This document shows positions 1 through 64,000 of a DNA stretch of 64,000 nucleotides, piece by piece (position 1 is the stretch's first letter; each line of letters starts with the position of its first letter). The notes beneath the pieces were generated by a model. It was not told the origin of the DNA, searched no databases, and saw only the letters and a program-made list of their open reading frames with translations. Both the position numbers and the translations under genes were made by a program. This DNA is from Carettochelys insculpta (lineage: Eukaryota; Chordata; Testudines; Carettochelyidae), in assembly GCF_033958435.1 (NCBI RefSeq), contig NC_134137.1, positions 112,416,501-112,480,500 on the forward strand. The letters run 5' to 3'.

Positions 1-671
1 CTAACTTCGAAATAGCGCCCGTCGCGGCTACATGCGTCGGGCGCTATTTCGAAGTTAACTTCGACGTTAAGCGGTGAGACGTCGAAGTCGCTAACCTCAT
101 GAGGGGATCGGAATAGCGCCCTACTTCGACGTTCAACGTCGAAGTAGGGACTGTGTAGACGATCCGCGTCCCGCAACGTCGAAATTGCTGGGTCCTCCAT
201 GACGGCCATCAGCTGGGGGGTTGAGAGATGCTCTCTCTGCAGCCCCTGCGGGGCTCTATGGTCACCGTGGGCAGCAGCCCTTAGCCCAGGGTTTCTGGCT
301 GCTGCTGCGGCAGCTGGGGATCCATGCTGCAGGCACAGGGTCTGCAACCAGTTGTCGGCTCTGTGGATCTTGTGTTGTTTAGTGCAACTGTGTCTGGGAG
401 GGGCCCTTTAAGGGAGCGGCTGGCTGTTGAGTCCGCCCTGTGACCCTGTCTGCAGCTGTGCCTGGCACCCTTATTTCGATGTGTGCTACTTTGGCGTGTA
501 GACGTACCCTCGCAGCGCCTATTTCGATGTGGTGCCACGCAACGTCGAAGTTGAACATCGACGTTGCCAGCCCTGGAGGACGTGTAGACGTTATTCATCG
601 AAATAGCCTATTTCAATGTTGCTACATCGAAATAAGCTATTTCGATGTTGGCTTCACGTGTAGACGTAGCC
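1..671 (+). mobile_element. Non-autonomous PIF/Harbinger element, family A, cut by the window edge
   Basis: This copy is collinear with the complete copy at 50157-50838, and its first base corresponds to about position 50197 there, so roughly 40 bp lie outside the window. The right end GTGTAGACGTAGCC at 658-671 is the terminal inverted repeat. Both flanks match the flanks of the 4-kb element at 14115-18123, and the interior is an internal deletion. On the minus strand around 300-325 it keeps the first codons of the transposase (MDPQLPQQQ). The open frames seen on either strand here are remnants, not genes. It carries about 30 bp (near 600-650) that the 50157 copy has lost. Confidence 0.8.
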
Positions 672-1141
672 TAGGAGGCGTAAGAGGTGCCAGGACCAGC
701 AGGTGGTCCAATCCAGTCTGCGGGCACTTGCAGGTCTCGGGGTTCCAGATGGACTCAGGGTACAGGTCAAGGTCAAGGTTGCTCCTCTGGGCATCCAGTT
801 AATCCAGAATCAGTTGGGGTCTGGGGGATGCAGGCCAGTCTGTGGCCACTTGCAAGTCCTGTGGTTCCAGCAGGTCCTCAGCCTCCCAGCCAGAAAGCAC
901 TGAGCAGACCTCTGGTTCCTCTGGAGGCTAGGCCCGGTCTGAGCCCTCAGGCTGGGTTTTTATAATCCTGGCCCCACCTACTCACTTCTGGTCAGGTGAA
1001 GGGCAGGGGTCAGGCTCAGCCCAGAATGGCTCTTGGAGGCATTCCTCTGCCTTTGGCTCAATTTAGGATGCAGTGACTGCAAGATTACAAAATCACAGTT
1101 ACCTGATGGGTATAGCATGAAGCTCGAATTCAGAAGTTCAA
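672..1141. repeat. Unassigned region with a decayed direct repeat
   Basis: A unit of about 40 bp at 708-750 recurs at 831-873 (both contain CCAGTCTG, a CACTTGCA core and GGTTCCAG), so the period is about 123 bp. I do not recognise the family. No coding region is evident. Confidence 0.5.
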
Positions 1142-1615
1142 TTAAAAGCCAGTGTGGAAATGCCCTGTCTTAAAATCAAATTTATTAGCCTCCAGAGGCA
1201 TCCCATATGTAACCCACAATGCCCCTAAATGCTCCTCTCTGGCCACTGCTCTCCAGTAACAGGAAGACCATGAATTTCGAAGCAGAAGCAGCAAGGCTTT
1301 GGCTATGCGCTCATGTTTGCATGAGAGCCCTGAGAAATGTCTTTCTTTTTTTGCTATTAGCACTTTAAGCACATCTACCCATTCAAATAGCCCCTGCAGG
1401 GAGTTTGTGGCTCCGTCTCTACACTTCTTATTGTTTTCTGCACTGTCTGGCACCAGCTGCTGCCCCACCATGCCACGTGTCAACATGGCTGTGGTGGGGT
1501 TTGTGCTTGCATAACATTCCGAGAAACTTCTTCTCAGCAGTTTACATTCGTGTGTGAACCCTCTTGTCTCCCCCACAGGCACCACATTGTCTGTGTCTTT
1601 CCCATGCTCTGACAC
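1142..1615 (-). other. 157-codon open frame of unknown status
   Basis: An uninterrupted minus-strand frame with no domain I recognise. It contains four cysteines and a moderately charged middle section. Base composition resembles the surrounding repeats, and the window has no other host coding DNA. It may be a fragment of an unidentified transposon or a chance frame. I would not annotate it as a gene without a protein match. Confidence 0.2.
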
Positions 1616-1719
1616 ATCATGTGGGTAGCCCCCAACCCAATAAAAGGATGTGCCTGCCTTTCAGTGCTTACCATGCTGCCAGGCAGCCCCATGATAGATT
1701 GTGTGTGTTTCGGGCTCCA

Positions 1720-2200
1720 AGGGTGGGAAAGATATTCAGGGGCTTGTAGCCACTGTAGGGAAGTCTCTCCTGGTGAACAATATACTGGGGGACTTTGCTG
1801 CTGCCATGGGGAAGTCTCTCATGGCAGCTAAAGGGCTTGCTGACACTGGAGGGAAGTCTCCCCCCAGAGGCTAAGATACACAGGGGAAATACTTCAGCTA
1901 CTTCAGCAATGACAGGAGGTGGGACACTCAGTGGATAGCCAGTTGAGAACACAATTGTTGTACCCATGTGGGCAAAATAACCAAAAATTCTTCTTTCCTA
2001 CACTTTTCTACCCTCTTTCTTCTAACTTTAAACTACAGGGCAGGGCTTTGTATTATTTTCAGGAATCATATGAAATGATGGGAGGTGGGACACTCATTGG
2101 CTAGCCAGTTAAGAATACAGTTGTTGCACCCATTTTGGCAATGTAATATGGGGGAAAACAAATATTCTTTTTTCCTATGCTTTTAGAATACACATTTATT
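1720..2200. repeat. Short-period and about 166-bp direct repeats
   Basis: GGGAAGTCTCTC-like units recur at about 1758, 1809 and 1851. Beyond that, a segment starting GGAGGTGGGACACTCA at 1916 recurs at about 2082 with the same continuation (TAGCCAGTT, ACACAATTGTTG / ATACAGTTGTTG, CCCAT). This is a decayed tandem duplication. The family is not recognised. Confidence 0.6.
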
Positions 2201-4911
2201 GCACAGAAGTGTTATAGTGCATCGGAAAGCCAAAGATTCTCCCCATCAGCAACTCTGTTTTCTGAGAAACATTCCTATCTTCTCTTTCTTCTTGTTTTTT
2301 GGGGTCCCTGTACTAGTTTCAATAAAGTAAAAAATCTTTTTTTCTGAGATTTTTCTATCCTCTTTCTTCTAACTTTGAGGGTCCCTGTATTCTTTCCAGG
2401 GATTGTCATATTTTCAGGGATTGGGAGGGGAATGAGGACATGGGAAGATGATGTCAAAGACTAGCAAGCAGATCCAGAGTTCTATAGGGATGAGTGACCT
2501 GTGGGATAGATTCCCACAATGCACTGCTGCAGTGGTCGATGTTCGCCCATTTGAGTGTGGCAGCAACGAGTCAACTTTGAGGAGCATGTGGAAAGTGAAG
2601 ATGGCCAAATTCAAACTTATAAATTCCAGAATAACAAAATCAATATTAATGAATTTGAATGAATCTCATAGTGTAGACATGAGCTAAGTTATGTCTACTC
2701 CAGCCATGCTATTTAGATAGCTGGAGCTGAATAACTTAATTTGACTTTGTCCTGTAGAGTAGACCTGTCTTAAGTTATATGCTTAGAAAGAAATCACTAA
2801 CTAAATATATTTGTGATAAATAATACAGATGAAGAAAAATGTATGTAGTGCAAGATAAAAGGGTGTAAATAAAAACAAATTCAAACTAAGAACATTTTTC
2901 AGGAGGAATTTAGGGAAAAAAATCATTTTTGGAGATAAGATCCATGAGCATGTTTTATATACTCAAGTGGTAGCTACACATTTAGATCCAACCTAGAAAG
3001 GTACTAGAATAAAAACTGTGTTCTTCATGGAAATAGAAAGGACTGGTTGATCCTACAACAGCAGTCAAATGAAAACTTTATCTAATGGATCTTTTTTATC
3101 TCTAATTTTTGTTGTTCTATGACAAGTCTGTTAAATAGTTGAATCATTTTTCATTATGAAATATCCCTTATGTTACATTTTTTGTCAAATATTGTCTTAA
3201 GAACATCAGCTTCTCAGTAAGTTAAATGCAATGACCTTTCGTAGAGCTTTACATGTCCTTTGAATCACCAACATTGTATTAAAAATCTGAGCTCATATGA
3301 TATGTCTGAGTCCCTCATCTGTCACTGCACATCATCTCCTGACATTTGTGGTTGCACTGGTATTTCTGTTGTATAGAAGATGTGGTTTTCTTCTTCTTGC
3401 ATCTTATTCTGAAATTCATCCAGCTGGCTTTTCATAGGTGGCCCTCCCACTGAACATGGAAACTGTACCATCTGGCTAAAAAATGCAAATACTTTTGATC
3501 TCTGGTGAAGCTACTGAGGCCACAAAGCCAATAAAACACAAAGAAACAACTGAAATGAGAATAAAATTGTAGACTTTAAGCATTCATCATTAATTATGCA
3601 GTGATAATAATAGTGATAATTGAGAAAGAGGAATATGAAGCCCTCATTGCAAAGGAGTTAGGGGACAAAATGAACATTCAGATTCAGTCATCTAGAATAA
3701 TATGTGTATAATGGAAAAATATTACATGTTCCACTTATACCCTTTCCAATAATGTATTATGAATTAAATACTTAAAACTTTTCTTTTCAATTATTAGCCA
3801 CAGATATTTCAAATAAAGCTAATAGAATAGTCATAATTGTGAAATACTGAAAACAATTTAATAAGCCAGATTTATGTATGTAAGAAGATTGTGTTTTTAA
3901 AATATTTTCTGAAGTTTAACAGAGAAATTACAATCACAAGTCCTATGATTTGAAATTAAACAATTGAACTTTTACAGAAAAACAGTCATTGTGTTACTCC
4001 TCTTAAAACTCATAGTTAGCGTCTCTCTCTGTCTTTATATAGCACATGTAATATGTTTTATCTTTGTATGTGTGTATATAAATATGAAGTCTACATTTCA
4101 CTCATGTAAGCTATTCATAAAGAACTATTTAATTGACATATATTATCTTTTTCTGTATATTTTTATAGATATATTGGTTTTTCAAAATTAATTGATGGAT
4201 GTTTCATGCTAATAAATTTCACATTCTCAATGGGTCACAAATTATGTTCATTGCATATATTGTGATTTATGAGATATTAGTGTGGCATTATCTCTGCGTG
4301 ATTGATTACTGTAAAAATATAATTCTATCCCCTGAGTGGAGGAGTTAATTGCTTTTTTCAAGTGACCTTTTTTGAAAAAAAAAAGAAAAAAATGGTAAGT
4401 AACACCACGATTAAGCAACTGGGCCTTGGATTCTTTCATGCCTGTGGAGAATCTGCAATGAACACATACAAATCAAATCGCCTGATGTGCCATTTTGTTC
4501 AACTGTGTGTGATGTGTTCCATTTGGAGCCACACTACTGGGGGCAGAAAAGTCCTGCTCCTACTGGCACAATGCCCTCTCTTACATTCGTGGCCCATACC
4601 ACTTAGGAAAATTAGAAGCTACATAATTTCAGAAGATTAGCTTGACAAAAATTAGTCTTAAAATGGTATGTATAAGTGCCTGGGGCTGAGGGTGTCTTGG
4701 ACTTCTTACGTAATATGATTTCACAACTATAATATGTTCTGCATGATGCAATGAAAAAGGAAAGCCCTATGTAAATATACAGCTCTGAGCCAGTATGTGA
4801 ACAAAATAAGGAAGAACACATACAACTTCACATATAAAAATATCTGCATGAGGGTTAATGTCTTTGCTTTTGACTTCAGAAGAACTGGGCCCAAGTCTTG
4901 AAATGTCAGAC
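2201..4911. other. A+T-rich DNA without recognisable genes
   Basis: No coding, RNA or strong repeat signal was seen except a short MITE-like fragment at about 2665-2775 with GTGTAGACATGAGC and TTATGTCTACTCC ends. Reading frames here are short and A+T driven. Confidence 0.6.
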
Positions 4912-4914
4912 TCT

Positions 4915-5333
4915 GGCTGCTTCTACACTCTCACTCTCCCATTGGAGTGGCATGGTAACGAGGCAATTCAAAGCAGGCTAATGAGGTGCTAACGTGCATA
5001 TTCAGTGCCTCATTAGCATAATGGCAGCCGTGGAAATTTCAAAGTGCAGACTTTGAATTGCAGATTGACAGTGAAGATGGGGCCAGCTTCGAAATAAGCG
5101 CCCCACTCCCAATGAACTAGATCAGATTAAGGGAATGTCAGAGTGGGCTCTTATTTCTAAGCTGCCCCCATCTTTACTGTCAATCTGCAATTTGAAGTCT
5201 GCACTTCAAAATTCATGTGGCTGCCATTGTGCAAATGAGGCACTGAATATGCATGTTAGTGCCTCATTAGCCTGCTTGGAAATGCCTCATACGATGCTAC
5301 CTATGACGGGAGAGTGAAAGTGTAGAAACAGCC
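4915..5333. mobile_element. Fold-back MITE, 3-bp TSD TCT
   Basis: The ends are inverted repeats: GGCTGCTTCTACACTCTCAC at the left and its near complement ending GTGTAGAAACAGCC at the right. They are flanked by TCT at 4912-4914 and 5334-5336. Inner sequence such as GTGCCTCATTAGC also recurs inverted, so the whole 419 bp could fold into a hairpin. No protein is encoded. The end sequence and 3-bp duplication resemble the PIF/Harbinger-type elements elsewhere in the window. Confidence 0.8.
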
Positions 5334-5679
5334 TCTGTTTTAGTTAGTGTGGAGCTTATCTGGCTCCTGTAGAGGAGGGTGTGATTCAGTGGAATTACTG
5401 GGAGACTGGAGAGTATTAAAATTCACACTATGGATAGTAATATTTTATTCATACACAGCTATACTGAGACTGTTTGCATGGAGATACCTTTGATGGTAGT
5501 TGATTTTACTACTAAACATCATGTACAGCTCTGTATATTTCCTCAGTGTTTTTCAGATATTATGTATGTATCACAGACAAATTCTGTAATCCATTGGCAT
5601 GTGGCAATGCATAACTGTTAATAGTTAAGTCTACTGTTTGTAATAAAAGAAATACATTATCCCTCATTAAACAAGTACT

Positions 5680-6830
5680 TCATTTACGAGTACTCACTTA
5701 AACCAGGGTCGTGCTTACCTACCCAAGTTCACTCTACAAGTGAACTTCCCCATCTCATACGAGCCTTATCCCCCTCCCCACAGCTCTAACCCTGCTAGTC
5801 TGACGCCCTCGTGAGCTAGTCCTGCAGTCCCAACCCGCTGCAGCCTGACCCCCTGCTGGCCTCTCAACCTGACACCCCATGGCTGCCTGCACTCCCTGCA
5901 GCCCCACAGCCCCACACTGTGGCAACTTGATACCCCTGCCATCCCTGAAGCCAGACCCCCCCCACTACCTGACACCCCCCACGCAGCCCTTAGCCATGGC
6001 AGCCAGACCCCTTTACTGGCCCCACAGCCTGAGATCACGGCCACCTGTATGCCCCGTGACCTCGCAGCCCATCACCCCTGCCAGCCCCACAGCCAGACCC
6101 CGCCCTGCTGATTTTACCCCCTCACTGCAAGACACCCCACAGCCCCACGGCCACACTGCTTCATGCTGTCAGTACCCCCTGCAGCCAGATCCCCTCCATG
6201 GCCTCACGGCCAGACCACTCCACAGCCCCCTGTAGCCCCATGGCCAGACCCCCTGCCACCGCCTATAACCCCTGCAGCCAGACCCCCTCCCGTGTCCACA
6301 TATACCCCCTGCGGCCAGACCCCACCCGCAGGGCCCTGCATCCAGACTGCTCCATGGCCACCTGTACTCCCTGTGACCCTGCAGCCAGACCCCCCCACTG
6401 AATGTTACCCCTGCAGCCCAACCTCAGCCTGCCTCTGCAGCCCCAAACCATGGCAGCCAGACATCCCCTGCAGCTTGACCCCTGCAGCCTGACAACCCCA
6501 CACCAGCCCCAAACTGCAGCAGCCTGAACCTTCCCCCAACTCTGCCACCAGATTTTAACCCTCCCTCCCACTCACAGCCCCAAACTACCCCCAGCCTTTA
6601 ACCCTCCCTAACCCAAGGTTCACTCTCCTTTCAAAAGCAGGGCCACCTGCTGCCACTCCTTTCCCTGAGTCGGGAGCCCTAGGAACTAATCAGAGACTTG
6701 TACATGCAATTTAATAGGAATTTAGTGTCCTTCTTATGAGTTTCTGCCTACGAGCAGAAAGTTGGGAACCAATTGTGCCCGTAAAGCGAGGGATGAGTGT
6801 AAAAATATAAACCCTGGCAGAAATCACAGG
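5680..6830. repeat. Repeat carrying a C-rich minisatellite
   Basis: Between about 5860 and 6600 the plus strand is a degenerate array of CAGCC-AGACCCCC-type units, giving strong C/G strand asymmetry. The borders look like distant inverted repeats: TTTACGAGTACTCACTT near 5692 and GTAAAGCGAGGGATGAGTG near 6781. This suggests a non-autonomous DNA transposon with an internal minisatellite. The long open frames across it arise from the repeat and are not genes. Confidence 0.55.
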
Positions 6831-7257
6831 CTCATCTCTAGACTGTTGTATCCCTAATACAACGCTACAAAATGATATGAAATTCATTACATATATATTA
6901 AATCTAAACTCATTGGTTCTAAGTAACTAGTTCTGAATAACTGGTTAAATAGGATCCTGAAACATGTGAATATGTACTTCATGTTCTAGAGGTGACCAAA
7001 ATAACACAGTTTTAGCTTTTAGTTTCATATATGATATATGTGGAAAGTGAAATCTTAGCCCTAGGAAGTTAATAGTAAAGCACCCTACTAAGGTCCTGAG
7101 TAAAACTCCAGCTCCTTAGGACACACATTTCAAAGCATCACAATGCTACTAGTGTGCAACCTAGATCTCCACCACGCCAAGATTTTCACCCAAAGTAACT
7201 GGTGTGGTCCTAACCAGACAACTGATTTGCTTAAATAATTTGCGAGTACTGGTTGAA
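6831..7257. other. No recognised content
   Basis: A+T-rich DNA. I see no gene, RNA or repeat boundary here. Confidence 0.5.
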
Positions 7258-7563
7258 ACTCTCTAGTCCGGCACCCTCAGGACCTGAATGTTGCTATATG
7301 AGATAACTTGCCACATCACGAGGTCAATATTGTCTAACAGCATTACCAACACTTCCACTGCTTACTGAGCTCTTAGAAGACATTTAAGGATAAATTCCAG
7401 CTACATTACAGCAGAGAACACAGACAGCCAAGACTGGTGGCGGTAAACAAATTTATGGGACCACTGAAAACTTGGCCACATCCATGGTGAGTGGTTGTCC
7501 AGCTAAAGAAAATCATGCTGGATTACAGATGGTGCCAGATGGGAGAGTGCCAGATGAGAGAGA
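7258..7563. mobile_element. Short TIR element, family not identified
   Basis: CTCTCTAGTCCGGCACCCT at the left is mirrored by GAGTGCCAGATGAGAGAG at the right, an inverted repeat of about 20 bp with a few mismatches. The interior is non-coding. No clear target duplication was found, so the superfamily is open. Confidence 0.55.
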
Positions 7564-9539
7564 TTTTACCTGTATTTTGGTTTCTTTTATGAGATGCCAT
7601 CATGGGATTAGAAATAATCATTCACTTAGTCAGTTAAAATTTCTTTGATTATATACATTATAAAGAAGACTCTGAATTGACAAAAAAAGATGAGGACACA
7701 AAGTATTTTCTAATAATAATTACTTACCTTCTTTTCTCCTGCATTAAATTCCCCTTCCCTGCTCTCAAATAAATGTACCCTCCTTTTTGCTACAGAGAAC
7801 AAACAGGGAGACATGATTCAGTTCATCTTGTCAAGTTAATACTTTTGATGGCCCGAGTGTTCTGGGATTTCTTTTTGTGTCTGACGTAACACCAAGATAT
7901 ATTTTAGCAATAATTTCTAACAGGGATCAAGATTCTACTGTGTATGACATCCAACCAGCCATGAAGGGATCTAAATACAGTGACTATCGTAGAAAGAATC
8001 CAGCAGCCAACCCACATGAGAGCTCTATATAACAGATGGGACTAGGATGACTGATTTAATTAGAATATTTTAATAGGAGAATGGAGAAACATTGCACAGC
8101 TCTGTCAGTGAATAAAAAATCCATTACATCCCCCCAATTAATTGTTCCATGGGGAGAATATGTCAAATAAAGTATATCTCACCGTAATCTATTTTTATTT
8201 GGGGGGGAATTCCAGATGATGATCTTGAAAATTAATCTGTTATTCTATATATTACAATATACTTAATGCCCTACTAGAGACATGAACACTTACAAATAGT
8301 CAAGTATTTGTCTGCCTCTATTTATTAAAATGCTCAGCAGCTGAAAGCCTGTGTTTTTATCTGATCTGTGACATTCAGCCATTCAGTATTTCCACTCTTG
8401 AACTCAGAAAATAGAACTTACAATGATAAAGAATTCAGTTAAAGTATTTCATAAAATATATAATCTTTGTCCATGGCAAAATGAATTCCCCTGAGGTTCA
8501 TTTCATATAAAAATAAGGGATTTTTTTTTACCAAAGAACAATGTATCATTCTATTGATTCAAATTGATCAGAGTGATGAAAATGGAATTATTATTATTTT
8601 CTTTTATTATGTAAGTTTTTATAAATGTCAAAGGATTTTGAGGTCTTTTCATAAAAACCTAACAATTGTTCTGCTAATGCTGTATTATGTAGTCAAAGAG
8701 CTAAGGATTCTGTAAATTATTTTTCCAATCCCTAATAGAATCGGTATTAAATATTATTTTTTTTCCAAATGTATTCCTATCATTCAGGTTTGAACAAATC
8801 CTATATCTTAAACAATATACCAGGCCTACTGATGATAATGAAAGAATGACATACCACAAAGCTTAGCAACACAGCATTTAATAGTAATTCAATTGTTGGA
8901 ATAATGGAATCTATGTCAGTTAACCATGACAGAATCTCCTATTCAGTAACTGTTCAAGTGCCAAGAAAGGGAACAAAAAGTCTAGCTAACAGCTCTCGAA
9001 GAGAGCAGCTTGGTATTATTCTTGGGTACCTTCATATTACATGAGACTACAAAGGCCTGGGGACTGCTAAAAGTACATTGAAGGGAGATAAACAGGGTAC
9101 TTACAAATAAAAGAAAATAAGCTTAACCAGGGTCCATTATTTGTAAAAAATGCTTTTGGACATTCAATAATAATTCATATGTATCGAGCAGTGGAGATTT
9201 TTTTTCTCACAATACAAGATTAAGAATAAATGCCTTGCATATGAAAGGCAATGCACTGAAAATTGATAGAAAAAAAAACACTTTTTACCCAGTACACAAT
9301 GAACCTGTGGAACATGTTGCCACAAGATATCACTGAGGCTGAAAGCTTTGGTAGGAGTCAAGGGAGGATTAAGTGTTTATATATAAATGAGGATATCTGT
9401 TTCTAATATGATCAAGTATTTTAATGGAATAGAAGCCATGTTTGTGACATAATAAAGCCTTTTTCCCTCAGATAGAACAAAATAATTAGATTCATCCACT
9501 TACACTTGGCACCCTCCTAGTGCACACTTCTATACAAAG
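7564..9539. other. A+T-rich DNA without recognisable genes
   Basis: No coding signal beyond chance frames. The minus-strand frame at 9164-9361 is short and has no domain. Confidence 0.6.
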
Positions 9540-9722
9540 GCTGTGTCTACGCTGGGAAGTAAAGGTGCTATTCCCATTCACTTTCCTTACTCCAAGGAGT
9601 ACCAGGGTTGATGGTGGAACCCTGATGGTTCAATTTAGCATGGCCTCACTAAAAGCACTAAATCAAACCCTGGAATATCCACTAATAGCACATTGATCTT
9701 CCAGTAAGTGGAGATGTACCCT
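9540..9722. mobile_element. MITE-like fragment
   Basis: It begins GGCTGTGTCTACGCTGGG-like and ends GGAGATGTACCC, the same style of ends as the other 3-bp-TSD elements. I found no convincing target duplication and it is short, so it may be an internally deleted remnant. Confidence 0.4.
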
Positions 9723-10395
9723 TAGATAAAAGTTTTCTGTGCTTCTCTATTTGTCTAGTGTTATATTAAAGATGCAAAACTCTATATTCGGCTGACCAAA
9801 TGCCATTGCTAGGTCTCATGCCTGATCCCTGCTTATGTGGGAAAACCATACATGATAGCAAGGTACTCCTGTATAACTAAGTTTCAAAACATAACAAAAT
9901 CCAGAGTGAATGATTTGGGGATGAAGAAGGTTTATGGCCATTCCATAGGAGATCCATACCCATTCTGCTCCATTTCAATCCTAACCACAAAGACCTTCAT
10001 AAATGAGCTCTTCCTCCACAAATGACTCTCTGCACATCCTCCTATCTGGCCATGTGGTCCCTCTGGGGCTATGCTGAAAGAAAGACAGGAGAAATTGGAT
10101 GTGATTAATCAGGCCACAACTTTATTTCTAAATGTCAGGGAGTACCCAACAGATAAGTATACATTGCAGGTCAGTCCACAATTCTTTATAAATATGAAGA
10201 GGCAGACGCTGTCAGCCTCCTCCTCTCCTCCCCCGGCCTTTTGCCCATTCTCATCTCCTGCCAACAATCCAATGAGACCTCACCAGCTCCACCCCTTAAA
10301 TGAGGGTTAAGCGGTAGGGGTATTTAAAGAGGGGGTGTTGCTCCCTGGCATACCAGTCATAGAACCCCTGAAGTTCCCATTTCTTCTCCTTTATG
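9723..10395. other. No recognised content
   Basis: Non-coding by inspection. The plus-strand frames at 9837-10310 are short and show no domain. Confidence 0.5.
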
Positions 10396-10728
10396 CAGGG
10401 ATGGAGAACCTCTGGCCCATTGGCCACACATAATTCATTGAGCTTAGCTGCTGGCACTCTGCCAGACACTTATTTTATCTAAAAGTCTGCAGGCACAAAG
10501 AACCCAGCTCCCACTGCCAATATTCATTGTTCCTGGCCCATGGGAACTGCAGGAAGTGGTGGCCCAGCCTGTGCCACTTCCTGTAGGTCCCATTGGCTGG
10601 GAATGGTTAACCACAGCCAGTGGGAACCGCAAGTGGCCATGCCTATATATGCTCAGATAATTAAACTGTCAGTAGCTAACCCTGATGAACTGCATTGTAG
10701 CTAGATGCCAGAGGTCCCAGCAACCCTG
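10396..10728. mobile_element. hAT-like non-autonomous element
   Basis: The left end CAGGGATGGAGAACCTCTGG and the right end, whose complement starts CAGGGTTGCTGGGACCTCTGG, form a hAT-style terminal inverted repeat. The flanking octamers (10388-10395 and 10729-10736) agree at only about half their positions, as expected of an old 8-bp duplication but not proof. The interior (333 bp total) is non-coding. Confidence 0.55.
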
Positions 10729-12989
10729 TTTTCAAGAATACTTCCTATAAAGTGTTTACCAATCCATTTTATCTCATCACTGTTCCTATGAGGCACCTGT
10801 TCTGGACACCTGCCCTGGGCTTACATAATGAGGTTGCGAGATCACAGCCTAACCCCCAGTTCACATTTGCTCCAACTAAGCCCACAACCTGCTGTGGAGG
10901 CAAAATGTGACAGTGAAGGAAAACATCTTTTTTATCCTCCATGAAAAGAGCAACTAATATAATATATAATGTATAATATAATGCCCACTGTAGATTTTGA
11001 CAAAATCTGGGGATTTTTCAAAGTCATTCTTTTTCTCCTCAATACCTAGTGCAGAGGGATTGTCTCCAGCATGTCCAGCCCATCTCCAGATAATAAGCTG
11101 CATGTCAAATGTGTCAGGGATTGGTGTCTGTAGGCTATCTAGATCCACTACAGTTATCCCACCCCCCGCCATCTGCCCATCAGTAAAGAACTATTAAGAC
11201 TTTTATTTAATCAAAGATACAGATTTATTCATTTTCTTCAGTTATTTTCATTGTGGTATCGAGGCAGCCAAAAGAATGCCCAGAAATCTTTCTCCAGTGC
11301 CCTGATTGCCATATGTGACTCAGCAGTTCGGAGGGTAGGGCAACTGGTCCAGGACCTTGCCCTGGCAAGGCAGAGATGAGTGCCCATGTAGGATCTATGT
11401 TTCAAACCAGGGGAAGACTCTTGCAGGATTTGGTTAAGGTTTCTTGAGTGTGAGGCACAGCTAGGTCAACTGCTGTATGGCCTCCACCTATGTTCTGCAA
11501 TATGGAGAATTACAAACCAGTCTTGCTCAAATGTTTTACCACTACAATAAAATAGAAGTCAATCAGATGAAAGAGGTGTAACTCAGAAGAGTTCAGTTGG
11601 TATTTTTGATCCACACATTCGTTTATTCAACTGCTATGTTAAATCCCATCCCTTCATCTGCAAATGGGTCTATCTGTTACTCAGTCTTGCATGGTTGTAT
11701 TCAATGAAGAACGATTCTTCAGTTGTCTCCTAGGCTCTACCATAAAACAAATAATAATAAGTAGTAATAATTGCCAACATTGGTCATTGTTTTACAAAAC
11801 AGGGTAGGGGAGAGTAAGCATTACCCTGAGTACTTGGCCATTCTTGTTTTGCCTCAGCAATATTCACATTTTTTACTTACTCTTATTATAGCTCAGCACG
11901 TTCTGAAGCTAGTAATTTTATACTGTGCATCCTTCAATGTAGAATCCGCAAAAATGACCAAACGTTAATATGCTCATTGCAGATACTGTGTTTTCTACCC
12001 CTTGAATTGCCTCTTCCTCATCTCGCTTTCTCGCACACACACTTCTACCAGGTTATCTCAGTTCGATCATAATCTGTGTAATACAGTGTTGTATTTTGCT
12101 CTAGGCATATGAGTACAATATTGAATGTTAACTCTCTAAAATAACTATTTTAAAAATATACTGTTGGCATGAATTTGAATGTTTCAAATGCTGCTTATTT
12201 CATAAAGTAACATATAACATTAACTTGGAAACCTTTGTTTTTCACCAGAAGAACTGTGATCCTTGAAGTGACAATTTCATCCTTCTTATCAATGAAACAA
12301 GGTTGTGATACACACTTGCTGAACAGAGTCTGGATGTGACTGGAAACACAATTAACTTATTCAATTAATGTAACTCTTTTGCTGTTCACAAAATATCTAA
12401 ACACTTCCTCACATTTTTGTTATTTAAATAATTTATAATTTATTGAGTACGGAAATAGCAGTTGGTCTGTAATTTGTTAGGGAACAAATTGTGAGTATTC
12501 AGTATTCACATTTTGAGCAGTTTAGATTGGACAAATGGATGTTTCTTTTTCTTTGAATGCAAAAGCATAAGTCTTTGGATCTTGCTTCTGGACTCAATGC
12601 TTCTGATTGCAAATTTAAAATTTGATTTTTTTAATGCATATTATACAATAATTTCTTAACTTCACTGGTTCAGTGAGTATTCCACCAGTTAAGTGCAAAA
12701 ATATTCACCAACACATACACATATAAATGCCAATTTTATATGCTGATGTGCCAAAATCAACATCTGACTGGAGGATTTGGACAGTCTATAATGACACCTC
12801 AAAACTAAGATCACAGTGTCAGCTCTGTTGGTGTCTTCGCTTCCATGATCTATCAGGAGAAAGAAGGTTAACAATGAATTTTAGAAAAATAATTAAATTC
12901 CTGCCTAGGACAAACAAGGGGAGAAAGGACACTCATTAGTCTTTTTCCACTGGTACAATATTTGATCTTTAAAGTGCTCTGAACACCAA
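10729..12989. other. A+T-rich DNA without recognisable genes
   Basis: I see no coding region, RNA gene or repeat boundary that I can support. Confidence 0.5.
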
Positions 12990-13409
12990 GGCTATGGCCA
13001 CACTTGGCCAAAACTTTGAAACGGCCATGCTAATGGCCAAATTGAAGAATACCAATGAGGCACTGAATTGAATATTCATCGCCTCATTAGCATTAGCACA
13101 CTTCTGGACACTGTCCTTCAAAAGTGCCGCTTTCGAAAGTGCACGGCTCAACGCAGCTACACAGGGGGACCCGCACATTTCAAAATCAGATGAAAGGATT
13201 ATGAAATGCTTGGGGTCCTTTCAAAAAAGACCCCCATGTAGACACACCGAGCCATGTGCATTGGAAAGCAGCACTTTCAGAGCTCTGTGGCCAGAAGTGT
13301 GTTAATGCTAATGAGGTGCTGAATATTCAATTCAGCATCTCATTAGTATTCTTTGATTCGGCCATTAGCATGACCATTTCGAAATTTTGGCCAAGTGTGG
13401 CCACAGGCC
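12990..13409. mobile_element. MITE with GGCCACACTTGGCC ends
   Basis: The left end GGCTATGGCCACACTTGGCC and the right end GGCCAAGTGTGGCCACAGGCC are inverted repeats, and internal blocks (GCCATGCTAATGGCC; GAATATTCAnCGCCTCATTAGC) are also mirrored. It is the same family as the element at 59558-60121. No coding content. The target duplication is not clear in this copy. Confidence 0.75.
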
Positions 13410-13533
13410 TACTATTTTAAATAGGATTAAAGGGTGCTTATCACCTGAAGTAGCAGGTACCCTTTTCCAACTCATTGTCATGCAGTATTGGACGCCAGCA
13501 GCAGGCTACTTTGATTTGGGAATATGACACATA

Positions 13534-13818
13534 GGGCTTATCTACATTAGCCCCCTCCTTTGAAGGGGACATGTAAAAGAGCCCAATCAGAGAATAACAA
13601 CTTCGAAGTTCCCTTACTGCCAAAAAGTTGTGTGAGTACTGAGAAGTGCCCGTGGCTACACTGCTTGCTGCTGCTTCAAAGTTAACAACTTCAAAGTTCT
13701 TATGGGGGGAATTGTGCTAATAAGGTGCTTCATATGCAGTGGGGTACCTCATTGCCATTCTCCAATCAGGCTCTTTTACATGCTCCCTTAGAAGGAGGGG
13801 GTAAGTGCAGACGACCCC
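13534..13818. mobile_element. MITE, 3-bp TSD ATA
   Basis: The inverted ends GGGCTTATCTACATTAGCCC and GGGGTAAGTGCAGACGACCCC are flanked by ATA at 13531-13533 and 13819-13821. Inner blocks (GAGCCCAATCAGAGAAT / CATTCTCCAATCAGGCTC type) mirror each other. Non-coding. Confidence 0.7.
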
Positions 13819-13862
13819 ATAGAGTCATAGAGTGCAAGAACTGGAAAGGACCTCAAGGGGAA
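13803..13862 (-). repeat. CR1-type LINE 3' tail fragment
   Basis: CATAGAGTCATAGAGTGCAAG followed by AACTGGAAAGGACCTCAAG reads, on the minus strand, like the conserved CR1 3' end (GGTCC...AGTTC...CTATG repeats). Only the terminal part is present. Confidence 0.5.
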
Positions 13863-14549
13863 ACATGTAGAGGGGAACTTCAGGTTACACTTATTAAAAG
13901 ATACGGTTTTGGAAACATAAATTGATGTAAAGGGAGTACTGGAGTTGAAAAGAAAAGGGCAGCTGGGTACTACCTTTGGAAATGAAGCTGAGTAGGCAAC
14001 AGGGAACTAATGATTTCAGAACATGTTTTATCTATACACAGGGAAACACTTAAATCTGGGTATTGCCCAAAAGAGCTAACACTTCACCAAATCATTTGAG
14101 TAGCCATACTCATGAGCCATGTCTACTCTAGCCAGCTATTTCGAAATAGTCATGCCAACTTTGAAATAGCGCCCACCGTGTCTACACGTGCCGAGTGCTA
14201 TTTCGAAGTTGAAATCGACGCAAGGTGGCGATATGTCAAAGTTGTTATCCTCATCAGGAGATGGGAATAGCGCCCTACTTCGATGTTGAATGTCGAAGTA
14301 GGGTGTGTGTAGACGATCTGCGTCCCACAACATCGAAATAGCAGGGTCCTCCATGGCGGCCATCAGCTGAGGGGTTGAGAGACGCTCTCTCCAGCCCCTG
14401 AGCTCTATGGTCGCCGCATGCAGCGGCCCCTTAAAGCTCCCTGCCCCCTTATTTCCTGTGCAGGAAGCTGAGAGCACGTGCAGGCAGCAGCACACGCACG
14501 TGCCCAGCCTGCACGTCCTCCCAGAGCCCCAACCCACTACCCTGCACCA

Positions 14550-15104
14550 ATGGCAGCCAGCCAGCCCCCCAGGCACCCACAGGGCACCCCCTCCAAGGGG
14601 ACCCAGGGTTCCCAGCATGCCAGCCAGCAGGGGAAGAGGCAGCGGGGTCCCTCCTGGACGGAGGCCGAGATCCGGGACCTGCTGGGACTCTGAGGCGATG
14701 AGGAGGTGCTCCAGGTAATGGGGAGCAAGAGGCAGAATGCGGATGCATTCACTCGGCTGGCTGAGGGCCTGGCTGCCCAGGGTCACCCTGCCTGCACTCC
14801 TGACCATGTCAGGAGTAAGGTAAAGGAGCTGCGGCAGGGTTACACCCGGGCCCGGGACACGGCCAGCTGGTCTGGGGCAGCCCCCGCTGCTTGCCCCTTT
14901 TACAGGGAGATCAGGGAAATCTTGGGCCCCTGGTACGCCTCCTCCCCCCAGGCCACCCTTGACACCTCAGCCAACAAGCCCCAGCAGGCCCCAGAGATGG
15001 AGTCCACCCCAGAGGCCAGGCCTGCACCCCAGGGCCCCCCCAGAAGCCCACCCCTGGGACACCAGAGGAGGAGGAGGAGGCCTACAGTGACGGGGGGCTG
15101 CTGA
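14550..15104 (+). pseudogene. Myb/SANT-like DNA-binding protein of the transposon, N-terminal part, broken
   Basis: This is the accessory DNA-binding protein that PIF/Harbinger elements encode beside the transposase. In other family members it helps import the transposase into the nucleus and bring it to the ends. Translation from ATG 14550 (context CCAATGG) gives a Pro/Gln-rich start, then a trihelix-type domain: PSWTEAEIRDLL near 14655-14690, a middle with FTRLAEGLAAQGH, then VRSKVKELRQGYTRAR and CPFYREIREILG to about 14925. A TGA at 14691-14693 sits where the family normally has tryptophan (L-stop-GDEEV), a nonsense mutation. A frame change before about 15060 then moves the acidic EEEEEAYSDG tract into another frame. 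A likely donor CGTCAG|GTGTGT is at 15180. Coding potential is otherwise well kept. Confidence 0.8.
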
Positions 15105-15538
15105 TAGCCCTCACCTCCCAGAGCTCCAGCAGGGTGTCCACCTGATGGGTGTCCCCCGACCATGGGAGCGGACCGTCAGGTGTGTACCCCCCGGTGCACA
15201 CCCTGGGGTTAAGGGGCGGGGACAAGGGACATGACCAGGACCCTCCACACACCCAGATGACTATGGCCCCGAGGACAGCAGTAGCATGTCCCTCAGAAGA
15301 GTTCATCAGCCCCTGCCCCCCCCAGCAGGACAGCACCATGCCCCATCCCTGGGGATGGGGGGAGCAGAACCTAGGGTCCCCCATGGTGTGGGGGCGGGGT
15401 TGGACACCCATCAGCAGCAGCAGCATCTCCGGGGGATGGGGATGGGGAACCAGCAGCAGAGGGGTGGAGGGACAAGGGCCACGGGTCAGGGCCCACATTA
15501 ATGGCTGTCTCCACTCTTCTTCCCCCCTCTGTTCCGCA

Positions 15539-15952
15539 GCTGCACCATCGGAGGGCCCGGAGAGCACCGGTGTGGCATCTGTGGTCCCGGACAGCCCACC
15601 AGGGCCATCGCAGCAGGCCAGCCCCTTGGCAGAGCACGGACCAGCCCCAGGACAAGCCCGACAGCAGCAGAGCCATCTGCGGGCGTCCACGGACCCCCAG
15701 CTGCTTGCCACCATCTGGCATCAGCTGGAGGTGTCTGAGCGGCTCCTGCAGGTGGAGGAGCGGCAGCTCCATCTCCAGAAGCGAGTGCTGGCCTGGCGCC
15801 AGGAGGCTTGGGGGGCCTTCATGCGTACGTTCCAGGACATTGCGCGGCACTTGGCCCCCCCTGCTGCTCTGCCCGCCGCTCCGCCTGCCTCTCCACCCAC
15901 CGTTCCGTCTGCCATCCCTCCACCATCAGCCATCCTGGGGCCTGCCGCCTAG
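15539..15952 (+). pseudogene. Myb/SANT-like protein, C-terminal exon
   Basis: A pyrimidine-rich tract ending TGTTCCGCAG at 15529-15538 is a good splice acceptor. The frame that follows runs to TAG 15950-15952. It encodes a Ser/Pro-rich linker and then an amphipathic helix (LEVSERLLQVEERQLHLQKR, continuing to about ARHLAP) that in this family forms the C-terminal coiled coil, probably for partner binding. Assigned as the second exon of the gene starting at 14550. It lies in a different frame from that exon, consistent with an intron and with frame damage upstream. Confidence 0.7.
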
Positions 15953-16253
15953 GGGGACCATGGGCCTCTGGACACTGCCCAGCCCTATCTGCTAGTTCTC
16001 CCGGCCCCCACCAAACCTCGGTGGGGCCTCCGGCCCAGACATGGGTCATGCCCCACAACACCAGGCGCTGGACAGTAGGGGGTGCAAGGCTGAGGACATT
16101 GCCCCCCAAGGCCCCCCTCCTTTGTACATATTCCACCCATCTTTGTAAATAGCTTTTGTTCTACCCCCATTTAGTAGCTGCCCCCCCATGTACATAGTTC
16201 CCCCCTTCTTTTAATAATAAGGTTGCACTGTTTTGTTTCAAACAAAATTTCCA

Positions 16254-16259
16254 TTTATT
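16254..16259 (-). promoter_or_regulatory. Polyadenylation signal for the transposase gene
   Basis: AATAAA on the minus strand, 124 bp past the transposase stop. The plus-strand gene ends in AATAATAAGG-type sequence at about 16212-16222, so the two convergent transcripts would overlap by tens of bases at their 3' ends. Confidence 0.55.
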
Positions 16260-16382
16260 TCAAAGAAAAGTGTGGGTGTATGTGCTCTTGGGTGTTCTGT
16301 GGTGTGGGCGTGGGGGCAGGGAGTGTTGTGGAGGATCGGGGGGTGCAGTGGGTGGCTCACCCACAGCTGGCCCTGCCAGCGT

Positions 16383-17133
16383 TCACCCCGCAGCCTGGTC
16401 AAAATGGGCCCTCAGGGCCTCCCGGACCCGGATCCCCTCAGGGTCGACCTCGCGACTGGGGGCAGCAGGTGGCTGGACATCGGCCCTGCCAGCCTCCACA
16501 GACCAGCCCTGGAACAAGGCTTCTCCCTTGCTCTCGACCAGGTTGTGGAATGTGCTGCATTCACCCACAACCTGGGGGATGTTGGTGAGGCCTGCATCCA
16601 GGTGGGTGAGGAGACACCTCCACTGCCCTTTGAGGCTGCCGAAAGTGCGCTCGACCACCTGGCGCGCATAGTTCAAGAGCATGTTGAACCGCTTCTGGCA
16701 GGCTGTGAGATGGCCCGTGTAGGGGTGTATGAGCCAGGGCCGGAGCGGGTATGCTGCACCTGCAATTAGGCAGAGGGGCATGGTAGTGTCCCCCACAGGG
16801 ATCTCCCGCTGGGGGAAGTAGGTCCCCACCTCCAGCCAGCGGCACAGGCCCGAATTTCTGAACACCTGGGTGTCGTGGGTGCCGCCAGGCCAGCCAACAT
16901 AAATGTCCAAGAAGCGTCCCCGGCTGTCCACCAAGGCCTGGAAGACCACGGAACGGTATCCCTTCCTATTGAGGAAGTGTCCTCCGCTGTGCTCCTGGGC
17001 ATGGATGGGGATATGGGTCCCATCTAGGGCCCCAAAGCAATTTGGGAAGCCCAGGCTGTCAAACCCCGTGATGGCGGCATCCAGGTCCCCAAGCCACACA
17101 AGCCTGTGGAGGAGCAGGGCATTGATTGCGTGG
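16383..17133 (-). CDS. HARBI1-like DDE transposase, second exon
   Basis: This is the catalytic half of a PIF/Harbinger transposase (DDE_Tnp_4 fold), which cuts and joins the element ends. Reading the minus strand: CFGALDGTHIPI carries the first catalytic Asp, GGTHDTQVFRNSG the second, and ARQVVERTFGSLKGQWRCL the Glu, in the order and context expected. The frame continues to TGA at 16383-16385 without a stop. The frame itself is open from 17219, but 17134-17219 looks intronic (TCTTGTGTTCTTCCCCTGCA then CATCAG). Spliced at that acceptor, the exon is out of phase with exon 1 (see intron), so this copy may not make a functional enzyme. Confidence 0.85.
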
Positions 17134-17283
17134 CTGATGTGCAGGGGAAGAACACAAGAGAGCACCGGTGAGGCGTGTGCAGGGTGTGTCTGGCCCTCCC
17201 CACAGGGCTCCCCCCACACAGTGTTCCCCCCCTCCCCACAGGGTTCCCCCCTCCCCCCAGGGTTCCCCCCCGGGTCCTTTTAC
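17134..17283 (-). other. Probable transposase intron with a phase conflict
   Basis: On the minus strand, GGAG|GTAAAAGG (donor, 17284/17283) and a pyrimidine tract ending CTGCACATCAG (acceptor, 17134/17133) bracket 150 bp of G-rich low-complexity DNA. Exon 1 ends at a codon boundary, but the acceptor enters exon 2 at the third codon position, so joining these sites runs into a stop shortly afterwards. Either another splice site is used or this copy has a 1-nt indel. Confidence 0.55.
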
Positions 17284-17769
17284 CTCCATGAGGACAGCCC
17301 CGATGGTGGTCTTGCCAATACCAAACTGCTGCCCCACGGATCGGTAGCTGTCTGGAGTGGCCAGCTTCCAGACAGCAATGCCAACCCGTTTCTCTACTGT
17401 CAGGGCACGTCGCATGGGGGTGTCCTGGTGCCATAAGGCAGGGGTGAGCCACTGGCACAGCTCCAGGAATGTCTGCCGGCTCATACAAAAGTTCCGGAGC
17501 CAGCGCTCATTGTCCCACTCACCGAGCACCAGCTGCTCCCACCAGTCTGTGCTTGTGGGGTATTTCCACAGCCGGCAGCATGTGGGGCGGGAGTGGGCTG
17601 GGAGGGCAGCAAGGTCTGAGGCTGCTTCCTCATCCCCTGGGGGCAGCTTATCTTCCTCAAATAAAAGATGTTCAGCTGCCTCCTGCATGGCACTGAGCAG
17701 GGTAGCCACTGGTCCTCCAGGGGCGGGTGTGTGGGCCTCTGGCTGCTCCTGCTGCTGCTGGAGGTCCAT
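17284..17769 (-). CDS. HARBI1-like transposase, first exon (DNA-binding region)
   Basis: It starts at ATG 17767-17769 with a Gln-rich MDLQQQQEQPEA. An acidic segment and then WEQLVLGEWDNERWLRNFCM and FLELCQWLTPAL follow, then a helix-turn-helix-like part (VGIAVWKLATPDSYRSVGQQ; FGIGKTTIGAVLMEV), the arrangement seen in HARBI1-type transposases. There are 162 codons with no stop. The start region is what the family-A MITEs retain. Confidence 0.82.
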
Positions 17770-18123
17770 GCTGCTTCCACGGGGTGCGTGCTTGTGGCTT
17801 TGCAGACCGCGTGCTGTGCAGGCTGAGTGTGTCTGGGAGGGGCCCTTTAAGGGAGCGGCTAGCTGTTGCCCCGGAAGTGCTAGTCCGCCCTGTGACCCTG
17901 TCTGCAGCTGTTCTTGGCACCCTTATTTCGATTTGGGCCTCTTTTGTGTGTAGACGCTCCCCTGCAGCGCCTATTTCGATGTAGTGCTGTCCAACATCAA
18001 CATTGAACGTCGGCGGCACCAGCCCTGGAGGATGTGTAGACGCTATTCATCGAAATAGCTGATTTTGATTTCGCTACATCGAAATAAGCTATTTCGAAGT
18101 AGCATCCCAGTGTATACGTAGCT

Positions 18124-20167
18124 ATAGTGGTGTAATAATGATGGACTGGACTTTGCTGGGCAGTAAGGGTGCATAAAGAATTTAGCAAAGCTGACTCAAC
18201 AATGTTAAGAAAGTCTGTACTATATGAGTGCCTCATTTTCTCTGAAACTAGATTGCTTGTCTTGGAATTAGTGGGGCATAGATACCATAATGAGACCTGT
18301 GGGAAGAACTTCACATTCTAAGCGAAGTCATTAGTCTGCTTCTGCCAGTTTTGATGCTGCTTTTTCCCCAGTTGGTGGACTGTTGTCTTTGTCCCTGGTT
18401 TCTCTTTTTTGCTTTTCTTTTTAGACTAAAGGAACCTGGAACTGAAGAGAGACATGATTATAACCAACTTCAGCTTTTATAGGTCAGTACAGCTTCACTT
18501 TAGCTATAAATCTCAGCAAAACAAAACAAACAAACAAACAAAAAAAGAAACAAAAAACAAAACAAAACAAAAAAAAAACAACAGAAAGAGAAAGGCTGAC
18601 GTGAAAATATCCAGTCTTTTAGCAAGGCTCTTATTACAGATTTCTGAAGCTCTCTCATTACTTCCAAACCATGCTTGGTTCAGCACTGTCATGCCACAAT
18701 CAATCATTGGTGATTTTAATGTGAATGAGGATAAAATTTGTCAAAGGGAAGAACTGAATGATGACATACAGAGCATCTGATCCATTGTATATTCCAGATG
18801 GATGGGTCATCTTGGGAGTAGAGTGTGTTTATCAATGGTTCCAATTAACAATCTGAGTGCAGAAGATGCAATAAAAGTTATTGTCAGGGTATCGCCATGT
18901 AAGATCTTATAAACATGTTATGGGAGAAGAGAGAAGGCAGACATCACAGAGATTCCCTAAGGACCACCTCTGTTAGTTCATACCGGTCTGATATTTTGGT
19001 TCAGATGCTATATATATGGTCAGATATGGACTGCTCATGGGACTCATGTCCAAATGACCACCCTGATCAGAGTTTTAGATTTGTCATTAAACCTAAAATA
19101 AGACACCTTTTGTGTGATTTAAATTCACCATGATTGTGAGATTTCCCTGTCAAAGATCTCTGAAGTTCTAGTTATATGGTGGCAATCAGAAATTAAGGTA
19201 AATTCTCCTCTTGCTGACATAACGAAATGAGAGTAGCTGAAGCAGGTGTCCAACTTAATCATTTGCCTCATTGTTGTAATTTAGTGCCTTAGAACTCTGT
19301 AATGCTTACATATAAGTTTGATAGAATTTGGCATTCTTCTGCTCCTGTAATTCTGGTTTGTTAATGTGCAGATAAATGTACTTGCTTTCAGCATAATGCC
19401 TAAGGGAACCATAAATCAATGGCAGACAATTCTTTAAGTATGGAACTGGCCCAAGTATTTGCTAAGATTAAAAAAAGCAAATACATTTTTTCTTCTATTT
19501 TTTATTTATTGTTTTTATTGTTCATTTAAATAAGCCCTATTTGCTTCACTTTCAGTGCAATGAAATGATACTTAACTCAATGAGAGGACATTCCCAGTGT
19601 GCTTATTCTGAGACACTAGACAACATTAAGGTTCAAAACACTCCTTTAATAGTCTTTCCTTTCTTCTAATTTATTAATCAAAACAAATGGCTTCCATCAA
19701 TGTGTTATAGTAGGTAAACAAATTTATTAAACAGAACCTTATAATATCTTAATCCCTGGTTTCTGTAAATATATATGCCTTAAATTTACTCCCAAACCAT
19801 TGACTTTTCTGGGTGTTTCTATCAGCGTGGTTTCTCTTTATCCTATGCCATGAATTGGCCAATATGATCCCTCTGTTTGTTAGAGTTATGGCTTCTCAGC
19901 TGTGGTTCATAGGCTACATATTGTTTTGGAGATTTGCTTTTAGCTCCAGTGGCAGAGGCTTGTAATTTTGAGGTCTGATCCAAATTCCACTGCATTCACA
20001 GGCAAAAATCTCATTTACCTAAGTAATGCAGGATCAGATCCCTCAAACATTTTTACATTTTTTTAAGCAGGGGAATCTAAATTCTTGCTTAGCTGTCATC
20101 ACGAATTTTCCACTAGTCAACAGGCATGGCCGAGGCAGAAGGGAAAGTATCTGTAAAAATGTAATAG
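18124..20167. other. No recognised genes
   Basis: Apart from the A-rich simple repeat listed separately, I see nothing I can name in this stretch. Confidence 0.5.
18518..18595. repeat. A-rich (AAAC)n low-complexity repeat
   Basis: Runs of AAACAAACAAAC and AACAAAACAAAAC. This may be the poly(A)-like end of an unidentified retroelement, but no body was seen. Confidence 0.8.
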
Positions 20168-20475
20168 TGGCTGAGATAGCTAAATGGTTAGATCATTAGA
20201 CTTGTGAACCAAAAGTTGGGCACTCTGTTCTACAGGGGGACTTCTAAGGTGCTGGGGTAGGTTAGATTTCTGGGGGAAGAATAACTAAGTGGTTTGCACA
20301 TTAGCCTGCTAAACATGGGGTTGTAAGTTAAAGCCTTGAGGGGGCTGTTTAGGAGTCAGGGGAAAATCAATGGGAGGGGGACTACAGCAGGGAGGGTGCT
20401 GGGTCCTTCTGTGATGTAGCAGATTGGACTTTATGACCTGTCAAATTCCCTTCTGGATGTATGAGCTAGGGATGA
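20168..20475 (+). mobile_element. tRNA-derived SINE of turtle (Cry) type, decayed
   Basis: From about 20272 the sequence has a tRNA-like head: ACTAAGTGGTTTGCACATTA (box A region), CCTGCTAAACATGGGGTTGT, and GTTGTAAGTTAAAGCC (box B region). Then come the body CTTGAGGGGGC...GGTGCTGGGTCCTTCTG and the tail TTGGACTTTATGACCTG...CCTTCTGG. This order matches my knowledge of cryptodiran turtle SINEs. A second head-like segment at 20168-20271 (GATAGCTAAATGGTTAGA) precedes it, so this could be a dimer or one SINE inserted beside another. It is mutated at many CpG-derived sites, hence old. Confidence 0.65.
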
Positions 20476-22574
20476 AGCACTTTCATACATCAAAGTAGGG
20501 CTTTTTGAATTACTTTCTTTTACTTATCTGGTTTATAATTCTAGCCTTTGTTCCCTTTGCGAATTGTTTGCAAGCAATTGTTAATTTTTATAAATGTAGT
20601 TTTATACTATTTTAGTCTGGAGTTTGTTGTGTTTTCCCATCTCTGTTTATAAATTTAGAAGTTAAAAATGAAAATATAATAAAACTTTTGTAGCATTTGT
20701 CTGCTGTACTTTCCCTTCCGGTTTATGGTTTATTTTTAATGAATGACTTCATGCTGTTAAAGAATGTAATGGAACAATGGAAATGAAATTTGTATCAGAA
20801 GGTGACCAACAGTCCTAGGTCCAGATAAATTAGAACTTTCAAAACTAATATAAAAGAGTATTTTTATGGCTCTTGTCTGAGCCCTCTCCAGTGTATGAAC
20901 ATCCTTGATTTGTAGACAGCAGAGCTGGACACTGTATCCCAGCAGAAGTCATAGCAGTACCAAGCACAGAGGAAAAAAGAATTTCTTTATTCCTATTCTC
21001 AGTTCTCCTTTATTCTTTTATTCTTATTCTTTTTCTTATTGTTATTCACAGTGTTAGCACTGAAGTTTTTTAGATCTCATTTTTTTTTTATTTTTTTAGT
21101 TTAAGCCATGAGCAGATTTAAATGTTCGATGTCACAGCAGATATGATTGAGATGTTTCATCATTGAATATTCAGGGTGATGATGTTAAACTCTGTGGTAG
21201 GTTTATGTCCCTCACAAGTGTTGAGATGCACAAAAATTGTTTTTTTATCTAAAATGAGCTTCCTATTGATCCCAGCTGGTAAGGTTCCCAGCTGCAATAT
21301 TTTACATAACGCAAAAGTATTCTCTGAAATAACATCTAGAACATTTTTGTCTAAAATAAAATAAGACAGTAAGGATGGTCAAAAATTTCCATTGAACTTG
21401 TTTTTGATGGAAAACATGGATTCTTTTGACCAAATACTTTTCTGAGGTGAAAGTATTTGAAAGAATCCTACCATGGTGCCTCCAGAAAGTTGTAGTTCGG
21501 GTTCTTCACATCCCCAGTCTTCTCTGTGAAGTAGCTGGTTCAGCTGGATTACAACTCCCATGATGCACCTCAGTGATTCATTTGGCACATCGTAAGAGAT
21601 GTGAGTGCACCTGTCTGATAGAGGAATGAAAACCAGGAAAAATGGGGCATTGAATGACTAGAATTATGACTCCCATGAGGCAATACAACTTTATTTATTT
21701 GTTTATTTATTGGGGAAAAAAATCAGGTTTAAAGCAAAAGGTTTGGCGAGCATACTTTCATTTACTTTATAAATGTCTGGTTTTGGATTATTTAGCCAAA
21801 ACAACCAATCAATCAATTAATAAATGAACCCAAAACATTTTCCAGACTGATCTACAAATTAATTGATGCTTTGATAATACGAAAAAGCGACATTACTTAA
21901 CCAATTTTTCACAAACCTATTTTTTACAAATTCATAATAATTATATTGTTTAGTAAAAGTGTAAATAGACACATGGGATTACAAGCTAATATTTATTATA
22001 TTTTTATTTGTAAATTTACCTATGTGATAAATATGAAAAGTTATTTTAAAGTCTAATTCCCCCTTGCTGAAAGATGGAAAAGGAAGTCAGTAAAGATACT
22101 AAACATATTCAAATACATTATCCTTTGGGAGAAAAAAAAACAACCCCGATCCATCTGAACAGGAGTCCAACTGGGATTTCAATAGCATACTCCTTTTTAT
22201 ATTTAAGCAATTTAATAGATTTGGCGGTTCAAGAAAATCCATTTCACTCTGAACCTTATAACTTTCCACTTTTTCAGTTGTGCATGATGTAGCTCACACT
22301 GTCTTCACACAGAGGGCACTTTATTCCTCTGTATTGCTGTTTCATATGCCATTTACATCAGCCTTTCACCAGACAGACAAAACTGAGTCCAGAACGTTAT
22401 AGTAACATTTGTTTCTGTGGTTGATGTGGCCCAGCACATATTAATTGGTTATTTACTGCATATTTATCAACCAGATTGCAGACTATTGCCATTCTGAGGC
22501 CAACAGCCTTTATTAAAAGTGATTCAGTTGCAATATAATGACTTTCACTGCATACCTGGTATTGTTGTTATGAA
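20476..22574. other. A+T-rich DNA without recognisable genes
   Basis: I see no gene or clear repeat boundary. Short frames at 21176-21588 and 22074-22292 show no domain. Confidence 0.5.
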
Positions 22575-22640
22575 TGTGTGTGTATATATATATGTGTGTG
22601 TGTGTATGTGTGAAACACTGTAACTATGTGTGTATATATA
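22575..22640. repeat. (TG)n/(TA)n microsatellite
   Basis: Alternating TGTGTG and TATATA blocks with interruptions. Confidence 0.9.
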
Positions 22641-23065
22641 ATAGTGTACACAGACCCTTGTTAATTTTACTAATCATTTGCTACCAAAACATTAATTTAG
22701 AAATCCAGAACACTGAAAAATGTTGTATGCATTATCTCCAGTGATATTTTCTTTCTTCTGCTGCCGTGCAAGCTCTGAAATATCTTTAATGAAACAGTAT
22801 TATTGGTGGAACTGGCACAATACCAACTGGTAGTTGCCATGGCAATCATAATTATTAAGTATTTAATTGCCCAGCATCTTTATGGTTCAGCATCAGTTGA
22901 AGGAAATTCAATTAGTCAAGCAAGCTGACAGTCCCAACAAACATTTGCTTCTTCCCTTTAATGGACTCAACCTTGAAACATAAAATGTGGATTTTCTTCA
23001 CTTTTCTGGACAGTGTCCTACCATGAGCAAAAGTCCATACCCAGCTCACAGAATAAATGCCTTAA

Positions 23066-23360
23066 GGGTATAGCTACATTGAGAGTTTAAGGGTGTAATT
23101 GCCATGCTCACATGTAACTTGTGCAAGTACAAAAAGCAGCTTTGATGCCTAGCAAGGTTAGTGGCAGCAAAGACATGGTTGAGACATTCTGGGTGCATAT
23201 GGAGCAGTTTCAGGCAAACTTGCACTCAGCTCAGCTCAGCTCAGCCACGTCTTCACTGTCAGCCACTATGTTGACACAACTACATGGCTATGCTGATTAG
23301 AGATAATGCATACATGAACAGGGGAAATCACACCCCCTCTTTGGCAACGTAAACATAGCC
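23066..23360. mobile_element. MITE, 3-bp TSD TAA
   Basis: The ends GGGTATAGCTAC and (complement) GGCTATGTTTACG are flanked by TAA at 23063-23065 and 23361-23363. A short (CTCAG)n array lies inside at about 23225-23244. Non-coding. Confidence 0.65.
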
Positions 23361-23574
23361 TAAGAGAGAATGGGAGAAGAAGGACTAAAGTGGTGAGAGA
23401 TCTATGGGTGAAAACAGTTATAAAAGAGGCAGGTGTATTACAGATAATACAGTTAAGTCTATTTGAAAATCATACATTTTTGGAGTGGGGGGGTGGCTGG
23501 AACAATTTTCATGGTGGAAGTGCCGAGGTTACAGTTGAGGTGCATTGGAGGGTTGTTATTTAAAAGCTGATGCT

Positions 23575-24012
23575 TTCCAGACAGAATTTGCTTTCTGAAC
23601 ATTGGAATTCAGTCTCTAAGGTTACAGTTACAAAAATGAGTTTGGATGACAAAATTCTGGTTTTGTCGACAAAACTGGTGGAATGTCCACACCCAAAAAG
23701 TGTTTTGTTGACAGTTTGTCAACAAAACTCAGCTCTTTCGCTGGCAGCATTCTGCCTCAAAGCCATGAGGCATAACACTGTTGTGACAGAATCTGTTGAC
23801 AAAAAAGCCTTGTGGATGCTCTGGTGGGCATTCTGTTGACAGGCAGGGCATCTAGAACACTTGGCAGCCCTGTCTGCTTTGCTTCCAGGTGCTTGGTTTG
23901 TCAAGAGAGCTCTCCCAACTGGCTTTTGTGTGTGGCCGCATTCTGTATATGGAAATTTTGTCAGGAAATCTCTTCCAACAGTGACTTCTGTTGACAGAGA
24001 GCTATAGTATAA
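23575..24012. mobile_element. MITE of the GTTGACA/TGTCAAC family
   Basis: Repeated mirrored blocks (TTTTGTTGACAGTTTGTCAAC; GGTGGAATGTCCA; TTCTGTTGACAGAGAGCT) align throughout with the element at 46465-46915. The two copies together define one family. The edges are approximate here because the left terminus is decayed. Confidence 0.65.
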
Positions 24013-24529
24013 CCCGAGCCTGATTATCAATCAAGCATCTTTCAGGAGCACTAAGGTCAACTTTCAGACACATTAGGAAATAAATGCTGGTGGCAGAAAA
24101 ATAACTATCTAAGAAACCCGTATACAGAGGCAGGTCAAAATGAAGGTGGCACCACACATGGATATAAATTACATTTGGGTTTTAATTAAAAGCATAGAAC
24201 AATGGATGATTTTGGTTGGGTTTTCAAAGTACCTTGCACAATTGGCTCTGCATAAATAATACATTTTGATTAAGCAAAGATTCCTTCAGATTCACAGATA
24301 GAAAGCCAGCAGATTAGCCCACCTAAATTGTTACTATTAAACACACTGGCAGAAAGGCCAGCTGCCATTACAAGCTGAAATGGCAGCAGTTTTAATTATT
24401 AGATCTGATCAAAAACTCTTCACTGACAATAATATTTGTTGTAAATTTTGGCAGGTTTTGTTTTGCAAACCCTTGGTTTGTTTTTTTTTTTGGTTTGGTT
24501 TGCTTTATTATTATTATTATTATTATTAC

Positions 24530-24563
<34 letters not shown>

Positions 24564-25429
24564 GAAACATCCCTACTGCTGATAATCATACTTGACTGCA
24601 CTTAATAATGAAGGAAATGAGTACCTGCTTTCAGCTACTGTAGACTGGTTTACAGTTACTTAGAGCAGACAGAGGAAAATATTGGCATAAAAGATGAGCA
24701 TACCAGAATGTTATGCTGTGGGTCTTTTTAGAGCATTTGGCCAACATTTATGGCTAAGTCTATATCGAATATTACCCCAGTGTCTGCCAGAGAAACCGTT
24801 TAAGTTCTGTTGCAGATTTAAGCTCCAGTTCAGCAAAGTCCATGAGAAGGTGACTTATATTCTTCCTGAGAGGAGCTTTATTTTAAGTGATCAGTACATT
24901 GAGTTCAGTAGGACTCCTGGGTCTAGTAAAGCACTTGCTTAATATCCTTCTTAATAGCACACCTGATAAGTAACAAACTAGAATAACATTACAGTCTTCC
25001 TTCTAATTCTGTATTTTCTTTTTTGTCTATGACAATCATATCAGGCAATCATATCAGGGTACCTGTATGTTCACACAGGACCACAGTCTGGCAAATAGAC
25101 AAGATTAGTCAGCTGCCTGCTTGCAGGTGTTCTAGTGGAAGCTGTGAGTAGTAGCTCTTTTGACTTCGAGTCATGTGAAATCTGCTAGAAAATGTACCTG
25201 TTGGCTCGAAATTTCTCAATTTAAATGAATATGTCCTTTTCCTTTATTTCTAGTGTGAGCATTCTTAATTGAAAATATCAGCAATGAATCCTACAGACCA
25301 CACTGTACTAAAGACCTGATCCTCAACCAGTTTGGATGACATATGCTTGAGGCCTCAAGCTGTCAGTATTAGAACAGCATTACAGATTTAAAGTTTATAA
25401 AAATATATCTGATAATTTTCTAACACAGA
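24013..25429. other. No recognised genes; contains a (TTA)n microsatellite
   Basis: A (TTA/ATT)n tract at 24505-24563 follows a poly-T run at 24480-24491. The rest is anonymous. Confidence 0.6.
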
Positions 25430-25871
25430 CGCTATGTCTACACTAGCCCCAAACTTCGAAATGGCCATGTAAATGGCCATTTCGAAGTTTACTAATGAAG
25501 GGCTGAAATACATATTCAGCGCCTCACTTGCATGCGGGCGGCTGCGGCACTTCGAAATTGACGCAGCTCACTGCCGCGTGACTCGTCCCCACGGGGCTCC
25601 TTTTTGAAAGGACTCCAGCTACTTCAAAGTCCCCTTATTCCTGTGAGCAGATGGGAATAAGGGGACTTCGAAGTAGGCGGGGTCCTTATGAAAAGGAGAC
25701 CCGTCGGGATGAGCCGTGCAGTGGTGAGCCGCGTCAATTTTGAAGTGCCGTGGCCGCCTGCATGCTAATGAGGTGTTGAATATGTATTTCATCCCTTCAT
25801 TAGTAAACTTCGAAATGGCCATTTACATTTACATGGCTATTTCGAAGTTTGGGGCTAGTGTAGACATGTCC
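25430..25871. mobile_element. Fold-back MITE, family B
   Basis: The left end GCTATGTCTACACTAGCCCC is mirrored by GGGGCTAGTGTAGACATGTC. Inner arms (CAAACTTCGAAATGGCC, GCAGCTC/GAGC blocks, CTACTTCAAAGTCCCCTTAT) are also mirrored, so the element could form a hairpin over most of its ~440 bp. It is the same family as 41160-41589 and, shortened, 49689-49963. The target duplication is not clear in this copy. Confidence 0.8.
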
Positions 25872-26739
25872 AGAAGGTATTACAGCCATGATGACAGCTT
25901 TATTTTTGATCTTGTTATGATGGATAGAGAGAAATCAGTCACTGAACTGGATGATAATGATTTCACAGGGAATGATGATGTTGATGTAATTATATTAATA
26001 AAGACAAACAGAGGAAAATCCCAATCAGTAATATATTTATTTGAAGTTTCAGAATGATTAAATAATCAAAACTAAGTAAAATTATGTTAAAATTATTTGG
26101 GAAGAAAATTTAAATGGAAAAATGTGAATGAAAATTGTGCGTTCATTAAGAAGAGTTTTTTAGATGTCCAAAAGCCATGACTCTGCAATCAAGAGAAAAA
26201 TTTTGGCTAAAGGCTGATCTTTGTGCAGTAATGGACTGAAGGCAGCTGTTAGAATTTTTAAAAATAATACAGGATAAATAGAAACAGGGGGAATAGATAT
26301 TGATATAAATAAGAACTTATGAAGTGCAGAACATTGATAAGGGAAGCTAAAGTTGTCAAGGTAAAAACTATGACTGTCAAAGGTAAGCATAATAAGAAGT
26401 TTTTAAGTATATTGGGAACAAAAATCTAGCAATAGGCTTATTACTGGATGGTGATGGAAAAATTGTTAATGGTAGAGAAAAAATTAGAGGTGTCAAATAA
26501 ACATTTTTGTTGTGTATTTCAAAAGAAGCAATATGATATGATACTCTCAGTTACCTGTGGAGAGGTAGTGTCCAGACCTTTCATCATTGACAACATTTGC
26601 TAAAAATAAATAGCTTTAAATAATCAGGCCTAATAATCTACTCTGGTCACACTCTAACATTCAAGTCCTTCTTTGAAGTTGTAGTTTGTCGTGTTACATG
26701 TATAAGGTAAACCCTTTCAATTATTCTAGTAAGGTCTCA
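25872..26739. other. No recognised genes
   Basis: Anonymous A+T-rich DNA by inspection. Confidence 0.5.
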
Positions 26740-27610
26740 GAGTAAATGAGGGTTCCGTTCCACACACCCTTGTGTAAACCTGGATTTTGTCTAAGTGGGG
26801 ATCCGACTTTTTCTCTGGCAGAACACAGGTTCTGCAGCTGGGGAAGCAACAGAAAGGTAAGTCCTGGGCTGGGGGTGGCAGCTGGGGAGGGTTAAGTCTG
26901 GTGGTGGGCTGGAGCTGTGGAAGGCGCGCAGGGGGGGCTAAGCCTGGGGTGGCTTAGGGCTGTAGGGGGGTGAGGGGTGGAGCTGAGCTGGAGCTGTGCG
27001 CTGGTGGTGAGCTGGTCTGTGGGGGATGGGGGCATGGAGTTGAGCCAGAACCAGAGCCATGAATGGGTGCTGAGCTGGCAGGGAGCTTGCAGTGGAGCTG
27101 TGTGGGGTGGTGGGGTGGGCATCTTGTGAGCTGGGGGGTTGCACCAGAGCTGGGGGGGGAGGGAAGCAGGGGGCTTGTGAGCTGGTAGGGTGGTTGCACT
27201 GGCGCCTCATGGGGGGGCTTGTGAGCTGGCAGGGGTGTTGCACCAGGGCAGCGGGGATAGCGGCTTGAAGCAGAGCTGCTTGCGGACAGTTTAAACTGGG
27301 CTGGGGGGTGGGGAGTGAGCTGAGCCATGTGAGAGTGGTGGTAAGCCAGAGCCAGGGATGGGCATGTGGGGTGAGCTGGAGCTGTGTGCAGGTGGTGAGC
27401 AGAGCTGGAGGGGGATCTGCTTTGGGGCCATGTACAGTTGAGGGGGGTTGAGCCAGGGCACGGGGAGCGAGTTAAGCAGAAATGGAAATTGCAGTACAGG
27501 GCTTATAATAGGAATTGGGGTCAGATGCATAGGAGAGGGGTCGTGTACTCTGAGTTTGCATACTCTGATACCTTACTGTAATTGTTTACACCTGTGAGAG
27601 ATATAAGTTA
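26740..27610. repeat. Repeat with a G-rich minisatellite
   Basis: From about 26870 to 27500 the plus strand is an array of degenerate GAGCTGG / GGGGTGGTGAGCTG-type units of about 30-50 bp. The borders carry AGAGTAAATGAGGGTTCCG and GTGTACTCTGAGTTTGC, which resemble inverted ends. The minus-strand Pro-rich open frames here come from the array and are not genes. Confidence 0.65.
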
Positions 27611-27645
27611 AGACAACATATGCTGTGGTGTAGGTATAGCCTTAG

Positions 27646-28345
27646 AGCAAGGGTCACTAATGGCTGACGTGCCAAGAGTAGCACACGAGCTGATTTTCAT
27701 TAGCACCTGAATTAGGAGCTTGGCCCCACCTATCCTCTCCCATGCAGCTGGGAGCTTACTCAAACCTATGTCACATGTGGAATAACAAAAGACAAGCTTA
27801 TGCTACCAACCACCACCTAAATGGTAAAGCTCTGCATGTTAATTCTTTTATTAAGGAAGCTGTCATAAATAGGACTGTTAGGGTAGAGCTGCACTAACCC
27901 CTAGTGCTGGCAACCTGATGAAAATAAGCACTCTTGAAAATGCAAAATGGCAGCTCATTTGCATAATCGAGCAGCTCATTTACATATTCACAGCAGAAAA
28001 GAAGCAGTGAAGATGTGGTTCTGCGGGCAAAAAACCCCTCTGTTGACAGCCCCTTATACCAGAAAAAAACAGGGATAAAGGGATGCTGACACAGGGGGGT
28101 TTAGCCGGCAGACGACATCTTCACTGATTGTTTTCTGTTATGAATATGCAAATAACTGTTTAGATATGCAAATGAGCGACCATTTTGCATTTTTGAGACT
28201 GCTTTTTGCATCAGGCTGCCAGACATGGAGGTGAGTGTAGCACTAGCCTTAGCTACTTTAAAAAGTTATCACCAGCATGCATACTGCACAAAGTGGTCCA
28301 AAGATCAAATTTCAGCACTCTCACTTTGAAAGGTTGCAGACCCCA
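27646..28345. mobile_element. Old hAT-like element interrupted by a MITE
   Basis: Sequence before 27880 (GTGCCAAGAGTAGCACACG, CTGATTTTCATTAGCACC) and after 28251 (CACTTTGAAAGGTTGCAGACC) looks like the two halves of a single decayed hAT-type repeat. They are separated by a clean MITE with its own target duplication. The terminal match is weak, so the superfamily is tentative. Confidence 0.4.
27881..28248. mobile_element. MITE, 3-bp TSD TTA
   Basis: The ends GGGTAGAGCTGCACTAACCCC and (complement) GGCTAGTGCTACACTCACC are flanked by TTA at 27878-27880 and 28249-28251. Internal CAGCTCATTTGCATA-type blocks are mirrored. Non-coding, 368 bp. Confidence 0.78.
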
Positions 28346-30649
28346 GACTTAGAGGGATACTGATAGGAGGAAGTACATTCAGTGGTTTTTCACCTGTGCA
28401 ATCCTTATCCCATATTTGCCAATTTTTGTTAGCATGGAAAAAGTTCATCAATGCATATTGAACTGAATTGATTTGAATATCCTTCCATTTGGGGTGAAAC
28501 AGTTGTCTGTGCCGTGATGCAATGTGTCGAGTATGGGATGTTGTCACAATTTAAAATTACCTTTAACACTAGAGAGTAGTTGGAGATTTTGGAAGCCTCC
28601 TACTTCTCACATCAGAATATTCTACACTGCAAAGAGGTATCCCTCTACTCTAGGTTGGCTATAACCATTCAGCCAGTTCCTATTTTTCTATGTGTCACTA
28701 TTTCCATGCTCTGCACTGAAAATAATAATACAAATATCTACTTGTTTAATCCCTCTTGCTGCCTAGCCTGGTATTTATACCACTCCAGTTGCGGCAGTGA
28801 CGACTACTTCTTAGGGTCATCACAAGGCATGGAATCTGTATGTATTGAAGTACAAGACATCATGTTCCTCCTAAAGCCAGGAAGTCATTTTAGTTCTCTC
28901 CTTCAAAGAATTACAATGGTTGCTGGAACAGCCAGAGTTAGTGATGGCAAAGGGCTCTGCAGACCTTAAACAGGAAAGGTGAAAAAATAATTTGTAAAAT
29001 GCACTGACTGTGGGATTTTATAGCTGTACAATACCTGGAGTAATATAGAACAAATACATAGTAATTACACTGTAATTTTGTTGTCATGTTCTGTGGCTTC
29101 CCCATGGTGGGTGTGGTGGCTATGTCTGTTCATATATGAAATACTGTTGTTTTAATTTAGCTAGCTTTGAATACTCCTGTGCTGAATTAGTCTACATTCT
29201 GGAGTTTTTTGTTTTTTTTTACTTTGCATTTGAATTGGCTTAACAGTTCCACGTAAAACTTAATTGATATTGCTGTGTTTCACCAAATCTCATGTAACTG
29301 TTTCATATGGGTTGATTGCAATATGACAAACCAACTCAGGTTCACTTCATTCCAGGCTCAAGTAAATTCTAGTTTGTAACTGTTGCCAACCTGCATTGAA
29401 TTTTGCATTTTTTCTTAAACAAATCCCAAGGAAAAGGAGTTCTGTGTCTGTTAGGATATTGTTATGGAATCCTCTCTAGTTATCACCTGTCAGAGTTTGC
29501 TGTGGAGAACTGCAGGCACAAAAGTCCTTGTCAACCAATCATAGTATGATTTTATGTTGGTCTAAGGCTGATTGCCCTCTGGGTCTTAAAGAGCATCAAT
29601 ATTGATCAGCAGTAGATAGACAACGTACCACCACTTTCATAATGATTGGAAGCCCCCTGCCCCCAGCATTTCTCTCTGTCTCTCTCCTCTCTGTAGATTG
29701 CCCATCCAGCCTAGTGCTGTCCCAGGGGAATCACATTTTACCTCTGTTTTTGTAAATTACTCAAGTGTTCTGTTAAATATTCCATTTGTTACATTTAATT
29801 TCCCGCCCTCTCATTCTTGTGTATCAGGAAAGTGATATTGCACTTGATCATATGGATGTTATTCTTGTCATGTATTGAAGTTCACAAGCTTTGGTTGGAA
29901 GGGTAGTTCTGGCAAGAGAAATCTGACAATTAAATTGGTAAAAGGAGGATTCCAGTGCTATGCAACTGCTGTAATTTTCTCTGCAGCCACATTAGATTCA
30001 TACAGCGTGATGTTAGCAGCTTATGCCTAATTCAGTGGGCTGGGCCTTAATAGGATTAATGGTACATGGACCCAATAGACTAAAGTTGTTGGGGTTCCCC
30101 ATATAAGTAAGTAAGTAAATCAGTTTATACATATTTGAATATGAGTAACATCATGCTAGAATTATTTGGTTACTTCTCGATACTTCATTGACTTTGAGCA
30201 CATAGCAGCAGACCTCCCAGTGTTCTGCCACACACCATCCACCTGTCTCCTGGCTGATTGTCCCCTGAAATGGTCACCCACCACCATTCCTTCTGTGATA
30301 ACTTTCTCAAGATTATTTCAATCTTGATTCCTTACATGATCAAAGTTCATAAATTTGCTTCAATTGATTTCTGATGTTGGGAATCTACTTCTCTCTAATA
30401 ATATTTCTAATATAGGCTTATGTAATTTCTCCAGTCCAGGAGAAACACAAGTGTCTTTGCTAGAATCACATTTGCTGTTTGGGCCATTTTGCTTGGTTGG
30501 ATATTTATGATCTCACATAAATAAGTTCTTCTGAGATTGCATCTAGTGGATGAGCGAGATTCATGAAAGATAGAAGTACCATACGGCAGATATTGGCACT
30601 AAGATTGATAGTGGAGAAAGCTCGATGAAAGGACAAGAACATCTAGACT
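28346..30649. other. A+T-rich DNA without recognisable genes
   Basis: The plus-strand frame at 28580-28969 (129 codons) has no domain and no coding look. I found no other support for genes or repeats. Confidence 0.5.
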
Positions 30650-31180
30650 TGCTTAATCGATTTTCAGAAGGCATTTGACAGTATAGATCACAAAGTGACC
30701 TAGGTGGTGTTGGAGTTGTATGGAGTGGATAGCAGACGGATACGGTTTTTGAAGGATATCAACAACAATGAGAAGGCTGTGGTGAGAACATGTGGGGGAG
30801 TTGGGAAGCTGGTTTAGAACAAGTAGAGATATAAGACAAAAAGATCCGATATCGCTGAGTATCTTCATCACACACCTAAAGAAAGCGATAGAAAAGATTA
30901 AGGAAGACGTGGAAGGGATATCGGTGAATGGGATGAGAATTAACAACTTGAGGTTCCTATGGATTATACGGTTATCATTGAAGAAGATGAAGAGAAGCTA
31001 GCAAGAATCATGCAGGTGCTAAATGAGGAACAAAAGCCATATGGATTGATTATGAAGATCAATGAAATGAAAACAATGGTATTTGGAGATAAGGAAATGG
31101 GAACTAAGGTATGTGTAAATAGTATTGAACTAGACAACATAGAGAAGTTCATGCGTCTAGGATATCTGGTCACACCTTCC
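30650..31180 (+). pseudogene. Non-LTR retrotransposon reverse transcriptase fragment
   Basis: Broken pieces in more than one frame read like the palm of a LINE reverse transcriptase: DFQKAFDSIDH at about 30660, RRIRFLKDI, DIRQKDPISLSIFITHLKKA, then GISVNGMRINNLRF at about 30917, where the catalytic FADD is expected but has become FLWII. After it come EEDEEKLARIMQVLNEEQK and EKFMRLGYLVT. Stops at about 30700 and 30815 and the lost Asp pair make it dead. The family cannot be fixed by eye: RTE, Tx1 and other LINE clades share this layout. Confidence 0.7.
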
Positions 31181-31567
31181 TTGGCCTCTGAAAATAATTT
31201 ATTTTGGTAGTAGTTTTGCTTCTATCCTTCGTTTTATGATATCTTACATTATGTGGACCAGGCCTTTTCTTGTGCAACATATATCAAATCTCCTTCTTTC
31301 AGTAAGGGCAGAAAAATTGCCTTCATCTAATCTTCTGGACAATTTCAATATTCAACATAAAAGCAGTACCCCTTTCATCAGTCAGTTTAAAGCATGTTAT
31401 TTACCCCTTGCATTATCCCAGATTTTATGTTCATAATAGCGTGCACCACTTCTTCTTGACCAGTAGATGACTACAATTCTGCACCCTCATTAATGTCATT
31501 CTGTATTCTGAATGCTTCTGGTCAGACTCAGAAATATGTCTATCTACCTTTAATACTATCACCCTTA
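31181..31567. other. No recognised content
   Basis: Short anonymous stretch between the LINE fragment and the nested Harbinger element. TTA at 31565-31567 is the left copy of that element's target duplication. Confidence 0.5.
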
Positions 31568-32074
31568 GGCTATGTCTGCACTAGCACACTACGTCGAAGT
31601 AGCCTATTTCGAAGTAAGAACATCGAAATAGGCTATTTTGACATGTATCGTCTACATGTCCTCCACGGCTGGTACCGTCGGTGTTCAAAGTTGAAGTAGC
31701 GATGGGGAACATCGAAAGGAGCCACCCCAGAAGGAAATGAGGAGCGTCCACACACATAAGCACTCTCCATCGAAAGAAGGGGCCAGCAAAGACTGCGGAC
31801 AGGGTCACAGGCTGGACTAGCCCTTCTGGGGCAACAGCAAGATGCTCCCTAAGATGGCTCCTCCCAGACACACTTGGCCTGCACAGCACGAGGTCCACAG
31901 AGCCGACAACCAGTTGCAGACCCCGTGCACAAAGCATGGACCCCCAGCTGCAACAGCAGCAGCAGCCAGAAGCCCTGTGCTAAGGTCTGCTGCATGCAGC
32001 GATCATAGAGCCCTGCAGGGGCTGGACAGAGCACCTCTCAACCCCTCAGCTGTTGGCCGCCATGGGGGACCCTG
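31568..32074 (-). mobile_element. Family-A Harbinger MITE, left part (host of the provirus)
   Basis: It starts GGCTATGTCTGCACTAGC after the TTA duplication and runs collinear, in reverse orientation, with 50157-50838. It keeps ATG plus the first transposase codons (MDPQLQQQQQPEAL) at about 31937-31980, and stops at the provirus at 32074. The remainder resumes at 41033. It is clearly more diverged than the 1, 50157 and 61230 copies, so it was old before the provirus arrived. Confidence 0.82.
32070..32074. repeat. Provirus target-site duplication, left copy (CCCTG)
   Basis: CCCTG immediately before the 5' LTR is repeated immediately after the 3' LTR at 41033-41037. Confidence 0.92.
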
Positions 32075-32519
32075 TGTAGCCAGACAGAGTCTCCCCCTTA
32101 CAAGCCAGCTTGCTCGTTGCCCCCCCCACTGAGGAGCACACAGGGCACGGAAATGGCTGCTGACAGCACAGTCTTTGATGCCCTCATTGAGGCCCAGATA
32201 TGCTGGCTTATCGTGACCCTGAGAAGCACAAAGTACAGCTAGAAGGCTAACAGGCCAGACTGTCAACATGAGAGAGGGGGGTGAACCCTCAAGAAATCAC
32301 CCCAGCTGGCATTGATCAATATGATGCACACACACAATCACTCAGAAGGGGACGTGCCCCGCCCGCACAAAAGAATGTCCTGTACTCCTAAATTGTTTAT
32401 CTCTTGTCTTACAAGTGCAAACTAAGTAGAAATGCCCTTGTAACAAACTGGAGTCACAAAGACAAACCAGTATGATCTGGCACCATAGATAAGAAAGAGA
32501 ATACATAACCCAAAAGGGG

Positions 32520-32526
32520 TATAAAA
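32520..32526 (+). promoter_or_regulatory. LTR TATA box
   Basis: TATAAAA in the context GGGGTATAAAAGATGGG. It predicts a transcription start about 25-30 bp downstream, near 32550. The same site is at 40338-40344 in the 3' LTR. Confidence 0.8.
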
Positions 32527-32700
32527 GATGGGTCCAGCAGAACTCTAACTTTGAGTGCATTCGACCAACTTCCTGCTGGTCGGGTCAGGTGATTGCCTCC
32601 CGAGGTCCACAGCTGGGGACGCCCAACCTCGTATTCGTCTTTCCGTCGGAATTGAGTGACCGATCCGGCTTGGCTACGCTGGTATCGAGGAGACGCAGAG

Positions 32701-32709
32701 AGGGTAAGA
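32701..32709 (+). promoter_or_regulatory. Candidate splice donor in R
   Basis: AGG|GTAAGA matches the vertebrate donor consensus well. If used it would remove the rest of the leader. A second candidate lies in U5. Confidence 0.5.
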
Positions 32710-32911
32710 TACACCCATGCTAGGTCTCTGACTTTTTTTGTGCACAGCTAAAGAATTAGAGCTCTGTAACTAGTATCAAGATATCATTGTGTTAGATGGT
32801 AACAGATATCTTTGTATTGGATTGTAATGTAACTTGTTAACACCTGTACTTTGCTAGCATATAAGAAGTAAACAATAACCTTTTGTAACCACACGCTTAT
32901 AACTGTAGCTT

Positions 32912-32917
32912 AATAAA
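32912..32917 (+). terminator. LTR polyadenylation signal
   Basis: AATAAA in CTTAATAAACTTG. The copy used for the viral RNA is 40730-40735 in the 3' LTR, followed by T/G-rich sequence within about 40 bp. Confidence 0.75.
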
Positions 32918-33027
32918 CTTGTAACTAGTTAAGATCCAAGCCTAACTATTTTGTTAACCCTTTTGTCACTGCAACACAGCCGGCACAACAAAAGAACTTT
33001 AACCATTTGGTTACAACAGCCTGGCCA

Positions 33028-33036
33028 TAGGTAAGA
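33028..33036 (+). promoter_or_regulatory. Candidate major splice donor in U5
   Basis: CATAG|GTAAGAG is a strong donor match. Because only 52 nt separate the LTR from gag, the donor for env mRNA probably lies inside the LTR. This is the better placed of the two candidates. Confidence 0.55.
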
Positions 33037-33218
33037 GTGCTAGGAGCTGCCTGCTCTAACAGTAAAAAACTGGGTTGCTTAGGACCCAGGGGAGTCCATC
33101 AGCCTGTCTTGGCTGCTTGCAGCGACGAGCTCTCTGCTCTTGTAGTTTTAAACTTGGATGATAACAAGGGCATAGTTGGTACCTCACCGCACATTACCTG
33201 GCCACCGGCTAACAGAAT

Positions 33219-33236
33219 TGGCGTAGTCGAGCAGGG
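33219..33236 (+). promoter_or_regulatory. Primer-binding site, tRNA-Ser-like
   Basis: TGGCGTAGTCG begins 4 nt after the LTR and is complementary to the CCA end of the tRNA-Ser(NGA) group as I know it. The next bases read AGCAGGG rather than GCAGGAT, so there is one extra A and the tail of the pairing is imperfect. tRNA-Ser priming is unusual and is associated with the ERV-S group of class III. Confidence 0.65.
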
Positions 33237-33266
33237 TTGTGACATAGGCTGTACCACAGTGACAAA

Positions 33267-34874
33267 ATGAAACCAGTCATGATAAACAACTCAGATTTCC
33301 TTGACATAGAAAAGAATCTAGCTCAGGAAGGATGGGGTAACCCACAGTGGAGTAAAGATGTGATAGAAAAGGATTGGGGAAACCCGAAGGACATTTGGCA
33401 ACACTATTGTAACTGGAGAACTGCCTGTAAAATGAAAAGAGGGAAAGGCAAAGGTGCTTACATCTGGCTTTTAACTAACATATGGCAGGCAGCCAGTAAG
33501 AGCTACCAGAACTTAGAAGCTGAGCTCCTTAAAGTACAAGCAGAAAGGGACACGTTGCACAAAGAATGCCAGAATTTAGACACTCGAGTGCGTACACTAA
33601 ATACAGATATAGAGCACCTTCAACGAAGGCTGCTGCCCCTGATTGAAAAGGAAGGTGTGGAGCGAAGGAAGAAGCTAGAAGCCAAGCCACGCAGCATTAA
33701 TCAAGCTAAGGTAGAGACCGCTCTGTGGTTAGACCCTGAGGAATGGGACGGGGATATTTGGGACTCCTCTCCTGATGAGTCCTCCCTCTCCTCCGACGAG
33801 GAGGTACCCCCAGTCCGGATGCGGCCACTTATCACCTACCAAAAGTCAGAAGAGGAGGAGGAAGAAGAATCTAGTGATGCAGGTGATGTAAATGGTAGGT
33901 CCTCGGGCAAGAAAAGGGACAAGAAATCAGGGAAAGGTAGAAAGAAAACCCCAGTGTCACGAAAAATCACCTCCCGAATGTACAAGCCCTCTGAATTAAA
34001 AGAAATCCAGCAAGATTTTTCTAAAAAGCCAGGAGAGGGGATAATAGAATGGCTAGTACGCCTATGGAATTCCGGAGCGGGGCATATACGCCTTGTCGCC
34101 CGTGAATGTGACCAGCTTAATTTGGGGGCAGAAATATCCCTCAGCTGCCCTGAACAGGAAAGCCCCAGAACACTATGGACCCTAGTCACTAGGTGGGCTG
34201 CAGAAATACATCCAGCAGACCGAGATGAACCCACAGTTATACCATGGGCTAATGCAGAGGAAGCTAAGGAAGCCCTGCAAACTATAGCCACCATTAGTTT
34301 GCTCAGCCACTTGCACCAGAGTGAAAATAGGGACGAAAGAAGCCCATGGGAACAGTTGGCCCGAGTAAATGATCTGAGACCTTTGTTAAAGGGAGCTGCC
34401 AGTGCCCATAAGGCAATGGCATTGTCCCTCCGAATGGAGGTACAAAGTAATACTGACCTCACCTTTCAAGATTTGCTTCGTCGCCTAATACAATATTTCA
34501 GAGAGTTTGGGGAAAGTAAAACCCCACTAAACAAAGCTAAAGTGCGACAGTTAAAAGAGGAGCAAAAGGGTAGACAAGAAAGCTCCCAATCCAAGAAACG
34601 GGGGGGCTTCAAGCCCAAACGTGAAACAACTCCAGAGGAGAAAGAGCTCCGAGCAAAGCTATGGAAACAGTGCCTGGCCTTAGGCTATCCCAAAGATGTA
34701 ATTCATGGGCTGCCGACTGAAAAGCTAAAACTCCTAGCTGCCTTTGGAAAGGCCAGAGAGGAGGAAACAGCAGTAACTCCTGATGCTCCTCCTCTCCCAG
34801 ACACCCTTTACACACCACTACGGCAGCAACTACGCGAGCTGCCGTCCCCAGTCGATCTCGATCAGGGAAACTAG
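33267..34874 (+). CDS. gag: Endogenous retrovirus Gag polyprotein
   Basis: Structural polyprotein that builds the virus core; 535 residues, uninterrupted. ATG 33267 is chosen because the frame's acidic and basic modules all follow it, with A at -3. Residues 80-128 form a coiled coil (leucine/valine heptads), 155-205 are acidic, 212-236 basic, and 240-430 are capsid-like (KKPGEGIIEWLVRLWNSGA opens it). The C terminus has a basic patch (SKKRGGFKPKR) where other retroviruses have zinc knuckles; no CCHC box is present. Residue 2 is Lys, so there is no N-myristoylation glycine. I see no PPxY or PTAP late motif. The zinc-free, coiled-coil-bearing plan suggests an ERV-L or spuma-like lineage. Confidence 0.9.
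   Translation: MKPVMINNSDFLDIEKNLAQEGWGNPQWSKDVIEKDWGNPKDIWQHYCNWRTACKMKRGKGKGAYIWLLTNIWQAASKSYQNLEAELLKVQAERDTLHKECQNLDTRVRTLNTDIEHLQRRLLPLIEKEGVERRKKLEAKPRSINQAKVETALWLDPEEWDGDIWDSSPDESSLSSDEEVPPVRMRPLITYQKSEEEEEEESSDAGDVNGRSSGKKRDKKSGKGRKKTPVSRKITSRMYKPSELKEIQQDFSKKPGEGIIEWLVRLWNSGAGHIRLVARECDQLNLGAEISLSCPEQESPRTLWTLVTRWAAEIHPADRDEPTVIPWANAEEAKEALQTIATISLLSHLHQSENRDERSPWEQLARVNDLRPLLKGAASAHKAMALSLRMEVQSNTDLTFQDLLRRLIQYFREFGESKTPLNKAKVRQLKEEQKGRQESSQSKKRGGFKPKRETTPEEKELRAKLWKQCLALGYPKDVIHGLPTEKLKLLAAFGKAREEETAVTPDAPPLPDTLYTPLRQQLRELPSPVDLDQGN
34865..34871 (+). promoter_or_regulatory. -1 ribosomal frameshift site GGGAAAC
   Basis: The heptamer G GGA AAC is in the correct phase with gag and abuts the gag stop TAG (34872-34874). 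The pro-pol frame is the -1 frame and is open from before this point. The same heptamer is used at gag-pro junctions of some betaretroviruses. Downstream, GGGG (34881-34884) can pair with CCCC (34892-34895), and TCTCCCCT (34889-34896) with AGGGGAGA (34915-34922). These two pairings exclude each other and could form the stimulating structure. Confidence 0.85.
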
Positions 34875-37800
34875 GTGGCGGGGGTCAGTCTCCCCTCCAA
34901 GTAAATCAGTTAAAAGGGGAGAATGAGTCAGCAAATGACCCCCGGATTCAAGTAATAGTAAATGACAGGCATGTAACATCCTTTCTAGTGGACACTGGAG
35001 CCCAAGTATCCATGATTAAGCGAGAAAGCTTTCCCGGTCCACCACCTACTGGCCGAAAACAAGTACTGGTCACAGGAGTTAATGGCACAATTATTACATA
35101 CCCTCTGGTCAAAGTTAAATTAGACATCCCTTTTCAACCTTACAGACAGCCCCGAAAGCACGAGATAATCCTCGGTAATGCTAACATACTGGGCATGGAC
35201 ATTCTGAAAGGAAAAGAGGGAATAATAAATGGGGAGAAATGGGCTTTTGGAGCAGGCTTTAAGCCCCATACCACTGTTCTGGAAGAAGAAGATGCCTCCA
35301 GATATACAATCAACCTGCTCAGTAGTGCTCCTGCTCTCCCACCCTCGACCTTAACCAACGTGAAACAGTATAATGTCCCAGCAGAAGCTATAGGCCCGAT
35401 TTCTGAACTTGTAAAGGACCTGGAGAAACGGGGTATTCTAATCCGTACCAATTCTCCATATAACTCACCTGTCTGGCCTGTGAAAAAGCCCAATGGAAAA
35501 TGGAGGCTCACCATAGATTACCGAAAGCTTAATAGCAACACAGGGCCCCTTACAGCAGCAGTCCCCAACATTATTGACATTGTAAACACCATACAGACTT
35601 GGAATAAGGAGTGGTTAGCTGTATTGGATATAAAGGATATGTTTTTCATGGTTCCCTTGCAACCTCAGGATCAGGAAAAGTTCGCTTTTACCTGGAAAGG
35701 GGTCCAATATACATTCACTCGCATGCCCCAAGGCTATACGCACTCACCCACCATCTGCCATGCCGCACTAGCAAAGGTTTTAGACGGCCTAAACCTGCCT
35801 TCTAACACCCAGATCCTACAGTACATTGATGACATCTTAATAGGAGGGGATACCTCTGAGGAGGTACAGGAAGCCGTAACTGAGGTAAAGGCAGCCCTGG
35901 AAGGTCTTGGCTTAGATCTACCACCTGATAAATGCCAAGGTCCCTCTCATGAGGTAAAATTCCTGGGTACCATCTGGATGGGAGGACGAAGGTCGATACC
36001 TGATGAAACTGTAAATGAATTAAGTCAGGCATCGTCCCCAGAAGATAAAGCCCAACTGAGACAAATGTTAGGGGTTTTGGGATTCTGGAGAAAGCATGTA
36101 CCGGGTTTTGCTATCATAGCCCGACCCCTTTACAACCTGCTTAAAAAGAGTGCCACATGGGAATGGACCCCTGTGCATGAGGAGGCCCTCAGACAGCTAA
36201 TAGGTGAGATTCATACCTATCAAGCTCTGGGTCCAATCCACCCCAATGCCCCCTTCCACTTGTACCTCACCGTGGGGAATACTGGGTCCTCCTATGCCCT
36301 ATGGCAGGAGAGTGAAACTGTACCTCGCCGTCCTATTCAATTTGGCTCAAAGTCATGGCAAGGGTCACAGACCAATTATACCCCCTACGAAAAGGTACTC
36401 CTGTCAGCTTACACAGCTCTGAGGGAGACAGAGGAGTTAACCCAAGGCCAATCTGTAACACTCCACACTCCTCTCCCGATCATTAAGCCTATATTGGAGG
36501 GAAAAGAGTTACCACCTGGGGTAGCCCAAAAGATGACTGTACAAAGGTGGGCACTCTACATACATCACAGGGTCAGTGGGGCAGACACTGCGCAGAATCC
36601 CACTATGGTTAAGGAGTCCCTGTGGAAAGTGGGAATGCCTACCGAATACCATCTACCCCCACAACCATCTCCTATTAAGGATGCTCCTCCGTTTAACCCA
36701 TCTCAATCTGAGGGAGTATGGTTTACAGATGGCAGTGCAAAGCTGGTAAAAGGGAAATGGAAAGGAAAAGCTGCAGCGGTCCCAGCGGATGCATCAGCTG
36801 CACCCCTAACTGCAGACATAGAGGGATCAGCCCAACTAGCTGAACTAGCTGCTATTGTACTAGCCTGTAAGGCAGGAGCCAATGTTGTATACACCGATTC
36901 CTACGCAATATGGGCAGGGGCTACTCAGTGGATAACTAACTGGAAAAATAACAACTGGGAAATTGGAGGAAAGCCTGTATGGGGATTAAAATACTGGAAA
37001 TGGATATACCATCATGCAACCCAAAATGCCTTAAGCATAGGCCATGTGTCAGCCCATCAAAAGAGTAATACTCCAGCTGCACAGCTAAATAACCTGGCAG
37101 ATGCAGCAGCCCAGATCTCTGCTGCCCAAGTAGATTGGGAACGTTTGTACCTATGGCTGCATGATACTTTAGGGCACACTGGAAGTGAGGAGTTAACGCG
37201 GCAAGCACATATCAGGGGGTGGCCCATCACCCACCGACAGGCTAGAGACCTGGTGCAAGCCTGTACTATCTGTGCAGAAACCCGAAAACATGTAGCAGAA
37301 GGGCAGCGATTTGCCAGACTAAAAGATGGAAAAACACTATGGGCAACCTGGCAGGTTGATTACATTGGCCCACTCCCTACTACCAGACAACGGTGGAAAT
37401 ATATTTTAACTGGAGTGGAGGTTGTCTCAGGAATAGGGTTTGCATACCCCACCAAGGGGGCAACAGGACTTTCCACCATCACGGGACTGAATCGTGTAAT
37501 AGCAATAGTCCCTACACCCCAAGAGATCCAATCTGACAATGGCTCACACTTTAAAAACAAAGCAGTACAAGAGTGGGCTGTTAAGCATGGAATTCAGTGG
37601 ACTTACCACCTCCCTTATCGACCCCAGTCCAACGGCATAGTCGAGCGCTGGAATGGGCTGTTAAAAAACCACCTGAAGCCCACGGATGGCACTTGGGGAA
37701 ACAGGCTGGATGAGGTTGTACAGAGACTGAACAACCGACAGACCCCTACGGGCAGTCCAATCAGCAGAGGATTTTTCCCTACTGGGAGAAATTTCTCAGC

Positions 37801-37987
37801 TTCAGCTGCACCGCTCAAGGACTCCAAATATAATCCTGGAGATACTGTTGTAATTAGACACCCTAGCCTGGGAACACAGACTCATGTACTGCACTCATAC
37901 AAAGGGAAGGGAGTTTGGATTACTGCTGGCCCTGACCAGGCACCACTAACTATCACTGAGGCTTGGATTGTATCCAAGACCGGCTGA
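34871..37987 (+). CDS. pol: Endogenous retrovirus Pro-Pol polyprotein
   Basis: Enzymes for maturation, reverse transcription and integration, made as a frameshift extension of Gag. Start given as the first codon after the slip; there is no Met near it. Protease: DTGA active site at about 34991 and ILGMDIL near 35191. Reverse transcriptase: LDIKDMF (first Asp 35627), MPQG, YIDD at 35822-35833. RNase H: TDGS (Asp 36728), then Glu in AQLAELAA, Asp in YTDSYA and NNLADAA. Integrase: HDTLGH and CTIC zinc site (37160-37273), then catalytic Asp 37358, Asp 37535 and Glu 37643, with exactly 35 residues between the last two. All key residues are present and there is no stop. No dUTPase follows integrase. 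The RT style suggests class III (ERV-L/S). Confidence 0.93.
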   Translation, partial: LGGGGQSPLQVNQLKGENESANDPRIQVIVNDRHVTSFLVDTGAQVSMIKRESFPGPPPTGRKQVLVTGVNGTIITYPLVKVKLDIPFQPYRQPRKHEIILGNANILGMDILKGKEGIINGEKWAFGAGFKPHTTVLEEEDASRYTINLLSSAPALPPSTLTNVKQYNVPAEAIGPISELVKDLEKRGILIRTNSPYNSPVWPVKKPNGKWRLTIDYRKLNSNTGPLTAAVPNIIDIVNTIQTWNKEWLAVLDIKDMFFMVPLQPQDQEKFAFTWKGVQYTFTRMPQGYTHSPTICHAALAKVLDGLNLPSNTQILQYIDDILIGGDTSEEVQEAVTEVKAALEGLGLDLPPDKCQGPSHEVKFLGTIWMGGRRSIPDETVNELSQASSPEDKAQLRQMLGVLGFWRKHVPGFAIIARPLYNLLKKSATWEWTPVHEEALRQLIGEIHTYQALGPIHPNAPFHLYLTVGNTGSSYALWQESETVPRRPIQFGSKSWQGSQTNYTPYEKVLLSAYTALRETEELTQGQSVTLHTPLPIIKPILEGKELPPGVAQKMTVQRWALYIHHRVSGADTAQNPTMVKESLWKVGMPTEYHLPPQPSPIKDAPPFNPSQSEGVWFTDGSAKLVKGKWKGKAAAVPADASAAPLTADIEGSAQLAELAAIVLACKAGANVVYTDSYAIWAGATQWITNWKNNNWEIGGKPVWGLKYWKWIYHHATQNALSIGHVSAHQKSNTPAAQLNNLADAAAQISAAQVDWERLYLWLHDTLGHTGSEELTRQAHIRGWPITHRQARDLVQACTICAETRKHVAEGQRFARLKDGKTLWATWQVDYIGPLPTTRQRWKYILTGVEVVSGIGFAYPTKGATGLSTITGLNRVIAIVPTPQEIQSDNGSHFKNKAVQEWAVKHGIQWTYHLPYRPQSNGIVERWNGLLKNHLKPTDGTWGNRLDEVVQRLNNRQTPTGSPISRGFFPTGRNFSASAAPLKDSKYNPGDTVVIRHPSLGTQTHVLHSYKGKGVWITAGPDQAPLTITEAWIVSKTG

Positions 37988-38005
37988 CCTTGTGATTTGT
38001 TCCAG
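37988..38005 (+). promoter_or_regulatory. Probable env splice acceptor
   Basis: CTTGTGATTTGTTCCAG, a pyrimidine-rich tract ending in AG at 38004-38005, just after the pol stop and 10 nt before the env ATG. It would join to a donor in the LTR. Confidence 0.65.
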
Positions 38006-38015
38006 AAACAGCCCC

Positions 38016-39809
38016 ATGGCTCCAAACAACTCCTCAGTGGAATGGACGCCTCCCGAGATTGGCCCAGACGCCAAGCTGCACTATGAACTCTGTATATATT
38101 TACTGCTTGCTGTTATAGCTTCTTTGATTATTGTATTCAGTTTTAAAATGAGCTATCTAGGAAAGCCCCGAATGACAAGGGATGCGCTCCTTCAACTCAT
38201 CATCATCCTCCTAGCTCCAGCTGCCATCGCCATACCCGACCACCCACTCCGGGGTGCCGTTCAAGCTATCGCCTCCATCGCCAAAGCAACCGACTGCTGG
38301 ATGTGCACACTACTCAACTCCCCCACTGGACCTGGAATTGAGTTTGTGCCCCTTGGCCTAAATGACTGGTGGAATAAGAGCGACATCTTCCGGTGGGGAC
38401 CGGAATGGTCCGGAGGCAGTCCTCACACTAACTCTGGGGGGGAGCCAAAACAATGGCAGCGTACTATGTGGGGGCAACCACTGGAATATGTAATGGGGTC
38501 ATCTAAAGCAATGTATCCCATTTGTTTTGAAAGCAGGGGAAATGCTGAGGCTCAGATGGGAAGCCTGGGTGACCACCAGTGCACCCACCTGGTCTCATTC
38601 AACAGGAAGTTAGGGATCTGGGATGTTCACTCACAACAAGAAAAGGGACTGCAGTTAAACTGTTGGGGAAATGTCATTAATGCCTCCCTAGGTCACAAAG
38701 TTTTGTTTGGTGTTAAGGATGCTGCAATTGTCCCTCTAAAGTTTAATGAATACCCTGAAAGCCAAGCTTGGTATAACAAATCCCTTTTTATCCTCCCTCA
38801 CACAGGATACATATATGACCCCACCCTTGTAAATTCCAACACTCTGTTATCAAATCAGTGTGCTAAAGATAACCTTTTCAAGCCAGACCAAATTTTGCAA
38901 GACCTACTGGTTACTCTATACTGTTCTATTACCAGTGATCACTATTGTGTCCCATACCATGCCCCCAGGCTCGATCCAAACGAAGGATGGTATAAGGGAC
39001 CCTTTTCTCCCATCCTCAGTAAAGAGCCTGGATTGTTTTTCATCTGTGGGGAAAAAGCTTATAAATACTTACCAACAAACTGGACTGGACGATGCTCACT
39101 TGGGCACATAGTACCCGGGGGATTAACTGTATACCCTCACATCACCGCTCCCGGCATAACCAACCTGGGAAGCTTCTTGCATCGATCCAAAAGAAAGTTC
39201 ACTCGTAACCCCCTCATTGAGCGACCCACAGGCTTCCACAGATTTACCCGTGCACTTTTTCCCTGGTTGGGAGTTGCTGAACTTGAGCGAGCCTTAGTTA
39301 ACATCTCAGGCCAACTAGAAATAGCTCTTAATCATACTGCAGATGCCTTAAATCTTTTAAATAACCAACTCCAATCCGTAGCTCGCTTTGCTCTACAAAA
39401 TAGAATTGCTCTAGATGCCATTCTAGCCCAACAAGGAGGTGTCTGTGCTGTAATAAATCAGTCCTGCTGCTTTTATGTTAATCACTCAGGACAAATCGAG
39501 CAAGATGTCTCTGCTATCAAAGATGCAGTTCAAGTCCTGCATGCTACAGCTGAGACTGGAAAAACCTCATGGCTGGAGTGGTTAGTCCAACAGTTAGGAT
39601 TTTCTCTCTCTCCATTCCTGCATTCTATTGTAACCACTATTTTGATTGTTCTTATCATAGTAGTTGTGTTTTGTATAACACTGTGCATCGTCAGGAGACT
39701 AATTAATATGGCTATCTCCTCTATGCAAATCCGATACATGGAGCTGACACGTGATCCTAGCCAATTCCGCGATAGCCCACCTACTGATCGGATCATTGGG
39801 CACTTTTAG
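38016..39809 (+). CDS. env: Endogenous retrovirus envelope glycoprotein, gamma-type
   Basis: Surface/transmembrane fusion glycoprotein, 597 residues, uninterrupted. ATG 38016 (CCCCATGG) is chosen because it follows the splice acceptor; the frame is open to 37968 but without Met. Leader: two hydrophobic stretches, 25-43 and 57-72, the second ending in APAAIA, a plausible signal cleavage. SU: CWMC (94-97) is the isomerising CXXC motif. Furin site RSKR at 390-393. TM: helical region, LQNRIALDAIL, then C477-X6-C484-C485, the gamma-type disulfide motif, membrane span about 537-560 and a tail of about 37 residues. About nine N-glycosylation sites. The sequence after the furin site is basic (KFTRNPL) before GFHRFTRALFPWLG, not a classical fusion peptide. 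Gamma-type Env on an ERV-L-like backbone suggests recombination. Confidence 0.92.
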   Translation: MAPNNSSVEWTPPEIGPDAKLHYELCIYLLLAVIASLIIVFSFKMSYLGKPRMTRDALLQLIIILLAPAAIAIPDHPLRGAVQAIASIAKATDCWMCTLLNSPTGPGIEFVPLGLNDWWNKSDIFRWGPEWSGGSPHTNSGGEPKQWQRTMWGQPLEYVMGSSKAMYPICFESRGNAEAQMGSLGDHQCTHLVSFNRKLGIWDVHSQQEKGLQLNCWGNVINASLGHKVLFGVKDAAIVPLKFNEYPESQAWYNKSLFILPHTGYIYDPTLVNSNTLLSNQCAKDNLFKPDQILQDLLVTLYCSITSDHYCVPYHAPRLDPNEGWYKGPFSPILSKEPGLFFICGEKAYKYLPTNWTGRCSLGHIVPGGLTVYPHITAPGITNLGSFLHRSKRKFTRNPLIERPTGFHRFTRALFPWLGVAELERALVNISGQLEIALNHTADALNLLNNQLQSVARFALQNRIALDAILAQQGGVCAVINQSCCFYVNHSGQIEQDVSAIKDAVQVLHATAETGKTSWLEWLVQQLGFSLSPFLHSIVTTILIVLIIVVVFCITLCIVRRLINMAISSMQIRYMELTRDPSQFRDSPPTDRIIGHF

Positions 39810-39881
39810 ACCTCCCCCAAGGAGGGCAAAAGGTGCTGGCATCACCGCCACCTTGCGTTCTGGGATGTAGTGTGGTGCATC

Positions 39882-39892
39882 AGGGGGTGGAA
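39882..39892 (+). promoter_or_regulatory. Polypurine tract
   Basis: AGGGGGTGGAA, purine except for one T, directly abutting the 3' LTR. It primes plus-strand DNA synthesis in retroviruses. Only 72 nt separate the env stop from it, leaving no room for an accessory gene. Confidence 0.8.
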
Positions 39893-41032
39893 TGTAGCCA
39901 GACAGAGTCTCCCCCTTACAAGCCAGCTTGCTCGTTGCCCCCCCCACTGAGGAGCACACAGGGCACGGAAATGGCTGCTGACAGCACAGTCTTTGATGCC
40001 CTCATTGAGGCCCAGATATGCTGGCTTATCGTGACCCTGAGAAGCACAAAGTACAGCTAGAAGGCTAACAGGCCAGACTGTCAACATGAGAGAGGGGGGT
40101 GAACCCTCAAGAAATCACCCCAGCTGGCATTGATCAATATGATGCACACACACAATCACTCAGAAGGGGACGTGCCCCGCCCGCACAAAAGAATGTCCTG
40201 TACTCCTAAATTGTTTATCTCTTGTCTTACAAGTGCAAACTAAGTAGAAATGCCCTTGTAACAAACTGGAGTCACAAAGACAAACCAGTATGATCTGGCA
40301 CCATAGATAAGAAAGAGAATACATAACCCAAAAGGGGTATAAAAGATGGGTCCAGCAGAACTCTAACTTTGAGTGCATTCGACCAACTTCCTGCTGGTCG
40401 GGTCAGGTGATTGCCTCCCGAGGTCCACAGCTGGGGACGCCCAACCTCGTATTCGTCTTTCCGTCGGAATTGAGTGACCGATCCGGCTTGGCTACGCTGG
40501 TATCGAGGAGACGCAGAGAGGGTAAGATACACCCATGCTAGGTCTCTGACTTTTTTTGTGCACAGCTAAAGAATTAGAGCTCTGTAACTAGTATCAAGAT
40601 ATCATTGTGTTAGATGGTAACAGATATCTTTGTATTGGATTGTAATGTAACTTGTTAACACCTGTACTTTGCTAGCATATAAGAAGTAAACAATAACCTT
40701 TTGTAACCACACGCTTATAACTGTAGCTTAATAAACTTGTAACTAGTTAAGATCCAAGCCTAACTATTTTGTTAACCCTTTTGTCACTGCAACACAGCCG
40801 GCACAACAAAAGAACTTTAACCATTTGGTTACAACAGCCTGGCCATAGGTAAGAGTGCTAGGAGCTGCCTGCTCTAACAGTAAAAAACTGGGTTGCTTAG
40901 GACCCAGGGGAGTCCATCAGCCTGTCTTGGCTGCTTGCAGCGACGAGCTCTCTGCTCTTGTAGTTTTAAACTTGGATGATAACAAGGGCATAGTTGGTAC
41001 CTCACCGCACATTACCTGGCCACCGGCTAACA
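39893..41032 (+). repeat. 3' LTR (1140 bp)
   Basis: Same length and, as far as I compared, the same sequence as 32075-33214. It ends CTAACA and is followed by the target duplication CCCTG. It contains the TATA box at 40338-40344 and AATAAA at 40730-40735, so it could also drive transcription into the flank. Confidence 0.95.
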
Positions 41033-41697
41033 CCCTGCTATTTTGATGTAGTGGGACACAGATAGTCTACACATACCCTACTTTGACATTGAACATCAAA
41101 GTAGGGCGCTATTCCCATCTTCGGATAGGAATAGCAATTTCGACATCTTGCCGCCTAATGGCTATGTCTACACTAGCCCCAAACTTCGAAATGGCCACGC
41201 AAATGGCCATTTCAAAGTTTACTAATGAAGCACTGAAATGCATATTCAGCGCTTCATTAGCATGTGGGTGGCCGCGGCACTTCGAAATTGACGCGCCTCG
41301 CCGCTGCACGGCTCATCCCAACGGGGCTTCTTTTCGAAAGGACCCCGTCTACTTCGAAGTCCCCTTATGAATAATTATGAATAAGGGGACTTCGAAGTAG
41401 GCGGGGTCCTTTCGAAAAGGAGCCCTGTCGGGACGAGCCGTGCGGCGGCGAGGCACGTGAATTTCGAAGTGCCGTGGCCGCCCGCATGCTAATGAAGCGC
41501 TGAATATGCATTTCAGCGCTTCATTAGTAAACTTCGAAATGGCCATTTGCGTGGCCATTTCGAAGTTTGGGGCTAGTGTAGACACAGCCAATGTCGATTT
41601 CAACATCGAAATAGCGCATGGCATGTGTGGACGCGATGAGTGCTATTTCGGCATTGCGCCAGATACTTCAAAGTAGCTGGCTGGTGTAGACACACCC
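41033..41697 (-). mobile_element. Family-A Harbinger MITE, right part, split again by a smaller MITE
   Basis: After the CCCTG duplication the sequence continues the element left at 32074 (CTATTTTGATG..., CCTACTTTGACATTGAAC...), is interrupted at 41160-41589, and ends GTGTAGACACACCC at 41697. TTA at 41698-41700 matches 31565-31567. This confirms one 1.2-kb element disrupted by two later insertions. Confidence 0.85.
41160..41589. mobile_element. Fold-back MITE, family B, nested; 3-bp TSD AAT
   Basis: GGCTATGTCTACACTAGCCC and its mirror GGGCTAGTGTAGACACAGCC are flanked by AAT at 41157-41159 and 41590-41592. The arms around CCTACTTCGAAGTCCCC and mirrored blocks are still very similar, so this copy is younger than the one at 25430-25871. 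It interrupts the family-A element between CGCCT and GTCGA, where other family-A copies read CGCCTAACGTCGA. Confidence 0.85.
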
Positions 41698-41700
41698 TTA

Positions 41701-43865
41701 GTGATCATTTATTAGTTTTGTGAATGGCAAAACATCTTGGAAAGAAGTCTGATCACTATGAATGCATGTTTTGTATTTTTACTTTCTTTGTAAGTCTCAG
41801 ACTGCACACATTTTGCCTTTTTTATATTTGGTTGCCTTTGAATCTGGGTGTTCATTCTATATATTGTCTCCTACATTCTTCTGTGCCCAAGCCATTCTCT
41901 TTCACTTTGGTATTTTTCCACCCACTCTCAAAACCTCAGTTAACTGTGGTACAGTAAAAAAGTGATTACAGCATTTAGATGCAGTCACACCTGGTCTCCC
42001 AGTCATAGGCCACCCTTCTTTCCAGCTGATAATATGGATGGATATGCTATACTTTAATTCAAAATTTATTCATATTTGGTAGCTATGCATTCCCTGATGC
42101 ACATGCTTGTAAACAGAAATATTAAATAACAAGAACAGAGAAGAAATTACAATTTTAGCCCACACATTCAGAACTCCAAAAATCATCTTAGTACAAGTTT
42201 CAAATCAGATTATCTACCATAAAACTGCAAACAAGACTATATGTGTTAGTCTAGCTGCATCATGTTGATAGCTTTCATGCTATGAGCAGATGTTAACACT
42301 GTCAGTCAAAGAAATCTGGTCCTGTGTTCCAAACATCAATCAAAATTACATAGGAGTTCATATTGATGGATCTGTATTTGTCCTTCTACACTCACAGACA
42401 AAAAAGCAAAACAAAACAAAACAAAATAACCCTCTAAAGAATGCATAGTTAGTTGTCTTATTTCACTACCTGCAAAACAAAATGATTTTATCTTTAGCAG
42501 GAAGTCTATGTTATTTTCCCAACAAAGATACATAATGAAGGAAGAATTATGAGGGATTATGAAACATCGATAGATTATTTAAAATTTGTATTTGGAAAAC
42601 TAGATCAGTTTCTGTATCCTAAATGAAGCAAAAGTATTTGTGGTGTTTTCCTAATCATCTGGTTGTCTCATCTTCTGAATGAGAGGAATTTGAACTCCTG
42701 GGATAGATTATTCCTTGCTGAATGTAGATCAAGTCGCACATTTTAACTGTAATTTTATTTGGCAATATGTACTAGAGCTGACTGAAATATTTTGACTACT
42801 GCTTCTTCATATTTTTTGAATCCTGAAAAATTTATATACCTATTTATTAAGCCTGACAAAATGTTTCAGATGGGTGGAAGGGAGTTGAAATGTTTTGTGT
42901 GAACTCTTCCAAAACTTTTATAACTATCTAGTTTCAAAATGTTTTGAAACAGTGGTTTGATCTCATATTTGGCCAATTAAAGAAAAACACAAAGAAGAGG
43001 TGAAGAACACTCCAAACAGCTGATTCAAAACATCAAAAACATTCAGGATAAAAAAGATTTCAATTCAGATCAAACTGAATGTTTTTCAGATTCAGTATTT
43101 TGGCCTCCTAATAGAAAAATACAAAATTTGCTCAACCTAAATTTGTACATGCCAATATTAATGGTTAGAATGAGGACTACCATAAAAATATTAGTTGCCA
43201 TGGCACTAGTAGCTAACAAATTAGTGTACAGTGCTTGGAGATACTTGAATTATAAAGCAAATGCTTTTAATATATCTAGGTGAGACTGAATACAGATGAC
43301 AAGCAGTTGATCACAACCCATTTTGTTATCAATTCAAACAACAGAATACATGGCACATTGTCATTGCATTTTTTTTAGAAAATATATATGCTACATAAAG
43401 TTGTGTAAGGACTAAGTTAATAATGCAATTGTTTTTACACAATATCAAACTACTTGGTTTTCACTAGACTTCACAGCTCTGTATATGTAATTTTTAACTT
43501 GACTTTCAGTAGAGATGTTTGAATACCGTTAGATATAGTCCACAGATACGTTTAGAAAATCATAAATCAAATTGCTTTGACAGTATTCATGCCTTTGTGT
43601 TTGTTTTCTGCAAATGGACTAGCAAGTGAGTTCAATGGAGGAAGAAAACACATTTTAAATTACTATTACAAAATATGCTTGTAAGCAAGTTTTAAATGTA
43701 TCATTTGCTTTGTACTGGATCCTAAGAATTACTCTGATACAATTGGGGAACAGAAAAATGCTGCATGATTGCTGTCTCTGTTCAAGCTAATCTGAATTTC
43801 AAATATTGAAAGTTCATGACTGATGATATGTGAGCTAAAAATCAAGAATTATTCACCAAACTTAG
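41701..43865. other. A+T-rich DNA without recognisable genes
   Basis: I see no coding region. An (AAAAC)n run lies near 42405-42425. No repeat family could be named. Confidence 0.5.
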
Positions 43866-43950
43866 AACAAAAAAGCAGTACAGTAGCACTTTAAAGACTA
43901 AAAAAATAATTTATTAGGTGATAAGCTTTTGTGAGACACCAAAATTAGGT
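43866..43950 (-). mobile_element. Penelope-like element 3' tail
   Basis: AAAAAGCAGTACAGTAGCAC, TTTAAAGACTA and AATTTATTAGGTGATAAGC match, on the minus strand, the tail that follows the GIY-YIG gene at 52873-53430. Only the tail is present. Confidence 0.65.
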
Positions 43951-45112
43951 GGTGAATAAAATTGAACAACAAATACAGTACAGTAAAGAGAATTGTGCTG
44001 TTTACTTCATTTGTGACTATCAATTATTTATTGTATATTATTAGCACAACTATAATCTATGATAAAATAATCTTGAGATTCAACATAGTTTAGCTAATCA
44101 TATTTACAACGCAACCTAAAGGCTCAAACCTGTACTTACAAAGTTGTCTTATTTTGATGTTTTCACTCTGAAATTCAGTAGGTGTCCTCTCAAATAAAGT
44201 CATTTTATCTGACATTAATTGGTATTTTAATCTAATTTAGCATTCCCACTGAAACCTAGTAGATCTCAGAATTACACTTCATTCAGGCATATGGATCTAC
44301 TTAACATGGTTCACACTAAATTTGTACAGTGTTTGATCTTCCTATGATAAAATGGCACTTTTTTGTTGCCAACACATTCATGGCCTACAGCTGAGTGCTT
44401 TTATAGCTTTTAATTAAAGTCTGAAGTGGAAAGCGTCTATTAATCAGTGAGTGAAGTCAGTCATATGAAAGAAGTTTTACAAAACCCATACTAGATGGAT
44501 TGCAGTTATATCACTTTTCCCACCTTTGTCTTCATGATGGAGAGAAGCTCATTCAAGTTAATTCTATCATAGTGGGAGGTCTGGAAGTCAGAGAGTATTT
44601 TGACAACTGTGCTGGAATATTACGGGCCTACAAATGTATTTGAAAACTGGAAATTTTATTAGCCTTTCACTGGTTTTCACAAAAATATTGGAGATTCATT
44701 CTTATAGTGTGTAGATAAAATTTACTTCATGAAGTTTTTTTCCGGTTACAACAATAGCTAACCTTGCATGGTGTTTTGTAATCTGGGACATTATTCTTCC
44801 TACAATATAGTTTTAAAATGGCAGGGATCTGGATACTTATTCCCAAATTAGTGTTTCTAGGATGGGGATGTCTTTCAAAATACAACTGAACAAAGCAAAT
44901 ACACTGGGGCATCAGTTCTCAACATTTTTTATAGCAGTAACCACTTCTTAATAGGTTGGCCTTTAACCTTCTGTCATGGACACTTGTTTTACAGTGGCTT
45001 TGCTGTTCATCCTCTAGACAATCAGTTTCCTACTTTGACAGACCACCTCTTTTCTCATTGGCAAACACGTAACATCCTTGGAGTGGTTAATCCAGACACA
45101 GACAAAGAAGAG
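43951..45112. other. No recognised genes
   Basis: Anonymous A+T-rich DNA. At about 44915 ATCAGTTCTCAACATTTT resembles the start of a hAT repeat, but no matching end was found. Confidence 0.5.
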
Positions 45113-45748
45113 CAGTGGTGTGCAAACACTATCTTCCTGGTGGTCACATCTCTACAGCCCTTGTGGTTCCAAGCACTGATGCCACTGATTCATCTTGTGA
45201 GTCCGGAGGGTGCTGCTGTTTAAACAGATTTTTTTTTTAAGTGTTGGCAGCCTCCAGAGATGCTGAGCAGTCAGCTGTGGCAGGTAGCCCTGCAGAAGTC
45301 AGCCAGTGGGGCAGGCAGCCCCAGAGGAGAAAGCTGTCAGAGCAAAGAGCTGCTCACTGTGCACATGGGGAAGCCTTCCGGAGAGCAGCAGGGAGGAGCA
45401 AATGAGCTTGCTGTAGCCACCCAAAGAAGAAGGAGGCAGGGAAAGCAGCATGGGGAGGCAATGGCCATGGAAGAGAGCTACTCTCGTGCTCTAAGGAAGG
45501 TTAAATCTGGAGATAGGGGTGGGGCTGTTAAGGATTAAACCTGGGGTTGGAGGGGACAGATTTGGTGCTGAAAGGGGTTAAGCCTGGGAATGGGCTTGCA
45601 GGTTTGGGGCTGATAGGGGTTAAGCCTGTGGATGCTGGGAGGGGGGTGGGGGTTGGGACTAACAGGGTTCATGAAGCTTAACTCAGGGGTCGCAATACAA
45701 GTGCAATAAAATATCGTGGTCAAGGTTGAAAAAAGTTGCACACCACTG
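45113..45748. mobile_element. hAT-like non-autonomous element with an internal G-rich array
   Basis: CAGTGGTGTGCAA at 45113-45125 is a perfect 13-bp inverted match to TTGCACACCACTG at 45736-45748. The flanking octamers agree at 5 of 8 positions. Inside, 45540-45660 holds GGTTAAGCCTGGG-type units repeated three to four times. The plus-strand frame at 45260-45538 has no recognisable domain. Confidence 0.7.
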
Positions 45749-45753
45749 AAGTA

Positions 45754-46205
45754 GTAACAGAGAGGGAGCTGTGCTAGTGTATATACTATCAAAACAAAAA
45801 AGCAGTCAAGTAGTACTTTAAAGACTAACAAAATAATCTATTAAGTGAGCTTTCGTGGGACAGACCCACTTCTTCAGACCATAGTCATACCAGAACAGAC
45901 TCAATATTTAAGGCACAGAGAACCAAAACAGTAATTGAGGAGGACAAATCAGAAAAAAATGATCAAGGTGAGCAAGTCAGAGAGTAGAGAGGTAGAATGG
46001 GGGAAAGGTCAAGAATTAGATTAAGCCAAGTATGCAAAAGAGCCCCTATAGTGACTCAGAAAATTCCCATCCCAGTTCAAACAACGTGTTAATGTGCCAA
46101 ATTTGAATATAAAAGACAACTCAGCTGTCTCCCTTTCAATAGTGGTGGGAAAATTTTTCTTCAGTAACACACAAACTCTTAAGTCACTGAAGTAGAGCAG
46201 CAACT
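45754..46205 (-). mobile_element. Penelope-like element, 3' end
   Basis: Minus strand: the last residues of the GIY-YIG protein (ETAELSFIFKFGTL, LNWDGN) at about 46060-46150, then the 3' untranslated part and the tail with CCCACGAAAGCTCACTTAATAG. It is collinear with 52873-53300. 5'-truncated and frame-damaged. Confidence 0.75.
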
Positions 46206-46464
46206 GGGTAATTTTAATGCACTTGTATTGTCTTGTATTTCCTTTTCCTTTGCCTTTAGCATTTCCCTGTCTCTCACCCTATCGTGCTTTATATACTTTT
46301 ATGCTATCTCATTCTCTTCAGCTTTCTCCTTGTACATTCTTTAGTTATGAATAATACTCGTCTTTCTACTGCTTCCTTAGTTCTGGGTTTGTTCTCCTTT
46401 GACCATGATTCTTGGCTTCGTCATTCCCTTCTCATTTACTCTTCCGAACATTTCACTCACCATG

Positions 46465-46915
46465 GCTTATGGCTACACTAGCAAGTTGAGTTTTGCCAAC
46501 AATACCCTGGTATTGTCAACCAAACTGGTGGAATGTCCATATACAAAATGTGTTTTGTTGACTGTATGTTGACAAAAGTCAGCTCTTTCACCAACAACCT
46601 TCTGCCTCTTGCAGATGAGGAAGAGTGCCTTTTGTTGACAGGATCTGTCAACAAAAAAGCTGACTAAACTCTCTGCTAGGGGGGAGGTGTGTTCTCTCGA
46701 CAGACAGGGTTTTGAAGACACTGGGCAGCCCTATCTGCTGTGCTTCTGGGTGCCTATTTTGTCAAGACAGCAGCCAGGAAGTCCAGCCTCTCTGTAAGTA
46801 GAGCAGTGAGCTCTTCCAATTGGCTTTTGTGTGTGGCTTCACTGTCGACAGAAATTTTGCTGGGAAATCTCTTCCTACAGCGGGTTCTGTTGACAGACAG
46901 CTGTAGTTTAACCAC
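46465..46915. mobile_element. MITE of the GTTGACA/TGTCAAC family
   Basis: Homologous to 23575-24012: GGCTACACTAGCAAGTTGAG start, GGTGGAATGTCCATATAC, TTTTGTTGACAGGATCTGTC, and CTGTTGACAGACAGCTGTAG end. Non-coding. The exact target duplication is uncertain. Confidence 0.65.
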
Positions 46916-47890
46916 AGTCAATGTGGGGTGACAGCTCTAGTCTCTGTTAGGTAAGGCCTCTGATAAGAGTTCTTATTTTTCTTGTCTTTGCATTAAACTG
47001 GTCCCTCCTTGCTTCCAGGTATACTTTTATAGGACATCACACTTCATCTTCACAATGAAAGATGTGTGTGTGTCAGGGAGGGGGCTGAGGGTGTGTCAGG
47101 AAGGGGACTGGGGGGAGTGGGGGCCCAGAGGAGGTCAGTGCCATGTGACTGTGCTGTCTGTAGACCACCATCTAGTACCGCATAGATCACAGTTTGGAAA
47201 AGGCTGTGCATGTAGGATTTGTGTTATACAGGAGGTCAAATTCAGTGAGCCCCGCAGCCTTTTCTGGCCTTCTGAATAAGATGAGGTATTAGCTATTTTC
47301 TTATGTAACTTCAAGTTTTAACTAACTCAGATTTAAATCTTAGTCAAATCAGGAATATTCCATGTTAGATCAATGAAACAGTTTAATTAAATTGCACCTG
47401 TAGGAATATTTTTGGCCTCAGTTTGTCTGGAATGAAAGTAAAAGCTGACTTGATTCTTTCATTTGAAATTTTTAAGACTAAGAGCACATATTTCTTTAAT
47501 AATAAACAAGACATTCCATTTTTTTGCTGCTAATAATTCACCATATTTTATTTTTCTACAACATATCAAATGAACATCCTCTTAAGGATTATGGGTAGAG
47601 TAGGCTCCAAAAGCATCTTGTATAGCACTTAGTAGTTAGAACCATCAAAATAGGACCATCAAAACACTCTGTATGCATATGACTGCATTATAGCAGCTAC
47701 ATATTATTTTATTTGATGTTGGTCTGATTGTCATAGACCATTAATCCTCTACTTATTAGTTCTCCCAAACTTGTAAATACTGAATAAATACATCATAATT
47801 ACATGTATTCTAATAAATAATGTGAACTGCCTGTAGTTTTTGTTAGTGTCAGTCTGTTTCCTGAGGTTATTGGTGCCATGATTCTGAGCT
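46916..47890. other. No recognised genes
   Basis: The plus-strand frame at 47055-47279 is a G-rich chance frame. Nothing else can be supported. Confidence 0.5.
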
Positions 47891-48010
47891 ATCAAAACAA
47901 AAAAGCAGTCCTGTAGCACTTTAAAGACTAACAAAATAATTTATTAGGAGATGAGTGGGTCTGTCCCACAAAAGCTCATCACCTAATAAACTATTTTGTT
48001 AGTCTTTAAG
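47891..48010. mobile_element. Two Penelope-like tails, head to head
   Basis: A minus-strand tail (AAAAGCAGTCCTGTAGCAC...TTATTAGGAGATGAG) runs directly into a plus-strand tail (GTGGGTCTGTCCCACAAAAG...TTTTGTTAGTCTTTAA), making an almost perfect inverted repeat. Confidence 0.7.
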
Positions 48011-48129
48011 GTTTATAAATATATATATACACATATATAAACTTTCAAAAGTCCAGCTTTAGCTTTGTACTGGGGGAGAAAGAAATTGATTGAGCAGAAA
48101 ATGATTTTACAGTAATGATCGAATACGTC

Positions 48130-48162
48130 CCAAGTCTCTGTCTCTCTCTCTCTCTCTCTCTC
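48130..48162. repeat. (CT)n microsatellite
   Basis: CTCT repeat next to the MITE that follows. Confidence 0.9.
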
Positions 48163-48571
48163 TGTGTCTACACTGGCATTCCTCTTTTGAAAGAGGTGTG
48201 CAAATAAGGAAAATAAAAATGCAAATGAGGTGCAGATTTGCATATCTGGCACCTCATTTGCATGTTCTTATTTCAAAAGAATGTTTTTCGACAGAAGAAA
48301 ACCAGTGTAGACACTGCTCTTTCAAAAGTAAACACCATCTTTGAAAGACTCCTTCTTCCCCTTTTTTATGGGAAGAAGGATTCCTTCGAAGATGGGGTTT
48401 ACTTTCAAAAGAGCAGTGTTTACACTGATTTTCTTCTTTTGAAAGAAGATCTTTTGAAATAAGAATATGCAAATGAGGTGTCAGATATGCAAATCTTCTG
48501 CTCATTTGCATTTTCAATTTCCCACCTTTGCATACCTCTTTCAAAAGAGGAATGCAAGTGTAGACACAGCC
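48162..48571. mobile_element. MITE of the GCATTCCTCTTT family, copy 1
   Basis: CTGTGTCTACACTGGCATTCC and its mirror GGAATGCAAGTGTAGACACAG end the element. Internal mirrored blocks (CAAATGAGGTG, AAAGTAAAC, CTTTGAAAGA) make it a long hairpin. It is the same family as 54898-55300. It sits between a CT microsatellite and a TG/GA microsatellite (48573-48606), which hides the target duplication. Confidence 0.78.
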
Positions 48572-48606
48572 CTTGTGTGTGTGTGTGAGAGTGTGTGTGA
48601 GAGAGA

Positions 48607-49685
48607 GAAATGATAATGATCTGTAATGCCAAAATCTTCAAAGTCTGTTACATACCTAATATATGTCATTTTGTGCTCTGGAACAATTTGGCTTTCTGCC
48701 TCCAATACTTTAGTCTGAGGACATTGGCATTTAGCCTGGCTTGACTCTTAAGGTACCAGGAAATTTATGTCTTTACTCATATAAGAAAAAATAATTTTAG
48801 ATGTATTTATCATAAAAATAAATCACTCAACATGATAGTGGTAACTTTTATCCCACATTCCACGTTCCATCTTTCTATAATAGCTGGTGTGTGTAAAGTG
48901 TGTCAGCAATAGCTATTACTACTCAGAAGGTAGGAACAACACACCTCCACGAAGAATCTGATTTGTGTAACTGTGTGTTCAAAGATCCAATTACATTTCA
49001 AAAGTGAAAGCTACAACTTCAATTTATAAAAATGACTAGGTCCCAAATGACAAAAAGATACAATAAAAATAATAAAGGCAATTTTCAGAGAAAAAAGTTC
49101 CAATGACACGGCTTTCCATGAATGAGAAATACTAGACTGGGTCAAATGAAATATTGCTTTAAGGGATGCCATAAAAGATGAAAGTTTATTAAACAATGTA
49201 CAGGGTGGACAATAATATAATTCCCTAATTCCTGATCAAAGATATTTAAAACCTAATCTTCAGAAAAATTCAACAAAACCACGTTCTAAAGAAAATCATC
49301 CTATGCCCAACTTTTCTGCTCTACAAAGCCTCTAAACCTAGGATTTCATGTCTGGAGGGCAAAGGGGCCTTAAAGCACAGAGGAGAAGCCCCACCTCAGT
49401 TTGGTAGTTAGGAACATGACTCAAAGGAAAGAGTAGGAAAGGTATTGAATTTCTTTCTTACTTTAACTGAGTGAGGAGATTATCAGAAAGATCCTGTTGT
49501 TCATGAGAAATGATTCAGGTAGGTGACATTATTTGTTCTAACATATTTTAAAATGCATTTTCTGTTGTTATCAGAAACTGTATTGATTTTAGTGTGGAGA
49601 AAGCCAGAGAGAATAATAAAGCGGGTGCCTGCGTTTTATGCTTAAACTGGTTTACGTTCATTGGTTCTCTCATGAACCTCAACAC
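48607..49685. other. No recognised genes
   Basis: Anonymous DNA. Short frames only. Confidence 0.5.
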
Positions 49686-49688
49686 TAA

Positions 49689-49963
49689 GTCCGTGTCTAC
49701 ACTAGCCCAAATTTTCGAAATGGTCATGCAAACAGCCATTTCGAAGATTACTAATGAGGCGCTGAAATACATATTCAGTGCCTCATTACCATGCCAGCAG
49801 CCACCGATCTTCAAAATTGCCATATCTTGCTGCCACGTGGCTTGTCCAGACGGGGCTCCTTTTCGAAAGGACCCCAGGAACTTCAAAATCCCCTTATTTA
49901 GTAATCTTTGAAATGGCCATTTGCATGGCCATTAGGAAGATTTGGGCAAGTGTAGACATAGCC
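49689..49963. mobile_element. Family-B MITE, internally deleted; 3-bp TSD TAA
   Basis: GTCCGTGTCTACACTAGCCC and the mirror GGGCAAGTGTAGACATAGCC are flanked by TAA at 49686-49688 and 49964-49966. Compared with 25430-25871 it lacks most of the right inner arm: after CCCCAGGAACTTCAAAATCC the sequence jumps to TTTAGTAATCTTTGAAATGG. Confidence 0.78.
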
Positions 49964-50156
49964 TAAGGGTCACATTGTAATTTCCCTTATGGGTGGACAT
50001 GCACAAAAAGCCATTTCACCTTTGTGTAACCCATGCCAGGACAGATTTCGGTGAACAGCCTGGAGAAGGAAGGCAGCTACAGGTAGGCAGGAAAAGTGCC
50101 TTTGGGGACAGCTCAGAAGACGGCTTTGTATATAGGCGTAGTCTCTCAGAGATAGA

Positions 50157-50838
50157 AGCTGTGTCTACACGTGCACGCTACTTCGAAGTAGCGGCACTAA
50201 CTTCGAAATAGCGCCCGTCGCGGCTACACGCGTCGGGCGGTATTTCGAAGTTAACTTCGACGTTAGGCAGCGAGACGTCGAAGTCGCTAACCTCATGAGG
50301 GGATCGGAATAGCGCCCTACTTCGACGTTCAACGTCGAAGTAGGGACCGTGTAGACGATCTGCGTCCCGCAACGTCGAAATTGCTGGGTCCTCCATGGCG
50401 GCCATCAGCTGGGGGGTTGAGAGATGCTCTCTCTCCAGCCCCTGCGGGGCTCTATGGTCACCGTGAGCAGCAGCCCTTAACCCAGGGCTTCTGGCTGCTA
50501 CTGCGGCAGCTGGGGATCCATGCTGCAGGCACAGGGTCTGCAACCAGTTGTCGGCTCTGTGTATCTTGTGTTGTTTAGTGCAACTGTGTCTGGGAGGGGC
50601 CCTTTAAGGGAGCGGCTTGCTGTTGAGTCCGCCCTGTGACCTTGTCTGCAGCTGTGCCTGGCACCCTTATTTCGATGTGTGCTACTTTGGCAAGTAGACG
50701 TACCCTCGCAGCGCCTATTTCGATGTGGTGCCGCGCAACGTCGAAGTTGAACGTCAACGTTGCCAGCCCTGGAGGACGTGTAGACGTTATTCATCGAAAT
50801 AGCCTATTTCGATGTTGGCTTCACGTGTAGACGTAGCC
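50157..50838 (+). mobile_element. Family-A Harbinger MITE, complete; 3-bp TSD AGA
   Basis: AGCTGTGTCTACACGTGCAC to GTGTAGACGTAGCC, flanked by AGA at 50154-50156 and 50839-50841. Its left ~320 bp correspond to 14115-14430 and its right part to 17755-18123 of the two-gene element. On the minus strand around 50500-50520 it keeps the transposase initiation region (MDPQLPQ). 682 bp, non-coding. Confidence 0.88.
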
Positions 50839-50841
50839 AGA

Positions 50842-51652
50842 GGGTTTTGCAAAGACTAGGGCTCTTATGAAAAGCTCTCATCAAGATAACTCTTGTTCTT
50901 TCTAACTCACAATTCAAGAGGGACTTTTAGATTTACCTTTTCAAGTAGTTATGGTCTGTATCTCCTACCTATTATTCGTCGTGAACTTCAGGCAGGCATC
51001 TAGTGTAGAAGGTGCTACAGTGACTGACAAGTGAATAATGTCTCTCTTCAGGGATCTCTGAGAGGCTTCAAACAAGCACATGCTGCTAGGCAATTATGCC
51101 ATGGCCAGCGTCAGGGAAAAGTTTGTGAGGTTGGAGGGAAATGGATGTTTTCAATATCCATGCTGCATGGAGCAACCACAGACAATCTTTCAGCTGAACA
51201 CAAGCTATTTGTTTCTGCTCCACAGACCTTTTTTTTTTCCTAAGGGGATATTTACATCTTGCTTATTTTTTAAATTGACTAATTATAAAAGAAAAGTTTT
51301 TTCTCTTAGATAAGCTTTTAAACCGCATGTCCTAATATTTTAAAAGTTCATTTGAAAGTTTCATAAGTGTTTTCTTCTTCCATGTTAATGTTTATAACAA
51401 CCTTTTCAGTGAAGGAGAATTTGACTACACAAAGGGGAAACAAAGTTAGTTGTAAATGATATCATATGCACAAACTGAACAATCAGAAAAAAAAGAAATA
51501 TTTATTTTCTGCCAATTTCTTTCAGTTATGATCATTGTGGGTGTTATATGTAACTATACAGTGGTCCCAGCACAATTTTTATAGTGGAGGTGGTAAAGAT
51601 GGAAACCATATATTTGAGTTGTTATTTCTACTACAAGCCAGCACTCCTAGTT
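50842..51652. other. No recognised genes
   Basis: Anonymous DNA. The plus frames at 51031-51313 lack domains. Confidence 0.5.
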
Positions 51653-51655
51653 CTA

Positions 51656-52068
51656 GGCCACATCTACACATGCACCTCTCTTTCGGAAGGGGCACGTAAA
51701 TGACACGGTCGGAACTGTTTCATGAGGCACTGATATGAATAGTCAGTGCTTCATTAGTATAATGGCAGTCAATTGTGCTTCAAAAGTGCTGAGTTTAAAA
51801 TTCAAACTGGCCATATAGAGGCAGGCACATTAAAGTAAGCCACAGACTTTGAAATTCCCTTATTCCCACTTCATTCTGGGAATAAGGGAATTTTGAAGTC
51901 TGGGGCTACACAGCTAGTTTGCGTTTGGAAAGCTGCACTTTTGAAGAATGACTGGCTGCCATTATGCTAATGAGTTGATGAATGTTCATATTGGTGTCTC
52001 ATTAACTGGTTCCAATCTGTGTCATTTATATGCCCCGTTCAGAAGGGAGAGGTAGTGTAGACATGTCC
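51656..52068. mobile_element. MITE, 3-bp TSD CTA
   Basis: GGCCACATCTACACATGCACC and (mirror) GGTAGTGTAGACATGTCC, flanked by CTA at 51653-51655 and 52069-52071. The centre is a near-palindrome around CCCTTATTCCCAC and TGGGAATAAGGG. Non-coding. Confidence 0.78.
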
Positions 52069-52071
52069 CTA

Positions 52072-52872
52072 GTATAACCCACACAAATAGGGGTGTGGTT
52101 CACTGTCCCATGTGGTGGCAACTAGCATACTTACACAGAGAAAGAATGATTCTTCTCTATGAACTTAGCTGCAAGGCAGCTGGTTTTTACCTCAAGCTGT
52201 AGAGGCTACTGCACTGAACTGCAGCGGTCCCAGATTTGAGTCCCACTTTTGACAATTACACTAGCACTATAGATTATAGTATACACTCCATGCTTTCAGG
52301 AAGAAGCAGACAGGCTGACAGCGTCTCTTTTATCTGTGATTAGTTTACTCCATTCAAGTTTGGTGCCAAAGTATAATCCAGAAAAATTTTGAAATTCACA
52401 GTGGGACAAAACTAGACACTCTTTTTGTACACATAGAATACCCTTTCCCCAGGGAACAAGAATTTCCCAGCACTAAGTCAAATGTGTAAGTATACCAATG
52501 GCAAGTGTGATCTTTTGCATTTTCCCAAACAAGTAATGAAAAATGACAGAATGAATATAAAATAAAATGGGATTTTTTTTAATTAGAAGTGCAGCTGTTG
52601 CTTCTCTGATAATTAAGTAAGTTACTGAAGTTAACTGTTCTAGTTCTAGTTTAACTTCTAAGCAATTTCTAGTTCTAGGTAACTTCTCCTTCTAATTTAC
52701 CTAAAATCATAGCTTTTTTGTCAATCATAGTTGGACAGTTTGACAGCTTTTGAATTTTCATTAATTTTCCTGTTATGACATTGTTACCTTGTCACCTCTT
52801 TTAACATATATATGGAGCCAGTGTTCTTACAATTCTTTACTCTTATTCCCATTGATTTGAGACTTGCAAATT
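52072..52872. other. No recognised genes
   Basis: Anonymous A+T-rich DNA by inspection. Confidence 0.5.
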
Positions 52873-54166
52873 CTCCAGAGAAGCAGTCCAGTAGTCCTTT
52901 AAAGACTAAAAAAAAATTTAGTAGGTGATGAGCTTTCATGGGACAGACCCACTTCTTCAGATCATAGCCATACCAGAACTGACTCACTGTTTAAGGCACA
53001 GAGAACCAAAAACAGTGATCAAGGCTGACAGATCAGAAAAATATTATCAAGGTGAGCAAATCAGAGAGCAGAGGAGCAGAAGCGCGGGGGTGAGAGGAGT
53101 CAAGAATTAGATAAAGCCAAGTATGCAAAAAAGCCCCTATAATGAGCTCCCAGTTCAATTCCCATCCCAGTTCAAACCACATGTTAATGTGCCAAATTTG
53201 AATATAAAAGAGAGTTCAGCAGCCTCTCTTTCCAAACTGCTGTGAAGATTCTTCTTCAGTAAAATGCAGACTTTCAGGTCATTAACAGAATGGCCCACTC
53301 CATTAAAGTGCTGGCTGACAGGTTTGTGAATCAGGAGTGTTTTTATGTCTGTTTTATGCCCATTAATTCTTTGTCTAAGAGAGTTTGAAGTCTGTCCAAT
53401 ATACAAAGCATCTGGGCATTGTTGGCACATTTTGGCATATATGATGTTAGCTGAGGAACATGAAAATGTGCCTGTGATTCTGTGAATAACCTGGTTAGGT
53501 CCAGTGATGGTATCTCCAGTACAGATATGTAGACAAAGTTGGCAACGGGCATTGTTGCAAGGAAAAGTTCCAGGATTGGTGTTCCTGGGGTATAGACTGG
53601 TTGTTGGTGAGAATCCTCATAAGGTTGGGAGGTTGACTGTAGGAGAGAACAGTCCTGTCACCTAGGGCCTTCTGGAGTGTAGCATCCTGATTAAGGATAG
53701 GTTGTAGATCTTTAATAATATGTTGCAGTGGTTTCGGTTGGGAGCTGTAGGTAATGACCAGTGGTGTTCTGTTCTTGGCTTTTTTGGGCCTATCTTGGAT
53801 TAGCTGGTCTCTGGGTATTCATGTGGCCCTGTTGATTTGTTCTTTTATTTCTCCTGGTGGGTATTTCAGGTTTATGAATATTTGGTAGAGATCTCATAGT
53901 TTTAAATCTCTGTCAGTAGGATCAGAGCAAATGCAATTGTACTTTAGGGCTTGACTGTAAACAATGGATCTAGTTGTGCATACAGGATGCAAGCTAGAAG
54001 CATGTAGGTAATCATAGAAATCAGTGGGTTTCCGGTAGAGTGTGGTACTGATCAGGCCATCCTTGATTTGTACTGTAGTGTCTAGGAAATATATCTCTCT
54101 CTCATGGAGGAGTCGAGGCATAAGTTGATGGTGGGGTGCAAATTGTTAAAGTCTCTGTGGAATTCT
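52873..54166 (-). mobile_element. Penelope-like element, truncated copy with GIY-YIG endonuclease
   Basis: Reading the minus strand from 54166: LEEFH and LHPTINL, then FLDTTVQIKDGLISTTLYRK and TDFYDYLHASSLHP (C-terminal part of a Penelope reverse transcriptase, about 54110-53900). A stretch with LGDRTVLSYSQPPNL at about 53660 follows, then CPLPTLSTYLYW and finally CQQCPDALYIGQTSNSLRQR (GIY-YIG signature, about 53430-53370) with ELSFIFKFGTL near the end at 53190. The frame changes at least twice, so no intact protein remains. The 3' tail at 52873-52960 is the one repeated elsewhere in the window. Penelope elements pair an RT with this endonuclease, which supports the call. Confidence 0.85.
53155..53430 (-). 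pseudogene. GIY-YIG endonuclease domain of the Penelope-like element
   Basis: 91 uninterrupted codons. A CQQC pair precedes LYIGQTSNSLRQRINGHKTD, where YIG and the following Arg match the GIY-YIG nuclease core that nicks target DNA for these elements. The N-terminal GIY half reads ALYIG only in part. It ends at NWDGN, the family's usual C terminus. The upstream RT is in other frames, so this is a domain remnant, not a working gene. Confidence 0.78.
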
Positions 54167-54360
54167 TCCAGGCTGTTTGTACACATGCCACTTTCCTCCG
54201 AAAGTGGCATGCTAATATACAGCCCAAAATATGCTACTGGGGCATAGATGCAAATTCCTGGTGCCTCATTAGCATAAGGTCACATGATTTGGAGTGCGGA
54301 AGGCGTTCTTCTGGACTCCAAAACAACATGTAGAAGTGCAGCCCCCGGGGGCTCCCTTGT
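54167..54360. mobile_element. MITE-like fragment inserted in the Penelope-like copy
   Basis: GGCTGTTTGTACACATGCCAC, CCGAAAGTGGCATGCTAAT and GCCTCATTAGCATAAGG are typical of the MITEs here, and the Penelope homology stops at its left edge. The right edge is unclear. Confidence 0.45.
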
Positions 54361-54897
54361 TCTTGTTCTTTGGGGTCTTACGTGGATGCTTGATTGTTGA
54401 TGAGAATTTCAAGTTCAGAGAGTTCATTTTCAATCATCTTTTGTTTATTGTAAAGGATTTTGAGGGTTTACTTATACTAGACAAGAAATTTATAAAACAC
54501 ACTTCTACTTCCCACAAAAAAGAAAAGAAAATAAATTTTCTAAATTACTTCATACCTCAGGATACTACAATTACAACAGAAGCTCCAATAACAATATTGT
54601 TAACCTTTCCAGCTACGAACTCAGCCCAGCAGAAGAGTGTCTCTTATCCCGGGGTCTTCCCTTCTGCCCCACTTCCTCCATGAACTTGATACAATTCTGT
54701 GGTGACCTTGAAGCCTTCTTTTGCCGCTTCCATCTAAAGGAATTCTTCCAGCACACATGTGAACAACAGTCTGACTCTCTTGACTGCCCCTACCAACACC
54801 AAAAGAAGAACTCTATGTGGACTCCCACTGATGGTTGTAGTGAAAGTCTGGATTTCTACATACAATGCTTCCACAACTGTGCTCAGACTGACATTAT
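54361..54897. other. Unassigned; may include more of the Penelope-like element
   Basis: On the minus strand, 54390-54420 (CTTGAAATTCTCATCAACAA) could continue the Penelope element 5' of the MITE fragment. The rest is anonymous. Confidence 0.3.
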
Positions 54898-55300
54898 GGG
54901 TGTGTCTACACTTGCATTCCTCTTTTGAAAGGGGTGTGCAAATGAGGTAAATTGAAAATGCAAATGAAGCATATATTTGCATATTCAGCATCTCATTTGA
55001 ATAGTCTAATTTCAAAAGAGCTACTTTTGAAAGAAGAAAGCCAATGTAGATGCAGCTCTTTTGAAAGTAAACCCATCTTTGAAAGAATTCATCTTCCCTT
55101 TATTTAAGGATTCTTTCAAAGATGGGGTTTACTTTCAAAAGAGCAGCGTCTACACTGGCTTTCTTCTCGCAAAAGAAGCTCTTTCGAAATTAGAGGATGC
55201 AAATGAGATACTGAATATGCAAATTTGTGCCTCATTTGCATTTTCATTTGCCTCGTTTGCATGCCTCTTTCGAAAGAGGAATGCAAGTGTAGACACACCC
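54898..55300. mobile_element. MITE of the GCATTCCTCTTT family, copy 2
   Basis: GGGTGTGTCTACACTTGCATT and its mirror AATGCAAGTGTAGACACACCC, flanked by TAT (54895-54897) and TGT (55301-55303). Inner arms CTCTTTTGAAAG, GCAAATGAGG and CTTTGAAAGAATTC are mirrored across a central ATTTAAGG. Non-coding. Confidence 0.8.
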
Positions 55301-55303
55301 TGT

Positions 55304-57784
55304 ATGTGAACAATACCAAATGAGACACAATCTCAACTATGCTGAACTCGATGTTGTCCAGAGTCTTAAAAATAATCCAGAAAGGTGGAACAGATTATTT
55401 AGCCTATGACATTAACACATATTCTAAGAGACCATTTAAATTAGGTAGCCTGTTAAGGAGCGGTAGTTTGTTTTTATACTTTCTAGGCATGGCAGACTGT
55501 ACTTTGACTTGCTCATGGTGAATATAAACTAATTAATTTTCTGTTTTTCTTTTTCTTTATCATTTAAGTTTTGACTACTTGATTCAATGGATAAATAAAT
55601 TTGAGTTTTGAAGTTAATTACAGAAAGCATGTAAAATAATAATACATCATTATAAAGTGTAAAGATGTTTATTTAAAAACCTGTGACTTTGCCTAGACTA
55701 TTGATGGTATATGCCTTTTTTGTAATGAAGGCTCAGCCTGGACTTTCATTATGCACTAATGAAAATGTAAATGCTGCCAGTGTCAGTCATTGTCAGCAAG
55801 CCAACCCCACTGTGCTACATGTATATGAACTTGGGCCACTGTATTCACATTTTTTGTGGATATTGAGAATCCTTCCCTGGTCTGTTTTTTTGCTGTATCT
55901 CATCTCATAGGCCAACATAGACACAGACAGTGTGAAGTCTCTTAGATGACAGGTCTTCTTGTGACCCCACTGCTGCAGGAATGATGCAGTGCAGATGGCC
56001 TATCTATCTGGCTGAATTCCACATTTTTTTTTTCTGTGGAGGCTACGGTCATTATTCCCCTGGCTACAAATACCTGCCAAATATGATGATCCATGTATAG
56101 AATGCATGTAAATTAGTGATTTATCACATTCTTCTGCAGTTAGCAACTATTCCCAAGCAATATATAGCCATGATCATAACCACAAGCTTCTTCTGTACTA
56201 GAGCTTATGATACAAAAAAAAAAACCAAGAAAACAAAAACAAAAACAAAAAAACCCATAAGAACATGCTTAAAAAATAGCTGCCTAACATTTATGCACTT
56301 AAATTTTTCTTTATACGGCTCATTACAGTAGATATGTTTGTTTGTGATGTTGGAAATATTCTTGCAAATAATATATTCATAACCACAAGAGTTTCATTTT
56401 CTGATTGTGTGATGCATATTTTGATGATATTTTAGACACAAGTATCTTTCTTTAATGAAAATGCACAAATGAGATAGCATAAGCCATTAAAGCAAAAGTG
56501 ATTATTATGCAAAGTGAAACAAATGTCCTGGTATTGAAGGTGTACATTTTTGAATCATGAATTGCTTGGGGGATTCTTGGAATGCAGCAACAAATGTAAA
56601 ATGTGTAGGAAGCAAAACGTTTAGCATATTTTGAGAGATGGATGTCAATAATTATCATAAGCAGTGGCTGATTTTATTGGTCTCCACTTCCTCTTTTTTA
56701 AAACATGCACTCCAGACACTCATTTTGCAAAATTTTAATATCTCTCATTAATCCAGAAGATCTGATGTGTATTGACATTTCCAACAAGTTTTTCTGGTAC
56801 TTTCCACAGGTCAGAAAAAATCTGAACAGTTGTTCAATATACTAATAACAACACACATTTTAGTTGCCAGGTGGTACAGAATTGAATTTCTCATAGTAGG
56901 TTTTCTATGCTTGGGAGTTATTTTAAGTATTGGCTTTCATGACTGTTCCTCTTTATCTAAAAAAAATATGTTTACATAAAGCAATAAAATGGTGAACATT
57001 TTGTCCAAAAATGCTTAAGTATATATTTCTCTGTTTCCTCCTGGCACGTTATCTTCCTCATAGCCATACATTTATGAATTCAGGAACTGAATATAAATTG
57101 GCCCTTTTCAGCTTGACATATTAAAGAAGAGCAATCAGAATTCAGCTTCCTTCACACATGGAAAAACAGCTTTCAGTCTCCCTCATTTTCAGCAACTAAA
57201 TGTATTATCCTGGTATATTTTCCTTGGCAACCTCATCACAGCTGTGGACAGAAGACAGCAAGAAGAGAAACAAACTCCTTGAAGATGGTTTTCAAAATGG
57301 TGAATTTTCTCCTTGTCCCTCCTCTTCCCTTTACTAGCATAAGTGATGGGAAGTTAAAATCAGACCTGGTTAGCAGAAGTTCCTGAAGGGAGAGAATTGG
57401 TCCCTCCAATGCGATGAAAGCAAGTCAATCTGAAAGAAAGCAAATTCATGGCATGCAGAATATGAGGATTTGCTAGTTGTGTTCATAGTAGTTGGGAACA
57501 ATGGATGCTTTTTTCCTCAAACTCAGGCTGCCTCACAGCATATCAGTCTATCGGCATTATCTTCCATGTACTTGCAGGTCACGTGCTGAACCCAGTTCCC
57601 CCTCAAATGCAGAAAGACATGCAAGCATGGCAGGGAAACAATTGCCTCTTTCTTTGTGACCAGTTTGCCACACAAACCTGATGAATCATTTTTAAGTGGG
57701 CTTCAAATGAACCAGGTTTTCCCCCCTCCTGTTCCTTCTTCCTTTTTATGTTCTTTCATCAGTTCCCTTGCCCACTTGTGAGCA
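55304..57784. other. A+T-rich DNA without recognisable genes
   Basis: No coding or repeat signal I can name. An A-rich run is at 56213-56255. Confidence 0.5.
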
Positions 57785-58560
57785 AGTGTGACCAACTGTC
57801 TAGTTTTTGACCAGGACACCCTGTCAAAAAGGGATCCTGGTGGCTCCTGTCAGCACCATGGACTGTGAAGTTAAAAGTCCATTTGTCAGCAGTTTGGAGC
57901 TATGACAGGCTTGTCCTTACCTGTGCTGACTCTTCGTTGAACCACAGAAATGGCCAGCAGATCTGGATCCCAGGTGAGGGAGCCACAAGGCTCTCCAAGC
58001 TCTGGTTCCACACTCTCACTGTGGGTGAGAGCAGTGTGCAGAGCCTCCTCCTCTCTCCATCTAGGCTCTGGCCCTGTTGGCCACTTACAGGGCAGAGCAC
58101 AGAGTTAAAAGAGGTTTTTATGTCCTGGCTGGGAAGACTTAGTTGAGGTTGATCTTGCTTGAAGCAGGGGCCTGGACTTGATGACCTCCTGGGGTCCCTT
58201 ACAGCCCTAGGATTCTATGATTCTATGAGGTAAGGAGCCTGCCTTAGTTCCCTGGCACTGCTTATTGGGAGCCTCCATAGGGAAGCCCAGGCCCCAAGCC
58301 CCCATCCCAGCCCTGGCCCCTGCAAACGTAGAGTCTCCTCCTGCACCTCAGACCCCTCATTGCCAGCCCCATCCCAGAGCCTCAACTCCCACCACAGAGC
58401 CCTTAGCACACTACAAGTGTGTGCTGTAATGAGGAATAGGAGCTTCATTTTACACCCACTGCCCACCCAGAGACAGAAAGCCTTTGATGATAGCTGTTTT
58501 TTTTTTCTTTCTTTCTTAAACTGAGTACCTGTTTCTGCACCCTGCATTGTTCTCGGGTCC
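57785..58560 (+). repeat. Composite older repeat containing a CR1 3' tail
   Basis: GTGACCAACTGTCTAGTTTTT and ACCCTGTCAAAAAGGGATCC at 57788-57835, and GGAGCCTGCCTTAG...GGGAAGCCCAGGCCCC at 58234-58300, look like one dispersed repeat. Between them, 58150-58226 (GGACTTGATGACCTCCTGGG ... ATTCTATGATTCTATG) is the conserved CR1 LINE 3' end with its octamer. Confidence 0.5.
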
Positions 58561-58937
58561 CTAAAACAAACTTGTGAGTACCATAAAATTGATAATTATG
58601 TTTTGGATTGAATGTAATTCAATTCCAATTGTGGATGATCTAGTAATCTGTCTTAAATCAACATCTAAATGTGATTTTTAAACACTGATTTGAATTAAAA
58701 ATTACAGACATGAAATCTCAGAAGTTGTTGATAATAGTTATTGGACTAACATAAAAGTCAAATAAAATCTTTCAAAATTTGCATTATTTTCCTCAGTCAA
58801 TGGGGATAGAATGGAACAGAATACATTTCATAGTGGTGAGCTATTGATTAAGATAGTGTAAATTAAGGCCAACAAGAATAGGATGAACACACAAGCATCT
58901 GTGAGACGTTTGGTTTTTTCTCGGATTTCAAACTCTT
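58561..58937. other. No recognised content
   Basis: A+T-rich, anonymous. Confidence 0.5.
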
Positions 58938-59361
58938 GGGCTGTGGCCTTTTGGAGGGGCTGTGGTAATGTGGCACTACAGAATATGCTAACAAAGCACT
59001 TCCAGGGATATGCAGCGTCTCATTAGCATAATGGTGGCTGCATGCACTTTGAAACTGCTGGTTTCAAAAAGCATGCCACCTGTGTAGCCAGGGGCCTTTC
59101 AAAATGACACCCACAATTTCAAAAGCTCCCTCTTCCCAAAACCAAATGGGAAGCAGAGGCTTTCGAAATCAGGGGAATAATTTCAAAAGGCCCCCAGCTA
59201 CACCGGTGGCATGCTTTTCGAAGCCAGCAGTTTCAAAGCATATGTGGCCACAGTTACGGTAATGAGACACTGCATATTCATGGAAGTATCTAATTAGCAT
59301 ATTCCGTAGTGCCACATTACCATCGCCACTCTGAACAGATGGGCTAGTGTGGCCACAGCCC
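58938..59361. mobile_element. MITE with GGGCTGTGGCC ends
   Basis: GGGCTGTGGCC at the left is mirrored by GGCCACAGCCC at the right. GTAATGTGGCACTAC pairs with GTAGTGCCACATTAC, and the arms AGCATGCCACC / GGTGGCATGCTT are mirrored. A fold-back element, non-coding. Confidence 0.75.
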
Positions 59362-59408
59362 AGTAGAGCTGGAAATTAACTAGGCACTGGCAATGGAATT
59401 TGAAGTTC

Positions 59409-59505
59409 TATAAAAACAACAAGAAGTCCAGTGGCACCTGATAGACTAACAGATTTACTGAAGCATAAGTTTTTGTGGGCAAAGACCCACTTCATCAGAT
59501 GCATG
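59409..59505 (-). mobile_element. Second-family Penelope-like tail
   Basis: Minus strand: GATGAAGTGGGTCTTTGCCC, ACAAAAACTTATGCTTCAG, AATCTGTTAGTCTATCAGG. Same layout as the tail at 52873-52960 but a different subfamily. No coding part. Confidence 0.5.
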
Positions 59506-59557
59506 AGGTTTTATAGACACTTTACCACTGTGTTTTGGTCAGTTACACAAACACTTA

Positions 59558-60121
59558 GGTTGTGGCCACACTTGGCCAAAATTTTGAAATGGCCATGCTA
59601 ATGGCCAAATCGGAGGATACTAATGAGGTGTTGAAATGAATATTCAGTGCCTCATTAGAATGCTGCCGGCTGTGGCACTTCAAAGGTGCTGCTTTCGATT
59701 GTGCATGGCTTGGCTACACCAGGGTCCTTTTTGAAAAGACCCCGCAAACTTCAATATCCCCTTATTCTGATCAGCTGACCCTAAGTCTGAGCCCAGGCTT
59801 ACATTGCAGTGTGCAAATACTGGTTACATCTCTACTGGTGAGAGAAAAATGTTGCAGCCAGAAAGTTAGTCATGGCAATATAAAGCACAGATGCTTTTGA
59901 TCAGCTGATAGGAATAAGGGTATTTCAAAGTCTACAGGGTCCTTCCTAAAAGGATCCCCATGTAGCTGAGCCATGGACGACTGAAAGCAGCACTTTCGAA
60001 GTGCCATGGCTGGCAGCATGCTAATGAAACACTGAGTATTCATTTCAGCACCTCATCAGTAACCTCCGATTTGTCCATTAGCATGCACATTTCAAAGTTT
60101 TGGTCAAGTGTGGCCACAGCC
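59558..60121. mobile_element. MITE with GGCCACACTTGGCC ends, enlarged by an insertion; TSD TTA
   Basis: GGTTGTGGCCACACTTGGCC and the mirror GGTCAAGTGTGGCCACAGCC are flanked by TTA at 59555-59557 and 60122-60124. It is related to 12990-13409. About 140 bp near 59770-59915 (GACCCTAAGTCTGAGCCCAGG to ATGCTTTTGATCAGCTGA) are absent from the other copy and look like a secondary insertion. Confidence 0.75.
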
Positions 60122-60431
60122 TTACAGTCACTTACACGTACACTTCTGTGGCAGTGGAAATAGTTTCTATGATTAGCAAGGCAATGTGAAATGGCTTTTC
60201 TTTGAAAATCAGTATAGTCTTTCCCACTTTTTTCATCCTTTGTCTTGCTTTAAAGTATGGAGTGAGAAGTAGTGTATTAAAAAGGGCCTATAAAGCTGGT
60301 TGTTTTATTGTTTTTTTCTGAGACCTCTCACATATTACTATTTAAGTCATCCTAATACAAATAAAAATCAAAGCAAAAAGTAAAACAGCTTTTTGCATCT
60401 GTGTTTTATATCTCCATTACATTAACTTTCT

Positions 60432-60525
60432 GGCTGCAACCTTTTGATCTGACCAGTAGAGATGTAACAAGTATGTCCACACTACAATATAAGCCTGGGC
60501 TCAGACTTAGGTTCACAGCTAATTC
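60432..60525 (-). repeat. Inverted copy of the 59770-59870 segment
   Basis: GGCTGCAACCTTTTGATCTG, ACCAGTAGAGATGTAACAAG and AGCCTGGGCTCAGACTTAGG match, reversed, the segment inserted in the neighbouring MITE. The two lie about 570 bp apart. Confidence 0.65.
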
Positions 60526-61226
60526 CCTCACCCACTAGTTACAGACAAATCACATTAACCAAAGAGCTACAGGGTCTGAGCTCAAGCCTGGTTAGAAATT
60601 TATTGCTTTGCAGGGTAGATGCAGTCCCCCTCCCCAATCTGGGTCCTGTAAGTCCTCCAGAGGTATCTCAGAAACCATCAAGCCAACTCTATTCCAAGAA
60701 CTTCCAGTCAACTGCAGTGAAAGGGGTGCAGTCCCCTTTGGCACACAACAGCAGAAAGTCTTCTGACTCCTGAGCTGCAAGTGCACCAGCAGATCATCTT
60801 TTTTTTCCAACTGAGACTGAATAGAGTAAGCCTTTGGCAAAGTGTCCTCCTCCTGGTCATAGGGGCACAGATTGATTTATGTAGCTGTTTCAGGTAAGGC
60901 CAGCAAAGCTAGACTTTACTAAGAGTACCAGGAATGACCCTGAATACTAGCAAATTGCAAAGAAGCAGGCAACTTCGTAAATCTACTGGACTAGTGACCC
61001 AGTGTTTCATGTTTAAGATCACAAAGGCAGGGATTTTTGCTTGATGGCCAGTGCAAAAATGATGAGCAGCCAGGGCTAGCAGCACGGAATTGCTAATGGT
61101 GAACTGTATGCCACAGAAGCTTGGCTTTCCTTTTCTCCTTCCCTATCACGATGTGGTGTTTAAAAGGGTGACTGGCAAATGCAAATGGAAAAGAAAACCT
61201 ACAATTCTTTTACTGTGATTAATCAA
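60526..61226. other. No recognised genes
   Basis: Anonymous. The minus frame at 60592-60840 has no domain. Confidence 0.5.
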
Positions 61227-61229
61227 GAT

Positions 61230-61940
61230 GGCTACGTCTACACGTGCAGCCAACATCGAAATAGCTTATTTCGATGTTGCGACATCGAAATAGTCTATTT
61301 CGATTAATAACGTCTACACATCCTCCAGGGCCGGCAACGTTGATGTTCAACTTCGACGTTGCTCAGCCCAACATCGAAATAGGCGCAGCGAGGGAACGTC
61401 TACACGTCAAAGTAGCACACATCGAAATAGGGATGCCAGGCACAGCTGCAGACAGGGTCACAGGGCGGACTCAACAGCCAGCCGCTCCCTTAAAGGGCCC
61501 CTCCCAGACACAGTTGCACTAAACAACACAAGATACACAGAGCTGACAACTGGTTGCAGACCCTGTGCCTGCAGCATAGATCCCCAGCTGCCGCAGAAGC
61601 AGCCAGAAGCCCTGGGCTAAGGGCTGCTGCCCACGGTGACCATAGAGCCCCGCAGGGGCTGGAGAGAGAGCATCTCTCAACCCCCCAGCTGATGGCCGCC
61701 ATGGAGGACCCAGCAATTTCGACGTTGCGAGACGCGGATCGTCTACACGGTCCCTACTTCGACGTTCAACGTCGAAGTAGGGCGCTATTCCTATCTCCTC
61801 ATGAGGTTAGCGACTTCGACGTCTCGCCGCCTAACGTCGAAGTTAACTTCGAAATAGCGCCCGACGTGTGTAGACGCGACGGGCGCTATTTCGAAGTTGG
61901 TGCCGCTACTTCGAAGTAGCGTGCACGTGTAGACGCAGCT
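61230..61940 (-). mobile_element. Family-A Harbinger MITE, complete; 3-bp TSD GAT
   Basis: GGCTACGTCTACACGTGCAG to CACGTGTAGACGCAGCT, flanked by GAT at 61227-61229 and 61941-61943. Reverse orientation relative to 50157-50838, with very few differences over the shared 680 bp, so both moved recently from closely related sources. The transposase start is kept here as ATAGATCCCCAGCTGCCGC: the initiation codon has changed to ATA. Confidence 0.88.
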
Positions 61941-61943
61941 GAT

Positions 61944-62297
61944 GTGTCCAGGGATCATCTGTGGTCTGAAACATCCTTTTCCCAACATATTGAAGTTCAT
62001 TTGGTAAAAGTCACATTTCATATCCTTGAAATACCATAAATATTTTTATGTGTTCCTTCAGTGAGCTATTTGAGACAACAGCCTTGTGTTTTGTCCTCAT
62101 CCAGACCCCTTTGCATATTTTTTCCTGCAATGGTCAGTTGTTGCTGGTGTTTTGGTGTGGTAATAAGAGCAGATGCACTTGAAAATGGGTGAATGTTGTT
62201 CTTTTCTAATACATATTTCTCAAATAATTTTTTACTTTACTAAGTTTTCAAAAAGTGTTTGGCTATCAGTGCTTTACATCATATCAAACGTACTTTA
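61944..62297. other. No recognised content
   Basis: A+T-rich, anonymous. Confidence 0.5.
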
Positions 62298-62655
62298 AGG
62301 GCCCCACATTCGCAAACTTAATGTTCGTGAATTCCATTATTCGCAAGCAGATCTGGGGCAGAGAGCACCCACACCGCTTCACAGGACCCCAGGCAGGCAC
62401 GATGGTGGCTGCCGGTTCCTGGGGCTCTGGGGTTGGGAGTGCCAGCAGCTGCTGTGGCTTCCCTGAGGCTCCAGGGCTGGGAGAGCCGTGACTTCCCCAG
62501 GGCTCCAGGGCCAGAGCATGGGCAGCTGCTGCTTCCCCAGAGTGCCAAAAGCCACTGCTTCCTCAGGGCTTCGAGTCCCCCCTCCCCCCGCCAATTTGTG
62601 AAAATCAACTTTCACGAAGGTTCTAAACACCAAACCCTTGCAAATATTGGACCCT
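62298..62655. mobile_element. Non-autonomous TIR element, family unknown
   Basis: AGGGCCCCACATTCGCAAA and (complement of the right end) AGGGTCCAATATTTGCAA are inverted repeats. The G/C-rich interior (GGCTCTGGGGTTGGGAG, CCAGGGCTCCAGGGCC type) gives spurious frames on both strands. TTAA-like sequence lies at the left edge, but no matched duplication was found. Confidence 0.55.
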
Positions 62656-62734
62656 ACTGTATTAAAAAAACAATGATAAACATGTAGTGAGGTCCATCTA
62701 AGAACTGGTACACTGATACTGTCCCTTAATACTG

Positions 62735-63049
62735 CAAGAAAGTAGTCCTGTAGTACTTTAAAGACTAACAAAATAGTTTATTAGGTGATTAGCTTTTGTG
62801 GGACAGACCCACTTCTTCAGACCCGGGAAAATCTGAAATTTCCAGGTCTGAAGAAGTGGATCTTTCCCACAAAAGCTCATCACCTAATAAATTATTTTGT
62901 TAGATCAGAATTTTCCAAATCTGAACACGTGGGTCTTTCCCATGGAAGCTCATCACCTACTAAATTATTTTTTTAGTCTTTAAAGTGCTACTGGACTGCT
63001 TTTTTTGGTTCTGTGAAGACATAGATTAACACAGCTTCTTTTCTGTCAC
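62735..63049. mobile_element. Array of three Penelope-like tails
   Basis: A minus-strand tail (62735-62822) meets two plus-strand tails (62841-62903 and 62918-63049). Each contains the GAAGTGG/GTGGGTCT...AAGCTCATCACCTA core. The last runs to the full end GCTACTGGACTGC...TTTTCTGTCAC. No coding part. Confidence 0.7.
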
Positions 63050-64000
63050 TATTCCTTTAGTACTCTTATGTATTGCAACTCGTATTTCAATCACTTACTT
63101 ACATTAATCCATGATTAATTATTATAATACTTAAGTCTGTTGTATGATAATTAGAGTTAATTTACAGGACTCTGGAAGTATAAAATTATTGATATATAGA
63201 AAGAATAAACAAGGATTAGACATAAGTAACATAAAACAAGCAGAAATTCGAGAACCTATAGTCTGAAGCCTGCAAGACTTCAGCGTAGCTGTTTTTGTCT
63301 GTTTGAGATAAGAAATGATGAAATGAGTAAGTGACCAGAAAATAACCTGTTGCCCTAAGAAAAAGAGGGTAGCTATTCATAGTATGGATTAATGTAAGGA
63401 TGTAAATCCAGCTTCTATGGCTCCAGGTGAATCTAGTTGGGGAGAAAATCTATAAAACATCAAAGAGATACACTGGAACACCTGTACACTTATTATATAG
63501 TAGATTTATGTTTAATACTTCACTGGAGAAAAATTACTAAAAAAAATTTTTAGCTTTTGGTACAGATGCGGAACTTGGGTATTGTCTTTTTCTGGAGATG
63601 GATACAGGAAAGTGAATTTTGTGTGCTGTGCACAAATGGATTAACCAGTCTTGAAATATAAATGTCATTATGATGTTACTTTAGGACCTGGCTATTTCTT
63701 AATTTTTCCAGGGTACTTCGGTCGTAAAATTTTGGACTCTTGTAAACCTGGCCCTGGATTTACAACATGGGTAGTGACAAAATTATTCTATTGAATTTAA
63801 TCCAATTAATTTTCACTTCTTATTTTAAGTACAGCAGGAATACATTGTTTGAAGAAAGATACAGGTTGCTTTCCTAAGCATCTTCTGGGAATCCAGTCAC
63901 TCTGATTTTTTTTCTTCATCTTAAGGTTCTCTCTTTCTTCCAGTTTGCTACCCAGTGGCTTTATTTGCTCTACCATTTGGTATGTTGATTATCTGTCTCT
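63050..64000. other. No recognised content
   Basis: A+T-rich DNA to the window end. Nothing can be supported. Confidence 0.5.

What the first reader, a model, noticed from the sequence alone, without database searches (positions are those of the whole stretch)
32075..41032. Young, apparently intact endogenous retrovirus
Seen: two 1140-bp LTRs at a constant offset with no difference in the parts I compared, a perfect 5-bp target duplication (CCCTG), and gag, pro-pol and env all open with every catalytic residue I looked for in place. Known: LTRs are identical at insertion and diverge with time. Inferred: the insertion is recent, could be polymorphic in the species, and the family may still be mobile or infectious in its host lineage.
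Basis: partly seen in the sequence, partly recalled or inferred. Interest (0 to 1): 0.92.

Follow-up and report, generated by a model that had tools for sequence, protein, structure and literature searches.

The report
Recently inserted, multi-copy turtle endogenous retrovirus

Summary
The LTRs (32075-33214, 39893-41032) match at 1140 of 1140 positions with a CCCTG duplication; [quoted passage not shown] In the same assembly, 8 two-LTR proviruses (window included), each with its own 5-bp duplication, show 0-9 LTR differences; 6 of 13 copies seen have all three genes open. An exact 20-base LTR start occurs 442 times; of the 100 places listed, 69 lack a close partner and 11 of 16 close pairs are a ~4.6-kb deleted form. 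Related families show dN far below dS in gag, RT and env, which suggests spread by infection. The kind is known: class III-like (or reptile 'ERV4') gag-pol with a gamma-type Env, closest in design to frog XtERV-S and human HERV-S. Caveats: at slow reptile rates identical LTRs allow about 2-3.4 million years; the window's primer-binding site is a mosaic of two serine-tRNA forms; class was not settled by a tree; polymorphism, expression and infectivity were untested. A new member of a known kind.

The parts
32070..32074 (.). left copy of the 5-bp target-site duplication (CCCTG)
32075..33214 (+). 5' LTR, 1140 bp; TATA-like box at 32520, polyadenylation signal at 32912, splice-donor-like sites at 32703 and 33029
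   Evidence: promoter and splice assignments are consensus matches only
33219..33238 (+). primer-binding site: first 11 bases match the 3' end of a host tRNA-Ser(AGA) gene, the rest matches a second tRNA-Ser tail
33267..34874 (+). gag, 535 aa; long predicted N-terminal helix (residues 62-138), no CCHC zinc knuckle, no Pfam retroviral Gag family at E 0.1
34865..34871 (+). slippery heptamer GGGAAAC directly before the gag stop, likely -1 ribosomal frameshift site; same heptamer plus stop in 3 of 3 sister-family gag-pol junctions read
   Evidence: no frameshift was measured
34784..37987 (+). pro-pol reading frame (1067 aa stop to stop): protease about 34934-35221, RT 35480-35971, RNase H 36716-37114, integrase core 37346-37624
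38000..38005 (+). splice-acceptor-like sequence ending 10 bases before the env ATG
   Evidence: read by eye only
38016..39809 (+). env, 597 aa: extra N-terminal hydrophobic stretch (about 20-49) before the signal-peptide-like one (about 53-76), CXXC at 94, RSKR at 390, CX6CC at 477, membrane span about 527-569; gamma-type TM
39882..39892 (+). polypurine tract
39893..41032 (+). 3' LTR, identical to the 5' LTR
41033..41037 (.). right copy of the target-site duplication (CCCTG)

Best explanation
A complete provirus of a 'class III-like' (neither class I nor class II by its traits) endogenous retrovirus family that inserted recently. Shown: identical LTRs, TSD, three open genes, many close relatives at other sites. 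Inferred: transcription from the TATA-like box in U3 to the polyadenylation signal in R; Gag by normal translation and Gag-Pro-Pol by -1 frameshifting at the heptamer before the gag stop; Env from a spliced RNA; reverse transcription primed by a serine tRNA; integration with a 5-bp stagger. The gamma-type Env is about as constrained as Gag between families, so the lineage most likely spread by infection (exogenous or germline reinfection) and reached the germline recently and repeatedly, while a deleted ~4.6-kb form with nearly the same LTRs spread by using its proteins.
For: LTR identity and TSD. Eight of 8 two-LTR proviruses compared have matching 5-bp TSDs at different sites and 0, 0, 0, 1, 2, 3, 4, 9 LTR mismatches; in the LTR tree 7 of 8 pairs are exclusive sisters, the eighth shares its clade with one solo LTR. 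Full-length env at 98% or more: 9 rows, 8 without stops (71 of 1273 candidates scored). Full-length pol at 99% or more: 10 rows, 8 without stops (43 of 10042 scored). gag open at 535 aa in 7 of 11 other copies fetched. Window against related families: gag aa identity 0.63, dS 2.6-4.4, dN 0.27-0.28 (3 pieces); env 0.60-0.67, dS 2.0-2.6, dN 0.23-0.29 (6 pieces); RT 0.79, dS saturated, dN 0.12 (2 pieces). One sister family also has young LTR pairs: 4 mismatches and 1 gap in 1267, 2 and 0 in 1269, 5 and 1 in 1086. The majority primer-binding site matches 19 bases of the 3' end of a host tRNA-Ser(AGA) gene.
Against: No RNA, protein or particle evidence. The window's own primer-binding site matches neither tRNA tail throughout. 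No strict MHR match in Gag and a poor Gag model (mean pLDDT 48.6). dS is near saturation, so dN/dS values are rough, and I chose mostly stop-free copies. Three close env pairs within one related family have ratios of 0.54-0.78 and one pair with 8 differences 2.1: constraint is weaker or absent there. 7 of 13 copies seen lack at least one full-length open gene. Gene conversion could also keep LTRs alike.
Confidence: 0.85

Rival explanations
1. The family now spreads only inside germ cells (retrotransposition in cis or with help), and the open env genes are merely young passengers.
For: Many LTRs without a close partner (69 of 100 listed starts) and 12 confirmed solo LTRs; a ~4.6-kb deleted form makes 11 of the 16 close LTR pairs in the part of the list shown. 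Within one related family three env pairs have dN/dS 0.54-0.78.
Against: env is about as constrained as gag between families; 8 of 9 close full-length env rows have no stop; synonymous divergence between young families is far beyond what slow host mutation could give (with the rate).
Confidence: 0.25
2. LTR identity reflects gene conversion or an assembly that copied one LTR onto the other, so the insertion is older.
For: Zero differences alone cannot exclude it; one assembly only.
Against: Three proviruses at different sites have identical LTRs and five show 1-9 differences, all with their own TSDs; 7 of 8 LTR pairs are exclusive sisters; gag also differs by only 2-5 of 1608 bases between the window and the 5 other copies with three open genes.
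Confidence: 0.07
3. The element belongs to the 'ERV4' class described from crocodilians and some turtles rather than to class III/ERV-L/ERV-S.
For: Same listed traits: 5-bp TSD, no Gag zinc finger, no GPY/F motif, no dUTPase, env present (against Table 1 of PMC4299795); same host group if the turtle label is right.
Against: RT and integrase spacings equal the ERV-L column of Table 2 in PMC8278194; that table has no ERV4 column, so this does not exclude ERV4.
Confidence: 0.38

Closest known systems
XtERV-S of Xenopus tropicalis (PMC8278194)
   Same: Intact, identical LTRs, serine-tRNA primer site, no Gag zinc finger, YIDD, HX4HX28CX2C and DX58DX35E integrase spacing, CXXC near the SU N terminus, gamma-type TM with CX6CC, hydrophobic stretch about 20 residues after the cleavage site (my count by eye here; 22 in the paper), deleted forms and solo LTRs
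   Different: XtERV-S reads gag-pol through a stop in one frame, has a dUTPase-like segment after integrase, 705-bp LTRs, a 158-bp leader and a 441-aa Env; here a -1 frame for pol, no dUTPase hit, 1140-bp LTRs, 52-bp leader, 597-aa Env with an extra N-terminal hydrophobic stretch
HERV-S / HERV18 (PMC4724089)
   Same: Class III, no dUTPase, no zinc finger, weak MHR, class I-type Env
   Different: LTR divergence of the human class III supergroup is given as 13-42%; here LTR pairs are 0-0.8% apart
ERV4 of crocodilians and turtles (PMC4299795)
   Same: 5-bp TSD, no zinc finger, no GPY/F, no dUTPase, env present, reptile hosts
   Different: Membership rests on pol phylogeny, which I could not make; the turtle ERV4 entries of Repbase named in that paper could be this very family
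Invading ERVs (ERVi) of vertebrates, turtles included (PMC10435555)
   Same: Identical LTRs and intact gag, pro, pol, env
   Different: ERVi also require insertional polymorphism, untested here; this locus may or may not be among theirs

Membership tests
Recent intact provirus (general) | identical or near-identical LTRs with TSD | tested here: met
   0 of 1140 differences, CCCTG
Recent intact provirus (general) | open gag, pro-pol and env with catalytic motifs | tested here: met
ERVi (PMC10435555) | insertional polymorphism among individuals | not testable with these tools
   one assembly, no reads
Class III (ERV-L/ERV-S) | 5-bp TSD, TGT...ACA ends | tested here: met
   8 of 8 two-LTR proviruses have a 5-bp TSD, and 1 of their 16 LTRs departs from the ACA end
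Class III (ERV-L/ERV-S) | no Gag zinc finger | tested here: met
   no CX2C in Gag
Class III (ERV-L/ERV-S) | RT/IN motif spacings of ERV-L | tested here: met
   against Table 2 of PMC8278194
Class III (ERV-L/ERV-S) | major homology region in Gag | tested here: inconclusive
   strict pattern absent; a weakly matching MHR is reported for HERVS and HERVL
Class III (ERV-L/ERV-S) | RT phylogenetic position | not tested
   no ERV-L/ERV-S/ERV4 references at hand; PDB search puts the RT piece about equally near MLV and foamy virus (108 and 107 bits; foamy identity of those chains recalled) and integrase nearest PFV
ERV-L | dUTPase after integrase | tested here: not met
   no dUTPase family in the Pfam scan of Pol at E 0.1
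ERV4 | pol phylogeny | not tested
   no references at hand
ERV4 | no GPY/F motif, no dUTPase, no zinc finger, 5-bp TSD | tested here: met
Gamma-type Env | CXXC in SU, furin site, CX6CC in TM | tested here: met
   TLV_coat E 2.7e-24; syncytin-2 E 5.2e-31

The most novel reading that the evidence does not exclude
Class III-like (or ERV4-like) retroviruses with gamma-type Env still circulate, or very recently circulated, as infectious viruses among turtles, several lineages entering the germline; the mosaic primer-binding sites record a change of serine-tRNA primer inside one young family, by early stopping of plus-strand strong-stop DNA at the tRNA acceptor stem and transfer to a primer-binding site of the other form.
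Probability: 0.3. Interest if true: 0.75.

Novelty: new member of a known kind. Interest (0 to 1): 0.48.

Why it matters
Class III retroviruses are known in mammals mostly as old, often env-less remains; a young multi-copy family with a constrained Env makes the question of a living or recently extinct infectious relative directly testable by genotyping and RNA surveys. The mixed primer-binding sites in near-identical copies may be a natural record of primer choice.

Tried and rejected
Protein homology search of Pol, Env and Gag: not available. Viral contig scan with Pol: nothing. Gag fold by single-sequence prediction: too poor, so no fold search was made. RNA fold after the heptamer: 8 of 200 shuffles fold at least as well, z -1.68, so no pseudoknot is claimed. 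GGGAAAC also occurs once elsewhere in the window's gag, and a second slippery-like heptamer lies in the overlap at 34804; only the one before the stop was checked and seen kept in the sister family. Genome-wide counts with Gag, a genome-wide count of primer-site forms, a 5'-half search for the second tRNA-Ser form and the empty-site search did not complete. Chance was rejected: 442 exact LTR starts against 0 for the reversed pattern. Copying of one LTR by the assembly is unlikely.
Full report
OBSERVATION. The two LTRs match at 1140 of 1140 positions, end TGT...ACA, and are flanked by CCCTG; identity stops at the LTR ends. gag (535 aa), pro-pol (1067 aa open) and env (597 aa from the ATG at 38016) are open. 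Pfam finds protease, RT, RNase H and integrase in Pol and TLV_coat in Env; no retroviral Gag family is found. Protease DTG, RT YIDD, integrase zinc and DDE residues, and Env CXXC, RSKR and CX6CC are present.

ANATOMY. The leader is 52 bases. Gag has a long predicted N-terminal helix and no zinc knuckle. Pol lies in the -1 frame; GGGAAAC sits directly before the gag stop, and the same heptamer plus stop is seen in 3 of 3 sister-family junctions read, although gag synonymous divergence there is 2.6 or more. The heptamer also occurs elsewhere in gag, and the downstream fold is only mildly stable (z -1.68), so frameshifting is likely, not shown. Env has an extra hydrophobic stretch before the signal-peptide-like one; an acceptor-like sequence lies just before its ATG.

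COPIES. The window lies in an unnamed 2.18-Gb assembly. The LTR search scored 40 of 2767 candidates: 28 full-length and 12 shorter main rows, 97-100% identical, plus 15 part rows. An exact 20-base LTR start occurs 442 times, reversed control 0. I fetched LTRs at predicted places for 9 env-bearing copies (18 stretches; 2 held no LTR and 1 a shorter type) and 20 further LTR stretches. Eight two-LTR proviruses could be compared, the window's included: mismatches 0, 0, 0, 1, 2, 3, 4, 9, all 8 with matching 5-bp TSDs. Of the 20 other LTR loci printed there, 12 are solo LTRs with matching 5-bp flanks (one in a G run), 3 are followed by a primer site and 5 are preceded by the polypurine tract. Env: 9 full-length rows at 98% or more, 8 without stops (71 of 1273 candidates scored). 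Pol: 10 full-length rows at 99% or more, 8 without stops (43 of 10042 scored). Gag: open at 535 aa in 7 of 11 other copies fetched. Over these 13 distinct copies were seen; 6, the window's included, have all three genes open, 7 lack at least one full-length open gene as far as seen (not every gene of every copy was fetched). Counts are lower bounds, and open does not mean functional.

AGE. Zero differences in 1140 give a 95% upper bound of 3.4 million years at the crocodilian rate used in PMC4299795 (3.9e-10), or 1.8 at 7.3e-10. I set the latter as one third of a recalled mammalian 2.2e-9; the one third is the turtle-to-human ratio in PMC4054807. The eight pairs together give 19 of 9142.

SELECTION. 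Against related-family pieces from other loci (3 gag, 6 env, 2 RT; mostly from copies without stops), gag aa identity is 0.63 with dS 2.6-4.4 and dN 0.27-0.28; env 0.60-0.67 with dS 2.0-2.6 and dN 0.23-0.29; RT 0.79 with dS saturated and dN 0.12. Results the other way: three env pairs inside one related family (dS 0.05-0.07) have ratios of 0.54-0.78, and one pair with 8 differences has 2.1, so constraint is weaker or absent among close copies, as decay after insertion would give. One sister family is itself young (LTR pairs: 4 mismatches and 1 gap in 1267, 2 and 0 in 1269, 5 and 1 in 1086). At host rates dS of 2 would need over a billion years, so these families diverged while replicating; with Env constrained, infection is the likelier route. 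This is inference, and dS near saturation is rough.

PRIMER SITE. A host tRNA-Ser(AGA) gene (L077, ARAGORN) matches 19 bases of the primer site in 6 family-1 copies and 2 sister copies; a second tRNA-Ser tail (L076, not called a gene by ARAGORN and apparently truncated) matches 19 bases in 2 copies. The window and 2 other family-1 copies carry a mosaic: the first 11 bases match the first form and the last 11 the second, sharing two bases; two sister copies carry a third, longer form, whose end shares 9 bases with another tRNA-Ser tail (L079/L080; L080 is an ARAGORN tRNA-Ser). Of the six deleted elements, 3 had printed ends reaching the primer site: one mosaic, one second form, one close to the second form. 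The tRNA pattern gave 6 matches against 8 for its reversed control, and only 2 of the 6 places are ARAGORN tRNA-Ser genes at the match; it plainly misses most tRNA-Ser genes expected in a vertebrate (recalled), so its failure to find a gene of mosaic form is weak evidence. The junction falls at the acceptor-stem boundary (my reading of the tRNA). I read this as plus-strand DNA stopping early in the tRNA and transferring to a genome-derived site of the other form. PMC7472051 (passages) reports primer-site variants and tRNA switches in young mouse ERVs and proposes escape from tRNA-fragment silencing, a rival reading.

DELETED FORM. Of the 100 LTR starts listed (all on one contig; 442 in all), 16 neighbouring same-strand pairs lie within 12 kb: 2 at 7818 bases (full length), 11 at 4426-4743, 3 others; 69 starts are unpaired, which is an upper bound for solo LTRs there. 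Six of the 4.4-4.7-kb elements read inside keep the leader and the start of gag (71-77%), the integrase part of pol (78-85%), parts of env (68-86%) and the polypurine tract (95-99%); the longest open frame on the sense strand is 164 aa. They look like passengers using the family's machinery, as do the deleted XtERV-S copies (PMC8278194).

CLASS. RT/integrase spacings equal the ERV-L column of Table 2 in PMC8278194; dUTPase, an ERV-L trait, is absent. The ERV4 trait list (PMC4299795) is met equally well, and that paper says pol phylogeny must decide. I lean to class III (HERV-S/XtERV-S-like), with ERV4 at 0.38. PDB comparison: the RT piece is near MLV and foamy virus alike, the integrase nearest PFV, Env nearest syncytin-2 and -1.

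NOVELTY. An intact class III provirus with gamma-type Env is known from XtERV-S. Identical-LTR intact ERVs in turtles are known: PMC10435555 names turtles among ERVi hosts, 4 of them threatened.

Noticed in passing
window 14136-17922: GC-rich block with long open frames; one (16383-17279, minus) has a DDE_Tnp_4 transposase domain, so probably a Harbinger-type DNA transposon (the type name is recalled).
   Followed up: partly
L082-L087: Internally deleted ~4.6-kb elements hold roughly 1 kb between the gag start and pol that does not match the window; one translated stretch there resembles an integrase fragment of another retroelement (my reading, no search).
   Followed up: partly
G000:C77: Three pol pieces of a related family lie at about 7-kb spacing on one contig, as in a tandem array.
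   Followed up: no
G000:C3:190759870-190769981: Three LTRs at a regular 4527-base spacing, suggesting a tandem of the deleted form made through LTR recombination.
   Followed up: no
[quoted passage not shown] the three such LTRs in the tree branch apart.
   Followed up: partly
window 33836-34465, minus strand: Antisense open frame of 209 aa across gag; probably chance.
   Followed up: no
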